Shown here piece after piece: positions 1 to 46,850 of a DNA stretch of 46,850 nucleotides (position 1 is its first letter; the number at the start of each line of letters is the position of its first letter). The notes beneath the pieces are model-generated. The model had not been told where the DNA came from. It saw nothing but the letters and a program-made list of their open reading frames with translations, and made no database searches. Position numbers and translations under genes: made by a program. The DNA is from Bacteroidota bacterium (GTDB lineage Bacteria; Bacteroidota; Bacteroidia; Bacteroidales; F082): NCBI GenBank assembly GCA_009773165.1, contig WOUZ01000019.1, positions 1 through 46,850 of the forward strand, written 5' to 3'.

Positions 1-1
1 T

Positions 2-391
2 GGTTTAAGAGCTGGATACAGGCATAACCTTTCTGATTTAAAACCATCTAAAAATGCTCATGCATATGTCAACATTGGCGTAATCCCATGGATACATGCA
101 GGAGGGTCAATTTCTGCTACTTATCTTGAATCTTCTTACATGAAAGGTACGATCTACAGTGCATCATTAATGAAGGATTTTTATAATGGAAAATTGAATA
201 GTACACTTACTTACAGAAATGTGCAATACCAATATAACAGTGGTGAATTTACTCAAGATCAACATATTGCAGAAATTGGATTAGGATATCGGCTGGCCAA
301 AAAATTGTTTTTGGGCGTAAATACTGAACATACTTTTGAGAAAGACTCCAACTCCCACCGCATCTACCTCAACCTGACGCAGAGGTTGTAA
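2..391 (+). CDS. Outer-membrane beta-barrel protein, C-terminal part (5' truncated)
   Basis: The reading frame is open from base 2 and ends at a TAA at 389-391, so the gene starts left of the window. About 129 residues are visible. They alternate polar and hydrophobic residues in amphipathic strands separated by short turns (for example IGLGYRLAKKLFLGVN) and close on a final strand, LNLTQRL, the usual way outer-membrane barrels end. I do not recognise a specific family: it could be the end of a porin, an outer-membrane assembly protein or a receptor. A first internal ATG at 140 would cut strands in half, so it is not taken as the start. Next gene in the same direction begins 162 bases later with its own promoter. 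Confidence 0.6.
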   Translation, partial: GLRAGYRHNLSDLKPSKNAHAYVNIGVIPWIHAGGSISATYLESSYMKGTIYSASLMKDFYNGKLNSTLTYRNVQYQYNSGEFTQDQHIAEIGLGYRLAKKLFLGVNTEHTFEKDSNSHRIYLNLTQRL

Positions 392-541
392 TTGAAAGAT
401 TAGCAGTTGTTGATGGGTGGCTTTTTGAAGTCAAAAAAATATGTTATGAGAATGATCTGTTGAAAGGTCTGGCTGCAATTCCTTATTCAATTTTTAAGTT
501 AATCTTAAGCCGTTGATTCACTGTAGCATGGAATGATAATC

Positions 542-549
542 TAATTTTG
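542..549 (+). promoter_or_regulatory. Bacteroidetes -7 promoter box (TAATTTTG) for the metal-response operon
   Basis: TAATTTTG matches the Bacteroidetes sigma-ABfr -7 consensus TAnnTTTG. It ends 4 bases before the ATG at 554, so the predicted transcript would have almost no leader. No good -33 TTTG is seen at the standard spacing. Confidence 0.6.
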
Positions 550-553
550 CAGC

Positions 554-1222
554 ATGAAAATTCTGATAATAGAAGATGAAAAGGGAATCACCGAATTTCT
601 CCAACAAGGGCTGGAAGAGGAGGCGTATGAAACATCTTCAGCCCGTGATGGCATTACAGGTTTGGAAAAAGCACTTAATAATCACTTCGATCTAATCTTA
701 CTTGACTGGATGTTGCCCGGATTAAATGGCATAGATGTGTGTCGTGCCTATCGTAAACAAAATCCTTCCACTCCAATAATCTTTCTTACTGCCAAAGACA
801 CCCTGGCCGACACGATTGCAGGCTTGCAGTCGGGGGCTAACGACTTTATCAAAAAACCCTTCCATTTTGAAGAACTTCTCGAACGCATAAAAGTTCAATT
901 ACGACCTGACACCATTGAAAAGGAAACAATTACTCTTGGTGATATCATCATAAATTGCACCAATCATCAGGTTCATCGTATGACAAAACCAGTACATCTT
1001 ACCCAAAAGGAATTTGATTTACTCGAGTACCTTGTGCGAAATAAAGGTCGTGTTTGTACCCGCAAAGAGTTGATTGAAAACGTGTGGAACATTCATTTCG
1101 ACTATAACACTTCTGTTATTGATGTATTTATGAATTCTCTGAGGAAAAAACTTGGCCTGCCAAAACACGAAGATTTAATTCGAACTGTACGCGGTATAGG
1201 CTTCATTGCAACTGAATCATGA
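554..1222 (+). CDS. OmpR-family response regulator, probably metal-responsive
   Basis: A 222-residue two-domain regulator. Residues 1-115 are a receiver with the acidic pocket (E7, D8), the phospho-acceptor D51 in LLDWMLPG, and conserved K101 in IKKPF. Residues about 125-220 are an OmpR/PhoB winged helix ending in RTVRGIGFIA. The stop codon overlaps the start of the downstream histidine kinase (ATGA at 1219-1222), so the two are translationally coupled. A -7 box lies just upstream. The kinase, the RND pump and its adaptor follow on the same strand, the usual arrangement for CzcR/CusR-type regulators that induce heavy-metal efflux. The inducing metal cannot be read from the sequence. Confidence 0.9.
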   Translation: MKILIIEDEKGITEFLQQGLEEEAYETSSARDGITGLEKALNNHFDLILLDWMLPGLNGIDVCRAYRKQNPSTPIIFLTAKDTLADTIAGLQSGANDFIKKPFHFEELLERIKVQLRPDTIEKETITLGDIIINCTNHQVHRMTKPVHLTQKEFDLLEYLVRNKGRVCTRKELIENVWNIHFDYNTSVIDVFMNSLRKKLGLPKHEDLIRTVRGIGFIATES

Positions 1223-2601
1223 AAAACTTCTCATACCGTAACCGTATAGCTATCAATTATTTACTAGCAACAGGTACCCTGCTTCTGTTGGTGTTTTTTC
1301 TGATATTTTTTGTGGTGCAGCTTGCTGTTTATGCTCATCTTGACCGGACACTTCGAAACGTGGCACAAAAACATGCTAATGAAGTACATGTTGAGAACAA
1401 TAAAATAACATTCATTAATAAGTCTGAATGGGAAGAAAGAGAACATCGTGAGGTCGAAGTTAATCCGGTTTTTATTGAGGTTCATGGCCTTGATGGTAAA
1501 ATAATGGATAAATCGCCTAACCTCAAAATTGATGAACTAGGTTTTAATCCGGATATACCTACCAACAAGAGCTTTAACACCCATCTTGAAAACCAGCAAA
1601 TACGACAAATCAAAATTGAAATTATCAGAAACGCAACCAAATACGGCTACATCTCAGCAGCTATTCCAATTGATGGTTATTTACTGGTTTTAAGCACTTT
1701 AAGAAATATTCTGTTTTTTACATTTATCTTCTCGCTACTCGTTTTATTCTTATCAGCACGTTATCTTGCTGGAAAAAGTATTCAGCCTGTAAAGACGATC
1801 ATCAACAAAGCACGACAGATTAATTACAACAACCTCAACGACAGAATTCCTGTGCCTGTAAACAATGATGAACTCTATGAGTTAACTGTCGAAATCAATC
1901 AGTTACTCGAAAGAATTCATGAAAGTATTGAACGCGAAAAGCAGTTTACAGCCGATGCTGCACATCAACTAAAAACGCCCCTTGCTGTTTTGAAAGGTAG
2001 TTTTGGTGTATTGATACGAAAGCCCCGGACGAATGAAGACCTGGTGAAAAAAATTACTGAAAGCATGACGGAGATTGAACGATTGTCGGATATCGTTGAT
2101 AACCTGCTGATTCTTGCCCGCATGAATACCAATGCAATGGAACTTCGAATGACAGAAATCTCGTTGATTGAAGCAATCGATAAAGTCATTCAAAGGCTGT
2201 CACGCAAAATTGAACATAAAGAAATTCGGCTGGTTTTTGAGCCTCCAAGTGATTTTACAGTTGTTAATGATCCATTTATTATCGACCTGATTCTCGAAAA
2301 CCTGCTTTCAAATGCCATTAAATACTCACATAAGGGTGGTCAAATTGAAATTGCTTGTCATCATAAAAATGAGCTCGTGGTTCTCCAATTGCATGATAAA
2401 GGTATTGGCATTGCATCTGAAGAAATAAACAAAATCTTCCTGCCTTTTTACAGGGGTTCATCTGAAGTGATAAGCCATGAAAAAGGATCAGGTATTGGAT
2501 TATCCATCGTTGCAAAGGCATGCAAAATTGCTGATATTAAACTTACTATTCAAAGCCGGTTAGAAGAAGGCACGCATATTCAACTTGAATTTCAAAAATA
2601 A
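1219..2601 (+). CDS. Membrane sensor histidine kinase (heavy-metal type)
   Basis: 460 residues. Order: TM1 at about 14-37, a periplasmic sensor segment of about 120 residues, TM2 at about 162-180, HAMP linker at about 181-235, HisKA with phospho-accepting H249 in FTADAAHQLKTPLA, and a HATPase domain with the N box (LENLLSNAIKYS), G1 (DKGIGIA) and G2 (GSGIGLSI) motifs. The domain order and the HQLKTPLA form of the H box are those of CusS/CzcS-type sensors. It overlaps the upstream regulator gene by 4 bases and is followed 5 bases later by a cytochrome-like lipoprotein. Periplasmic metal sensing is inferred from the neighbouring pump; no His/Met-rich metal site is obvious in the sensor loop, although a few His residues are present. 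Confidence 0.88.
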   Translation: MKNFSYRNRIAINYLLATGTLLLLVFFLIFFVVQLAVYAHLDRTLRNVAQKHANEVHVENNKITFINKSEWEEREHREVEVNPVFIEVHGLDGKIMDKSPNLKIDELGFNPDIPTNKSFNTHLENQQIRQIKIEIIRNATKYGYISAAIPIDGYLLVLSTLRNILFFTFIFSLLVLFLSARYLAGKSIQPVKTIINKARQINYNNLNDRIPVPVNNDELYELTVEINQLLERIHESIEREKQFTADAAHQLKTPLAVLKGSFGVLIRKPRTNEDLVKKITESMTEIERLSDIVDNLLILARMNTNAMELRMTEISLIEAIDKVIQRLSRKIEHKEIRLVFEPPSDFTVVNDPFIIDLILENLLSNAIKYSHKGGQIEIACHHKNELVVLQLHDKGIGIASEEINKIFLPFYRGSSEVISHEKGSGIGLSIVAKACKIADIKLTIQSRLEEGTHIQLEFQK

Positions 2602-2606
2602 AAATC

Positions 2607-3071
2607 ATGAGAAAAATACTCCAGCTCTATTCATCTTTACTGATGATGCTCACAATTCTATTTCTGCTTCCAGCTTGTGAAAAAGAAGATAATGAGACAC
2701 TTATAAGTAGAAACGGACAAAATGAAAGTCATCAGGAGGGGGATAACTGCATGCAGTGCCACACCTCAGGAGGGAAAGGCGAAGGATGGTTTATTGCAGC
2801 CGGAACTGTGTACACCAGTAACTTGCAGGCAACACTCCCAAACGGAGAAATTCTTTTTTTCACTGGTCCAAATGGCTCAGGCACACTCGTAAAAATTATA
2901 GAAGTCGATCAGTTGGGAAACTTTTTCACTACCGAAGATATCGACTTTTCTGCAGGACTTTACACTGCTGCAAAGGGAAGTGAAACAACCATTTATATGG
3001 ACACACCAATCACTTCAGGCCAATGCAATAGTTGTCATGGCCAATCGACCGAAAAAATTAATACCCACTAA
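2607..3071 (+). CDS. Diheme c-type cytochrome-like lipoprotein
   Basis: 154 residues. The N-terminus is a lipoprotein signal with a lipobox LLPAC (C24), so the mature protein is membrane-anchored outside the cytoplasm. Two CxxCH haem-attachment motifs are visible, CMQCH (C48-H52) and CNSCH (C140-H144), about 90 residues apart, one at each end of the mature protein. The middle looks like a small beta-rich domain. It is not a standard class I cytochrome, and I do not recognise a named family. It sits between the sensor kinase (5 bases upstream) and a cytochrome b gene starting 16 bases after its stop, so the pair probably forms an electron-transfer module: cytochrome b in the membrane, haem lipoprotein in the periplasm. 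Confidence 0.7.
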   Translation: MRKILQLYSSLLMMLTILFLLPACEKEDNETLISRNGQNESHQEGDNCMQCHTSGGKGEGWFIAAGTVYTSNLQATLPNGEILFFTGPNGSGTLVKIIEVDQLGNFFTTEDIDFSAGLYTAAKGSETTIYMDTPITSGQCNSCHGQSTEKINTH

Positions 3072-3087
3072 TTCGAAAAAACATATC

Positions 3088-3786
3088 ATGACACAGAAAT
3101 TGAACAAGACCCTCGTTTGGGGCATCCCTACACGAGTATTTCACTGGCTTTTAGCCATTAGTTTTACAGCAGCATATATTTTAAGTGATTTTGAACAGTT
3201 TCAATCCTTCCATTTCGCCTTTGGTGCTCTTGCAGGCGGTCTTTTGGCTGGAAGAATAATTTGGGGATTACTCGGTCCACGCTATTCCAAATTCAGCGAT
3301 TTCCCTGTGACTTTTAATAAGATCACAGCTTTTGTTAAGTCGATAAAAAACTCAGCTCATGTAGGGCACAACCCACTCGCCTCACTGGCAATGCTTGGAA
3401 TTATTTTTATTGGGTTAGCAACAGCTATTTCAGGATATATGCTGTATCAAATTGAAAATCAGTCGCTCATCATCCCCTTTGAAGGTGATTTTATCAAAGA
3501 AACCCATGAAATTTTGGCCAATCTTTTTTTGATTCTAGTCATAATTCACCTTGCAGGAATTGCAGTTGATGCTTTTGTTCATAAAAATGACAGTGCATTT
3601 TTCTCTATCTTTACGGGACAAAAAAAAGGCAGCGCTCCGAATGCTTCACTAAATGGTTTTCAAAAAATGTTTGCTGTTGTTTGGTTTGTGATAGCCTTTT
3701 CACTTTTCATTCTTGCATTCAATCTTCCGGTTACAGAGCAGCAGGATGATCATGAAAAAGCAAAATATGAGCAAGAAGACGATTGA
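3088..3786 (+). CDS. Cytochrome b561/Ni-Fe-hydrogenase b-subunit-like membrane protein
   Basis: About 232 residues from the ATG at 3088 (MTQKLNKTLVWGIPTRVFHW). An earlier in-frame ATG at 2980 lies inside the upstream gene and would add a polar stretch with no family match, so it is rejected. The N-terminal VWGIPTRVFHWLLA is the signature start of bacterial cytochrome b561/HupC-type b cytochromes. Four hydrophobic segments are visible in the core, with candidate haem-ligating His residues in H17-type VFHW, FHFAFGA, THEILANLFL and IIHLAG, plus a hydrophobic helix near the C-terminus. The tail is charged and contains DDHEKAKYEQEDD. It is probably the quinol-side partner of the upstream diheme lipoprotein. 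Why the pair lies inside a metal-efflux operon is not clear. Confidence 0.8.
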   Translation: MTQKLNKTLVWGIPTRVFHWLLAISFTAAYILSDFEQFQSFHFAFGALAGGLLAGRIIWGLLGPRYSKFSDFPVTFNKITAFVKSIKNSAHVGHNPLASLAMLGIIFIGLATAISGYMLYQIENQSLIIPFEGDFIKETHEILANLFLILVIIHLAGIAVDAFVHKNDSAFFSIFTGQKKGSAPNASLNGFQKMFAVVWFVIAFSLFILAFNLPVTEQQDDHEKAKYEQEDD

Positions 3787-3848
3787 AGTAAAAGCGAGAG
3801 AACAGAAAAAATTATCAATGGACAATCTAACGATCGAAAAACAGAGAT

Positions 3849-6800
3849 ATGATTAACAAGCTAATTGAATCTAGTCTTCAAAATAAGCTGATTGTGTTGT
3901 TAGCAACGGCTACAATGGCTGGATTTGGGCTCTTTGCCTTGCTCAATATTCCCATCGGTGCAGTACCCGATGTTACCAATAATCAGGTGCAGGTTATCAC
4001 AACCTCCCGCAATTTATCAACGCTGGATGTAGAGCGATTTCTCACCTATCCGGTTGAACTTGAGATGGCCAATCTTCCGGGTCTGGTGGAAATACGATCT
4101 ATCTCCAAATTTGGTCTTTCGGTTGTTACTATTGTTTTTGAAGATAAAATTGGCACCTATCTTCCACGACAGCTCATTGCAGAAAAGTTGCAAACAGCTA
4201 TGGAAAATATCCCGCAAGGTTTTGGAACTCCATTCATGGGGCCTATTTCTACCGGCTTGGGCGAAATCTACCAATATGTCCTTGAAGTTGACCCTGAACA
4301 TCAGCACCTTTATACAACATCCGAACTGCGTACGTTGCAGGATTGGGTGGTAAAGCGTCAGCTTTCTGGCATCCCCGGTGTGGTTGAAGTGAACACATGG
4401 GGTGGTTTTCTGAAACAGTTTGAGGTATCCATCAATCCAAATCAACTTAAAGGGATGGGTGTTTCAATCGAAGATGTGTATGCAGCTCTCGAACGAAACA
4501 ACAGTATTGTTGGTGGAGGATACATTGAAAAATCAAATCAAAGTTTTTTCATCAGGAGCGAAGGAATGATTGGCTCGGTTGAAGAACTTAAGCAGATTGT
4601 TGTTGCAAAAAAATCGGGAACTGTCATCAAAATCGGTGATGTTGCTAATGTTATTATTGGAAGTGCAACCCGTTTTGGGGCAATCACTGCAAATGGCGAA
4701 GGTGAAAAAGTGCTGGGCCAGGTGATGATGCTGAAAGGTGCTAATTCAGATAAGGTTATAAAAGATGTAAAAGCCAGAGTAGCTGAAATATCTAGCAGCC
4801 TTCCTCCGGGAGTTCATATCAATGGATTTCTTGAACGCAGCGCCCTTATCAAAAAAACCACCTTCACAATAGCAGAAAACCTGATCTTAGGTTGCCTTAT
4901 AGTCATATTTGTTGTGGTTCTGTTACTTGGAAATCTTCGCTCCGGCCTTGTCATTGCTTCGGTAATTCCCTTGAGTTTGCTTTTTGCCCTGTCGCTTATG
5001 TATATTTTTGGTGTTGACGCCAATCTCATGAGTTTAGGTGCGATCGACTTTGGGATCATCATCGATGGTGCTGTGATTATCGTCGAATACATTGCTTTTC
5101 AAATAACGCGCAACAGTCAGGAGATTTTAAAACTTCAACCATCCGAAAGAAAAGGAATGATTGATAAAATAACGCTGAAAGGGACACGCAAACTGACACG
5201 TTCTGCGATCTTTGGACAGCTTATAATTATCATTGTTTTTATTCCTATTTTGTCACTTACAGGCATAGAAGGTAAGATGTTTCGTCCTATGGCTCAGGTA
5301 TTTACCTTTGCATTACTTGGCACAATGATTCTAGGGTTCACATATGTTCCTGTCGTTTCATCCTTGTTTTTACGACCCGAAGTGCATAAAAGAAACATTT
5401 CTACACGCCTGCTCGACTTGCTCAACCGTGCCTATGAACCTAGTGTTAGCTGGGCTTTACAACATAAAGCTATCGTTCTTGGTTTAGCGATGCTGCTACT
5501 TTCAGGAAGTTTATTCATCTTTACCAGAATGGGTGGTGAGTTTGTCCCCACACTCGATGAAGGCGATTTTGTGATTCAGCCGGTTTTTAAATCAGGCACA
5601 TCACTCAGTGAAACAATCTTACTTACCACCAGAATCGAAAAGATATTGAAGACATTTCCTGAGGTGAAACAGGTAGTGAGCAGAATCGGCGCGGCTGAAG
5701 TTCCCACCGATCCCATGTCGATGGAAGAAAGTGATATTATCATCACCCTGACTCCTCCAAAAGAATGGGTTACAGCGAAAACCAAGGACGGACTAGCTGA
5801 TAAATTCAAAGAGGCCCTGATGGTTATTCCGGGCATCGACTATGAGTTTACACAGCCAATTGAGATGCGCTTTAACGAACTCATTACAGGCACACGTGCC
5901 GATGTGGCGATCAAGGTTTTTGGTGAAGATATGGAGGTGCTTAACAAAATAGCACTCAAAATTAAATCTGTTATTCAAGATGTGGAAGGCGCTTCCGACG
6001 TCGTTGTTGAGAAAACTGCCGGACTTCCTGAAATGACAATCACCTATGACCGAACCAAATTAGCCATTTACGGACTTAGCGTTGAAGATGTTAACAGGGT
6101 CATTTCCATGGGTTTTGCTGGCTTAAAGGCTGGCGAGATCTTCGAGGGCGAAAAACGTTTTGATCTCGTTCTACGCTATGATAAGGAATTTCGTGATGAT
6201 ATAGAACACTTGCGTCAGGCAATGATACCACTTCAGGATGGCACTCAGATTCCTGTGGGGGAAGTTGCCGAAGTAAAACTTACCAAAGGACCAGCAAAAA
6301 TTTCGCGCGATAACACCCATCGTCGTGTTGTTGTTGGGGTTAACGTTCGTAACAGGGACCTTGAATCGGTTGTCAATGACGTAAGTCAATTGATTAATGA
6401 AAAAGTTGAACTCCCCGACGGCTATACCATCGACTATGGCGGTCAGTTTGAGAACCTTCGGAGTGCACGAAAACGGTTGATGATTGCAGTACCTATAGCC
6501 TTAATTCTGATTTTTACCTTGCTGCATCTTGCATTTGGTTCTTTCAGAGAAGCACTAATGGTTTACACAGCTATTCCATTATCAGCAGTTGGAGGTGTTT
6601 TACTTCTTTGGATGAGGGGGTTACCCTTCAGCATCTCGGCAGGTGTTGGTTTTATTGCATTGTTTGGAATTGCAGTACTCAATGGTATCGTTCTTATCGA
6701 ACATTTTAAAGAATTAAAAAAACAAGGCGTCGATGACCTGCGCGAACTCATAATAAGGGGCACACGCGAACGTCTGCGGCCTGTGTTGCTTACAGCCTCT

Positions 6801-8174
6801 GCAGCTGCTATGGGCTTTCTGCCGATGGCAATCTCTACCTCTGCCGGAGCTGAGGTTCAAAGGCCTTTAGCCACCGTTGTTGTTGGCGGATTGATCACTG
6901 CTACATTACTCACAATGATTGTGTTGCCTGTGCTTTACTGTCTTTTTGATCCTAAAAAAGATAAAAAGAGAAAGACACAATTACCTAAAATTGCTCCCTT
7001 AGCTTTTGGATTGATTCTATTAAGTATACCGGGATTCAGTCAGCAACTCAGTCTTGAAAAAGCAGTTGAAAAAGCTTTACTCAATAACCCTGAACTTAAA
7101 GCTGCCACACTGGAGGTACAGCGCGTGAATAAACTTTCAGCCACCGCCTTCGATCCCGAAAAAACCTCGGTCTATTATAACTTTGATCAAAATAATATTG
7201 CTGAAAATGAACAGCCCCTCAAAGTATGGGGCATTCAGCAGCAAATTAATTATCCGGGTTATTATGTTGCCCGAAAGAAACTTTTTGACAAACAAGAAGA
7301 TCTCGCACTGATACTTTTAGATCAAACAAAAATCAGTGTCGTGAGGGAAACACATCTCGCTTATTTTGAACTCCTTTATTTCAAAGCGTTGCAATCACGC
7401 TATGAGTTACTGGTTGAGAGTCTGGGGACTTTTGCCGAAGCTTCAATGAAAAATTTTCAAAATGGTGCCTCAGGCAAACTCGATTATTTGACTGCAAGTG
7501 CCAAGCATCAGGAAACACGTTTGAAATTGGATCAAACCATCAACGAAGCCCTTGCCGCAAAAAACCGTTTGAAAACAGTAATGAATACCACAGAAGAATT
7601 TGAAGTGAATATTGCTGATTACAAGCCTGTTGCTGATGAGCAAACCAAACTTTCCGACTCTTCACTTATGCTTTATATTCAATCCGTTAACGCAATTGCC
7701 AGCCAGGAAGTAAAGGTTCAAAAAATGAAAACATACCCTGATCTTCAGCTCGAATATTTTTTGGGTTCAAACAATGGTATCAACCACAAGCTTTACAATG
7801 GTTTTCAGGTAGGACTGGCTCTCCCACTTTGGCTTCCATCCCACAGGGCAGGTATAAAGTCGCTGAAATTGCAGGCTGAGGCTATTCACTATCAAGGGAT
7901 TGTTAAGCGAAACAAATTAGTAAACAGTTACAATCAAAAAAGACTGGAATTGGTTGCTGCTAAAAAACAACTCGATTTCTATCTTAATCAAGGGAATGCC
8001 CTCACAGAGGAAATACGTTCGGCTTCACGAAAATCGCTGGAAGCGGGTGAAATAAACGCTTTGCAATACCTGTTGCTGCTTGATCAGGTGATTCGATCTG
8101 AAATGGATTACCTTGGAGCTGTTTACAGGTACAATAAACTCTTAATTGAAACAAAATATCAAGTTTTTGAATAA
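3849..8174 (+). CDS. czcA: CzcA-type heavy-metal RND efflux pump fused to a TolC/CzcC-like outer-membrane factor
   Basis: 1441 residues, against about 1040 for CzcA or CusA alone. Residues 1 to about 1035 are the RND pump: TM1 near 15-30, periplasmic porter domain, and TM4 with DFGIIIDGAVIIVEY, where D400 and D406 are the proton-relay acids. That motif matches the divalent-cation (Zn/Co/Cd) group rather than the Cu/Ag CusA group, which has a different TM4. After the last RND helix (LPVLYCLFDPKK) comes a signal-peptide-like segment at about 1044-1063 (PLAFGLILLSIPGFSQ), then about 375 residues of outer-membrane efflux protein with two coiled-coil-rich repeats starting LSLEKAVEKALLNNPEL. Such fusions are common in Bacteroidetes. 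The internal hydrophobic segment could be cleaved by signal peptidase to release the outer-membrane part; this is inference. The adaptor gene follows. Confidence 0.92.
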   Translation: MINKLIESSLQNKLIVLLATATMAGFGLFALLNIPIGAVPDVTNNQVQVITTSRNLSTLDVERFLTYPVELEMANLPGLVEIRSISKFGLSVVTIVFEDKIGTYLPRQLIAEKLQTAMENIPQGFGTPFMGPISTGLGEIYQYVLEVDPEHQHLYTTSELRTLQDWVVKRQLSGIPGVVEVNTWGGFLKQFEVSINPNQLKGMGVSIEDVYAALERNNSIVGGGYIEKSNQSFFIRSEGMIGSVEELKQIVVAKKSGTVIKIGDVANVIIGSATRFGAITANGEGEKVLGQVMMLKGANSDKVIKDVKARVAEISSSLPPGVHINGFLERSALIKKTTFTIAENLILGCLIVIFVVVLLLGNLRSGLVIASVIPLSLLFALSLMYIFGVDANLMSLGAIDFGIIIDGAVIIVEYIAFQITRNSQEILKLQPSERKGMIDKITLKGTRKLTRSAIFGQLIIIIVFIPILSLTGIEGKMFRPMAQVFTFALLGTMILGFTYVPVVSSLFLRPEVHKRNISTRLLDLLNRAYEPSVSWALQHKAIVLGLAMLLLSGSLFIFTRMGGEFVPTLDEGDFVIQPVFKSGTSLSETILLTTRIEKILKTFPEVKQVVSRIGAAEVPTDPMSMEESDIIITLTPPKEWVTAKTKDGLADKFKEALMVIPGIDYEFTQPIEMRFNELITGTRADVAIKVFGEDMEVLNKIALKIKSVIQDVEGASDVVVEKTAGLPEMTITYDRTKLAIYGLSVEDVNRVISMGFAGLKAGEIFEGEKRFDLVLRYDKEFRDDIEHLRQAMIPLQDGTQIPVGEVAEVKLTKGPAKISRDNTHRRVVVGVNVRNRDLESVVNDVSQLINEKVELPDGYTIDYGGQFENLRSARKRLMIAVPIALILIFTLLHLAFGSFREALMVYTAIPLSAVGGVLLLWMRGLPFSISAGVGFIALFGIAVLNGIVLIEHFKELKKQGVDDLRELIIRGTRERLRPVLLTASAAAMGFLPMAISTSAGAEVQRPLATVVVGGLITATLLTMIVLPVLYCLFDPKKDKKRKTQLPKIAPLAFGLILLSIPGFSQQLSLEKAVEKALLNNPELKAATLEVQRVNKLSATAFDPEKTSVYYNFDQNNIAENEQPLKVWGIQQQINYPGYYVARKKLFDKQEDLALILLDQTKISVVRETHLAYFELLYFKALQSRYELLVESLGTFAEASMKNFQNGASGKLDYLTASAKHQETRLKLDQTINEALAAKNRLKTVMNTTEEFEVNIADYKPVADEQTKLSDSSLMLYIQSVNAIASQEVKVQKMKTYPDLQLEYFLGSNNGINHKLYNGFQVGLALPLWLPSHRAGIKSLKLQAEAIHYQGIVKRNKLVNSYNQKRLELVAAKKQLDFYLNQGNALTEEIRSASRKSLEAGEINALQYLLLLDQVIRSEMDYLGAVYRYNKLLIETKYQVFE

Positions 8175-8226
8175 GTGTGAGTTAGCATAAAACATATAAT
8201 ATCAATAAAATAATACATTTTAACCC

Positions 8227-9393
8227 ATGAATTCAGTTAGAATTTCTGTAATAAATACAATGATAAAGGCATCAGTTTTTGTTTTGTTGCTTTCGTTTGC
8301 CTCCTGTTCCAGTTCTCCTTCTGCTACCATTACAGCAGAAAACGAACCCAACGAAAACATGATTACGCTAACAAAGGAACAATTTACAACTTCTGAAATG
8401 AAACTTGGACCTGCAATCGACACCTTGTTCGATAAATTGATCCAAACAACAGGCTATATTGAAATTCCGAGCCAAAACAGCAGTCAGACAGGAAGTATCT
8501 TCGGCGGAAAAATTGCTGCTATCCATGTCACTCTTGGTCAAAGAGTTGAAAAAGGTCAGGCATTGGTAAGTGTTGAAAACACTGAGTTTCTGATGATACA
8601 ACAAGATTATTTGGAAACTTCGAGCCGGTCAACACAACTACAGCAAGACTACGACCGGCAAAAAAATCTCGCAGTTGATAATATCGCATCTCAAAAAGAA
8701 TTACAGCGCGCACAGTCAGAATTGACTTCATCGTTGGTCAAACTTAACGCATTGAAACAAAAACTTTTACTCCTGCAAATCGATCCATCAAAGCTAACTA
8801 CTGATTTGCTTTCAGCCAGAATTTCTCTAAAAGCGCCCTTCTCCGGCAAAGTTTCACAGATTTATGTTTCTCTTGGGCAATGGATTACAGCTGAAAATCC
8901 TGCTGTTGAAGTGATCAATCCGGATGTGCTGCAGGCGAATATGCGTGTTTTTGAGAAAGATATCACCTATCTCGAAAAAGGGCAAAAAGTTTACTTTAAG
9001 ATGAACGATCGGCCTGATGTTCGTTTTGAAGGTGCTATTTCTCAAATCAGCCCACAGATTGATATGGAAAAACGAAGCAGCGAAGTGATTGCAACTGTTA
9101 AGGACAGCGAACAAACCCTTTTGCGTCCGGGCATGTTTGTCAATATCGACATTGTTGTTGGCGGCACAGCTGTCACTTGTTTGCCTAATGAAGCAATCAC
9201 TGAAGCTGATGAGCGTTATTATGTTGTTTATAAACAAGGCGAAAATGCAAATGAATTATTGTTCGAACGTCTTGAAGTGAAACCCGGGCGATCAATGCAT
9301 GGTCTGACAGAAATTCAATTCGTAACCACACCACCAGCAAATGCTATCTACATTTACAACAAGGTTTTTCAACTTATTCAGTCGCAGGAGTAA
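8227..9393 (+). CDS. czcB: RND efflux periplasmic adaptor lipoprotein (CzcB/HlyD family)
   Basis: 388 residues with a lipoprotein signal (SFASC, C27). Translation may instead begin at the internal ATG at 8260, which leaves a shorter but still adequate signal. The order is that of membrane-fusion proteins: a lipoyl half-motif (GGKIAAIHVTLGQRVEKGQALVSV near 98-120), a coiled-coil hairpin at about 125-185, the second lipoyl half (LKAPFSGKVSQIYVSLGQWI), then beta-barrel and membrane-proximal domains. It joins the inner-membrane pump to the outer-membrane factor and can pass metal to the pump. It starts 52 bases after the pump gene and is the last gene of the operon; the next gene has its own promoter. 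Confidence 0.9.
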   Translation: MNSVRISVINTMIKASVFVLLLSFASCSSSPSATITAENEPNENMITLTKEQFTTSEMKLGPAIDTLFDKLIQTTGYIEIPSQNSSQTGSIFGGKIAAIHVTLGQRVEKGQALVSVENTEFLMIQQDYLETSSRSTQLQQDYDRQKNLAVDNIASQKELQRAQSELTSSLVKLNALKQKLLLLQIDPSKLTTDLLSARISLKAPFSGKVSQIYVSLGQWITAENPAVEVINPDVLQANMRVFEKDITYLEKGQKVYFKMNDRPDVRFEGAISQISPQIDMEKRSSEVIATVKDSEQTLLRPGMFVNIDIVVGGTAVTCLPNEAITEADERYYVVYKQGENANELLFERLEVKPGRSMHGLTEIQFVTTPPANAIYIYNKVFQLIQSQE

Positions 9394-9448
9394 AATAAAA
9401 AAACATCATTTCGAGGATTTGACATTCGTGACAAAGTAGGATCTTCCG

Positions 9449-9456
9449 TAATTTTG
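9449..9456 (+). promoter_or_regulatory. -7 promoter box (TAATTTTG) of the DUF302 gene
   Basis: TAATTTTG fits TAnnTTTG. It overlaps a possible TTG start at 9454, which makes that start unlikely and supports the ATG at 9469. Confidence 0.6.
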
Positions 9457-9468
9457 CAAAAAAAATAT

Positions 9469-9855
9469 ATGAAATACTATCATTCTAAAACAATACATGG
9501 TGAATTTGAGACTGTTAGAAACCATGTTACTGACGCACTTAAATCCATTGGATTCGGTATCATATCCACAATCGACGTAAGCGCTGCTTTGAAAGATAAA
9601 ATTGGAGTTGATTACAAGCCTTATCTCATCCTTGGCGCTTGTAACCCGGGTTTTGCTTATCAGGCGTTACAAATCGAAGAAATGCTTGGTGTTATCCTGC
9701 CTTGTAATGTGGTTCTTATTGATCAGGGTAATGGAAATATTGAGGTAGCAGCAATGCATCCATCCGCGTTTATACAAGCCATGGGGAAACCCGAACTTAT
9801 TGCTATTACCGAAGCGGTGAGTGAAAGCATTGCCGGACTCATTGACAACTTATAA
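9469..9855 (+). CDS. DUF302 family protein
   Basis: 128 residues from ATG 9469, with no signal peptide or membrane helix. The whole length matches the DUF302 fold: an N-terminal strand-helix (FETVRNHVTDALKSIGFGIISTIDV), then the central YKPYLILGACNPGFAYQALQ and the strand LPCNVVLIDQGNGNIEVAAMHPS. DUF302 proteins are small alpha/beta proteins of unknown biochemical role, often found near metal or redox genes. This one follows the metal-efflux operon on the same strand but has its own promoter. Two Cys, in GACNPG and LPCNV, could bind a ligand; this is speculation. Confidence 0.85.
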   Translation: MKYYHSKTIHGEFETVRNHVTDALKSIGFGIISTIDVSAALKDKIGVDYKPYLILGACNPGFAYQALQIEEMLGVILPCNVVLIDQGNGNIEVAAMHPSAFIQAMGKPELIAITEAVSESIAGLIDNL

Positions 9856-9941
9856 AACTATTGACTTCAGGTAGTTGCAGAAACAGGCAATAATTTCGGT
9901 TTTTTTCGTGTTCAACTGTCTTTTCCAACGCATGAAAGCCG

Positions 9942-9949
9942 TATTTTTG
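9942..9949 (+). promoter_or_regulatory. -7 promoter box (TATTTTTG) of the serine hydrolase gene
   Basis: TATTTTTG fits TAnnTTTG and ends 17 bases before the ATG at 9967. Confidence 0.55.
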
Positions 9950-9966
9950 CGCCTTTGTAAAAAAGC

Positions 9967-11196
9967 ATGTCGTATAAATTCTACTATATTTTCCTTTTAC
10001 TTCTCCTGGTATCTTTTCAAAGTTGTGACTCTTCAAAAAGCGAGGAAGACATTTATAAAGATTTAGCCAAACTCAACATTATACCTGCTGAAAAAATCTA
10101 TTCAACACGGAATGAAAAGAATCTTCAGAAAAAAGCAGCTAAAGTTGACAGTGTTTTCCAGCATCTTCAAAAAATAACCGGTTTCAATGGTACAGTGTTA
10201 TATGCTGAACAGGAACGAATCGTTTATCAGAAAGCCTTTGGTTATGCCGATCCGCTAAAACGACAACAAGCCATTACAATTAATGGTCAGTTTGAACTCG
10301 CTTCAGTATCAAAGATGTTTACAGCCACAGCAATCCTTATACTGAAGGAACGGGGTTTGGTAGATATTGATAAAGACATTCGGACTTATCTTGCTGAATG
10401 GCCTTATGAAGGAGTTACCTTACGTCATTTGATGACCCATCGGTCGGGGATGCCACGCTATGAGCTTCTTGCAGATTCCCAGTGGCCTGATAAAAATAAA
10501 CCTGTAACCAATCAGGCTATGATTCAGCTGTTTATCCAGCACAAACCTGATGTTTATTTCAAACCAGATAATGGTTTTAACTATTGCAACACCAATTATG
10601 CGCTGCTGGCTTCGGTGGTTGAACGTGTGACCAAAGAGCCTTTTTATGAGTTTATGCAGAAAAACGTATTCAAGCCTGCAGGTATGACGCGCTCATTTAT
10701 TTATCACCTTCCAGCCGACAGTGTGCTATCAGGATATCGAACCGAAGGTATTCCTGGTTACGACCAAAGAGGGCGAAGACTCATAAAAGTACCAAATGAT
10801 TACCTCAACGGTGTGATGGGCGACAAAGGATTATTTTCAACTGTTGGCGACTTATACCATTTTGACATAGCTCTTAAACATGAAATTTTGTTAAAAAACA
10901 AGACCCTTCAGGAAGCATACTCCCCAGGCAGTCCTTCGCGCCGCACCAGAAAAGATAATTATGGGTTCGGCTGGCGCATTCATGCTGAGTCGGATAGTGC
11001 TGTATATCATTATGGCTGGTGGAAAGGTTATCGATCATTCTTCCTGCGTGACCTGGGTCAAAACAAAACACTTATCGTTTTAACCAATAAATCAAAAGCC
11101 CCCGGCTCTGAACATTTTTGGGATCTTTTGGATGATAAGCGTTTCCCTCTGTACCCATCCTCTGCCAATCCACGTGTTGAACTACGTGTGAAATAG
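9967..11196 (+). CDS. Serine hydrolase of the class C beta-lactamase/penicillin-binding family, lipoprotein
   Basis: 409 residues. A lipoprotein signal ends at C20 (SFQSC). The catalytic motifs of the family are all present: SxxK as S113-V-S-K116, YxN as Y206-C-N208 (usually YSN, here with Cys in the middle), and the third motif as H348-Y-G350 in place of KTG or HxG. The strand preceding SxxK (FELASVSKMFTATAILIL) and the following LRHLMTHRSGMP are typical. Likely a periplasmic D-Ala-D-Ala peptidase or esterase rather than a resistance enzyme, as such lipoproteins in Bacteroidetes are rarely true beta-lactamases; the substrate is unknown. It is convergent with the minus-strand methyltransferase gene, 19 bases away. 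Confidence 0.88.
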   Translation: MSYKFYYIFLLLLLVSFQSCDSSKSEEDIYKDLAKLNIIPAEKIYSTRNEKNLQKKAAKVDSVFQHLQKITGFNGTVLYAEQERIVYQKAFGYADPLKRQQAITINGQFELASVSKMFTATAILILKERGLVDIDKDIRTYLAEWPYEGVTLRHLMTHRSGMPRYELLADSQWPDKNKPVTNQAMIQLFIQHKPDVYFKPDNGFNYCNTNYALLASVVERVTKEPFYEFMQKNVFKPAGMTRSFIYHLPADSVLSGYRTEGIPGYDQRGRRLIKVPNDYLNGVMGDKGLFSTVGDLYHFDIALKHEILLKNKTLQEAYSPGSPSRRTRKDNYGFGWRIHAESDSAVYHYGWWKGYRSFFLRDLGQNKTLIVLTNKSKAPGSEHFWDLLDDKRFPLYPSSANPRVELRVK

Positions 11197-11215
11197 CTTT
11201 TTTAGATGCCTCCTG

Positions 11216-12286
11216 TTAATTTTTTTCCAAGACCCAAAGCTCATTCATTTCCTTTTGCCTGATTGCTGCCAGCCAGTTTTTTCGCTGCGAAGGCTTTTGA
11301 AGCAACGGCTGCTGTTTAAAAGAAATCAGCTTAAATCGTGATTGCTCCAACTCCTGACGAATAGGGTGCAAATGAGTTAAGCCCGCCACTTCTGCAAAAT
11401 TGGAAAATATCAAAACGAGTTTTGTACCTGGTTTCATAGCTTTTGTTGCTTCTTCAAAAAAAATCATGAAGAAATCTTTATCATAATGTGTCGCCCGATC
11501 GAGGGTATTTTCACTTTCCTCAGGTATCCATGGAGGATTAAAAATGACCAGATCAACAGCTTCCATATTCAACTTGTCGAAAAAAGAACTCAGAAAAAGG
11601 GTTACTCTTTCATTCAGCCCATAACGGGTCAAATCATTATGAACACTTTGTAAAGCATTGATGGATATGTCAGTAGCAGAAATTTTTTGTGTTTTATGCT
11701 TTAAAAGATAGTGCGTAAGCACACCACAGCCTGTACCTAAATCAACCGCATTTTTAAAAGGGTTATTAATGGAAAGCCATTCATCGAACAATATTAAATG
11801 CTCGTAACGTGTTGGGAAATAAACCCCGTAAAATGGATGAATGACATTATCCAATCCCGGATACCGGATGCCATTTTCATACCATTGCCAGGCACCATTC
11901 ATACCCAGAAAATCGGTAAAACGCATTAAGAAAGTGGCTTTATCAGGATAAAGTTCAGTTAGCCACTTGTTCTCAGGAGCTCCGGCCAGATCCACTTTCC
12001 CCTCACTAATGCGAATGAGCAGGTGATTTGACAAAAGGGACAATTGTTCCTTTTTATTACGGGCTGACTTAAAATCAATCACCGGAAAATTCTCATTCAC
12101 CTGCTTTTTTATCCAGCTGTAATAAGCCATTGCTGTTCCGTAGGTTCCGTCAGCTACGAATGTAGTTCCAGCCTGCATCTGTTTTAAAAGATACCGGAAA
12201 GGCATCCCTGCTTTTAGCAAAGGAAAGGCATGCGAGGCATCAAAAACCTGAGGTCTGCTGAGCGGCTGATCGGAAAATCTTTTCAA
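11216..12286 (-). CDS. Class I SAM-dependent methyltransferase, PrmC/RlmG-like
   Basis: 356 residues. The C-terminal half is a Rossmann methyltransferase: motif I VDLGTGCGVL (D182-G188) binds SAM, an acidic strand end ATDIS follows, and the catalytic loop is IFNPPW (N250-W253), the NPPY-type motif of enzymes that methylate an amide or exocyclic amino nitrogen. The N-terminal 170 residues carry no motif I know and may bind the substrate. Targets in this family include release-factor glutamine (PrmC) and rRNA guanine or adenine (RlmG/RlmF types); I cannot choose between them. There is no signal peptide, so it acts in the cytoplasm. The stop of rprY lies 32 bases upstream, so co-transcription is possible. 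Confidence 0.75.
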   Translation of the reverse strand: MKRFSDQPLSRPQVFDASHAFPLLKAGMPFRYLLKQMQAGTTFVADGTYGTAMAYYSWIKKQVNENFPVIDFKSARNKKEQLSLLSNHLLIRISEGKVDLAGAPENKWLTELYPDKATFLMRFTDFLGMNGAWQWYENGIRYPGLDNVIHPFYGVYFPTRYEHLILFDEWLSINNPFKNAVDLGTGCGVLTHYLLKHKTQKISATDISINALQSVHNDLTRYGLNERVTLFLSSFFDKLNMEAVDLVIFNPPWIPEESENTLDRATHYDKDFFMIFFEEATKAMKPGTKLVLIFSNFAEVAGLTHLHPIRQELEQSRFKLISFKQQPLLQKPSQRKNWLAAIRQKEMNELWVLEKN

Positions 12287-12318
12287 TGAAAAAGTTCAAA
12301 AAGGTTTAAAAATGAAGG

Positions 12319-13008
12319 CTATCCGTTGACAAGCAGCTTAAAACCAACACCATGCACATTCATAAGCTCAATCGACGAATCTTCCTTGAAGTACTTACGC
12401 AACTTGGTGATGTATACATCCATCGAACGAGCGTTGAAATAGCTGTCGTCGTACCAAATTTTGTTAAGTGCTACAGAACGATCAAGAACGTTATTGAGGT
12501 TCTCGCACAGCAACCGAAGCAGTTCCGATTCCTTTGAAGTGAGTTTGTTCTCTTCACCACCTCTGGTAAGTAACTGTCGGTTGTAATCAAAACTAAAACT
12601 GCCAATTGTAAAAATTGAAGGGCGTACCGTGTCCTCAGCTGAACGACGCAGTATGGCTTTCATTCGAAGCAATAGCTCTTCCATACTGAAAGGCTTGGTA
12701 AGATAATCATCAGCTCCCAACTCAAAACCTTTGAGTTTATCCTCCTGCATGGCCTTGGCCGTTAAAAACAACATGGGAACTTTTTTGTCCAGCTTCCTGA
12801 TCTCTGCAGCAAGTGTAAAACCATCCATCAAAGGCATCATGACATCGAAAACACAAAAATTGTAATCCTCGCGTTTAAACTTCTCCAATGCTTCCTGTCC
12901 GTCGCCACACAAAGTAGTCGGAAATCCCTTTGCTTCAAGATAGGCTTTAAGGATAGTTCCTAAGTTTTTATCATCCTCAGCCAATAAAACTTTCATTTGT
13001 TGTTCCAT
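12319..13008 (-). CDS. rprY: Response regulator RprY-like (OmpR family)
   Basis: 229 residues. Receiver domain with E11, D12, D13 and phospho-acceptor D55 in CVFDVMMPLMDGF, and LTKPF carrying the conserved Lys. The winged-helix effector (KLTSKESELLRLL, NARSMDVYITKLRKYF, NVHGVGFKLL) closely resembles Bacteroides RprY. Start is ATG at 13008; a second ATG four codons later is also possible. It follows the kinase gene by 14 bases in the same transcript. RprXY in Bacteroides fragilis affects outer-membrane protein and efflux expression, but the native regulon of this homologue is not shown by the sequence. Confidence 0.88.
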   Translation of the reverse strand: MEQQMKVLLAEDDKNLGTILKAYLEAKGFPTTLCGDGQEALEKFKREDYNFCVFDVMMPLMDGFTLAAEIRKLDKKVPMLFLTAKAMQEDKLKGFELGADDYLTKPFSMEELLLRMKAILRRSAEDTVRPSIFTIGSFSFDYNRQLLTRGGEENKLTSKESELLRLLCENLNNVLDRSVALNKIWYDDSYFNARSMDVYITKLRKYFKEDSSIELMNVHGVGFKLLVNG

Positions 13009-13022
13009 CTTCTTTTTCTTTT

Positions 13023-14450
13023 TTAGTTGCTGCCTAATGGCAGACGAATATAAAATGTTGAACCTTTTTTCAATTCACTGTTAACACCAATCATGCCACC
13101 CATTTTCTCCACAACGGCTTTTACGTAGCTTAAACCAAGTCCGAAGCCTTTAACGTTGTGCACATTACCGGTAGGTACACGATATAACTTCTCAAAGATA
13201 CGCTTTTGATTTGCTTTGCTTATCCCAATACCATTGTCTACAACACTCAACTCAAAAGCATTAGGTATATTGCGGCTTTTTACAACAATTTGCGGTACAA
13301 TCTCGGTATATTTTAAAGCATTATCAATCAAATTGAGAACAATGTTGGTAAGATGCACTTTGTCGCCGATGACAATCGAATTATCTGCTTTAAGATCAGC
13401 AAAAATATGTCCGTTTTTACTTTTGGCCATCAGCATTTTGCTTGCAACTGCCTCTTTGATAATCTCATGAAAATCCAGTTTCTCCTTTTTTAATAGCAGC
13501 TCGCCTTTATCCAGTACAGCTGATTGAAGCACTTGCTCTGCCATTGATCCCAACCTTTTGTTTTCTTCATCTATCATACTAATGTAGGTTGAATAAAGCA
13601 CCTCTGATTTATGTATATCATTGTCGCGCAAAGCCTCACATGCGAGTGCTATGGTAGAAATGGGGGTTTTAAATTCGTGTGTCATGTTGTTCACGAAGTC
13701 GTTCTTCATCTCTGAGAGCTTCTTTTGCCGGATGATAACCAAAATAGTTGAAGCAAAAGCCAGAATAATAATCAAGATCAATGAGCCTGAAACAAACAAC
13801 AGTTCCGAAAGCTGCTTAACAAGGAAACGTTTTTCGTGAGGGAAATAAATCAATAACTTATCAGCAAACCTAACCGGCGAAATTGTTGGATATAAATCGA
13901 AGGCAAAACTTTCATCAATAAGTTGTTGCGGATATTTTCCGGTTTTTTGAAACAACATGGCATTTTTTGTCGGGCTATATATCCCAAGCTCAAAGCCAGT
14001 ATCGATTCCATACCTTTTCAGTTCAACCCTCACCATGCTGTCAATTCGTGTTGGCTGCATCTCTTTCGAAACGCTGTTAGCCTCGTTGTAACCAAAAATC
14101 ATTTCCTGAAGTTCTTGCTCAGCAATGGTTGTTCGGCGAATAAATGCTGAATATTCTTCCTGCGACATGGGTTTTTGTAAGTCCTGAGCCATACTTTGCT
14201 TTAACGAATCATATACAGCTATCAGGTTGGCGCGTTGGTTCATCAGATTGACATGATAGGAATATTGTCGCTGCATTTCTTCCTTTTCGAGTACCATAAC
14301 AACCTGTTGCATAGCCTGATTCACATCACGCACAAAAGTAGCCTCCTTTACCTTTACGGCATCACCGATCAGGTATATCTGAATGCCCATCATGCCTACC
14401 AGTGCGATCGACATGAGCAACACAATTCCTACAAGTATTTTTTTATTCAC
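13023..14450 (-). CDS. rprX: Sensor histidine kinase RprX-like
   Basis: 475 residues if translation begins at GTG (14450-14448), giving (V)NKKILVGIVLLMSIALVGMMG as TM1. An ATG 16 codons further upstream would run through a TACTTTTG promoter box at 14455-14462, so the GTG is preferred. Domains: TM1, a periplasmic region of about 190 residues, TM2 around 220-240, no clear HAMP, then HisKA with H258 in NNMTHEFKTPIS and a HATPase domain (NLIDNALKY, DNGIGIS, GFGLGLSYV). The FKTPIS H box and lack of HAMP are typical of Bacteroides RprX. Its partner rprY follows 14 bases downstream. Confidence 0.87.
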   Translation of the reverse strand: MNKKILVGIVLLMSIALVGMMGIQIYLIGDAVKVKEATFVRDVNQAMQQVVMVLEKEEMQRQYSYHVNLMNQRANLIAVYDSLKQSMAQDLQKPMSQEEYSAFIRRTTIAEQELQEMIFGYNEANSVSKEMQPTRIDSMVRVELKRYGIDTGFELGIYSPTKNAMLFQKTGKYPQQLIDESFAFDLYPTISPVRFADKLLIYFPHEKRFLVKQLSELLFVSGSLILIIILAFASTILVIIRQKKLSEMKNDFVNNMTHEFKTPISTIALACEALRDNDIHKSEVLYSTYISMIDEENKRLGSMAEQVLQSAVLDKGELLLKKEKLDFHEIIKEAVASKMLMAKSKNGHIFADLKADNSIVIGDKVHLTNIVLNLIDNALKYTEIVPQIVVKSRNIPNAFELSVVDNGIGISKANQKRIFEKLYRVPTGNVHNVKGFGLGLSYVKAVVEKMGGMIGVNSELKKGSTFYIRLPLGSN

Positions 14451-14454
14451 AAAG

Positions 14455-14462
14455 CAAAAGTA
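14455..14462 (-). promoter_or_regulatory. -7 promoter box (TACTTTTG, minus strand) of rprX
   Basis: Reading the minus strand, TACTTTTG ends 4 bases before the GTG at 14450. This decides the start codon and predicts a leaderless or near-leaderless message. Confidence 0.5.
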
Positions 14463-14548
14463 AAGTATTGATTTACATGATTTACAGAGCCTTAACAAAT
14501 CTTAACAACCATTAAAGTTCGTTAACAGCCCACCCTGTTTTTTGATAG

Positions 14549-14688
14549 TATTTTTGTCTCAGTTCTTTTCATACCTAAGTATATTTGTTAGACCATCCAT
14601 TTATGTTCTAAACATTGTGCGTTAAAGGTTTTCATAAATTTTGGTTTTTGGTTCGGAGAGGCAGGCATCACGTCTGCCTCTTTTTTTT
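14549..14688 (+). ncRNA. Candidate small RNA or terminated leader in the rprX-pgi gap
   Basis: The 314-base gap between rprX and pgi has no plausible gene. On the plus strand it has a TATTTTTG box at 14549-14556 and, about 100 bases later, a strong intrinsic terminator at 14657-14688. No plus-strand gene lies upstream within 3.3 kb to need that terminator, and pgi has its own -7 box after it (14721). A transcript of about 125 bases from near 14563 to 14688 would explain both. No known RNA family is recognised and no -33 element is evident. Alternatively the terminator simply insulates pgi. Confidence 0.35.
14657..14688 (+). terminator. Intrinsic terminator
   Basis: Perfect 8-bp stem AGAGGCAG / CTGCCTCT around a 9-base loop, followed by eight T residues on the plus strand. 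Confidence 0.8.
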
Positions 14689-14720
14689 GATTCAAAAAAT
14701 GACATTAACGGCTTTCTTGT

Positions 14721-14728
14721 TACCTTTG
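14721..14728 (+). promoter_or_regulatory. -7 promoter box (TACCTTTG) of pgi
   Basis: TACCTTTG fits TAnnTTTG, 36 bases before the pgi ATG and 32 bases after the upstream terminator. Confidence 0.5.
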
Positions 14729-14764
14729 CCTTTTCAATTTGTTCATTTTAACTAACTCAATATC

Positions 14765-16114
14765 ATGATACAAGTAAAACTAGAGCTGGATCAGATGTTT
14801 AGCTTCATCTCAAAAGATCAACTCCTTGAATACGACAAACATATTGTCAGTGCCTATCGCAAAATATACAATAAAACAGGTGCCGGAAATGATTTTCTGG
14901 GATGGGTTGATCTGCCTTCTGCTATCACTGAGCAGGAAATTGCATCTCTTGAGGCGCATGCAGCCGAGCTACGCAAAAAATCAGAAGTTTTTGTAGTGAT
15001 AGGTATCGGTGGCTCATATTTGGGAGCACGTGCAGTTATCGAAACAATGACACACCATTTTTCTGCCTTAAACGATGGAGGAAACAATCCTCATATCGTT
15101 TATGCCGGACAGCATATTAGTGAGGATTATCTGGCCGACCTGTTGGATATCCTTGATAAAAAAGAATACTCCCTTGCAGTTATTAGTAAATCAGGTACTA
15201 CGACAGAGCCCGCAATTGCTTTTCGCGTTCTGAAAGCTCACCTTGAAAAGAAATACGGTCTTGAAGAAGCACGCAAACGTATCGTAGCCATCACCGACAA
15301 GAGTCGTGGAGCTTTAAAGCAACTTGCTGATAATGAAGGTTATGTATCATATGTTGTGCCGGATGATGTGGGGGGACGTTATTCAGTTCTTACACCTGTG
15401 GGTCTTCTTCCAATAGCTGTGGCAGGCATAAACATCCGTGAACTTATCGAAGGCGCACGAAAGATGGAAGCTATGAGCAGGGCCGTTCAAAAGATCCATG
15501 GAAACCCAATAGCATGGTATGCCAGTGCACGTCAGGCATTATATAATTCGGGTAAAACGGTCGAAGTGATGGTAAACTATGAGCCACGGCTGTTTTATTT
15601 CACCGAATGGTTCAAACAATTGTATGGCGAAAGCGAAGGCAAAGAGAATAAAGGTATTTTCCCTGCCGGCGTTGGATTTACGACCGACCTCCATTCGATG
15701 GGGCAATACATTCAGGAAGGGTTACGCATACTTTTCGAAACAGTAATTTCTGTTGAGAATCCTAAACGTGAAATGTTGGTTCCTGAAGCTGACACCGACC
15801 TTGATCAACTGAATTATATCGCCGGCAAACGACTCTCTGAAGTGAATCATAAGGCTGAACAAGGCACTACACTCGCCCATGTGGATGGTGGTGTGCCAAA
15901 CATTCGTATCGTCATCCCCGAAATAAATGCTGATACAATCGGACAGCTGATCTATTTCTTTGAGATGGGTTGTGCACTAAGCGGGTATATGCTAGGAGTA
16001 AATCCTTTTGATCAACCAGGAGTAGAAGCCTACAAAAAGAATATGTTTGCTTTATTAGGCAAAAAAGGTTTCGAGGCTCAAACAGCTGAATTACAAGCAC
16101 GTATCAAACAATAG
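14765..16114 (+). CDS. pgi: Glucose-6-phosphate isomerase
   Basis: 449 residues, the short bacterial form (usual length about 440-450). It interconverts glucose 6-phosphate and fructose 6-phosphate in glycolysis and gluconeogenesis, in the cytoplasm. SIS-type sugar-phosphate binding is seen in VVIGIGGSYLGARA and VISKSGTTTEPAIAFRVL; the family signature VGGRYSVLTPVGLLP follows, and the catalytic region includes GESEGKENKGIFP and the C-terminal FDQPGVEAYKKNMF with its conserved Lys. Its TAG stop is one base from the next ATG, so it leads a four-gene cluster (pgi, MOSC, DUF6265, nitroreductase) that probably shares the promoter at 14721. Confidence 0.97.
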   Translation: MIQVKLELDQMFSFISKDQLLEYDKHIVSAYRKIYNKTGAGNDFLGWVDLPSAITEQEIASLEAHAAELRKKSEVFVVIGIGGSYLGARAVIETMTHHFSALNDGGNNPHIVYAGQHISEDYLADLLDILDKKEYSLAVISKSGTTTEPAIAFRVLKAHLEKKYGLEEARKRIVAITDKSRGALKQLADNEGYVSYVVPDDVGGRYSVLTPVGLLPIAVAGINIRELIEGARKMEAMSRAVQKIHGNPIAWYASARQALYNSGKTVEVMVNYEPRLFYFTEWFKQLYGESEGKENKGIFPAGVGFTTDLHSMGQYIQEGLRILFETVISVENPKREMLVPEADTDLDQLNYIAGKRLSEVNHKAEQGTTLAHVDGGVPNIRIVIPEINADTIGQLIYFFEMGCALSGYMLGVNPFDQPGVEAYKKNMFALLGKKGFEAQTAELQARIKQ

Positions 16115-16115
16115 T

Positions 16116-16550
16116 ATGGGAATTCTAAAAGGTATTGGATATAAACTGGTAAAATACGGACCTGTCATAACCTGTGAAAAAGCCTTTGTTGGTCTTCAAA
16201 CAGGAGTTGAACGAGATGTAAGGGGTCTTCCTGGAAAAAGACAGGTTACGGTTCTCTCAGAAGAAGCCTTTAAGGAAGCCTCTGATGAGTTGGGGACAGC
16301 ATTACCCTGGACATTACGCAGAGCTAATCTCTTAATAAGTGATGTAAGTCTTAGAGAAACCAAAGGTCGTCAACTGCAAATTGGAGATATAATTCTTGAA
16401 ATTACAGGTGAAACTGACCCTTGCTACCGTATGGATGAGCAGCACGAAGGTTTAAAAGCCGCTCTCAACCCCGACTGGCGTGGAGGTGTCACTTGCCGTG
16501 TTATTCAGGAAGGAACAATCCGCCTGGGAGATGAAGCTAAGTTGCTTTGA
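16116..16550 (+). CDS. MOSC domain protein
   Basis: 144 residues, essentially a single MOSC (molybdenum cofactor sulfurase C-terminal) domain. The conserved Cys is C103 in the loop TDPCYRMDE; the fold is supported by GVERDVRGLPGKRQVTVL and by IGDIILEITGE. There is no signal or membrane segment. Stand-alone MOSC proteins such as YiiM are thought to move sulfur or bind Moco, and some reduce hydroxylated purines. It begins one base after the pgi stop. A Moco-linked role is interesting because a ModE-like regulator lies 10 kb away, but nothing in the sequence ties the two together. Confidence 0.85.
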   Translation: MGILKGIGYKLVKYGPVITCEKAFVGLQTGVERDVRGLPGKRQVTVLSEEAFKEASDELGTALPWTLRRANLLISDVSLRETKGRQLQIGDIILEITGETDPCYRMDEQHEGLKAALNPDWRGGVTCRVIQEGTIRLGDEAKLL

Positions 16551-16561
16551 AATAAGGAATT

Positions 16562-17032
16562 ATGACTAAATACATTTCACTGGTTCTCGTTGGGTTAATC
16601 TTGTTCACGGCCTCTTCATGCCATTTCGGCCAAAACAAAAAAGCTGTTACCATCTATAATTTGCAAGGAATTTGGCAAGCTGCTGAAGGACCTCTACTCT
16701 ATGAAGAATGGACGTTGGATGATGACTCGGCTCTTATTGGCCTTAGCTACAGCATCAATGGGAAAGATACGTTATTGCTGGAGAAGATGCGGATGGTCAA
16801 AACGAATGGACGACTTCATTTCTTTGCGCGTGTTCCTGATCAAAATGCTGCCGAAGAAATAGGTTTTGCTCTTGTAAGACATGAGAAAAACCGCTGGACC
16901 TTTGAAAACCCCGATCATGATTACCCCAATCGCATCATTTATGAGCTGCTTTCTGACACTACCCTCTATGCACGCATCGAAAACATGAAGGGGAACAAGC
17001 AAAAAGAGTTTCGGTTTAAACTGGTGAAATAA
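16562..17032 (+). CDS. DUF6265-like lipoprotein
   Basis: 156 residues. A signal peptide ends in TASSC (C20), a lipobox. The mature part fits DUF6265: an early LQGIWQAAEGPLLYEEW, a middle strand LIGLSYSINGKDTLLLEKMRM, and the conserved WTFENPDHDYPNRIIYELLSD near the C-terminus. These are small beta-barrel-like proteins of unknown function anchored to a membrane. It starts 11 bases after the MOSC gene, and its TAA shares one base with the ATG of the nitroreductase gene, so the genes are co-transcribed. Confidence 0.78.
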   Translation: MTKYISLVLVGLILFTASSCHFGQNKKAVTIYNLQGIWQAAEGPLLYEEWTLDDDSALIGLSYSINGKDTLLLEKMRMVKTNGRLHFFARVPDQNAAEEIGFALVRHEKNRWTFENPDHDYPNRIIYELLSDTTLYARIENMKGNKQKEFRFKLVK

Positions 17033-17577
17033 TGAGCCTTTTTAAACTAATTGAACATCGCCAAAGCGTCAGAAAATACGCTTCTGATCCGGTTGAGGAA
17101 ACAAAGCTGATGCAGTGTCTTGAAGCAGCACGACTTGCACCTTCGGCAAGCAATTCACAGCCCTGGACTTTCATCGTTGTTAATGAAGCCAGCTTACTTC
17201 AACAAGTTGCCAAAGCAACCAAAGGACCATTAGGTACCTTCAACAACTTTGTGGTGCAAGCGCCTGTCCTGGTAATTCTTGTGCTCGAAAAACCAAAGAT
17301 GCTTACCGAAATGGGAGGCAGACTGAAAAAAAAGGAATATCCACTGATCGATATCGGCATAGCAGCAGAACATTTTTGTCTGCAAGCCGCTGAACTTGAA
17401 ATGGGAACCTGCATGCTCGGCTGGTTCGATGAAAATGAAATAAAGAAAATCCTTTCAATACCTGACGATCGTACGATTGGATTGATCATCACACTTGGTT
17501 ATCCTGCCCCTGATTATCCTCTAAGAAAAAAATCAAGAAAGCCCATCGAAAGTATCGTACGCTGGAACCGTTACTAA
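17032..17577 (+). CDS. Nitroreductase family FMN-dependent oxidoreductase
   Basis: 181 residues, a typical short nitroreductase. FMN-phosphate contacts are in the N-terminal HRQSVRKYASDPV and the APSASNSQPWTFIVV motif; the C-terminal half has IAAEHFCLQAAELEMGTCMLGWFDE, where the family binds flavin. It should reduce nitro compounds, quinones or related substrates with NAD(P)H in the cytoplasm; the natural substrate is unknown. The ATG overlaps the previous stop by one base. It ends the pgi cluster; the next gene starts 68 bases later behind its own -7 box. Confidence 0.92.
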   Translation: MSLFKLIEHRQSVRKYASDPVEETKLMQCLEAARLAPSASNSQPWTFIVVNEASLLQQVAKATKGPLGTFNNFVVQAPVLVILVLEKPKMLTEMGGRLKKKEYPLIDIGIAAEHFCLQAAELEMGTCMLGWFDENEIKKILSIPDDRTIGLIITLGYPAPDYPLRKKSRKPIESIVRWNRY

Positions 17578-17633
17578 AACAGCTCATTTCAAGACAATTT
17601 TATCCTAATTATAGTTTGTAGGCTTTTCATTGC

Positions 17634-17641
17634 TATTTTTG
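17634..17641 (+). promoter_or_regulatory. -7 promoter box (TATTTTTG) of the U32 gene
   Basis: TATTTTTG ends 4 bases before the ATG at 17646. The sequence TTTTGCAGCATGAAA is the same as at the response-regulator start (545-559). Confidence 0.6.
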
Positions 17642-17645
17642 CAGC

Positions 17646-18899
17646 ATGAAACACATTGAAATAATGGCACCTGTAGGCTCATATGAAGCGCTTACAGCTG
17701 CTGTACAGGCTGGTGCCGGATCTGTTTATTTTGGCGTTGGGAAGCTCAATATGCGTAGCAAATCATCACAGAATTTCAGTCTCGACGATCTGGCTTCCAT
17801 CGCATCCACATGTAACGATAATGGCATAAAGAGCTATGTAACCATCAATACAGTTGTGTTTGACGAGGAATTGGAATCGATGCGACAACTAGTTGATGCT
17901 GTTAAAAAAAATAACATCACGGCAGTAATAGCTTCTGATCAGGCAGTGATACAATATGCCAGAAGTCAGGGTGTTGAGGTTCATATGTCAACACAATGCA
18001 ATATCACCAATATCGAAGCTGTTCGTTATTATGCAAAGTTTGCTGATGTGATGGTGACAGCACGTGAACTTTCTTTAGACCAGGTGAAGGCAATCACGAA
18101 AAGCATCCGGGAGGAACAAATCAAAGGGCCTTCAGGGGAGCTTGTAAAGATTGAAATTTTTGTTCACGGAGCACTTTGCATGGCTGTTTCAGGCAAATGC
18201 TACCTGAGTCTCGATTTATTGAATTCATCGGCCAACCGTGGCGCTTGTCTCCAACCGTGCCGACGTGCCTATACTGTAAAAGATCGTGATGAGCAGGTGG
18301 AGATGGAAGTTGATAATGAGTACATTATGTCGCCAAAGGATTTAAATACGCTAGCATTTCTCGATCGTATTCTGGACGCAGGTGTCGAAGTTCTTAAAAT
18401 CGAAGGTCGGGGACGATCAGCTGAATATGTTAAAACAGTTACGGCAGTTTATCATGAAGCGGTTGATGCTGTTCAGGAAGGAAGGTTCAACGCTGAAAAA
18501 GTAGCCGAATGGAACTCACGTCTTGCTTCGGTTTACAACCGGGGATTTTGGGACGGTTATTATCTTGGAAGAAAAACTGGTGAATGGACCGAAGATTACG
18601 GCTCACAAGCTACCCACAGAAAAGTTTATGTGGGGAAAATCAATAACTATTTTCAAAAAATAGGAGTTGCAGAAATTAAAATGGAAACGCAGTCGCTGGA
18701 AACTGGTGACAAAATTTTGATCATTGGTGCTTCTACCGGTGTTTACGAAGATACTGTGGGTGAAATACGAGTTGATTTACTTCCTGTCGGGAAAACCGTC
18801 AAAGGAGAAAATTGCAGTATTACCGTAAGAGAAACCGTAAGAAGAGGCGATAAAGTGTATAAGCTCGCAGAGGCAAAAGCAGAAGCCAATGAGAACTGA
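17646..18899 (+). CDS. U32 family protein (RNA hydroxylation type, RlhA/TrhP-like)
   Basis: 417 residues. The N-terminal half is a TIM barrel opening with MAPVGSYEALTAAVQAGAGSVYFGVG. Four Cys, C178 (HGALCM), C185 (SGKCY), C201 and C205 (RGACLQPCR), match the iron-sulfur ligands of U32 proteins such as RlhA, which hydroxylates 23S rRNA C2501, and TrhP, which makes 5-hydroxyuridine in tRNA. Although the family is called peptidase U32, these members modify RNA using prephenate. The C-terminal part (residues about 320-410) is a small beta domain. Which RNA is the target cannot be told. The SUF operon that could supply its cluster follows directly. Confidence 0.85.
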   Translation: MKHIEIMAPVGSYEALTAAVQAGAGSVYFGVGKLNMRSKSSQNFSLDDLASIASTCNDNGIKSYVTINTVVFDEELESMRQLVDAVKKNNITAVIASDQAVIQYARSQGVEVHMSTQCNITNIEAVRYYAKFADVMVTARELSLDQVKAITKSIREEQIKGPSGELVKIEIFVHGALCMAVSGKCYLSLDLLNSSANRGACLQPCRRAYTVKDRDEQVEMEVDNEYIMSPKDLNTLAFLDRILDAGVEVLKIEGRGRSAEYVKTVTAVYHEAVDAVQEGRFNAEKVAEWNSRLASVYNRGFWDGYYLGRKTGEWTEDYGSQATHRKVYVGKINNYFQKIGVAEIKMETQSLETGDKILIIGASTGVYEDTVGEIRVDLLPVGKTVKGENCSITVRETVRRGDKVYKLAEAKAEANEN

Positions 18900-18993
18900 T
18901 TTCGTTATGATTCTTTCACTTTTTGCCTCTTGAACAAACACGCCTTATTATGGTTTATGATGTATTACAGACCGCTGTCTGGTATAATTTTCC

Positions 18994-19001
18994 TAACTTT
19001 G
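18994..19001 (+). promoter_or_regulatory. -7 promoter box (TAACTTTG) of the SUF operon
   Basis: TAACTTTG fits TAnnTTTG, 37 bases before the sufB ATG. No IscR- or Fur-like box is recognised around it. Confidence 0.55.
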
Positions 19002-19038
19002 CGGCCTTATTTAAAAACTTTCTAAATAAGCTTTTGCG

Positions 19039-20490
19039 ATGGATGTAACTAACTCTGACAATATACTCGAACAGGTAACAACCAGTGAATACAAATATGG
19101 TTTTTACACTGATATCGAAAATGATATGGCTCCTGTTGGACTCAACGAGAGCACTGTCCGGCTTATCTCAGCCAAAAAACTTGAGCCTGAATGGATGCTC
19201 GAATTCCGCCTTAAAGCCTTTCGCCATTGGCAAAGTCTTCAAGAACCTGAATGGGCACATATTCATTATCCGAAAATAAATTATCAGGACATTATCTATT
19301 ATGCTGCTCCGAAAAAGAAAAAAGAGCTTGCCAGTTTAGATGAGGTTGATCCTGAATTACTTGAGACTTTCAACAAATTAGGCATTTCACTCGACGAACA
19401 AAAAATGTTGTCGGGCGTAGCAGTTGATGCAGTCATCGATAGTGTTTCAGTTAAAACGACTTTCCAGGATACCCTTGCCCGTCATGGAATCATTTTTTGT
19501 TCCTTCAGCGAAGCAGTAAGGGAGCATCCTGAGTTGATAAAAAAATTCATGGGAAGCGTAGTCCCTTATACCGACAACTATTTTGCAGCGTTAAATTCTG
19601 CCGTTTTCAGTGATGGGTCGTTTTGCTATATTCCTGAGGGTGTGCGATGTCCGTTGGAGTTATCAACCTATTTCCGTATTAACGCCGCTAACACCGGGCA
19701 GTTTGAGCGTACACTCATCGTGGCCGAAAAAGGCAGCTATGTAAGTTATATGGAGGGATGTACCGCCCCTCAACGCGACGAAAACCAGCTTCATGCCGCT
19801 ATCGTTGAAATTATTGCCATGGATGATGCCGAAGTCAAATATTCGACAGTACAAAACTGGTATCCGGGTGACAAGGAAGGAAAAGGCGGAGTATACAATT
19901 TTGTAACCAAACGTGGTCTGTGTAAAGGCAAAAGGTCCAAAATAGCATGGACTCAGGTTGAGACAGGTTCAGCCATCACATGGAAATACCCAAGCTGTGT
20001 GCTGATGGGAGATAACTCCATTGGCGAGTTTTATTCCGTTGCAGTCACGAATAACTATCAACAGGCTGATACGGGAACCAAAATGATTCATATCGGCAAA
20101 AACACCCGTAGTACCATCATTTCCAAAGGTATATCGGCAGGTAAGAGTAACAATAGTTACAGGGGTTTGGTAAAAATTCTGTCAGGAGCTACCAATTCCC
20201 GCAATTTTTCACAATGCGACTCTTTACTTCTTGGCGATAAATGTGGTGCTCATACGTTTCCCTACATCGAAGCAAAGAATGAATCGAGTATCATCGAACA
20301 TGAAGCCACAACATCCAAAATATCTGAAGATCAACTTTTCTACTGCAATCAGCGAGGAATTGATACGGAAAAAGCAATTGGATTAATTGTAAACGGCTAT
20401 GCCAAAGAAGTACTCAATAAACTTCCTATGGAATTTGCTGTGGAAGCTCAAAAACTTCTGGCCATAACACTCGAAGGAAGTGTTGGTTAG
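19039..20490 (+). CDS. sufB: SufB, Fe-S cluster assembly scaffold
   Basis: 483 residues, the usual SufB length. SufB, with SufC and SufD, builds Fe-S clusters in the cytoplasm and accepts sulfur from SufS/SufE. Visible family blocks: [38 protein letters not shown], the beta-helix core [28 protein letters not shown] (the cluster/sulfur-accepting Cys region) and [13 protein letters not shown] near the C-terminus. First gene of sufB-C-D-S-E plus a DUF59 gene, all on the plus strand with short gaps (42, 9, 7, 43 and 15 bases). Confidence 0.97.
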
Positions 20491-20532
20491 TCATCTGAAA
20501 TACTTATAATGAAACTATAATTTTCACATAAT

Positions 20533-21288
20533 ATGTTACTCAATATAAAGAACTTACACGTTGAAATCGACGGTAAGGAAATCATCAAAGGGTTAAATCT
20601 GGGAGTCAATAAAGGAGAGGTTCATGCCATCATGGGGCCTAACGGTACGGGCAAAAGCACGCTTGCTGCAGCCATAACCGGCCGCGAAGGTTATGATATC
20701 ACAGAAGGTGAAATCTGGTTCAAAGGAACCAATATCATTGAAATGGATCCTGACGAAAGAGCCAATCTCGGTATTTTCCTAAGTTTTCAATATCCTGTTG
20801 AAATTCCCGGCGTGAGCATGACCAATTTCATGCGTACCGCCATCAATGCAAAAAGGGAATATAACGGGCAGCCTACAATACCAGCCGGTGAATTCCTGAA
20901 GATGATGGAAGAAAAGAAAAACCTTGTAGAAATTCATTCCAAGCTCACAAACCGTTCAGTAAATGAAGGTTTCTCGGGTGGAGAGAAAAAACGTAACGAG
21001 ATTTTTCAAATGGCAATGCTCGAACCTTCGCTTGCCATACTCGATGAAACGGATTCAGGACTCGACATTGATGCACTTAAAGTTGTTGCCAAAGGTGTGA
21101 ATCAGTTACGATCACAGGAAAATGCCTTTGTCATCATCACGCACTATCAACGTCTGCTTGATTATATCATTCCTGATTTTGTGCATGTACTTTACGATGG
21201 AAAAATTGTAAAAACAGGTGGAAAAAACTTAGCCCTTGAACTGGAAGCCAAAGGCTATGAATGGATTAAAGAACAACAATTCGTTTAG
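20533..21288 (+). CDS. sufC: SufC, Fe-S assembly ATPase
   Basis: 251 residues, an ABC-type ATPase. Walker A is GPNGTGKST (G35-T43), the Q loop SFQYPVEIPG, the SufC-type signature NEGFSGGEKKRNEI and Walker B LAILDETDSGLDID, where the final DETDSGLD is the SufC form. The H loop is IITHYQRLL. It is cytoplasmic and drives conformational change in SufBCD by ATP hydrolysis; there is no membrane partner. It sits between sufB and sufD as in most SUF operons. Confidence 0.97.
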   Translation: MLLNIKNLHVEIDGKEIIKGLNLGVNKGEVHAIMGPNGTGKSTLAAAITGREGYDITEGEIWFKGTNIIEMDPDERANLGIFLSFQYPVEIPGVSMTNFMRTAINAKREYNGQPTIPAGEFLKMMEEKKNLVEIHSKLTNRSVNEGFSGGEKKRNEIFQMAMLEPSLAILDETDSGLDIDALKVVAKGVNQLRSQENAFVIITHYQRLLDYIIPDFVHVLYDGKIVKTGGKNLALELEAKGYEWIKEQQFV

Positions 21289-21297
21289 CTCATCTGT

Positions 21298-22716
21298 ATG
21301 AAAACACAGGAAACAGACCAGTTCATAGGACTGGAAGAGCTGCTGATTCATCAGTTTGAAACGCATTCGGAGCTGCTGACAGCTAATGATACGCCAAAAG
21401 TAAAAGCTCTAAGACTTAAACATTTCGATGCCTTCCGGACAAAAGGCTTTCCCGACAGCAGCCAGGAAAAATGGAGGTTCACCGAAATTGAAACTGCATT
21501 GGATCAGGAGTTTAAACATGTTATTAAAGAAGTTAAAACTGATCGAAATATTGAAGAACTTTTCCGCTGTGAGGTTCATAACTTCAAATCGGAAATCATT
21601 TCTGTTCTAAACGGATGGTATCACAGCGAAAAGGGCGACCTTTTTACCAACGATGAAGGCGTTATTTATGGTTCACTCAAGGCCGCCAAATTAGCTTATC
21701 CCGGGTTGTTCGATACCTATTTCGGCGAAATCGCGCATAGCGAAAACAACAGTTTTGTTGACCTCAATACGGCTATGGCACAGGATGGCGTTTTCATTTA
21801 TGTGCCTGCAGGTATAGAAGCCTCTAAAACATTGCAGATCATCAAGATGATCGACCTGAATGAGAATATTTTTGTTCAAAACCGACAACTCATTATTCTT
21901 GAGGCCAATAGCAAACTTAGCCTTATGCACTGTGATGACTCTATCAATCATCATAGCAGTCTGGTTAACACTGTCACAGAGGTATTTGTTGGCGAAAACG
22001 CTCATTTTGAACTCTATAAACTTCAGAATCTAAACGATGCATCCGGCTTGATCAACTCCACATTTGTCAGGCAGGCAGCAGGAAGCACCATCAAAACCAA
22101 TACCTTAACATTTAATTGTGGTCTGATCCGCAACAATATTGAGGTTTCGCTGAATGGAAAAGGCGCACATGCCGATGTACTTGGATTGTACCTGATGGAT
22201 AAACAACAGCATGTTGATAATCAAATTCGCATTCTGCACAACGAGCCAAATTGCACCAGCAATGAGTTGTTTAAAGGTATCCTTGATGATGAAGCATCGG
22301 CAGTTTTCAATGGTTACATCTATGTGAAAAAAGACGCCCAGAAAACTAATGCCTACCAGAACAACAAAAACATACTTCTCAAACCAACGGCTACAATTAA
22401 CACCATGCCGTTTCTCGAAATCTATGCCGACGATGTGAAATGCAGCCATGGCGCTACCATCGGACAGCTGGATCAGGAAGCCATGTTTTACCTGCGGTCG
22501 CGGGGAATTAGTCAGTCCAATGCCAGATTATTGCTCATGTATGCTTTCGCAGCTGATGTGATAAACTCCATAAGCATCGAAGGACTAAAAACGCGTATCG
22601 ACGATATGGTGAAAAAACGTTTAAGAGGCGAGCTTTCGGTATGCGAAAAATGTGTGCTTCATTGTGGTTCACCCGAAAAAGAATACCATTTCGATATTGA
22701 CCTGAGTAAACTCTAA
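21298..22716 (+). CDS. sufD: SufD, Fe-S cluster assembly protein
   Basis: 472 residues. It pairs with SufB and SufC. Family blocks: WRFTEIE near the N-terminus, the central beta helix (NLNDASGLINSTFVRQAAGSTIKTN), and the conserved EIYADDVKCSHGATIGQLDQEAMFYLRSRGI with the functionally important His. The C-terminal tail is unusual: after KKRLRGELSV it has C-x2-C-x3-C (CEKCVLHC) and then an acidic end. The E. coli SufD lacks these Cys as far as I recall; the cluster could bind metal or a cluster. The gene starts 9 bases after sufC and ends 7 bases before sufS. Confidence 0.95.
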   Translation: MKTQETDQFIGLEELLIHQFETHSELLTANDTPKVKALRLKHFDAFRTKGFPDSSQEKWRFTEIETALDQEFKHVIKEVKTDRNIEELFRCEVHNFKSEIISVLNGWYHSEKGDLFTNDEGVIYGSLKAAKLAYPGLFDTYFGEIAHSENNSFVDLNTAMAQDGVFIYVPAGIEASKTLQIIKMIDLNENIFVQNRQLIILEANSKLSLMHCDDSINHHSSLVNTVTEVFVGENAHFELYKLQNLNDASGLINSTFVRQAAGSTIKTNTLTFNCGLIRNNIEVSLNGKGAHADVLGLYLMDKQQHVDNQIRILHNEPNCTSNELFKGILDDEASAVFNGYIYVKKDAQKTNAYQNNKNILLKPTATINTMPFLEIYADDVKCSHGATIGQLDQEAMFYLRSRGISQSNARLLLMYAFAADVINSISIEGLKTRIDDMVKKRLRGELSVCEKCVLHCGSPEKEYHFDIDLSKL

Positions 22717-22723
22717 AAATATT

Positions 22724-23950
22724 ATGAACCCAAATCTGGATGTTTCTGCAATTCGGGCCGACTTCCCTGCCTTACATCAGCAGGTTTTCAAAAAACCACT
22801 GGTTTATCTCGACAATGCAGCAACTACCCAAAAACCAAAAGTTGTAATTGAACGGTTGCAACATTATTACGAGCTGGAAAACAGCAACATACACAGGGGT
22901 GTTCATCATCTAAGTCAACAGGCTACAGTTGCATTTGAGCAAGCTCGAAAAACCATTGCTGAATTAGTTCATGCAGCCAATTCTTATGAAATCATCTTCA
23001 CCCGTGGCACAACCGAGTCCGTGAATCTTGTTGCCTCTTCCCTTGGCCGTTTGCTGATGAAAAAAGGCGATCATGTTCTGGTTACAGCCATTGAACATCA
23101 TAGTAATATGGTACCCTGGCAGCAACTATGCGAGCAATACGACTCAAATCTTTTAGTAGCACGTTTCGATCAACAGGGTGTGATTGATCTTGAGCATTAC
23201 CAGCAACTTTTGGAAAAAAGGCCAAAAATTGTTGCTATAGCGCATATATCCAATGCTTTAGGAACTATCAATCCGGTGAAAGAAATGATAAGCATGGCGC
23301 ACAAACTGGATATTCCTGTTTTGGTTGACGGAGCTCAGTCCATAGCTCATTGCCCAATCGATGTTCAGGATTTGGATTGTGACTTTTATGCTTTCTCAGC
23401 TCATAAAGCCTACGGACCTATGGGTATCGGAGTTTTATATGGCAAAGAAAAATGGCTCGAAAAGATGCCACCTTATCAGTTTGGGGGAGAAATGGTAGAT
23501 CAGGTTAGCTTTGAAAAAACCAGTTTCAACTGCCTTCCTTTCAAATTTGAAGCCGGAACTCCCAATGTGGGCGGTGTTTTAGGAATGGAAACGGCAATGA
23601 ATTACATCCTTGAAAAAGGATATGATGCCATAGCAGCACACGAAAACGCTTTGCTTGCCTACGCTACCCAACAACTCAAAAACATTGAAGGCTTGCGGAT
23701 TTTTGGTGAATCACCAAATAAAGCATCGGTGATTTCTTTTTTGGTACATGAGATTCATCCCTTTGATTTGGGTACTTTATTGGATAAAATGGGCATAGCC
23801 TTGCGAACAGGACATCATTGTGCTCAACCTATCATGGACTTCTACAACATTCCTGGTACAGTAAGAGCTTCATTTGCAATGTATAACACTTTCGAAGAAG
23901 TTGACGTGCTGATACAGGCAATAAAGAAAGCGTCGGCCATGTTGAGGTGA
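22724..23950 (+). CDS. sufS: SufS, cysteine desulfurase
   Basis: 408 residues, a fold-type I PLP enzyme that takes sulfur from cysteine for Fe-S assembly. The PLP Lys is in FYAFSAHKAYGPMGIG, the PLP-phosphate region in ITRGTTESVNLVAS-like FTRGTTESVN, and the substrate His in AIEHHSNMVPW. The catalytic Cys is in the RTGHHCAQPIMDFY loop, the short-loop type II form expected of SufS, which needs SufE as its sulfur acceptor. That acceptor is encoded next. Confidence 0.97.
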   Translation: MNPNLDVSAIRADFPALHQQVFKKPLVYLDNAATTQKPKVVIERLQHYYELENSNIHRGVHHLSQQATVAFEQARKTIAELVHAANSYEIIFTRGTTESVNLVASSLGRLLMKKGDHVLVTAIEHHSNMVPWQQLCEQYDSNLLVARFDQQGVIDLEHYQQLLEKRPKIVAIAHISNALGTINPVKEMISMAHKLDIPVLVDGAQSIAHCPIDVQDLDCDFYAFSAHKAYGPMGIGVLYGKEKWLEKMPPYQFGGEMVDQVSFEKTSFNCLPFKFEAGTPNVGGVLGMETAMNYILEKGYDAIAAHENALLAYATQQLKNIEGLRIFGESPNKASVISFLVHEIHPFDLGTLLDKMGIALRTGHHCAQPIMDFYNIPGTVRASFAMYNTFEEVDVLIQAIKKASAMLR

Positions 23951-23993
23951 TAATCCGAATTTAACTTGCTGAAAATCATCTAAAAAGAAAAAT

Positions 23994-24416
23994 ATGAGCA
24001 TCGAATCCATTCAACAAACTATCATTGATGAATTTTCGTCCTTCGACGACTGGATGGACAAGTATAACCTCCTGATCGAGATGGGAAAAGACACTCCAAT
24101 GATAGAGGCACAATATAAAACAAATAATCACTTGATAAGTGGCTGTCAATCACGCGTATGGCTACATGCTTCCTATCGTGATGGCAAGGTATACTTTACC
24201 GCTGACAGCGATGCAGTAATCACTAAAGGTATTGTAAACCTGCTGATTCGGGTGTTTTCCGAACAGACGCCAGATGCCATATTGAATGTCGATTTGGGAT
24301 TTCTGGATAAAATAGGATTAAAAGAACACTTGTCACCAACCCGATCCAACGGGTTGCTTTCAATGGTAAAACAGATGAAGATGTATGCACAAGTGTTTAA
24401 ACTCAAAAATGGATAA
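23994..24416 (+). CDS. sufE: SufE, sulfur acceptor
   Basis: 140 residues. The sulfur-accepting Cys is in NNHLISGCQSRVWLHA, the SufE signature, and SFDDWMDKYNLLIEMGKD at the N-terminus is also typical. It takes persulfide from SufS and passes it to SufB in the cytoplasm. It starts 43 bases after sufS. In contrast to E. coli, it lies downstream of sufS within the same operon. Confidence 0.95.
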   Translation: MSIESIQQTIIDEFSSFDDWMDKYNLLIEMGKDTPMIEAQYKTNNHLISGCQSRVWLHASYRDGKVYFTADSDAVITKGIVNLLIRVFSEQTPDAILNVDLGFLDKIGLKEHLSPTRSNGLLSMVKQMKMYAQVFKLKNG

Positions 24417-24431
24417 TTCAAAAATAAACAT

Positions 24432-24752
24432 ATGACAACAAGTGAACGCCGAGCCATTGAGGTAGATGTAATCACCGTTTTACGAACCATATACGACCCT
24501 GAGATCCCGGTAAATATTTATGAATTAGGTCTCATATATGAAATCAGTATTACCGACGAAGCCGATGTAAAAGTCTTGATGACACTTACTTCGCCAAATT
24601 GTCCCGTTGCAGAAAGCTTGCCGCAGGAAGTAAAAGAAAAGATCAATCTGGTTAAAAATATCCGGTCCGCAGATGTAGAATTAACTTTTGAGCCATCGTG
24701 GGATCAAAGCATGCTGAGCGAAGAGGCAAAACTTGAGCTCGGTTTTCTTTAA
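24432..24752 (+). CDS. SUF-associated DUF59/MIP18 protein
   Basis: 106 residues, all one DUF59 (MIP18-like) domain: IDVITVLRTIYDPEIPVNIYELGLIYEI-type N-terminus, then VKVLMTLTSPNCPVAESLP with the conserved Cys, and the C-terminal LTFEPSWDQSMLSEEAKLELGF. This is the SUF-system accessory protein found at the end of Bacteroidetes suf operons and similar to SufT. Its role is in maturation or delivery of Fe-S clusters; the mechanism is not settled. Last gene of the operon, convergent with the minus-strand gene at 24822. Confidence 0.93.
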   Translation: MTTSERRAIEVDVITVLRTIYDPEIPVNIYELGLIYEISITDEADVKVLMTLTSPNCPVAESLPQEVKEKINLVKNIRSADVELTFEPSWDQSMLSEEAKLELGFL

Positions 24753-24821
24753 TTGGCAACTGATTTTTTCAGCTTAATCTGATAATCAAGTTGGCAACAA
24801 GTTACTAAGCAAGGTGTATTT

Positions 24822-25895
24822 TCATTTTACCCGAAAGATATAAATCTCTTTCAGGGCTTTAACTGAACGGTCAGCAAAAAAATCAGATGGCATAAAAATA
24901 CGAAACCTGCCTCCGTCGCTCTCATCGTTGCATTCGTCTAAAATTGGTGAAACTTGATCCGTTCGATTAAACAACTCACTGCAGCTGAATATACTACGAT
25001 ATCCGTCAACACTTACAAAACAAAGCAAACCAGTCCGTAACAGCTCATCATCTATTGTGACACTACCTTTCAGAACTTCATCAAGCGCTGGTCCCCGAAA
25101 CGATCCTGAAGGATGGTAACCCATTCCCATTCCATAAAATAATGTTTCGTAAGTTCTCATATCCTTTCCATGATTATTATCAATTTGAGCAGTCTGCCCG
25201 TCCTCTATCACAATCTTTATAGAAGGACTGTGTAAAGGTTTCATGTTTCTCTGAATAGCATATTCTTTACGATCGAACGACCTGACAGTAATTTTTGTTG
25301 GGTTGACAAGCTGACGAGAGTTGCGCAGATCGCCACTTGCAACAATTTTCCAGTCAGTATCTTTTGGATAATCAACTGTTTTTTTATGGGGATTAACCTG
25401 ACTTCCACCGGTAGCAATTAACACCTGATGCAGATTGTTAGTTTGAAATATCTCACTCCACGAAAACACAATACGTTCGCCTGCAGCATTTTCAATTTCG
25501 ATATAAGTATCAATAACAGGACGAAACTGTTCTGCATTTTTTTTCTGAAGAAGAAAGGGATTCAGAATATCAAGCAAGGAATAACCTGTATAACGGTAAG
25601 CTCCAATAAACTCAACACTATCGTTTATAACCTTTGACTCTTTAATGACCACTTCGTGCATGTACAATTTTTCAAGTGATACCATCCCTGGACTTGCTAC
25701 CTCGCCCACAACTTCCAGTGATCCTGCTTTCATTTTATAACCTTCTGAACTGTGGTACATACTATTTCCATTTACTTGAATGGTTGCGGCAGAAATACCA
25801 TCAATTGGCCTGTCGGATGCAATTCTAATCCATAAAAACACTGCGATTAGGATTACGGTTATTAGGATTATGGTAAGTTTTTTCATCTTATTCAT
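24822..25895 (-). CDS. Membrane-anchored protein with two sulfite-oxidase-fold repeats
   Basis: 357 residues from ATG 25895 (a longer frame begins at 25949 but would cross the operator at 25896-25928; ATG 25886 is also possible). An N-terminal hydrophobic stretch (residues 7-24) is a signal anchor, so the rest is periplasmic. Two halves look alike and like the molybdopterin-binding (SUOX) fold: YTGYSLLDIL with VFSWSEIF in the first, FRGPALDEVL with GYRSIFSCSELF in the second. Only three Cys are present (C292, C305, C322), and none sits in a clear molybdenum-ligand motif, so enzyme activity is doubtful; binding a pterin or oxyanion is a guess. A ModE-like box lies directly ahead of the start codon. 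Convergent with the SUF operon. Confidence 0.68.
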   Translation of the reverse strand: MNKMKKLTIILITVILIAVFLWIRIASDRPIDGISAATIQVNGNSMYHSSEGYKMKAGSLEVVGEVASPGMVSLEKLYMHEVVIKESKVINDSVEFIGAYRYTGYSLLDILNPFLLQKKNAEQFRPVIDTYIEIENAAGERIVFSWSEIFQTNNLHQVLIATGGSQVNPHKKTVDYPKDTDWKIVASGDLRNSRQLVNPTKITVRSFDRKEYAIQRNMKPLHSPSIKIVIEDGQTAQIDNNHGKDMRTYETLFYGMGMGYHPSGSFRGPALDEVLKGSVTIDDELLRTGLLCFVSVDGYRSIFSCSELFNRTDQVSPILDECNDESDGGRFRIFMPSDFFADRSVKALKEIYIFRVK

Positions 25896-25928
25896 TTTTG
25901 CGTTATGTATTTTCTGCATATCGCAAAA
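25896..25928. promoter_or_regulatory. ModE-like inverted repeat, site A
   Basis: Arms TTTTGCGTTATGTA (25896-25909) and TGCATATCGCAAAA (25915-25928) around the 5-base spacer TTTTC; 12 of 14 positions are complementary. The half-sites CGTTATGTA and TGCATATCG resemble the CGTTATnT / AnATAACG halves of ModE operators. It touches the start codon of the minus-strand gene and overlaps a possible GAATTTTG -7 element (minus strand, 25924-25931), a position suited to repression. The ModE-like gene starts 176 bases to its right. Confidence 0.6.
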
Positions 25929-26003
25929 TTCCAACTTTTCTACATACAAATAACCGCTAAAAGCTATTTAAACAGGTTCTAAATATTAAGAAATTTATTT
26001 ATA

Positions 26004-26011
26004 TATATTTG
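26004..26011 (+). promoter_or_regulatory. Possible -7 box (TATATTTG) of the ModE-like regulator
   Basis: TATATTTG fits TAnnTTTG. A poorer box, TAATCTTG, lies at 26082-26089, closer to the ATG at 26104. Either could serve. Confidence 0.35.
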
Positions 26012-26103
26012 GTATTCAATGATATAATATAAGAAACAAAAACATAGGTTTGAGCTTTGTTTGTTTGAATGAATATTTCTTTAATCTTGTAAAAAAAATA
26101 GTC

Positions 26104-26475
26104 ATGTCAGATGATCTTCATTTGAGGTTAAAGTACAAATTCTGGATTGAAACAAGTCTGGGAGAAAGTATTTTGGGTGAAGGGAAATGGCTGCTGCTCA
26201 AAGCTATAAGAGACACAGGTTCGCTGCAAGCTGCTGTAAAAGAAAGAGGTTATGCTTATCGGCAGACCTGGGAAAATCTTAAAAAAATAGAGGATAAGCT
26301 TGGCTTTCAGCTGATTGAAAAAAACAGAGGAGGTGAGCAAGGAGGTCATACAAAGCTTACAACGAAAGGTGAAATGGTGGTTTCATTTTTCGATGAACTG
26401 TATGAGCAAGCCAATCCCGAAATAGAAAAGTTGTTTCAACACATGTTGGATAACCTGCAAAAACTTAAGGATTAA
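26104..26475 (+). CDS. ModE-like one-domain winged-helix regulator
   Basis: 123 residues from ATG 26104; a TTG 18 codons upstream would add residues outside the domain. The whole protein matches the DNA-binding N-terminus of ModE: GKWLLLKAIRDTGSLQAAV, then YAYRQTWENLKKIEDKLG (the recognition helix area) and the glycine-rich wing NRGGEQGGHTKLTTKGE. E. coli ModE has two C-terminal Mop domains that bind molybdate; these are absent here, so the signal must be sensed in another way or by a partner. It is divergent from the sulfite-oxidase-fold gene and convergent with the TonB-receptor operon. Two ModE-like boxes lie beside those targets. Likely a transcription regulator of this locus. Confidence 0.85.
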   Translation: MSDDLHLRLKYKFWIETSLGESILGEGKWLLLKAIRDTGSLQAAVKERGYAYRQTWENLKKIEDKLGFQLIEKNRGGEQGGHTKLTTKGEMVVSFFDELYEQANPEIEKLFQHMLDNLQKLKD

Positions 26476-26513
26476 CACCTCTAAAGCAGCAGAATTAATC
26501 TACTTTTCGAGAA

Positions 26514-28850
26514 TTATTCAACTTTTTTTTGCCAAAGTTTGCCTGTCACTTCAACAACGATAAATCTTCCTGGCCCAACAGCTCCCTGACTTTCATAAAC
26601 TTTAGTATCCAAAAGATTCTGAATACTTAAGGCAACATTCAAATGTCTGTAAAATTCACGCTGTATTTTCAAGTCAACTGTCATTGTTGCAGGATATTGA
26701 TTACTGCCTACAATGTCGTCAAAAATGTTTTGGTCGTTGATGAACATCTTACCTGTAAACCGGCCTGTTAGGCCAATATTAACCCAATCAGAACGATAAA
26801 ATGTTCCAAAAGAAACAGCATGTCCGGGAATATCAGTAAGGTATTTTCCTGTTAAGTCAACATTTGCTACAGCATTTTCTGCTGAATATTTCTTTATCCG
26901 GGAAGAAGTATAAGCATAAGTTCCAAAAAAATTGAGGAAATTATAAGGTGAAAAAGTGACCTCACTCTCTATTCCATAAATTTCAACACTGGAAATATTC
27001 GAGCGAATCATGATTGGTCGGTTTCCAAATCCCATATCGATGCTATCACCCGTGGATACATAATAAAGAAAATCACTACCCATTGAATAATAAGCACTTG
27101 CAGATATTTTCATCCATGTTGCAGGTTTAAAATCAGCTCCTATTTCAATGTTATCTATAAATTCGGGTTTAAGGTCAGGTCGGGCTACTTTAAAACCACC
27201 CCTAACCCTTCCGGAACGACAAAGGTCATCAAGTACAGATGGGCGGAAACCTCGGCTATATCCTCCATACAAACGAAAGCTGTCATCAGGTTTGAATTGT
27301 ATTGAAATGCGGGGACTTAACGCTCCCCAGGTTTGATTACTCTGGTCGCTGAACTGATATTGATTCATAAAATTTGTTTCAGCAGAAGGCTGATGAATGA
27401 TAAAAGCTCCATCGTAAAAAACAGAATAATCATACCGTAAGCCGGCAACCAACTGCATTCTTCCGTCAAAAAAATTCAACTGATCCTGAATATAGAACCC
27501 TAAAAACCGAATTTTACCTTTATTATCAACCTGATCAGTTGAGGTATAGTAAATGTCGGAGGCATCAACTGCTCCATTTCGTAGATCGAATCCGGCAGAA
27601 AAGGTATGTAGTCCAAACTCCCGGCTAAGTCCAGATAATAATCCATAATCTTCACGCACTGAAAGCACATCGTACCAGGTATAATCGTCTTTTTGCCATT
27701 CGCTCACACGCTTATAGCGTTCGTGAAGGTAAAACAAGGAAGCGTTCCAATTCCACAACCCTTCTTTTCCTGAAAATACTGAACGCAGACTATACGTATC
27801 ATGGTCTGTTGTGTTTCCATGTAATTGATTTACTTTCTCCCCTGTTTCCCGGCGATCATCAAAAACTGAAATATCAATACCTGCCTCAAAGCGTTCTGTT
27901 TTGCGATAGCCAGCCCTAAGCCCCAGCATCTTTTCCTCGAAAGTTGATGGAACTATATATGGATTTGCTTGCTGATCGGCCCAGGATTGTGTGATATAGC
28001 CGTCACTATCGCGGAAAAAAGCACCTGCAGACCAATAAAAACCCGATTTCAAGCTGCTGCCTGCATTTGCTTTTATGCCTCGGGTGTTGTAGGTTCCGTA
28101 AGAAAGTCCCAGCGATGCTTCAGGATTTACTGATGGTTTTTTTCGAATAATATTGATAACACCTCCCATTGCATTTCCACCATAAAGTGCTGATCCAGGA
28201 CCTTTTACAACCTCAACCCGTTCCACATCCAGCATCGAGATCAGATTCCAGTTTACTGAACCACCATCAGCTTTATTCACTGGAACTCCATCAACAAGAA
28301 CCAGAGTGCGCGCCTGTTCTTTACTGCTCATACCACGCATTGAAACAGTGGATTTGTGAGAAAACAAACCAAACGAACGACTTACCTGTATGCCTGGAAG
28401 CAGCGAGATTACCTCATCAATTGATTGATTGGATGTGAGTTGTAGTTTTTCAGGGCTGATTAGTTCAATCCTGCCCGGTATATTACTGATTCGATTTTCA
28501 GTTCGGGTAGCTGTTACAACTACTTCATCCAAACGTTGAGATTCTTCGGAGAGATAGACAGTAATTTGGTTGCCTTTCGAATCTGTATCCACTTCAACAG
28601 ACTTTGTACTTGGCTGATATCCAACAGCTGTTACCTGTAAAAATAATTTCCCGGTTTCAAATGTTTCAAACTCAAAAGCGCCCGTGACATCAGTGGCTGT
28701 AATCTGTTTACCAAGTGATACATGAGCGCCTGAAACAGGGTACAAAGTTCCGGATTCAAGCACCTTTCCACTTACTTTAATCTGAGCCTGAAGTTGACCC
28801 GCCAACAACATTACTATAACAAAAACCGTTAAAAATCTTGTCCTCATCAT
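26514..28850 (-). CDS. TonB-dependent outer-membrane receptor
   Basis: 778 residues. Signal peptide to about residue 22, a carboxypeptidase-regulatory-like domain at about 25-105 (VSGKVLESGTLYPVSGAHVSLG...), a plug at about 115-230 (RLDEVVVTATR, then DVERVEVVKGPGSALYGGNAMGGVINII) and a 22-strand-type barrel ending NLLDTKVYESQGAVGPGRFIVVEVTGKLW. It moves a ligand across the outer membrane using TonB energy. Unlike SusC it is under 800 residues and has no SusD partner; it resembles receptors for metal chelates, cofactors or vitamins. Its ATG overlaps the stop of the preceding lipoprotein gene, and the operon begins behind a ModE-like box. The ligand is not known; a molybdate- or tungstate-related ligand is inferred from the regulator. 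Confidence 0.9.
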   Translation of the reverse strand: MMRTRFLTVFVIVMLLAGQLQAQIKVSGKVLESGTLYPVSGAHVSLGKQITATDVTGAFEFETFETGKLFLQVTAVGYQPSTKSVEVDTDSKGNQITVYLSEESQRLDEVVVTATRTENRISNIPGRIELISPEKLQLTSNQSIDEVISLLPGIQVSRSFGLFSHKSTVSMRGMSSKEQARTLVLVDGVPVNKADGGSVNWNLISMLDVERVEVVKGPGSALYGGNAMGGVINIIRKKPSVNPEASLGLSYGTYNTRGIKANAGSSLKSGFYWSAGAFFRDSDGYITQSWADQQANPYIVPSTFEEKMLGLRAGYRKTERFEAGIDISVFDDRRETGEKVNQLHGNTTDHDTYSLRSVFSGKEGLWNWNASLFYLHERYKRVSEWQKDDYTWYDVLSVREDYGLLSGLSREFGLHTFSAGFDLRNGAVDASDIYYTSTDQVDNKGKIRFLGFYIQDQLNFFDGRMQLVAGLRYDYSVFYDGAFIIHQPSAETNFMNQYQFSDQSNQTWGALSPRISIQFKPDDSFRLYGGYSRGFRPSVLDDLCRSGRVRGGFKVARPDLKPEFIDNIEIGADFKPATWMKISASAYYSMGSDFLYYVSTGDSIDMGFGNRPIMIRSNISSVEIYGIESEVTFSPYNFLNFFGTYAYTSSRIKKYSAENAVANVDLTGKYLTDIPGHAVSFGTFYRSDWVNIGLTGRFTGKMFINDQNIFDDIVGSNQYPATMTVDLKIQREFYRHLNVALSIQNLLDTKVYESQGAVGPGRFIVVEVTGKLWQKKVE

Positions 28851-29755
28851 GGTTGAATTTTAACTTCAAACTCCATTACACCATCTGTATCAATATCAGA
28901 ACGTTTCATTTTAATCATGCCATATTTTCCATCTTCCGTCTTAAATGGTATCACACGTCCTGCATATGCGTATTTACACAAACCGCTGACATTTCCGGGT
29001 TTGTATGCCGAAACTAACAAACTATCATTGGCAGCACCATCAAATTGCGCCTCACTGATAAGTTGATTATCAGAAGTATAATAATCATAAAGGGTAGAAT
29101 TACGTGTCACCCAATTAGTAATGGCAGGATAATGACCGGTTACAGAACTACTTCCGGAATAGGCAGGACAGCACAATGTTGGCGACATGACACCTCCTGT
29201 CTGATACACAAATCCTACCATATCGATAGCGGCCTCATGACCTGAAACCGAAGTGGAAGTATATAAAGCTCCTGAATGTAAGTCGAGATACTGTGGCAGA
29301 CTTGAGTGGTTCTGCATACCTATGATAATTGATGGAAAATGCAAAACAGGGCCATAAGCTGATCCTTCCCCGAGCAAAACAGTAAGCGAAAACTGTGTGG
29401 TATCACGATTGGCATTCATTACCATAAAGGTCCAGGTTTCGATGGCTTCAGCAGATTTAACTGCATTGAAGGTATAATCAAGACCTCCTTGAGGAATATA
29501 TAATCCTTTATCAAGTTCTGTTATTGTCTTTCCTCCAGCGATACGTCTTATGCGCAAATTGGTAATGGGCGCGCTTCCTTCAATAGCTGTGATCCCAAAA
29601 GAAAGTTTACCACCAACAGGTACTGATGATCCGTCAATAGTAAAATCACCTGTTTTCATCACAATCATGGGTTTAATACGCTCCTCCTCTGTTTTGGAAC
29701 AACCCACAAAAAACATTATGAAAACTAAAAATGCGATTCGTTGTATCACAGGCAA
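28847..29755 (-). CDS. Receptor-associated lipoprotein, paralogue of the upstream lipoprotein
   Basis: About 302 residues from a TTG at 29755; a GTG two codons in (29749) is equally possible, and no ATG precedes the signal. The signal ends in FFVGC (C19), a lipobox. The body is beta-rich with a CC pair in TLCCPAY and another Cys in GLCKYAY. The C-terminus (IPFKTEDGKYGMIKM...DGVMEFEVKIQP) is clearly related to that of the neighbouring lipoprotein (YAFKTAAGTFGVLKV...GYVEFEYKVK). Its stop overlaps the receptor's ATG, so the two are coupled. Probably a surface or periplasmic ligand-capturing partner of the receptor; function not recognised. Confidence 0.7.
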   Translation of the reverse strand: MPVIQRIAFLVFIMFFVGCSKTEEERIKPMIVMKTGDFTIDGSSVPVGGKLSFGITAIEGSAPITNLRIRRIAGGKTITELDKGLYIPQGGLDYTFNAVKSAEAIETWTFMVMNANRDTTQFSLTVLLGEGSAYGPVLHFPSIIIGMQNHSSLPQYLDLHSGALYTSTSVSGHEAAIDMVGFVYQTGGVMSPTLCCPAYSGSSSVTGHYPAITNWVTRNSTLYDYYTSDNQLISEAQFDGAANDSLLVSAYKPGNVSGLCKYAYAGRVIPFKTEDGKYGMIKMKRSDIDTDGVMEFEVKIQP

Positions 29756-29852
29756 TTTATTAAAAGGATTAAAATCAACTTTGAACTCCGTTTAGGATTT
29801 TGAAGAAACAAGGGTTTGGGTAATGATTACACACTACCCAAACCGCTTAAAA

Positions 29853-30428
29853 TTATTTTACTTTATATTCAAATTCAACATAACCTGATGCGCCCTGTTC
29901 AACGGCAGTGACTTTGAGTACGCCAAAAGTTCCTGCTGCTGTTTTAAAGGCATACATATCATTCACTTTCATGTCTTTTTTCTTACGGTTGCCACTTGTT
30001 ACTGTTTCATCATAATAACCTTGAATGACAGCATCTCCATCAGTAAGTTGGTCAAACTGTACAGTTGTGATTTCTGTTGCCGGATTGGTGAAGTAGGTTT
30101 GATTGGTGGTTGTCCAGTTATCAGGGGCATTATCACCTGTGAAAATTCCGTCGATACCGGTCCCTGGAGCAGCCAAAGCAATATTGTTTCCGCTTGCTTC
30201 TTCATAGAAACAAAGGATGTCAATCTTATCCTGTTGTTGGAATGCTTCTGACATGGTATAGACTTTTTTGGCACTGACAGATAAAAATCCGCCAACAGCA
30301 GTGTTCGATTGTGCACCAAGGCGTGCAATGTTTTTCTGTGGTTCGGGATCTTCATCTTTTTTGCATCCTGCTACAAAGATCATCATTGCAATTAAAAAGC
30401 TTGCTAATACTAAAGTTTTGGTTTTCAT
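29853..30428 (-). CDS. Small lipoprotein, first gene of the ModE-box receptor operon
   Basis: 191 residues from ATG 30428. A frame extending to 30491 runs through the operator and is not used. The signal ends in FVAGC (C22). The mature part is a beta-rich domain of about 165 residues, with GTFGVLKVTAVEQGASGYVEFEYKVK at the end, shared with the next gene's product. It resembles the general class of small Bacteroidetes lipoproteins paired with TonB receptors, such as HmuY-like ones, but I cannot assign a family. It lies 98 bases upstream of the second lipoprotein gene, probably in the same transcript, and 31 bases downstream of site B. Confidence 0.72.
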   Translation of the reverse strand: MKTKTLVLASFLIAMMIFVAGCKKDEDPEPQKNIARLGAQSNTAVGGFLSVSAKKVYTMSEAFQQQDKIDILCFYEEASGNNIALAAPGTGIDGIFTGDNAPDNWTTTNQTYFTNPATEITTVQFDQLTDGDAVIQGYYDETVTSGNRKKKDMKVNDMYAFKTAAGTFGVLKVTAVEQGASGYVEFEYKVK

Positions 30429-30459
30429 ACAATTAAATTTATTCAAATGTGTTTCGTTT

Positions 30460-30486
30460 ACCGACATGCATTTTCTGCATATCGGT
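30460..30486. promoter_or_regulatory. ModE-like inverted repeat, site B
   Basis: Arms ACCGACATGCA (30460-30470) and TGCATATCGGT (30476-30486) around the same spacer TTTTC as site A; 10 of 11 arm positions are complementary. Over the 23-base core from CG to CG, sites A and B agree at 20 positions. Centre is about 45 bases upstream of the lipoprotein ATG at 30428. Confidence 0.6.
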
Positions 30487-30657
30487 TGCAAAGAAAATAA
30501 TAATCTTTGAGCCTTTCAACCAGAAAAGCAATTTGTATTGATTCAAAATAAGAAGAAACAAACATTGAGGGTCTGTCAGGCAATAGTAATTATTCCTGAT
30601 TATTTCATTATTCAGTGATTGAAACAGATTGTAAATCAGTATTTAGATGTAGAGCAC

Positions 30658-31452
30658 TTATTCGCTTTCTCTAATTCCACTTGCGTTATCGATCAATGCA
30701 AGTGAGGCGTCTTTACCTAGATAACGATCGATTATATAATGTATCCAGTAAATTACCGGAGTGAGGACAATAGCAAAAGTCACCTTGTAAATATATTGAG
30801 TAAGTCCTACCGAAACAACTTGAAGGAAACTCCAGTTACCCAACCAGTAAAAAGCAATAAAAAGGATAAGGAAGCTGTCGATAAACTGTGATACGATGGT
30901 CGATCCTGTTGCTCTGAGCCAAAGCATTTTGTGGTTGGTGAGTTTACGCAGAAAATGAAAGGTGTGCATATCCACCAGCTGCCCAACGAGAAAAGCTGTA
31001 ATCGAACCAACAATAATTCCAAGTCCCTGCCTGAAAATGGTATCATACGCATATTCAATATTGAATGGCTGTCCGTTGGCATCGGTATTGTTGAGTTCCA
31101 GCCAGAAATCTGCAGCAGGTAGATGTGTGCCAGCAAAGATGATGACAAAGGCATAAGCTATAAGACCGGCAGCCATGTAACTTATGCGTCGAACCCCCGA
31201 CTTACCGAAATACTCATTGATGATATCGGAAAGGATAAATACAGCAGGCCAGATAAGAATGCCGACACTCATGTTCATGCTGATGACCGAGTCAAAGATG
31301 AATGGTAAGTTTAATGGTTCTATTCCTAATATTTTCTCAACCGAAAACATTTTCACACCAATTACTTCAGCAACAATGGCATTTGTCAGGAACACAGCTG
31401 CCAGCAATAGATAGAGTCGTGTTTCCTTGTTGTTAAAATTGAGGTTTTTCAT
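30658..31452 (-). CDS. yhhQ: Queuosine precursor transporter, YhhQ family
   Basis: 264 residues with about seven hydrophobic helices and little soluble sequence. Family blocks are the early AAVFLTNAIVAEVIGVKMF, VFILSDIINEYFGKSGVRR, and the TGSTIVSQFIDSFLILFIAFYWLG segment, where the Gln-Asp pair in SQFID is characteristic. It imports preQ0, preQ1 or a related queuine precursor across the inner membrane for tRNA modification. The substrate is inferred from E. coli YhhQ. No preQ1 riboswitch was found in the 5' region. Confidence 0.92.
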   Translation of the reverse strand: MKNLNFNNKETRLYLLLAAVFLTNAIVAEVIGVKMFSVEKILGIEPLNLPFIFDSVISMNMSVGILIWPAVFILSDIINEYFGKSGVRRISYMAAGLIAYAFVIIFAGTHLPAADFWLELNNTDANGQPFNIEYAYDTIFRQGLGIIVGSITAFLVGQLVDMHTFHFLRKLTNHKMLWLRATGSTIVSQFIDSFLILFIAFYWLGNWSFLQVVSVGLTQYIYKVTFAIVLTPVIYWIHYIIDRYLGKDASLALIDNASGIRESE

Positions 31453-31817
31453 TAGCTTTTGTCGTTTTTTTTATGCTGCACTTACATTTTTCCTTTAAAA
31501 ACGAAGGTAAAAGTCGCTAAGCTTTTCTCTTCCTTTTAAACAAAAATACTAGAAAAGTAATAACTTGTGCTAACTAGTTAATTTTATCTGAAACAAGGCC
31601 AGGTTTTCATTTTACCTGAAGTTAAACGAAAGAACAAACAAATACAGTTTATATTGAATTTTATACTAAAGAACAACCTGATAGTCTACAATGGGTTGGC
31701 CATTAAGATGAAAAAATAGCTTTAACATGGTATTTTGCCCTCCGACTTCTTAAGTTCGAAGTTAAATATGAATAGAAGCCTTGTTGTTCATTATAGGCAC
31801 TTTATAAGAAATGAGGA

Positions 31818-31856
31818 AAGTTGCAATAAGGAAGATGCTTTCGATCGTTGCAACTT
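31818..31856. repeat. Inverted repeat upstream of the DUF819 gene
   Basis: Perfect 9-bp arms AAGTTGCAA (31818-31826) and TTGCAACTT (31848-31856) separated by 21 bases. It lies 15 bases upstream of the promoter of the DUF819 gene, so it may be a regulator site or an RNA hairpin. The rest of the 463-base gap between 31453 and 31915 holds only AT-rich sequence and the promoter at 31871-31899; I see no gene in it. Confidence 0.45.
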
Positions 31857-31870
31857 ATTCTTAAAAACTT

Positions 31871-31899
31871 TTTGTTATCAAAAAGCTATCCTATCTTTG
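31871..31899 (+). promoter_or_regulatory. Promoter of the DUF819 gene (TTTG-N17-TATCTTTG)
   Basis: TTTG at 31871-31874 and TATCTTTG at 31892-31899, separated by 17 bases, is the fullest Bacteroidetes promoter in the window. The ATG follows at 31916. Confidence 0.65.
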
Positions 31900-31915
31900 C
31901 TCTTTAACATGGCTT

Positions 31916-33178
31916 ATGGAACTTACGATTATCGCTTTGGCACTTTTTTATGTGCTCACACCTATTATCATCCTGCATCTTTGTCATCGATTTACGTTTG
32001 TCAACAAGTTAGGATCAGTTATTATTGCCTACCTAATTGGGGTAATTATTGGTAATATTGGCATTTTACCTGGAATGGGACCTGTTCTGAATGAGTATAT
32101 GTTGCTGCATCCCAAGTCGACCTCAGAAGAAATAGCCACTTTACTTACCACAGGCACGATCACCGAAAGTCAGTTTATGGCTTTTAAGATCTATAAATTA
32201 CGCGATTTGCTGATGAGTATCACTATTTTGCTAGCTATTCCATTGGTGTTGTTTTCAGCAGATATAAAACAATGGGGGAAGATGGCCGGCAAAAACCTGA
32301 TAGCCTTGATAACTGGTATTATTTCTGTTGTACTGGTTGTTGTTGCAGGTTTTTTCATTTTCAAAGATCACGGCATGAAAGACTTGTGGAAGGTTTCAGG
32401 GATGCTTATTGGGGTTTATACCGGCGGCACTCCTAATCTGGCTTCACTCAAAATGATGCTCGATGTGGATGCCAATACCTATATCCTAACACATACGTAT
32501 GATCTGATAATAGGAGTTGTTTATCTATCTTTCCTTATGACCATCGGTCAACGTTTGTTCAATTATGTGTTACCATCGTACCCTTACAAGCAGGATGAAG
32601 TTCGCATCAGAGATTTAGACGGAAAAGACCCTTTTTGGGGAATTTTCAAAAAAGCTGTTTTTGTACCTTTGCTCAGAGCTTATGGTCTGGCTATTTTGAT
32701 TTTTGCAATAGCAGTAGGACTTAGCACACTTGCCGCTGAGCATATGACTATGGTAGTGGTCATTCTTACAATCACAACACTTGGATTACTGGGGTCGCTG
32801 TTGCCATCGATAAATAAAATTGAAAAGACCTTTGAGTCAGGGATGTATCTGATTTTAATCTTTAGTTTGGTCGTTTCGTCAATGGCTGATGTGCGCAACT
32901 TTTCGGGAATTACACCGGGACTATTTTTGTATATAACGATGGCAGTCTTTGGTTCTCTGGCGCTTCAGGTAGTTTTTGCCCGTATATTTAAGATTGATTC
33001 TGACACCGTCATCATCACCTCTACCGCAATGATTTGCAGCCCACCTTTTGTTCCTGTAGTTGCAGGTGCTTTAAAAAACAAAGAAATCATTGTGCCAGGA
33101 ATCACAATGGGTATTATTGGATATGTTGTTGGGAATTACCTCGGCTACCTTATTGCCAATCTGCTCAGCACTTTTTAA
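31916..33178 (+). CDS. DUF819 family membrane protein
   Basis: 420 residues with about twelve hydrophobic helices, no signal peptide, and a charged loop in the middle (YPYKQDEVRIRDLDGKD). The segment MLIGVYTGGTPNLASLKMML and the later ICSPPFVPVVAGALKNKEIIVPGI are the two conserved loops of DUF819 (YjcL-like) proteins; in related transporters such paired loops form a substrate site. The substrate is unknown. Its own promoter precedes it, and it is convergent with the flavodoxin-fold gene that ends at 33201. Confidence 0.85.
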   Translation: MELTIIALALFYVLTPIIILHLCHRFTFVNKLGSVIIAYLIGVIIGNIGILPGMGPVLNEYMLLHPKSTSEEIATLLTTGTITESQFMAFKIYKLRDLLMSITILLAIPLVLFSADIKQWGKMAGKNLIALITGIISVVLVVVAGFFIFKDHGMKDLWKVSGMLIGVYTGGTPNLASLKMMLDVDANTYILTHTYDLIIGVVYLSFLMTIGQRLFNYVLPSYPYKQDEVRIRDLDGKDPFWGIFKKAVFVPLLRAYGLAILIFAIAVGLSTLAAEHMTMVVVILTITTLGLLGSLLPSINKIEKTFESGMYLILIFSLVVSSMADVRNFSGITPGLFLYITMAVFGSLALQVVFARIFKIDSDTVIITSTAMICSPPFVPVVAGALKNKEIIVPGITMGIIGYVVGNYLGYLIANLLSTF

Positions 33179-33200
33179 ACGTAATATTGTGTACTTTTCA

Positions 33201-33857
33201 TCAATTAATAAAAGGTTTGTCGAAACGTTTTGAATACGCTTTGTGTTTTTTCAGATTGCTGTTCCAATAGAAATTCTTCAAAAATGATGGTGCAAGTTGC
33301 ATAAACCAGCGCGAAGCTAAAGAGAGTTTGTAGGGTTGGGCCATTTGAACTACAAGTTCCGGTTTAAATGATCCGGTCTGAGCAAAATGGCTTCCAAGTT
33401 CTCTGAAGTTTTCAAAGAGTTTTTTTGTCATTGATGGTGGCATGATTTGAATGCCCTCAATACCCCCTTTGATAACAGTTCCAAGATATTCGTAACCCAA
33501 CCGGATAGTAAATTTTTTTAGATAACGTTCAACAAAGCTACTGTGAATCGATTCCCGGAATCCCGATTGAACGATAAAACCCACTTTCTTTGGCCCTTTG
33601 ATGTTTGCTTCGAACACAGCCTCCATAAAGGCCTTCACTATAGCCGGCATTGCATCGGTATAAAGTGGAAAAACAATTAAACAACATTCCGCATCAGCAA
33701 AGGATTTCTGCTGATCGACGACACTAGTCGAAGCCAGATAATGAATACTAACAGGTTCATTGTTAATAGTTTTATAGCCTGTCACAAATTGATCAATAAG
33801 CAATTTTGAGTTGCTCTTTTTGCCTCGTTGAGAACCGTTAAAAATGGTGAGTGGCAT
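33201..33857 (-). CDS. Flavodoxin-fold NAD(P)H-dependent oxidoreductase
   Basis: 218 residues with a flavodoxin-like fold: N-terminal strand and phosphate loop LTIFNGSQRGKKSNSKLL for FMN, then CCLIVFPLYTDAMPAIVKAFMEAVF, the second flavin loop. The C-terminal 60 residues are basic and aromatic. It lacks the Cys cluster of its neighbour. The gene overlaps the upstream flavoprotein gene by 20 bases, so the two are likely translated together and may work as a pair. Probably an FMN-dependent reductase; the electron acceptor is unknown. Confidence 0.75.
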   Translation of the reverse strand: MPLTIFNGSQRGKKSNSKLLIDQFVTGYKTINNEPVSIHYLASTSVVDQQKSFADAECCLIVFPLYTDAMPAIVKAFMEAVFEANIKGPKKVGFIVQSGFRESIHSSFVERYLKKFTIRLGYEYLGTVIKGGIEGIQIMPPSMTKKLFENFRELGSHFAQTGSFKPELVVQMAQPYKLSLASRWFMQLAPSFLKNFYWNSNLKKHKAYSKRFDKPFIN

Positions 33858-34392
33858 ATGCTGTTTCCTCCGGAAGGTGTTCGTTTGTTATAGTTAAAAA
33901 TCGAAGACGGCTATGAAAATTGATAGCCAGACGCTTATAGATATCTTCCACAATCTGAATGTCTTCATTATCCGTTGATGTTTCGCGACTGATCAACAGA
34001 CCAAATTCAGGATAGGTATCATAACGTTTGTGGTGATGAAACTCACCCTCTTTGATCAGGATGTAAGGATGTAGTAAAACAATCAGCCGATCGGTTATTT
34101 TTTTTAGCAGAGCGGTTGTAAAGCCAGCAACGAGTGGTGAGGCGAAAATAAAAAAATCAGCATTGATCACCGATCGGAAAATCAACTCTCCATCATCTTT
34201 ATGAACACAGCGGCCTGGAGTTTTCCACCAGCAAGTCCAGCATCCAATGCAATATTTTAAGTTCATTGCCGAGAGTGTAAACATCTCTACCTCATTTCCT
34301 TGATCAATGTAAAGCTTTTTCAATTGTGAGATATACTTCGTGAAATCGCTGTCATCAGGCGAAGAGTCTCCATTGAGTATGGTAATTTTCAT
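33838..34392 (-). CDS. Iron-sulfur flavoprotein-like NAD(P)H:FMN reductase
   Basis: 184 residues from ATG 34392; an earlier GTG (34419) would add nine residues ahead of MKITILNGD, the start of the flavodoxin fold. The motif YCIGCWTCWWKTPGRC gives C48-x2-C51-x2-C54-x7-C62, which fits the compact C-x2-C-x2-C-x4-7-C motif of iron-sulfur flavoproteins that hold a 4Fe-4S cluster. FMN contacts are in SSPDDSDFTKY and ASPLVAGFTTALLKKITDR. A three-electron-carrier enzyme (Fe-S plus FMN) acting in the cytoplasm is likely. It precedes and overlaps the second flavodoxin-fold gene. Confidence 0.8.
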   Translation of the reverse strand: MKITILNGDSSPDDSDFTKYISQLKKLYIDQGNEVEMFTLSAMNLKYCIGCWTCWWKTPGRCVHKDDGELIFRSVINADFFIFASPLVAGFTTALLKKITDRLIVLLHPYILIKEGEFHHHKRYDTYPEFGLLISRETSTDNEDIQIVEDIYKRLAINFHSRLRFLTITNEHLPEETAYATHHF

Positions 34393-34507
34393 GGTGTTGA
34401 AATAGGTGGTAAAGGTCACTATTTATAACGAAAAGCAATAGTTCCAAAGTGATTTTTTTTTAAATCTTTCTTACATCTGAAAGTTGGATTTCAATAAAGC
34501 CGGAAAT

Positions 34508-34538
34508 AAAAAAAGAGGTTACCTTTTCAGGCAACCTC
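34508..34538 (-). terminator. Intrinsic terminator of the DUF2202 gene (minus strand)
   Basis: On the minus strand, GAGGTTGCC and GGTAACCTC form a 9-bp stem with one G-T pair around a 6-base loop, followed by seven T residues. It ends the gene whose stop is at 34565. Confidence 0.8.
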
Positions 34539-34564
34539 ACACATTTGAACCAAAACAACAATGA

Positions 34565-35374
34565 TTATTCGGTGATATTTGCTGCAGCGCTGTTTGAAGC
34601 AGTGCACTGACAAATGCAGAATCCCTGTCCTATCTCCCAGCCTGAGCCGATGATTGCATCAAACATTTCCTGTGTAATGTATTGAGGAGTATAGGTGATA
34701 TTTCTGAAAACCAGGTGAGCATTGAAAGCTCTCATATGGTTACGTGAGCCTTTATGTAGCTGTCCGAATGCATAAATCAAATCCTGATTGTCTACATTAC
34801 TCCCTGTGTGTTGAATAATGTCAGCAATATCGTAATCTTCAACGGTTGCGCCAACTGTCAGGGCATTTCCAATGCTTTGTGATCCGAAAGCTACAAGGTC
34901 AGTGTACAATTGTTGTATCGCCGGATTTGTGAATACACCAGGCTGATGGTCTGCTGCCGGATCAGGAAGGCTGTATTTATCGAGTAATACTTTCATGGCA
35001 TAGGCATGCAGCGATTCGCTGTTGGAGATAAAATTGAATGCAGGTATAGGATACAGAGCATACATTGTCTGATAAACGTCGTGTGCCAGTAGTTCTTCTT
35101 CGCGAACAAAGGTGAGAGCCTGAACTTCCTCCAGAGAAAGGGTTTCAGTTGGAAGTGAGTTTAAGCAGTTGTAAGCGCATAACATCAGATCATCTAATCC
35201 TTCTTCGCTTAGCTCTGTTTCCATTGCTAAATCGAAAGCGACGATATTGGCGCTTTTTGTCAATTCTACTGTTGAGGCATCAGCAGCAATAACTTTATCG
35301 TCTTTGCTGCAGTTAGTGAATAGGAACATGGCTGACAATCCTGTGAGCAACATGAACAAAACTCTTTTTTTCAT
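34565..35374 (-). CDS. DUF2202 ferritin-like lipoprotein
   Basis: 269 residues. Lipobox LFTNC (C22). Residues about 95-245 are DUF2202, a ferritin-like helical bundle: LTFVREEELLAHDVYQTMYAL, then FNFISNSESLHAYAMKVLLDKYSLPDP, then VGATVEDYDIADIIQH and GSRNHMRAFNAHLV. The E/H residues of these four helices are in the positions expected of a diiron site. The C-terminus has CICQC. The biological role of DUF2202 is not established; iron or oxygen handling is likely. It is transcribed from a TAGTTTTG box at 35412-35419 with a palindrome just upstream, and ends at a strong terminator. Confidence 0.88.
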   Translation of the reverse strand: MKKRVLFMLLTGLSAMFLFTNCSKDDKVIAADASTVELTKSANIVAFDLAMETELSEEGLDDLMLCAYNCLNSLPTETLSLEEVQALTFVREEELLAHDVYQTMYALYPIPAFNFISNSESLHAYAMKVLLDKYSLPDPAADHQPGVFTNPAIQQLYTDLVAFGSQSIGNALTVGATVEDYDIADIIQHTGSNVDNQDLIYAFGQLHKGSRNHMRAFNAHLVFRNITYTPQYITQEMFDAIIGSGWEIGQGFCICQCTASNSAAANITE

Positions 35375-35411
35375 TTGAATTGAATTTTAATGTAACATTT
35401 TGTTAACGCAG

Positions 35412-35419
35412 CAAAACTA
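35412..35419 (-). promoter_or_regulatory. -7 promoter box (TAGTTTTG, minus strand) of the DUF2202 gene
   Basis: Read on the minus strand, TAGTTTTG fits TAnnTTTG and lies 37 bases upstream of the ATG at 35374. Confidence 0.5.
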
Positions 35420-35426
35420 CTTCAAC

Positions 35427-35446
35427 CATAACGCCTGCACGTTATG
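35427..35446. promoter_or_regulatory. Perfect palindrome at the DUF2202 promoter (operator candidate)
   Basis: CATAACG (35427-35433) and CGTTATG (35440-35446), perfect 7-bp arms with a 6-base spacer, positioned 7 bases upstream of the minus-strand -7 box, where a repressor or activator would bind. Confidence 0.45.
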
Positions 35447-35517
35447 ATTTTCTGCTATTGTTTTATAAGATTTTCCGTTAATCAGTTCACAATCATGGCA
35501 TCAAAACAGGAAATTAA

Positions 35518-35525
35518 TACCTTTG
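35518..35525 (+). promoter_or_regulatory. -7 promoter box (TACCTTTG) of the M49-like peptidase gene
   Basis: TACCTTTG fits TAnnTTTG, 16 bases ahead of the ATG at 35542. Confidence 0.5.
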
Positions 35526-35541
35526 TCATCAAATCTAAAAC

Positions 35542-37197
35542 ATGGTCATCATGATTAAAAAGACATTAAAATTTATTGCAGGTAGCCTGGCTTTGCTTTT
35601 TCTTGCATCATGCACATCACCTGCCCCACAACAGGAAACCCCTAAAGACCCTATGGATCAGTTATTAAAAAAGTATGCGGAAGTGACCCTTACTTCCGAC
35701 ATCAGTCATCTGAATGCAAACGAAAAGGAGATGCTGAAACTCTTATTCAAAGCAGCAACTATCATGGACGACATTTTCTGGACACAGCATATAGGTCCTA
35801 AAGATGAATTTCTCTCAAAGATCGAGAATGAAAAGGTAAAGAAATTTGCCACCATTAATTACGGCCCCTGGGATCAAATGGATAATGAGAAACCTTTCAT
35901 GGAAGGCTATGGCGAAAAATTTAAAGGCGCTGGTTTTTATCCTGCTGACATGACACAGGAAGAATGGGATGCTTTTGAAGACCCCAACAAAACCAGCCTT
36001 TACACACTAATTGTGAGAGATGAAAACGGCAAGTTGAAATCTGTTTGGTATCATGAAGCTTATGCCGCTCAAATTGAAGAAGCTGCTGTCTTACTTGAAA
36101 AAGCATCGCTACTTGCATCTGATGCCGAATTTGCCACCTATCTTAAACTACGCGCCAAAGCACTTCGCACCGACGATTATCTGGAAAGTGACCTGGCCTG
36201 GATGGAAATAAAAAACAACAATATAGATATGGTCATAGGACCTATTGAAAATTATGTTGATGCCTTGAACGGATATAAAGCAGCACATGAGGCGTTTATA
36301 CTTATCAAAGATAAGGAGTGGAGCGGGCGCTTAGCACATTATGCCCAGTTTTTACCCGACTTGCAAAAGCAACTCCCGGTTGAGGATGTTTATAAAAAAG
36401 AAGTCCCTGGTTCTGATGCCGATCTCAATGCATATGATGCTATATTCTATGCAGGCGATTGTAACATGGCCGGAAAAACCATCGCCATCAACCTGCCAAA
36501 TGATGAGCGCGTTCATCTTGAAAAAGGAACCCGCAAACTTCAGTTGAAAAACAGCATGAAAGCCAAGTTTGATCATATTCTTGTTCCTGTATCTGATGTT
36601 CTCATCGCTCCTGAGCAACGCAAACACATTACCTTTGATGCATTCTTCAGCAATGTAATGTTTCATGAAGTGGCTCATGGAATGGGAATTAAAAATACTA
36701 TTGACGGAAGTTCATCGGTTCGAAAGGCTCTTCGCGAGCAATACTCTCCTCTGGAAGAAGCCAAAGCTGATATTCTCGGACTATTTCTTGTAACGAAATT
36801 GAATGAAATGGGTGAATTCAAAGATACCGATCTAATGGATAACTATGTGACTTTTATGGCTGGTATTTTTCGCTCAGTTCGTTTTGGAGCAGCAAGTGCC
36901 CATGGGAAAGCCAATATGATGACCTTCAGTTTCTTACTTCAGGAAGGAGCTTTTACCCGCAATGAAGATGGAACTTACGCCATCAATTTAGAGAAGATGA
37001 TGGAAGCAAACCGGAAACTTACCGGAAAAATCCTCAAAGCACAGGGCGATGGCAGCTATGATTTCGTAAAAGAATGGGTGGCTACCGAAGGAGTGGTGAA
37101 ACCTCAGCTTCAGTCCGACTTGAACAGAATCATGGAAAAAGGAATCCCGGTTGATATCTATTTTAATATGGGTCCTCATGTGCTGGGACTTGAATAA
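35542..37197 (+). CDS. Zinc metallopeptidase lipoprotein, M49 (dipeptidyl-peptidase III)-like
   Basis: 551 residues; ATG at 35542 or 35551. A lipoprotein signal ends in FLASC. The zinc site is H375-E-V-A-H379 in MFHEVAHGMGIKN, with the third ligand expected in SPLEEAKADILGLF about 30 residues later. M49 enzymes of eukaryotes have a longer HExxGH; the HExxH plus EEAKAD form is seen in bacterial relatives. DPP III removes dipeptides from peptides, so a role in peptide use outside the cytoplasm is likely. The neighbouring downstream gene is another dipeptidyl peptidase (S46) with its own 152-base gap. Family assignment is by motif pair only. Confidence 0.75.
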   Translation: MVIMIKKTLKFIAGSLALLFLASCTSPAPQQETPKDPMDQLLKKYAEVTLTSDISHLNANEKEMLKLLFKAATIMDDIFWTQHIGPKDEFLSKIENEKVKKFATINYGPWDQMDNEKPFMEGYGEKFKGAGFYPADMTQEEWDAFEDPNKTSLYTLIVRDENGKLKSVWYHEAYAAQIEEAAVLLEKASLLASDAEFATYLKLRAKALRTDDYLESDLAWMEIKNNNIDMVIGPIENYVDALNGYKAAHEAFILIKDKEWSGRLAHYAQFLPDLQKQLPVEDVYKKEVPGSDADLNAYDAIFYAGDCNMAGKTIAINLPNDERVHLEKGTRKLQLKNSMKAKFDHILVPVSDVLIAPEQRKHITFDAFFSNVMFHEVAHGMGIKNTIDGSSSVRKALREQYSPLEEAKADILGLFLVTKLNEMGEFKDTDLMDNYVTFMAGIFRSVRFGAASAHGKANMMTFSFLLQEGAFTRNEDGTYAINLEKMMEANRKLTGKILKAQGDGSYDFVKEWVATEGVVKPQLQSDLNRIMEKGIPVDIYFNMGPHVLGLE

Positions 37198-37349
37198 ATG
37201 TACGTTTACGGACACCGTTGTGCTTAAACGAACAGCATACAAAAAACTGGTTATAGGCTAGTTATTTGTAAAATAACAACTTATATTCAATGGCATAATT
37301 TATGTCATAAAAATCTTTTATCAATTTTTATAACCTAAAATCAATACAC

Positions 37350-39605
37350 ATGAAAAAAATTACACTGATTTTGTTATTTTTCCTGAGCGTTTCTTTTGGA
37401 AAGGCATATGCTGATGAAGGAATGTGGCTTCCAATGTTTGTGGAGCGCCTCAATTATGTTGATATGCAAAAAGCCGGCTTGCAGCTAACAGCCGAAGAAA
37501 TATACAGTATCAACAATTCCAGCATCAAAGATGCTATCGTAGGTTTGTCTAACGGACCAACTCCAAGTGGATATTTCTGTACCGGAGAAATTGTCTCCGA
37601 TCAAGGTTTATTGTTCACCAACCACCATTGCGGATATGATAACATACAAAAGCACAGCACTATAGAACACGACTACCTGACAGATGGTTTTTGGGCTGCA
37701 AGTCTGGCCGAAGAACTTCCAAATCCCGATATGTCAGTTTCATTCCTTATCAAAATGGCTGATGTTACCGACAGTGTATTATCTGTTGTAAACGACACAA
37801 TGAGTGTCCAGGACCGTTCAGCTGCTATCCGCAAAAAAACAGGTGATCTCCGTAAAGCCTGGAGTGAAGAAGGAAAATATAATGTGGTTGTAAAAAGTTT
37901 CTTCGAAGGAAACGAATACTATCTGTTTGTTTACGAAGTATATACCGATATTCGCCTTGTTGGAGCTCCTCCTTCAGCTGTTGGAAAATTCGGAGGTGAT
38001 ACCGACAACTGGATGTGGCCACGTCACACGGGTGACTTCAGCATCTTCAGGGTTTATACTGGTCCCGACGGTCGTCCTGCTGATTACAGCACCGAAAACA
38101 TTCCTCTAAAACCCAAGCACCATCTTCCTGTGAGCCTCGATGGTGTTGAAAAAGGTGATTTCACTATGATCTGGGGATTCCCTGGAAGTACCGACCGTTA
38201 CCTCAGTTCTTTTGGTGTTGACTTCAACCTTGAAAAACAATACCCTGCCATCATCGAACTTTTCGGTGACAAATTGGAAACCTGGAAAGAATTCATGGAT
38301 GCTGATCAAAAAGTTAAAATTCAATATGCATCCAAACATGCAGTGACAGCAAATTCATGGAAATACCTCATTGGACAAACACGCGGTCTTAAACGATTGA
38401 ATGTAAAAGAGAAAAAAGAATTTCTTGAAAATGATTTCAGTGCATGGGTTGCTGCTGACAATGAACGGAGTAAAAAATATGGCGATGTACTTTCAACCAT
38501 GGCTAAAGGATATGAGCAAATGGGAGCAACCATTGAGCCTATGCTTTATACCAACTTAGCCGGTATGGGTGGTGCTGAAATAATCGGTTTTGCAATGGAG
38601 TTCAACAGTTTGAAAGAGCTCTTAAAACCTATTGACAAAAAAGAACTTCCTAAAGAAAAAGATATGGCAAAGAAAATGATTGCCGACCGCAAAGAGCAAG
38701 TTTCAACAACAATTACCGGACTTAAGGAAGCTGTAAAAGAACATTTTAAAGACTATTATGCCCCTGCTGATCAGAAAGTATTGCAGGTAATGCTTGAAAA
38801 ATATACCAAAAACCTTGCTGTTGAAATGCAGACACCTGTTTTGGTTAAAATGCTTGATAAGCAAGATGGTAATTTGGCAGCATTAGCAGCCAATCTATTT
38901 GCCAACTCGATATTTTCCAGCGAAGCAAAAATAAACGCTTTCCTTGCGAAACCTGATCTCAAAACGCTTGAGAAAGATCCGGCAATGCAATTAGCCGATG
39001 GTTTTATGAGTAAAACCATGGAACTTGCAGGTGGTTTCAGGGCTGCACAAGCCTCACTCGCTCCGGCAAAGCGTCTTTTTGTTGACGGCTTACGCAAAAT
39101 GCAACCTGAAAAAGTTTTTTATCCTGATGCCAATTCAACAATGCGCATGACCTACGGAAGCGTTCAGGATTATATTCCTGCTGATGCTGTTCATTTTGAT
39201 TATGTTACAACCACAAACGGTATCATCGAGAAAGAAGACCCTTCCAACGATGAATTTATTGTTCCGGCTTATTTGAAAGAATTAATCGAAAAGCAGGATT
39301 TTGGCCCTTACGGAGTAGATGGAAAACTTGTAACCTGTTTCCTTAGCACCAATGACATTACCGGTGGTAACTCAGGAAGTCCTATCATGAATGGAAAAGG
39401 TGAATTGATTGGTTTGGCTTTCGATGGCAACTGGGAAGCCATGAGTGGCGATATCGCTTTCGAACCTGCACTTCAACGCACCATCAATGTCGATATCCGT
39501 TATGTTTTGTTTATCATTGATAAATATGCCGGTGCAACACGTCTTATTGATGAGCTAACGATCAGAAAATCAGAGCCTAAACCAATTCGCACTGAAGCTT
39601 TTTAA
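37350..39605 (+). CDS. dpp7: S46 family dipeptidyl peptidase, DPP7-type
   Basis: 751 residues. A signal peptide of about 21 residues (ends AYA) sends it to the periplasm. The chymotrypsin-like triad is visible: His in LLFTNHHCGYDN (H93), Asp in the DTDNWMWPRHTGDFS region, and Ser675 in TGGNSGSPIM. Eighteen residues after the Ser comes Gly693 (AFDGNW); in DPP11 this position is Arg and gives acidic P1 preference, while DPP7 has Gly and prefers hydrophobic P1. So a DPP7-like enzyme for large peptides is predicted. A helical domain lies between. A strong terminator follows at 39647. Confidence 0.93.
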   Translation: MKKITLILLFFLSVSFGKAYADEGMWLPMFVERLNYVDMQKAGLQLTAEEIYSINNSSIKDAIVGLSNGPTPSGYFCTGEIVSDQGLLFTNHHCGYDNIQKHSTIEHDYLTDGFWAASLAEELPNPDMSVSFLIKMADVTDSVLSVVNDTMSVQDRSAAIRKKTGDLRKAWSEEGKYNVVVKSFFEGNEYYLFVYEVYTDIRLVGAPPSAVGKFGGDTDNWMWPRHTGDFSIFRVYTGPDGRPADYSTENIPLKPKHHLPVSLDGVEKGDFTMIWGFPGSTDRYLSSFGVDFNLEKQYPAIIELFGDKLETWKEFMDADQKVKIQYASKHAVTANSWKYLIGQTRGLKRLNVKEKKEFLENDFSAWVAADNERSKKYGDVLSTMAKGYEQMGATIEPMLYTNLAGMGGAEIIGFAMEFNSLKELLKPIDKKELPKEKDMAKKMIADRKEQVSTTITGLKEAVKEHFKDYYAPADQKVLQVMLEKYTKNLAVEMQTPVLVKMLDKQDGNLAALAANLFANSIFSSEAKINAFLAKPDLKTLEKDPAMQLADGFMSKTMELAGGFRAAQASLAPAKRLFVDGLRKMQPEKVFYPDANSTMRMTYGSVQDYIPADAVHFDYVTTTNGIIEKEDPSNDEFIVPAYLKELIEKQDFGPYGVDGKLVTCFLSTNDITGGNSGSPIMNGKGELIGLAFDGNWEAMSGDIAFEPALQRTINVDIRYVLFIIDKYAGATRLIDELTIRKSEPKPIRTEAF

Positions 39606-39646
39606 CTCCTGTCTTCAGATAAATCAAGGGTTAATCCAATGATAGT

Positions 39647-39682
39647 AGAAGGAGCACTGCAAACGGTGCTCCTTCTTTTTTT
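39647..39682 (+). terminator. Intrinsic terminator of the S46 peptidase gene
   Basis: An 11-bp perfect stem, AGAAGGAGCAC / GTGCTCCTTCT, with an 8-base loop and a run of T residues, 41 bases after the stop. Confidence 0.88.
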
Positions 39683-39709
39683 GAGTCCTTTTAACTGAAG
39701 ATATTTCTG

Positions 39710-39717
39710 TATTTTTG
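39710..39717 (+). promoter_or_regulatory. -7 promoter box (TATTTTTG) of manA
   Basis: TATTTTTG fits TAnnTTTG, 20 bases before the ATG at 39738. Confidence 0.5.
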
Positions 39718-39737
39718 CCGCTCAACACTTTGAAGTA

Positions 39738-40718
39738 ATGCAAACACTTTACCCTTTTAAACTTACTCCACTCTTTAAAGAGAAAATATGGGGCGGACAA
39801 AAAATAAGGCAGCAACTGAAGATGGATTTCGGATTATTACCCAACTGTGGTGAAGCCTGGCTTCTTTCAGGAGTTGAGGGAAACCCTACCCTGGTCAATA
39901 ATGGCTATCTGACAAGTAACGAACTCAATGAGCTTGTGGAAGTTTTTATGGGCGACCTCGTTGGTGACAAGGTGTATGAACGTTTTGGCGATCAGTTTCC
40001 CATCCTTGTAAAAGTGATCGACTCAAACGACTGGCTATCCATTCAGGTTCATCCTGATGATGCCCTGGCTCAAAAAAGAGGTGTGGGTTATGGCAAAACA
40101 GAAATGTGGTACGTGATGCAGGCTGATGCCGATGCCGAACTTATTTGTGGATTCAATCAGGAAGTGGATGAGTTGATCTATTTAAGCTATCTTGAAAACA
40201 AAAAACTTAAAGACATCATGAACTTCGAGAAAGTTGAAAAAGGAGATGTCTTTTTTATTCCTGCCGGTCGTGTTCACGCTCTCGGACCAGGCACATTAAT
40301 TGCAGAAATTCAGCAATCCAGTGATACAACTTACCGCATTTATGATTGGGATCGTGTTGATCAGGCCGGAAACAGTCGCGAACTGCACACCGAAGAAGCT
40401 CTGGAAGCCATCGATTATACAATGCATAGCAACTATAAGACTCCCTATCTGCGTAGCGAAAATTCCACCGAAAACCTTATAAAGTCACCTTTTTTTACTA
40501 CCAACATCCTTAAAATCAGTGCTGGCATTAAAAAAGATTATTCAGAACTCGACTCATTCGTTATTCTGTTCTGTACAGAAGGTGGTTTAAAAATCGAATG
40601 GGAAGACCAGAATTACACGTTAGTAGCCGGTGAAGTAATTTTGTTACCCAATGTGATCGAAAATATCATACTTCTCCCCGATCCAAATGCCATCATCCTT
40701 GAAGTTTATATTGAGTAA
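39738..40718 (+). CDS. manA: Mannose-6-phosphate isomerase, type I
   Basis: 326 residues, the short cupin form found in Firmicutes and Bacteroidetes. The zinc ligands are in WLSIQVHPDDALA (Gln and His), KTEMWYVM (Glu) and the downstream His in IPAGRVHALG. It interconverts mannose 6-phosphate and fructose 6-phosphate in the cytoplasm, linking mannose use to glycolysis. It has its own promoter after the terminator. The TlpA-like gene starts 76 bases downstream and may be separate. Confidence 0.95.
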   Translation: MQTLYPFKLTPLFKEKIWGGQKIRQQLKMDFGLLPNCGEAWLLSGVEGNPTLVNNGYLTSNELNELVEVFMGDLVGDKVYERFGDQFPILVKVIDSNDWLSIQVHPDDALAQKRGVGYGKTEMWYVMQADADAELICGFNQEVDELIYLSYLENKKLKDIMNFEKVEKGDVFFIPAGRVHALGPGTLIAEIQQSSDTTYRIYDWDRVDQAGNSRELHTEEALEAIDYTMHSNYKTPYLRSENSTENLIKSPFFTTNILKISAGIKKDYSELDSFVILFCTEGGLKIEWEDQNYTLVAGEVILLPNVIENIILLPDPNAIILEVYIE

Positions 40719-40794
40719 GTGTGCAACCAAACTCAGATTGCGGTTGTCTAAAAAGTAATCCCAAAAAGAGATTATAATTGCTAAATCCATTTTC

Positions 40795-41292
40795 ATGAAA
40801 AACCTATTTTTATTGCTGCTGTTGGGTTTGCTGAGCCTGAATATTTCAGCACAGGAATCCACACTACCTAAAGTGATGCTTAAAACCCTGGACGGACAAA
40901 GCTTTAATACGTCAGGCATCTCTAATGACGGTAAACCTATTATCATCAGTTTCTGGGCATTATGGTGCAAACCATGCCAAAAAGAACTCGATGCTTTCAA
41001 CGAATCATACGAGGAGTGGCAAAAAGAAACAGGCGTGAAAATTTATGCTGTTTCAATTGACGATTCCCGTTCAACAGCGCGGGTAGCCCCACTTGTTAAA
41101 GGAAAGGGATGGGAGTTTGAGGTATTGCTTGATCCCAATGGTGACTTTAAAAGAGCCATGAACGTTAATATGATTCCTCATACATTTTTACTCGATGGAA
41201 GTGGTAAAATCATTTCCCAGCACACCTCATATTTTGAAGGTGCTGAATTAGAGTTGTATGAAAAAGTTAAGAAACTGGCAGCCAAAAAATAA
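40795..41292 (+). CDS. TlpA/ResA-like exported thioredoxin-fold protein
   Basis: 165 residues. Signal peptide with a likely cut after NISA (residue 19) or SAQ. The redox motif is W-C58-K-P-C61 in SFWALWCKPCQKEL, and the cis-Pro loop is VNMIPHTFLLD. The domain is the usual AhpC/TSA-Redoxin thioredoxin type, as in TlpA and ResA, acting in the periplasm to reduce disulfides or to mature cytochromes and other exported proteins. It is followed by DUF6029 and Omp28-like genes, 35 and 11 bases apart, so the three form an operon. Partners of its thiols might include the CxxC-bearing Omp28-like protein. Confidence 0.88.
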   Translation: MKNLFLLLLLGLLSLNISAQESTLPKVMLKTLDGQSFNTSGISNDGKPIIISFWALWCKPCQKELDAFNESYEEWQKETGVKIYAVSIDDSRSTARVAPLVKGKGWEFEVLLDPNGDFKRAMNVNMIPHTFLLDGSGKIISQHTSYFEGAELELYEKVKKLAAKK

Positions 41293-41327
41293 GCTTTTCT
41301 TTCAAATTTTATAGCACCACAATTGTA

Positions 41328-42995
41328 ATGAGAAAACTGTTAATCATCATTTTGGGTATTTTTTGTTTATCTACACTTTATGCTCAGGACCTTTTTAACA
41401 ACGCCACCGTCAACGGAAGCTTCCAGACCGACGTCCAGTTCTACAGGCCTGATGCAACGATTGGAATTTATGATTCAACCATAGCAGGACGTAAAATTGG
41501 AATCAATGGCTTTGGAAACATGATATTTACGCTTGGTAAGTTCAAAGCGGGGATGCGCTATGAAGCATTTATGACTCCAATTGCAGGATTCGACCCACGC
41601 CAGGAAGGCAATGGCTTCCCCTATTTATGGGCATCATATACCAGTGACCTCATTGAGATTACAGCCGGGAATTTTTACGAACAGTTTGGCAACGGTCTTA
41701 TTTTCAGAACATATGAAGAATGGACATTGGGTTACGATAATTCAATGAATGGGATGCGGGTAGTCATTTATCCAATGAAAGGGCTGACATTGAAAGGTGT
41801 TTATGGTAGTCAACGTTTCTTTTGGCAAAAATTTGAACGTAATAACAGAGGGATTGTAAGAGGTGCTGATGCTGAATTGAATCTGAATGATGCTGTAGCC
41901 GGATGGGAATCTGCTCCTTTGCGACTCACTCTTGGAGCCAGCGCGGTAAGCAAATATCAGCGTGATGCAGATCCAATATATAACTTACCTGAAAATGTTG
42001 GAGCTTTTTCGGGAAGAGTGAATCTGGGTGCAGGCAACTTTAATTTCATGACAGAATATGCCTATAAAATTAACGATCCTTCTGCGCTGAATAATTTTAT
42101 TTACCATGAAGGGCAAGCTATCCTTAGTTCATTATCCTACTCCCAAAAGGGTTTAGGAGTGGTTCTTCAACTCAAACGGGTAGATAATATGAGTTTTAAA
42201 TCCGATCGTGCTATTTCAGCCAACGCTTTGGATATCAATTTTTTACCTCCTATCAACAGGACACATGCCTATAGCCTGACAGCAAAATATCCGTATGCAA
42301 CCCAGCCTAACGGTGAAATGGGATTACAATTTCAGGTAAACTACAAAATTCCAAAAGGGAGTTTATTGGGTGGAAAATACGGGACAGGTATTGCATTCAA
42401 TTATAGTCAGGTGAACGACATCGTAAGAAATCAGGTAAACGACACCACATCAATAGGACAAGAAGGTACATTAGGATATACCACTGATTTCTTCAAGGTC
42501 TCGGATCATATTTTCTTTCGTGACATCAATTTTGAAATCGACAAAAGAATCAACAGTAAACTGAAAGCTATGGTTCAGTATATGAACCTGTTGTATGATA
42601 TAGCCACCATCGAAGGCCACACAGGTGAACCTGCAGTTGAAGCACATCTTGCTGTTGCCGATGTTACTTACAAACTCAGCAGCAAAAATGCCCTACGTGT
42701 CGAAGCTCAGGGTTTATGGACCAAACAGGACGAAGGTGACTGGGCTGCTCTTATGGCTGAATATACCATCGCTCCCAAATGGTTTGTAGCTGTTGCTGAT
42801 CAATACAATTATGGAAACCCTGTAAAAGACCACCGTAACCATTACTACACTGTTTCAGCCGGTTATACACGCGAGTCAACCCGACTTGCTTTGACCTTTG
42901 GTCGTCAAAGCGAAGGAGTGGTTTGTGTTGGTGGTGTATGTCGGCAAGTTCCTGCTTCAAGTGGGTTGACACTTACCCTTTCGACTAATTTTTAA
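41328..42995 (+). CDS. DUF6029-like outer-membrane beta-barrel protein
   Basis: 555 residues, with a signal peptide ending near LYAQ. The body is a run of amphipathic strands with porin-like turns, ending in LTLSTNF, a typical barrel end. Features shared with DUF6029 are the N-terminal GSFQTDVQFYRPD and EITAGNFYEQFGNGLIFRTYEEWTLGYDNS. A late loop has CVGGVC, two Cys that could form a disulfide. The function of DUF6029 is not known. It is encoded between the TlpA-like and Omp28-like genes, and the Cys pair in an exported barrel is compatible with oxidative folding in that operon. Confidence 0.75.
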   Translation: MRKLLIIILGIFCLSTLYAQDLFNNATVNGSFQTDVQFYRPDATIGIYDSTIAGRKIGINGFGNMIFTLGKFKAGMRYEAFMTPIAGFDPRQEGNGFPYLWASYTSDLIEITAGNFYEQFGNGLIFRTYEEWTLGYDNSMNGMRVVIYPMKGLTLKGVYGSQRFFWQKFERNNRGIVRGADAELNLNDAVAGWESAPLRLTLGASAVSKYQRDADPIYNLPENVGAFSGRVNLGAGNFNFMTEYAYKINDPSALNNFIYHEGQAILSSLSYSQKGLGVVLQLKRVDNMSFKSDRAISANALDINFLPPINRTHAYSLTAKYPYATQPNGEMGLQFQVNYKIPKGSLLGGKYGTGIAFNYSQVNDIVRNQVNDTTSIGQEGTLGYTTDFFKVSDHIFFRDINFEIDKRINSKLKAMVQYMNLLYDIATIEGHTGEPAVEAHLAVADVTYKLSSKNALRVEAQGLWTKQDEGDWAALMAEYTIAPKWFVAVADQYNYGNPVKDHRNHYYTVSAGYTRESTRLALTFGRQSEGVVCVGGVCRQVPASSGLTLTLSTNF

Positions 42996-43006
42996 TAGCT
43001 GAAAAA

Positions 43007-43852
43007 ATGAAAAAGACTCATAATTTCTTTGTTGCTATATTGCTGTTTGGTATCCTGCTCACTGGTTGTGACAAAATTGAGCCTCCCTATAAAGAAGGTG
43101 GAAATAATGGAACAGAAGAGTTAACACGAAAGGTTCTGCTTGAAGATTACACCGGACATACCTGTGTGAATTGTCCGACTGCAGCCAAAAAAGGACTTGA
43201 ACTTGTTGATTTATATGAAGGTAAACTCATCATGATGGCAGTTCATGCCGGTTATTTTGCTGATCCCAAAGCAGCCCCATTCGACAACGACTACCGCACT
43301 CCGGCGGGCACAGCCTGGGATGGGTTTTTCGGCATGTCGGCAGCTGGTAACCCTATCGGTATGATTAACAGGCAACAATCTCAGGGTGTTTATACCGTTG
43401 AAAATGGTGACTGGGGAACAGGTGTTGCAGCAGTTATAGCTGACCCTGCAAATATTAAAATTGGTATCAGCACCACTTATAACGCTGCAAACCGTAATCT
43501 TGCAATTTCACTTACAACAACAGCGCTCCTTGCACTTGAGCCGGCTTTAAAAATTGTTGCCTGTGTAGTGGAAGATAGCATTGTGAGCGCCCAGCGCAAC
43601 AACGATGCCACTATTGGCGGAGCAACAATCACCGATTATGTTCACAGACACATGCTGCGCGAAAACGTAAATGGCACCTGGGGTGAAGAATTAGCTGCGG
43701 CTGGTCAAGCAACTGCCGGTGCTGTTTTCACGAAAAACTATTCCCTTTCTCTCAACAGCACCTACAATGCTGATCACGTGTCCATTATTGTTTTTGTTTA
43801 CAACGCACTCACCTATGAGATTCTTCAGGTTGAAGAAAAACATATCGACTAA
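43007..43852 (+). CDS. Omp28-like lipoprotein
   Basis: 281 residues. Lipobox LLTGC (C21). The Omp28 domain begins with VLLEDYTGHTCVNCPTAAKKGLELVDLYEGKLIMMAVHAGYF. In this, C53-V-N-C56 is a CxxC at the place of a thioredoxin active site, and the following helix and strand fit a thioredoxin-like fold. The second half is beta-rich. Porphyromonas Omp28 is an outer-membrane surface lipoprotein of uncertain role. Last gene of the TlpA operon, convergent with the large minus-strand gene. I see no gene in the 181 bases between. Confidence 0.85.
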   Translation: MKKTHNFFVAILLFGILLTGCDKIEPPYKEGGNNGTEELTRKVLLEDYTGHTCVNCPTAAKKGLELVDLYEGKLIMMAVHAGYFADPKAAPFDNDYRTPAGTAWDGFFGMSAAGNPIGMINRQQSQGVYTVENGDWGTGVAAVIADPANIKIGISTTYNAANRNLAISLTTTALLALEPALKIVACVVEDSIVSAQRNNDATIGGATITDYVHRHMLRENVNGTWGEELAAAGQATAGAVFTKNYSLSLNSTYNADHVSIIVFVYNALTYEILQVEEKHID

Positions 43853-44033
43853 GCGTTATGGTGTGAATGAGGCTTTTTAAGCAGCATCAATAGTCAGAAA
43901 TGCTTTCTTTTACAGTAAATTCTTTACCAGTACTCAGTTTTCACGGGTGCTGATCTGTAAGTATTCGTTGTTTACATCATACTCTCATGAAAAATCAGCA
44001 CCCTGACCTCGTATTCTCTTTTGACAAACTCTT

Positions 44034-46850
44034 CTATTTGGCAAGCATTATCGTTCCTCTTTCAACTATTAGTTGATCTTTTGATTCAAAAGTTATCTGA
44101 TAAATATATGTGCCTGATCCACGCAAATCATCGTTGTTCAACATCAGGTTATATGTGCCTTGTAGTTGATGTTCTTTTACCAAAAGCTTCACTTCTTGCC
44201 CCAGATAGTTGAAAACGTTCACTTTAACATGTCCTGATTCCGGCAACGTGTATTGAATTGTTGTCAAATCTCTGAAAGGATTTGGAAATATACTGTGGAG
44301 CAACTCTCGTTTGCTATCAAGAACCGTTCTCGGTGATGTTTCAATATAATTTGCCTTCAAAACAACATCATTCAGGACTGTGGCAAATTTATCGGAAAAC
44401 TCTGTTCCCGAAAGTAGCTCAAGATAGGAAGTGCCTTCTTTTATATCTTTCAAAATCTTGATCTTAAGTGCAAAAAACTCATCGTTTTCATTGAATGGTT
44501 TACCGTTTTCATCCATCCATGCAATCTTTACAATTCCTTTTTTGCTGTCAATAGTGTAGATGTCTATTCCAATAATATCAACTACTTCCAAAATATCTGG
44601 CTTGTAACTTATGCTGATTGTAGCCGCTGCAAGTTCTGTGTTTTGTTTTAACCTGACTGGTATTATGAGTTCATCGTTGACTTTTCTTGTTGTTACTCCT
44701 TCAAAACTTATTGCTGATTTGAGCTTCGTCTGATTTAATACATCATAGGATACATTTACATCACCAGTTGCTACCAGATACATGTTGAAAACAGTTGTCC
44801 CGCTTTCAATCTCCGGCAGTGCTGCTTCATAATAAACGGATGAAACGTCTGAGGTTGCAGCATAGGTCCCGCTTGGATTAAAAAGAATATCCGGTGCATT
44901 TGGAAATGCTGGTTCATTTATTCCTTCTAACTTTTTACCTGCAACCTGGAAGTTGTGTCTTCCTCCGGGAAAAGGTATTGTAAGTGGATTATTAACCGAT
45001 CTGTAAAGTAACATTAGTGCATCCAACGAGGTGATACTTGTGCTGTTATTGGCATCGGCTACCTGGTTAAAAAATGGGGTATATCCTTCCATCCCCTCTG
45101 GACTAATCCATGGGAAGGTGCTCAAAACAGGATTTTGAATTCCCATATAACTTACAATTAAGGCATCGAGTGCAGTAACGCCTCCATAGTTATTCCATGT
45201 CCAGGTTGAACCAACTAAATTGTCTGTCGTTTGTTCCCACACGCGCATGGTATAGCTTTTTCCTGCTTCCAGTCCGTTAAAGCTATAGGGTATGCCTGTT
45301 GTGATTTGCTGGGAGGTGCCAACTGGTAGTAAACCATCGAAAAGCTGTGTGTAAAAAGCTCCTTCTGAATAGGGTGTTGGAACGGGCGTTTCATATGGAT
45401 TGAATAAGGCAAGTTTACCGGTGATTGTGTTAAGTGTATTAAAATTGGCCGTTATTACATGATTACATCCTGTGACGGTAAAATTAAAATTAGCGTTTGT
45501 TGAAATAACTTCACCAATACTATTCGTCCAGTTCACAAAAACCCAACCGTTTGCCGGCACTGCTGTCAATACTACTATCTGACCAATCTGTGGTGTTCCT
45601 GCGTAACTTACAGTGCCTCCCTGCATCGGATTTGCAATCAAAGAAAGTACAGAAGTATTAACAACCATTTCAATTGTATTGGATGTGGCTGGATTATTCG
45701 AGACACAACCATTTGAAGAGGTCATAACAACCTGCACCTGGTCGCCGTTCCCAGGTGTATAAGCGAAGGTGCTGTTGTTGGTTCCTGCATTTTGTCCGTT
45801 GACTTTCCATTGGTAAGCGGGTGTTGAGCCGCCGTTTTCAGGGAAGGCGGTGTAGGTGACGGAAGTGCCCTGGCAAACACTGCTTTGCGTTGCTGTGATG
45901 CTTACACTTGCCGCAAGGTTGTTGCTGACGGTCATGGAAATGACATTGGAGGATGCCGGATTTCCGGTGACGCAAGTCAGCGAAGAGGTCATAACAACCT
46001 GTATCTGGTCTCCGTTCCCAGGTGTATAAGCGAATATGCTGTTATTGGTTCCCGCGTTTTGTCCGTTGACTTTCCATTGGTAAGCGGGTGTTGAACCGCC
46101 GTTTTCGGGAAAGGCGGTGTAGGTGACGGAAGTGCCCTGGCAAACACTGCTTTGCGATGCTGTGATGCTTACACTTGCTGCAAGGTTGTTGCTTACAATA
46201 ATGGAAATGACATTGGATGTGGCTGGGTTTCCGGTGACGCAAGTCAGCGAAGAGGTCATGACAACCTGTACCTGGTCGCCATTCACAGGTGTATAAGCGA
46301 ATGTGCTGTTGTTGGTTCCGGCATTTTCTCCGTTGACTTTCCATTGGTAAGCGGGTGTTGAGCCGCCGTTTTCGGGGAAGGCGGTGAAGGTGACGGGGGT
46401 GCCCTGGCAAACGCTGCTTTGCGATGCTGTGATGTTTACACTTGCCTGCAGGTTGTTGCTTACAATCATGGAAATGACGTTGGATGTGGCTGGGTTTCCG
46501 GTGACGCAAGTCATCGAAGAGGTCATAACGACTTGTACCTGGTCGCCGTCTACTGGTGCATAAGCGAAGGTGCTGTTATTGGTTCCTGCATTTTCTCCGT
46601 TGACTTTCCATTGGTAAGCGGGTGTTGAGCCGCCGTTTTCGGGGAAGGCAGTAAAGGTCATGGAAATGACATTGGAGGACGCCGGATTTCCAGTGACGCA
46701 AGTCAGCGAAGAGGTCATAACGACTTGTACCTGGTCGCCGTCTACGGGTGTATAAGCGAAGGTGCTGTTATTGGTTCCTGCATTTTCTCCGTTGACTTTC
46801 CATTGGTAAGCGGGTGTTGAGCCGCCGTTTTCGGGGAAGGCAGTAAAGGT
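44034..46850 (-). CDS. Large secreted repeat protein with dockerin-like, cohesin-like and T9SS sorting domains (5' truncated)
   Basis: At least 938 residues are in the window; the frame is open to the right edge. N- to C-terminal: Ig/PKD-like repeats (TFTAFPENGGSTPAYQWKVNG) of 89 residues; an InlB-type beta repeat (QGGTVSYAGTPQIGQIV...WVFVNWTNSIGEVI); a dockerin-like module with two calcium-loop-like helices (YGGVTALDALIVSYMG and ADANNSTSITSLDALMLLY); a cohesin-like beta domain (DELIIPVRLKQNTELAAATISISYKPDILEVVDI); and a type A T9SS C-terminal domain (SIFPNPFRDLTTIQYTLPESG...GTYIYQITFES). Such proteins are secreted through the outer membrane and attached to the surface. An adhesin-like or matrix role is likely; no catalytic domain is visible in this part. 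Confidence 0.9.
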   Translation of the reverse strand, partial: TFTAFPENGGSTPAYQWKVNGENAGTNNSTFAYTPVDGDQVQVVMTSSLTCVTGNPASSNVISMTFTAFPENGGSTPAYQWKVNGENAGTNNSTFAYAPVDGDQVQVVMTSSMTCVTGNPATSNVISMIVSNNLQASVNITASQSSVCQGTPVTFTAFPENGGSTPAYQWKVNGENAGTNNSTFAYTPVNGDQVQVVMTSSLTCVTGNPATSNVISIIVSNNLAASVSITASQSSVCQGTSVTYTAFPENGGSTPAYQWKVNGQNAGTNNSIFAYTPGNGDQIQVVMTSSLTCVTGNPASSNVISMTVSNNLAASVSITATQSSVCQGTSVTYTAFPENGGSTPAYQWKVNGQNAGTNNSTFAYTPGNGDQVQVVMTSSNGCVSNNPATSNTIEMVVNTSVLSLIANPMQGGTVSYAGTPQIGQIVVLTAVPANGWVFVNWTNSIGEVISTNANFNFTVTGCNHVITANFNTLNTITGKLALFNPYETPVPTPYSEGAFYTQLFDGLLPVGTSQQITTGIPYSFNGLEAGKSYTMRVWEQTTDNLVGSTWTWNNYGGVTALDALIVSYMGIQNPVLSTFPWISPEGMEGYTPFFNQVADANNSTSITSLDALMLLYRSVNNPLTIPFPGGRHNFQVAGKKLEGINEPAFPNAPDILFNPSGTYAATSDVSSVYYEAALPEIESGTTVFNMYLVATGDVNVSYDVLNQTKLKSAISFEGVTTRKVNDELIIPVRLKQNTELAAATISISYKPDILEVVDIIGIDIYTIDSKKGIVKIAWMDENGKPFNENDEFFALKIKILKDIKEGTSYLELLSGTEFSDKFATVLNDVVLKANYIETSPRTVLDSKRELLHSIFPNPFRDLTTIQYTLPESGHVKVNVFNYLGQEVKLLVKEHQLQGTYNLMLNNDDLRGSGTYIYQITFESKDQLIVERGTIMLAK
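45726..46850. repeat. Tandem near-identical 267-bp coding repeats
   Basis: Three full units of 267 bp (89 codons) at 46260-46526, 45993-46259 and 45726-45992, each starting at an MTSS codon block on the minus strand. A shorter unit of 192 bp lies at 46527-46718; it lacks 25 codons (the SNNLQASVNITASQSSVCQG part). A further 132 bp at 46719-46850 is identical to the matching part of the short unit except at two positions. All keep the frame. Confidence 0.92.

Follow-up and report, generated by a model that had tools for sequence, protein, structure and literature searches.

This locus raises the question of which compound a TonB-dependent receptor brings into the cell when its gene lies beside that of a ModE-like regulator and its operon starts at a ModE-type box. 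TonB receptors are common in Bacteroidota, and their known nutrients comprise iron, heme, B12, glycans, nickel, zinc and copper. A literature search covering titles and abstract openings revealed, among the matches listed, no account of molybdate or tungstate uptake through a TonB receptor. The window, that is the whole stretch of 46,850 nucleotides analysed here, carries five genes of interest: a single-domain regulator (ModE2), an anchored protein of sulfite-oxidase/PruR-like fold (SOF), two lipoproteins (LP1 and LP2) and the receptor. These genes, their boxes A and B, the placement of the boxes at promoters, their conservation and their co-occurrence with molybdenum and tungsten (Mo/W) genes are established from the sequence. 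The locus is probably a TonB-dependent Mo/W, likely tungstate, acquisition system. We assign a probability of roughly 75% to a Mo/W acquisition unit in which LP1, LP2 and the receptor would mediate uptake, SOF would take part, and ModE2 is predicted to repress the promoters marked by boxes A and B.

The regulator gene (26104..26475, forward strand), which the first-pass annotation had read as a ModE-type winged helix, is genuine: its 123-residue product matches NCBIfam TIGR00637 with an E-value of 7.3e-19 and 67.7 bits, against a curated cut-off of 98.5 that is passed in none of 173 family genomes. Alignment with E. coli ModE revealed that ModE2 ends after the DNA-binding domain and lacks the Mop domains. 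Because these C-terminal molybdate-binding domains are missing, we file the protein as ModE-like rather than as ModE; the only Mop match found in the assembly sits in a WtpC-like ATPase, below cut-off. The genome encodes two such paralogs, ModE1 and ModE2. One-domain ModE-like proteins also occur elsewhere, as in the 135-residue PDB entry 2ijl and in Desulfovibrio, whose single-domain ModE has a sensing mechanism called not clear in the available part of PMC545781. ModE2 shares with E. coli ModE the TIGR00637 winged helix and, in its predicted operators and regulon, the half-site CGTTATGTA, a position near the promoter and Mo/W transport genes among the targets. They differ in that ModE2 consists of the DNA-binding domain alone, its predicted operator has a spacer of five instead of six bases, and lipoproteins and a TonB receptor are among the genes it is predicted to control.

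The two candidate operators are box A (25901..25923, CGTTATGTATTTTCTGCATATCG) at the SOF promoter and box B (30462..30484, CGACATGCATTTTCTGCATATCG) at the LP1-LP2-receptor promoter, each with a five-base spacer and given without strand. Direct comparison confirmed the earlier count of 20 identical positions in 23, three positions being different. Box A had been placed at the start of the SOF gene; its promoter position stands, as it lies 6-28 bases upstream of ATG 25895, and it falls inside the gene only if TTG 25949, the start of the longest open reading frame, is used. The ATG was picked by alignment and judged plausible. On the reverse strand, the tetranucleotide TTTG, which may mark where a -7 promoter element of the Bacteroidota type ends, directly abuts box A (25924..25927) and lies four bases upstream of box B (30489..30492). 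A TTTG so placed, ending no more than 10 bases 5' of the box, occurs in 50 of 81 promoters and in 35 of 324 control stretches. Boxes thus appear to lie preferentially just downstream of the -7 element, like repressor operators, this promoter position being the single line of evidence for repression.

The half-site resemblance to E. coli operators, which the first-pass annotation had pointed out, was confirmed. The K-12 modA operator is CGTTATATTGTCGCCTACATAACG, the right half of which reads CGTTATGTA on the other strand and is identical to the box half-site, but its spacer has six bases. A scoring matrix derived from the boxes described here gives this operator 17.4 bits, and all ten training boxes score higher (18.9-28.8 bits). 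In the available part of PMC545781, the consensus of E. coli-type operators is given as ATCGNTATATA-N6-TATATANCGAT, and the predicted Desulfovibrio site as CGGTCACG-N14-CGTGACCG, which is unlike the E. coli-type boxes found here.

Searching the 4.38-Mb assembly for CGNYATGYATTTTCTGCATATCG, a pattern derived from boxes A and B themselves, with up to three mismatches recovered both boxes at zero mismatches and one three-mismatch site within an open reading frame, with none in the reversed control. Exact matching of a looser spacer-5 pattern likewise gave both boxes and one site within a reading frame (control, none), so that neither search found a third intergenic spacer-5 copy in the assembly. 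Over 16 genomes, the looser pattern hit 16 forward and 9 control sites and is therefore noisy by itself, although seven of the 16 are promoter boxes covered in this analysis; with a spacer-6 pattern the counts were 20 forward and 8 control, sites in other genomes being inspected in part. Conservation at matching promoters in relatives is better evidence for the boxes than such counts. Boxes of the same type also stand at an aldehyde ferredoxin oxidoreductase (AOR) gene and the ModE1-WtpA operon of this genome. The own-genome pattern matches elsewhere (L011, L101 and L126), all within reading frames, were rejected as chance.

Box B precedes an operon on the reverse strand in the order lipoprotein-lipoprotein-receptor, as originally described. 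LP1 (29853..30428; 191 residues), in which acidic residues follow the lipobox Cys, resembles the C-terminal part of LP2 (28847..29755; 302 residues), whose best Foldseek match, the DUF4466 protein 4ei0, reaches a TM-score of only 0.35. The 778-residue receptor (26514..28850) consists of a CarbopepD_reg_2 domain, a plug (PF07715) and a barrel (PF00593), the latter two far above cut-off. Bacteroidota systems that pair a TonB receptor with surface lipoproteins are typically encoded in one operon and have a CarbopepD_reg domain on the receptor. Both features recur here, whereas LP1 and LP2 have no SusD or HmuY match, since no Pfam family scores above cut-off for either, and the operon is linked to Mo/W genes and ModE-type boxes. 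An HmuY-like nature of the lipoproteins was also considered and is unsupported: LP2 has no PDB sequence match, neither protein has a Pfam family above cut-off, and no HmuY protein is named among the 50 Foldseek matches listed for LP2. SUF genes adjoin the locus within the window.

The first-pass annotation had named loss of the boxes in related genomes as grounds for dropping its regulon. Both boxes are kept, with the five-gene set, in three genomes (G007, G008 and G026) whose proteins are 45-77% identical to those of the window; in a fourth (G193) they are kept as far as the contig end, with four genes, six-base spacers and the receptor beyond that end. A search independent of ModE or boxes found LP2-like proteins scoring at least 225 bits in 26 of the 173 family genomes. 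Six of these loci were already in the analysis; at the 20 newly examined, a receptor lies beside the lipoprotein in every case and, at a threshold of 16 bits, a ModE-type box lies at or overlaps the lipoprotein start in 19, the exception being L261. Shuffled sequence yielded 10 sites of this kind per 2.09 Mb. Weaker paralogs lacking Mo/W context also belong to the lipoprotein family, and at four weaker LP2 paralog loci neither a box nor a match to the receptor queries was present.

These lipoprotein-receptor pairs, and SOF as well, recur among Wtp, MoeA/MoaA, ModE-like and tungsten AOR genes, accompanied by boxes of this type, a pattern that supports the original reading of a regulated Mo/W system. 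Clusters of AOR, ModE1, lipoprotein, receptor and MoeA occur at seven loci (L253-L259), six with MoaA in view. ModE-like genes are present in 25 of the 26 LP2 genomes and 13 of 15 SOF genomes, compared to 35 of all 173 genomes (Fisher tests: 5e-21 and 9e-9, respectively, kinship being ignored). Exceptions are G003, in which no ModE-like gene was found despite SOF, LP1-LP2-receptor, boxes and AOR, and G004, which has AOR and likewise no ModE-like gene found. Within 6 kb of SOF at 80 loci lie WtpA or WtpB in 37 (recounted from 40, as the WtpC query also matches unrelated ABC ATPases), a receptor in 29, though such receptors are common in the phylum, and a ModE-like gene in 27; Wtp and receptor genes coincide at 11 loci, e.g. 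L169. In Perlabentimonas gracilis M08_MB, locus L153 holds the series LP1-LP2-receptor-SOF together with a box. MoeA and MoaA are each found in nine. At 21 of the 80 loci no Mo/W or receptor gene lies within 6 kb, 14 of them having less than 12 kb of flank and seven the full flank. Neighbours were first named by eye, and representatives were then checked against curated models: the WtpA, MoaA, MoaC, ThiF, AFOR_N and MoeA domains pass the cut-offs; for WtpB and WtpC the Wtp models are the best match, below cut-off. Because one AOR gene of this genome has a box and the relatives' WtpA passes the NCBIfam cut-off for the tungstate protein, the context leans to tungsten, which is somewhat favoured over molybdenum.

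SOF (24822..25895, reverse strand) has 357 residues, an N-terminal membrane anchor, no Pfam family and two repeats, as read by eye. A Foldseek search with its predicted fold gave the pterin-binding protein PruR (PDB 7kom) as the best match, with an E-value of 1.2e-4, a probability of 1.00 and TM-scores of 0.63 (target) and 0.26 (query); third in rank came sulfite oxidase (PDB 3r18; E-value 0.02). PruR is thus a weak best match of the predicted fold, and sequence profiles gave no match for a PruR-type relation. The sulfite oxidase family PF00174 did not match the window SOF and matched two of 43 members (best E-value 0.029). Trp146 is invariant in these 43 sequences, in an alignment of SOFs only, the PruR-type criterion being a pterin-holding Trp and a Tyr or Phe. 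No Cys is invariant among the 43; a lipobox Cys occurs in 31 and one other Cys column in 21. As a conserved Mo-ligand Cys is absent and PruR is the best fold match, the evidence does not make SOF a Moco enzyme. Similar to PruR, SOF is predicted to be an exported protein with a sulfite-oxidase-type fold that lacks this Cys. It differs from PruR in being about twice as long, in the lipobox Cys of most members, in its Wtp, ModE and TonB neighbours, and in a flavinylation motif in close relatives. That ApbE motif is D-x-x-[S/T]-G-A-[S/T] in the available part of PMC12052999. Exact copies occur in 24 of 80 SOFs, all within a close subfamily of 25 (L130-L153 and L163), where one relative reads DAISGAT and L130 has DAITSAT; the window has DGISAAT (25782..25802, reverse strand), one change from the motif of its close relatives. 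An ApbE gene is present.

We propose that LP1 and LP2 would act as surface lipoproteins that capture an Mo/W species (tungstate, molybdate or a chelate thereof), which the TonB receptor would draw across the outer membrane. The anchored SOF, presumably periplasmic, may then handle this species or a partner pterin. Uptake of the oxyanion into the cell, to supply enzymes that use tungsten or molybdenum, would fall to an ABC transporter of the Wtp type whose genes lie elsewhere. ModE2 would repress SOF and LP1-LP2-receptor by occupying operators that cover their transcription starts, and would leave these operators upon metal shortage. The first-pass annotation had called a TonB receptor unusual for systems that normally use an ABC transporter; here it appears alongside a Wtp-type transporter, not in place of one, with a WtpA-like gene in L046 and WtpB/C-like genes in L218 of the same genome. 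The tungstate-molybdate transporters WtpABC and ModABC, often encoded nearby in relatives and marked there by similar boxes, provide the inner-membrane step only; the window would supply the outer-membrane step. If correct, a dedicated Mo/W route adds a nutrient to TonB-powered uptake and suggests that, in some habitats, these oxyanions are scarce or chelated to a degree that repays energised uptake. It would also offer candidate functions for two lipoprotein families without names, for a receptor subgroup recognisable by a sequence stretch and for an unannotated sulfite-oxidase-fold family.

Oxyanions usually cross the outer membrane through porins, which counts against the need for a TonB receptor. 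The receptor and lipoproteins might import a pterin or a molybdopterin-like metal-pterin instead of a free or otherwise chelated oxyanion, SOF being a periplasmic binding protein. The PruR fold match, MoeA and MoaA near SOF, and the lack of an invariant Cys in SOF, which parallels the missing Mo-ligand Cys of PruR in the available part of PMC13259868, all agree with such a ligand. Against it, SOF is also found inside Wtp operons, which carry oxyanions, a single Foldseek match passes an E-value of 0.001, and the PruR pocket, in the accessible portion of its description, likely cannot accommodate Moco; we regard a pterin ligand as unlikely. Import of an iron, heme or cobalamin compound, with ModE control merely tracking the demand for iron-sulfur or molybdoenzymes, is very improbable. 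In NCBIfam the receptor does score best against TIGR01785, a heme receptor subfamily, though short of the cut-off, and SUF genes lie next door. Heme receptors of the HmuR type, however, have a conserved His between FRAP and NPNL. The corresponding receptor stretch (LDDLCRSGRVRGGFKVARPDLKPE; 27162..27233, reverse strand), similar in most SOF-linked receptors, holds no conserved His: between FRxP and NPxL, none is conserved in 31 aligned receptors, and 28 of them have a Cys there; moreover, lipoprotein-receptor pairs sit in AOR/MoeA/MoaA clusters, and Wtp genes are found near SOF and receptor.

The signal could also be something other than metal, such as aldehyde or redox stress handled by AOR: ModE2 has no sensory domain, and AOR is among the box-bearing genes. 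Since these boxes also stand before WtpA, ModE-like and MoeA/MoaA-linked receptor operons, and their half-site agrees with that of the ModE operator in E. coli, we consider a regulator that does not respond to metal quite unlikely. In the most far-reaching reading, Bacteroidota would scavenge tungsten or molybdenum through a dedicated TonB system importing a metal-pterin or other "tungstophore", freed in the periplasm by a flavin-carrying SOF, while the two ModE paralogs would separate a regulon of tungsten enzyme and ABC transporter from one of outer-membrane uptake by the one-base difference in operator spacer, a tentative scheme that we find rather doubtful. The spacer indeed has five bases at boxes A and B and six at the paralog's promoter and at an AOR gene, and whether it has 5 or 6 bases depends on the ModE clade, apart from some exceptions. 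The spacer-length split between the paralogs would represent a compact case of regulator insulation. One exception is L200, left out of the ModE-like tree by the length filter, where a spacer-5 box accompanies a ModE-like gene that a single stop interrupts.

The five-gene set lies on contig C16 of an assembly with a completeness of 98.85%, the named relatives of which belong to the Bacteroidota. It is flanked on one side by a SUF iron-sulfur operon and on the other by the gene of a queuosine-precursor transporter. It consists of the genes for the sulfite-oxidase-fold protein (SOF; 24822-25895, minus strand), a ModE-like protein of 123 residues (ModE2; 26104-26475, plus strand) and, on the minus strand, the TonB receptor (26514-28850) and the lipoproteins LP2 (28847-29755) and LP1 (29853-30428). 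Two ModE-type operators precede these genes: box A, CGTTATGTA-TTTTC-TGCATATCG, ahead of SOF, and box B, CGACATGCA-TTTTC-TGCATATCG, ahead of LP1, in agreement with the first-pass annotation, which had reported paired inverted repeats with a common TTTTC spacer. The SUF operon (SufB, SufC, SufD, SufS, a SufE-like and a SUF-associated protein; 19039-24752) immediately adjoins SOF, and parts of it neighbour the gene set, by eye, at three other loci (L064, L067 and L087). The transporter gene (30658-31452; TIGR00697 above cut-off) is encoded on the same strand, immediately upstream of box B.

With up to three mismatches, the box pattern matched this assembly only at the two boxes and at one three-mismatch site within an open reading frame, compared to no site for the reversed-pattern control. 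A looser exact pattern with a five-base spacer (spacer-5) gave both boxes and one within-ORF site, against none for the control; this pattern alone has little discriminating power, as over 16 genomes it matched 16 sites versus 9 for the control, seven of the 16 being promoter boxes of the system. The search of relatives that had been proposed earlier found both the gene set and the boxes in G007 (L061), G008 (L064) and G026 (L067), where the boxes are intact although the proteins are only 45-77% identical, and in G193 (L088) as far as the contig reaches; it stops short of the receptor, and the boxes there have one extra spacer base. A weight matrix derived from the ten boxes of these four genomes and the window, the two of L088 being picked by eye, gave the E. 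coli modA operator a score of 17.4 bits. At 18 bits or more, it retrieved 47 sites, ten of them training boxes, in 0.70 Mb of loci chosen mostly for a ModE-like or SOF gene; shuffled sequence, 2.09 Mb in all, yielded 4.

The -7 element of Bacteroidota promoters has the consensus TAnnTTTG and thus ends in TTTG. At 50 of 81 box-bearing promoters, for some of which the gene assignment is ambiguous, no more than 10 bases separate the end of this tetramer from a box 3' of it, compared to 35 of 324 control stretches farther upstream; it directly abuts box A and is 4 bases from box B. As TTTG lies just 5' of the box, the transcription start is probably within the box, and this suggests that the ModE-like protein that would bind there is a repressor.

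The same genome encodes a second ModE-like paralog, ModE1 (contig C34), with a spacer-6 box ahead and a WtpA-like gene behind; one of the genome's genes for tungsten aldehyde ferredoxin oxidoreductase (AOR; L219) carries a spacer-6 box too, and ModE2 goes with the spacer-5 boxes. Of the 52 ModE-like proteins placed in a tree, 14 form the ModE2 clade, with a support of 93/88 that falls short of the tool's star. This clade comprises 10 spacer-5 loci, one spacer-6 locus (L163, of G193) and three without a box, while outside it are 26 spacer-6 loci, including L134 that adjoins the clade, one with spacers 6 and 7 (L042) and 11 without a box. The spacer-5 label changes twice on the tree versus 9.0 times in shuffles, and none of 500 shuffles reached two. 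An exception is L200, left out of the tree because of a stop in its ModE-like gene, with spacer 5 beside this ModE1-like gene. As a natural test, G005, whose sole ModE-like gene is of the ModE1 type, agrees with the pairing: the box at its LP1-LP2-receptor operon, an ortholog with 60-71% identity, is of the spacer-6 kind. Spacer length would insulate the two regulons, though not universally, since G193 has two ModE-like genes yet spacer-6 boxes at the operons examined. In G003 (L087, L252; about 430 contigs, 9% contamination), spacer-6 boxes accompany both the SOF and the LP1-LP2-receptor operon, and AOR genes are present, but no ModE-like gene was detected; as its box sequence is identical to that of G005, the two cases may not be independent.

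Independently of ModE and the boxes, LP2-like proteins were sought in 173 genomes of the family. Strong matches (at least 225 bits) occurred in 26 genomes, of which all but G003 have a ModE-like gene, i.e. 25 of 26 versus 35 of 173 overall (Fisher 5e-21, and 9e-9 for SOF, uncorrected for genome relatedness). At the 20 of these 26 loci that were newly retrieved, the lipoprotein is always paired with a receptor, and all but L261, which has no box, show a spacer-6 box of at least 16 bits at or overlapping the lipoprotein start (19 of 20). Seven loci (L253-L259) are AOR-ModE1-lipoprotein-receptor-MoeA clusters, with MoaA also in view in six. The four weaker paralog loci retrieved showed neither box nor receptor match.

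The ModE-like genes of the family neighbour AOR, ThiF, MoeA, MoaA, MoaC, MOSC and WtpA, named by eye and then profile-checked on representatives: MoaA, MoaC and ThiF pass curated cut-offs, MoeA and MOSC pass those of Pfam, AOR passes AFOR_N, and WtpA of L090 and L095 passes the curated cut-off of the NCBIfam tungstate model TIGR03730. For WtpB and WtpC, the Wtp models are the top match, below cut-off. AFOR_N genes occur in 14 of the 16 genomes examined, among them all five that carry the five-gene set. The remaining two both lack a ModE-like gene; G001 is also devoid of pattern matches, and G002 has a single loose match with spacer 5. G004 has AOR and lacks ModE. Among the best 80 of 178 SOF relatives in named contigs, several being contigs of the genomes above, 59 have at least one sought gene within 6 kb (WtpA or WtpB in 37, receptor in 29, ModE-like gene in 27, Wtp plus receptor in 11) and 21 have none, although for 14 of the latter the flank is shorter than 12 kb. 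L169 unites AOR (truncated at the contig end), ModE, WtpA, LP2, receptor, SOF, WtpB, WtpC, MoeA and MoaA. Tungsten is favoured here, because an AOR gene carries a box and WtpA scores above the cut-off of the tungstate model, but Wtp-type transporters handle both tungstate and molybdate. Beside or near ModE1 or the lipoprotein-receptor pair, a protein with IGIDDTDN or a similar sequence as its start is encoded at L048:5125-5871, L057:9853-10602, L153:5104-5850 and L253:6951-7697, the last with methanogenesis marker 11 (below cut-off) and then TiaS as top NCBIfam matches; L048, L153 and L253 also encode a membrane-type protein of ~190 residues there, the L253 copy without Pfam match.

On the observed genes, boxes and context, we propose a model in which ModE2 most likely holds the operators when molybdenum or tungsten is ample, and SOF, LP1, LP2 and the receptor would be produced upon scarcity. 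These would capture a metal species outside the cell, to be imported with TonB energy and then handed to the Wtp transporter. We infer binding, the signal, the ligand and the direction. Each part belongs to a known kind; what appears new is the combination. Among the titles and abstract starts listed in literature searches, none describes a TonB receptor that is under ModE-type control and has a sulfite-oxidase-fold partner, and neither TonB nor outer membrane occurs in the main text of a tungsten enzyme survey (PMC13328260).

The predicted SOF structure (43 sequences, mean pLDDT 90.0) most closely resembles the pterin-binding protein PruR (PDB 7kom; E 1.2e-4, TM 0.63 on target), followed by matches at E 0.019 or worse, sulfite oxidase among them; profile searches of its sequence against the PDB gave no match up to E 10, and SOF has no invariant Cys. 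The flavinylation motif D-x-x-[S/T]-G-A-[S/T] (PMC12052999) is exact in 24 of the 25 SOFs that form the close subfamily; the other 55 of the best 80 of 178 all lack it. The window SOF has DGISAAT, and an ApbE gene is present. Another SOF subfamily (L185, L197, L198, L201, L206, L207 and L208; 643-648 residues) has a C-terminal Asparaginase_2 fusion (PF01112, verified in L197) and none of the sought Mo/W genes within 6 kb.

ModE2 lacks Mop domains, consistent with the one-domain regulator first annotated. As the sole Mop match of its genome, below cut-off, is within a WtpC-like ATPase, sensing might occur in trans. By a rough script, the eight residues after the lipobox Cys include a mean of 3.5 acidic ones in relatives of LP1 and 2.2 in relatives of LP2, which resembles the signal for surface export of lipoproteins in Bacteroidota. 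Among known structures, the DUF4466 protein 4ei0 (E 1.7e-9) is nearest to the model of LP2 (mean pLDDT 93.4); with a TM of only 0.35, the likeness may be confined to part of the protein. Most SOF-linked receptors share an LDDLCRSGRxRGGFK-like stretch between FRxP and NPxL; 28 of 31 have a Cys there, and no His is conserved in it. A third, distant ModE-like clade also adjoins a TonB receptor, one of another type (L045:11394-13993, L059:9460-11972), so that the pairing of a ModE-like gene with a receptor may have more than one origin.
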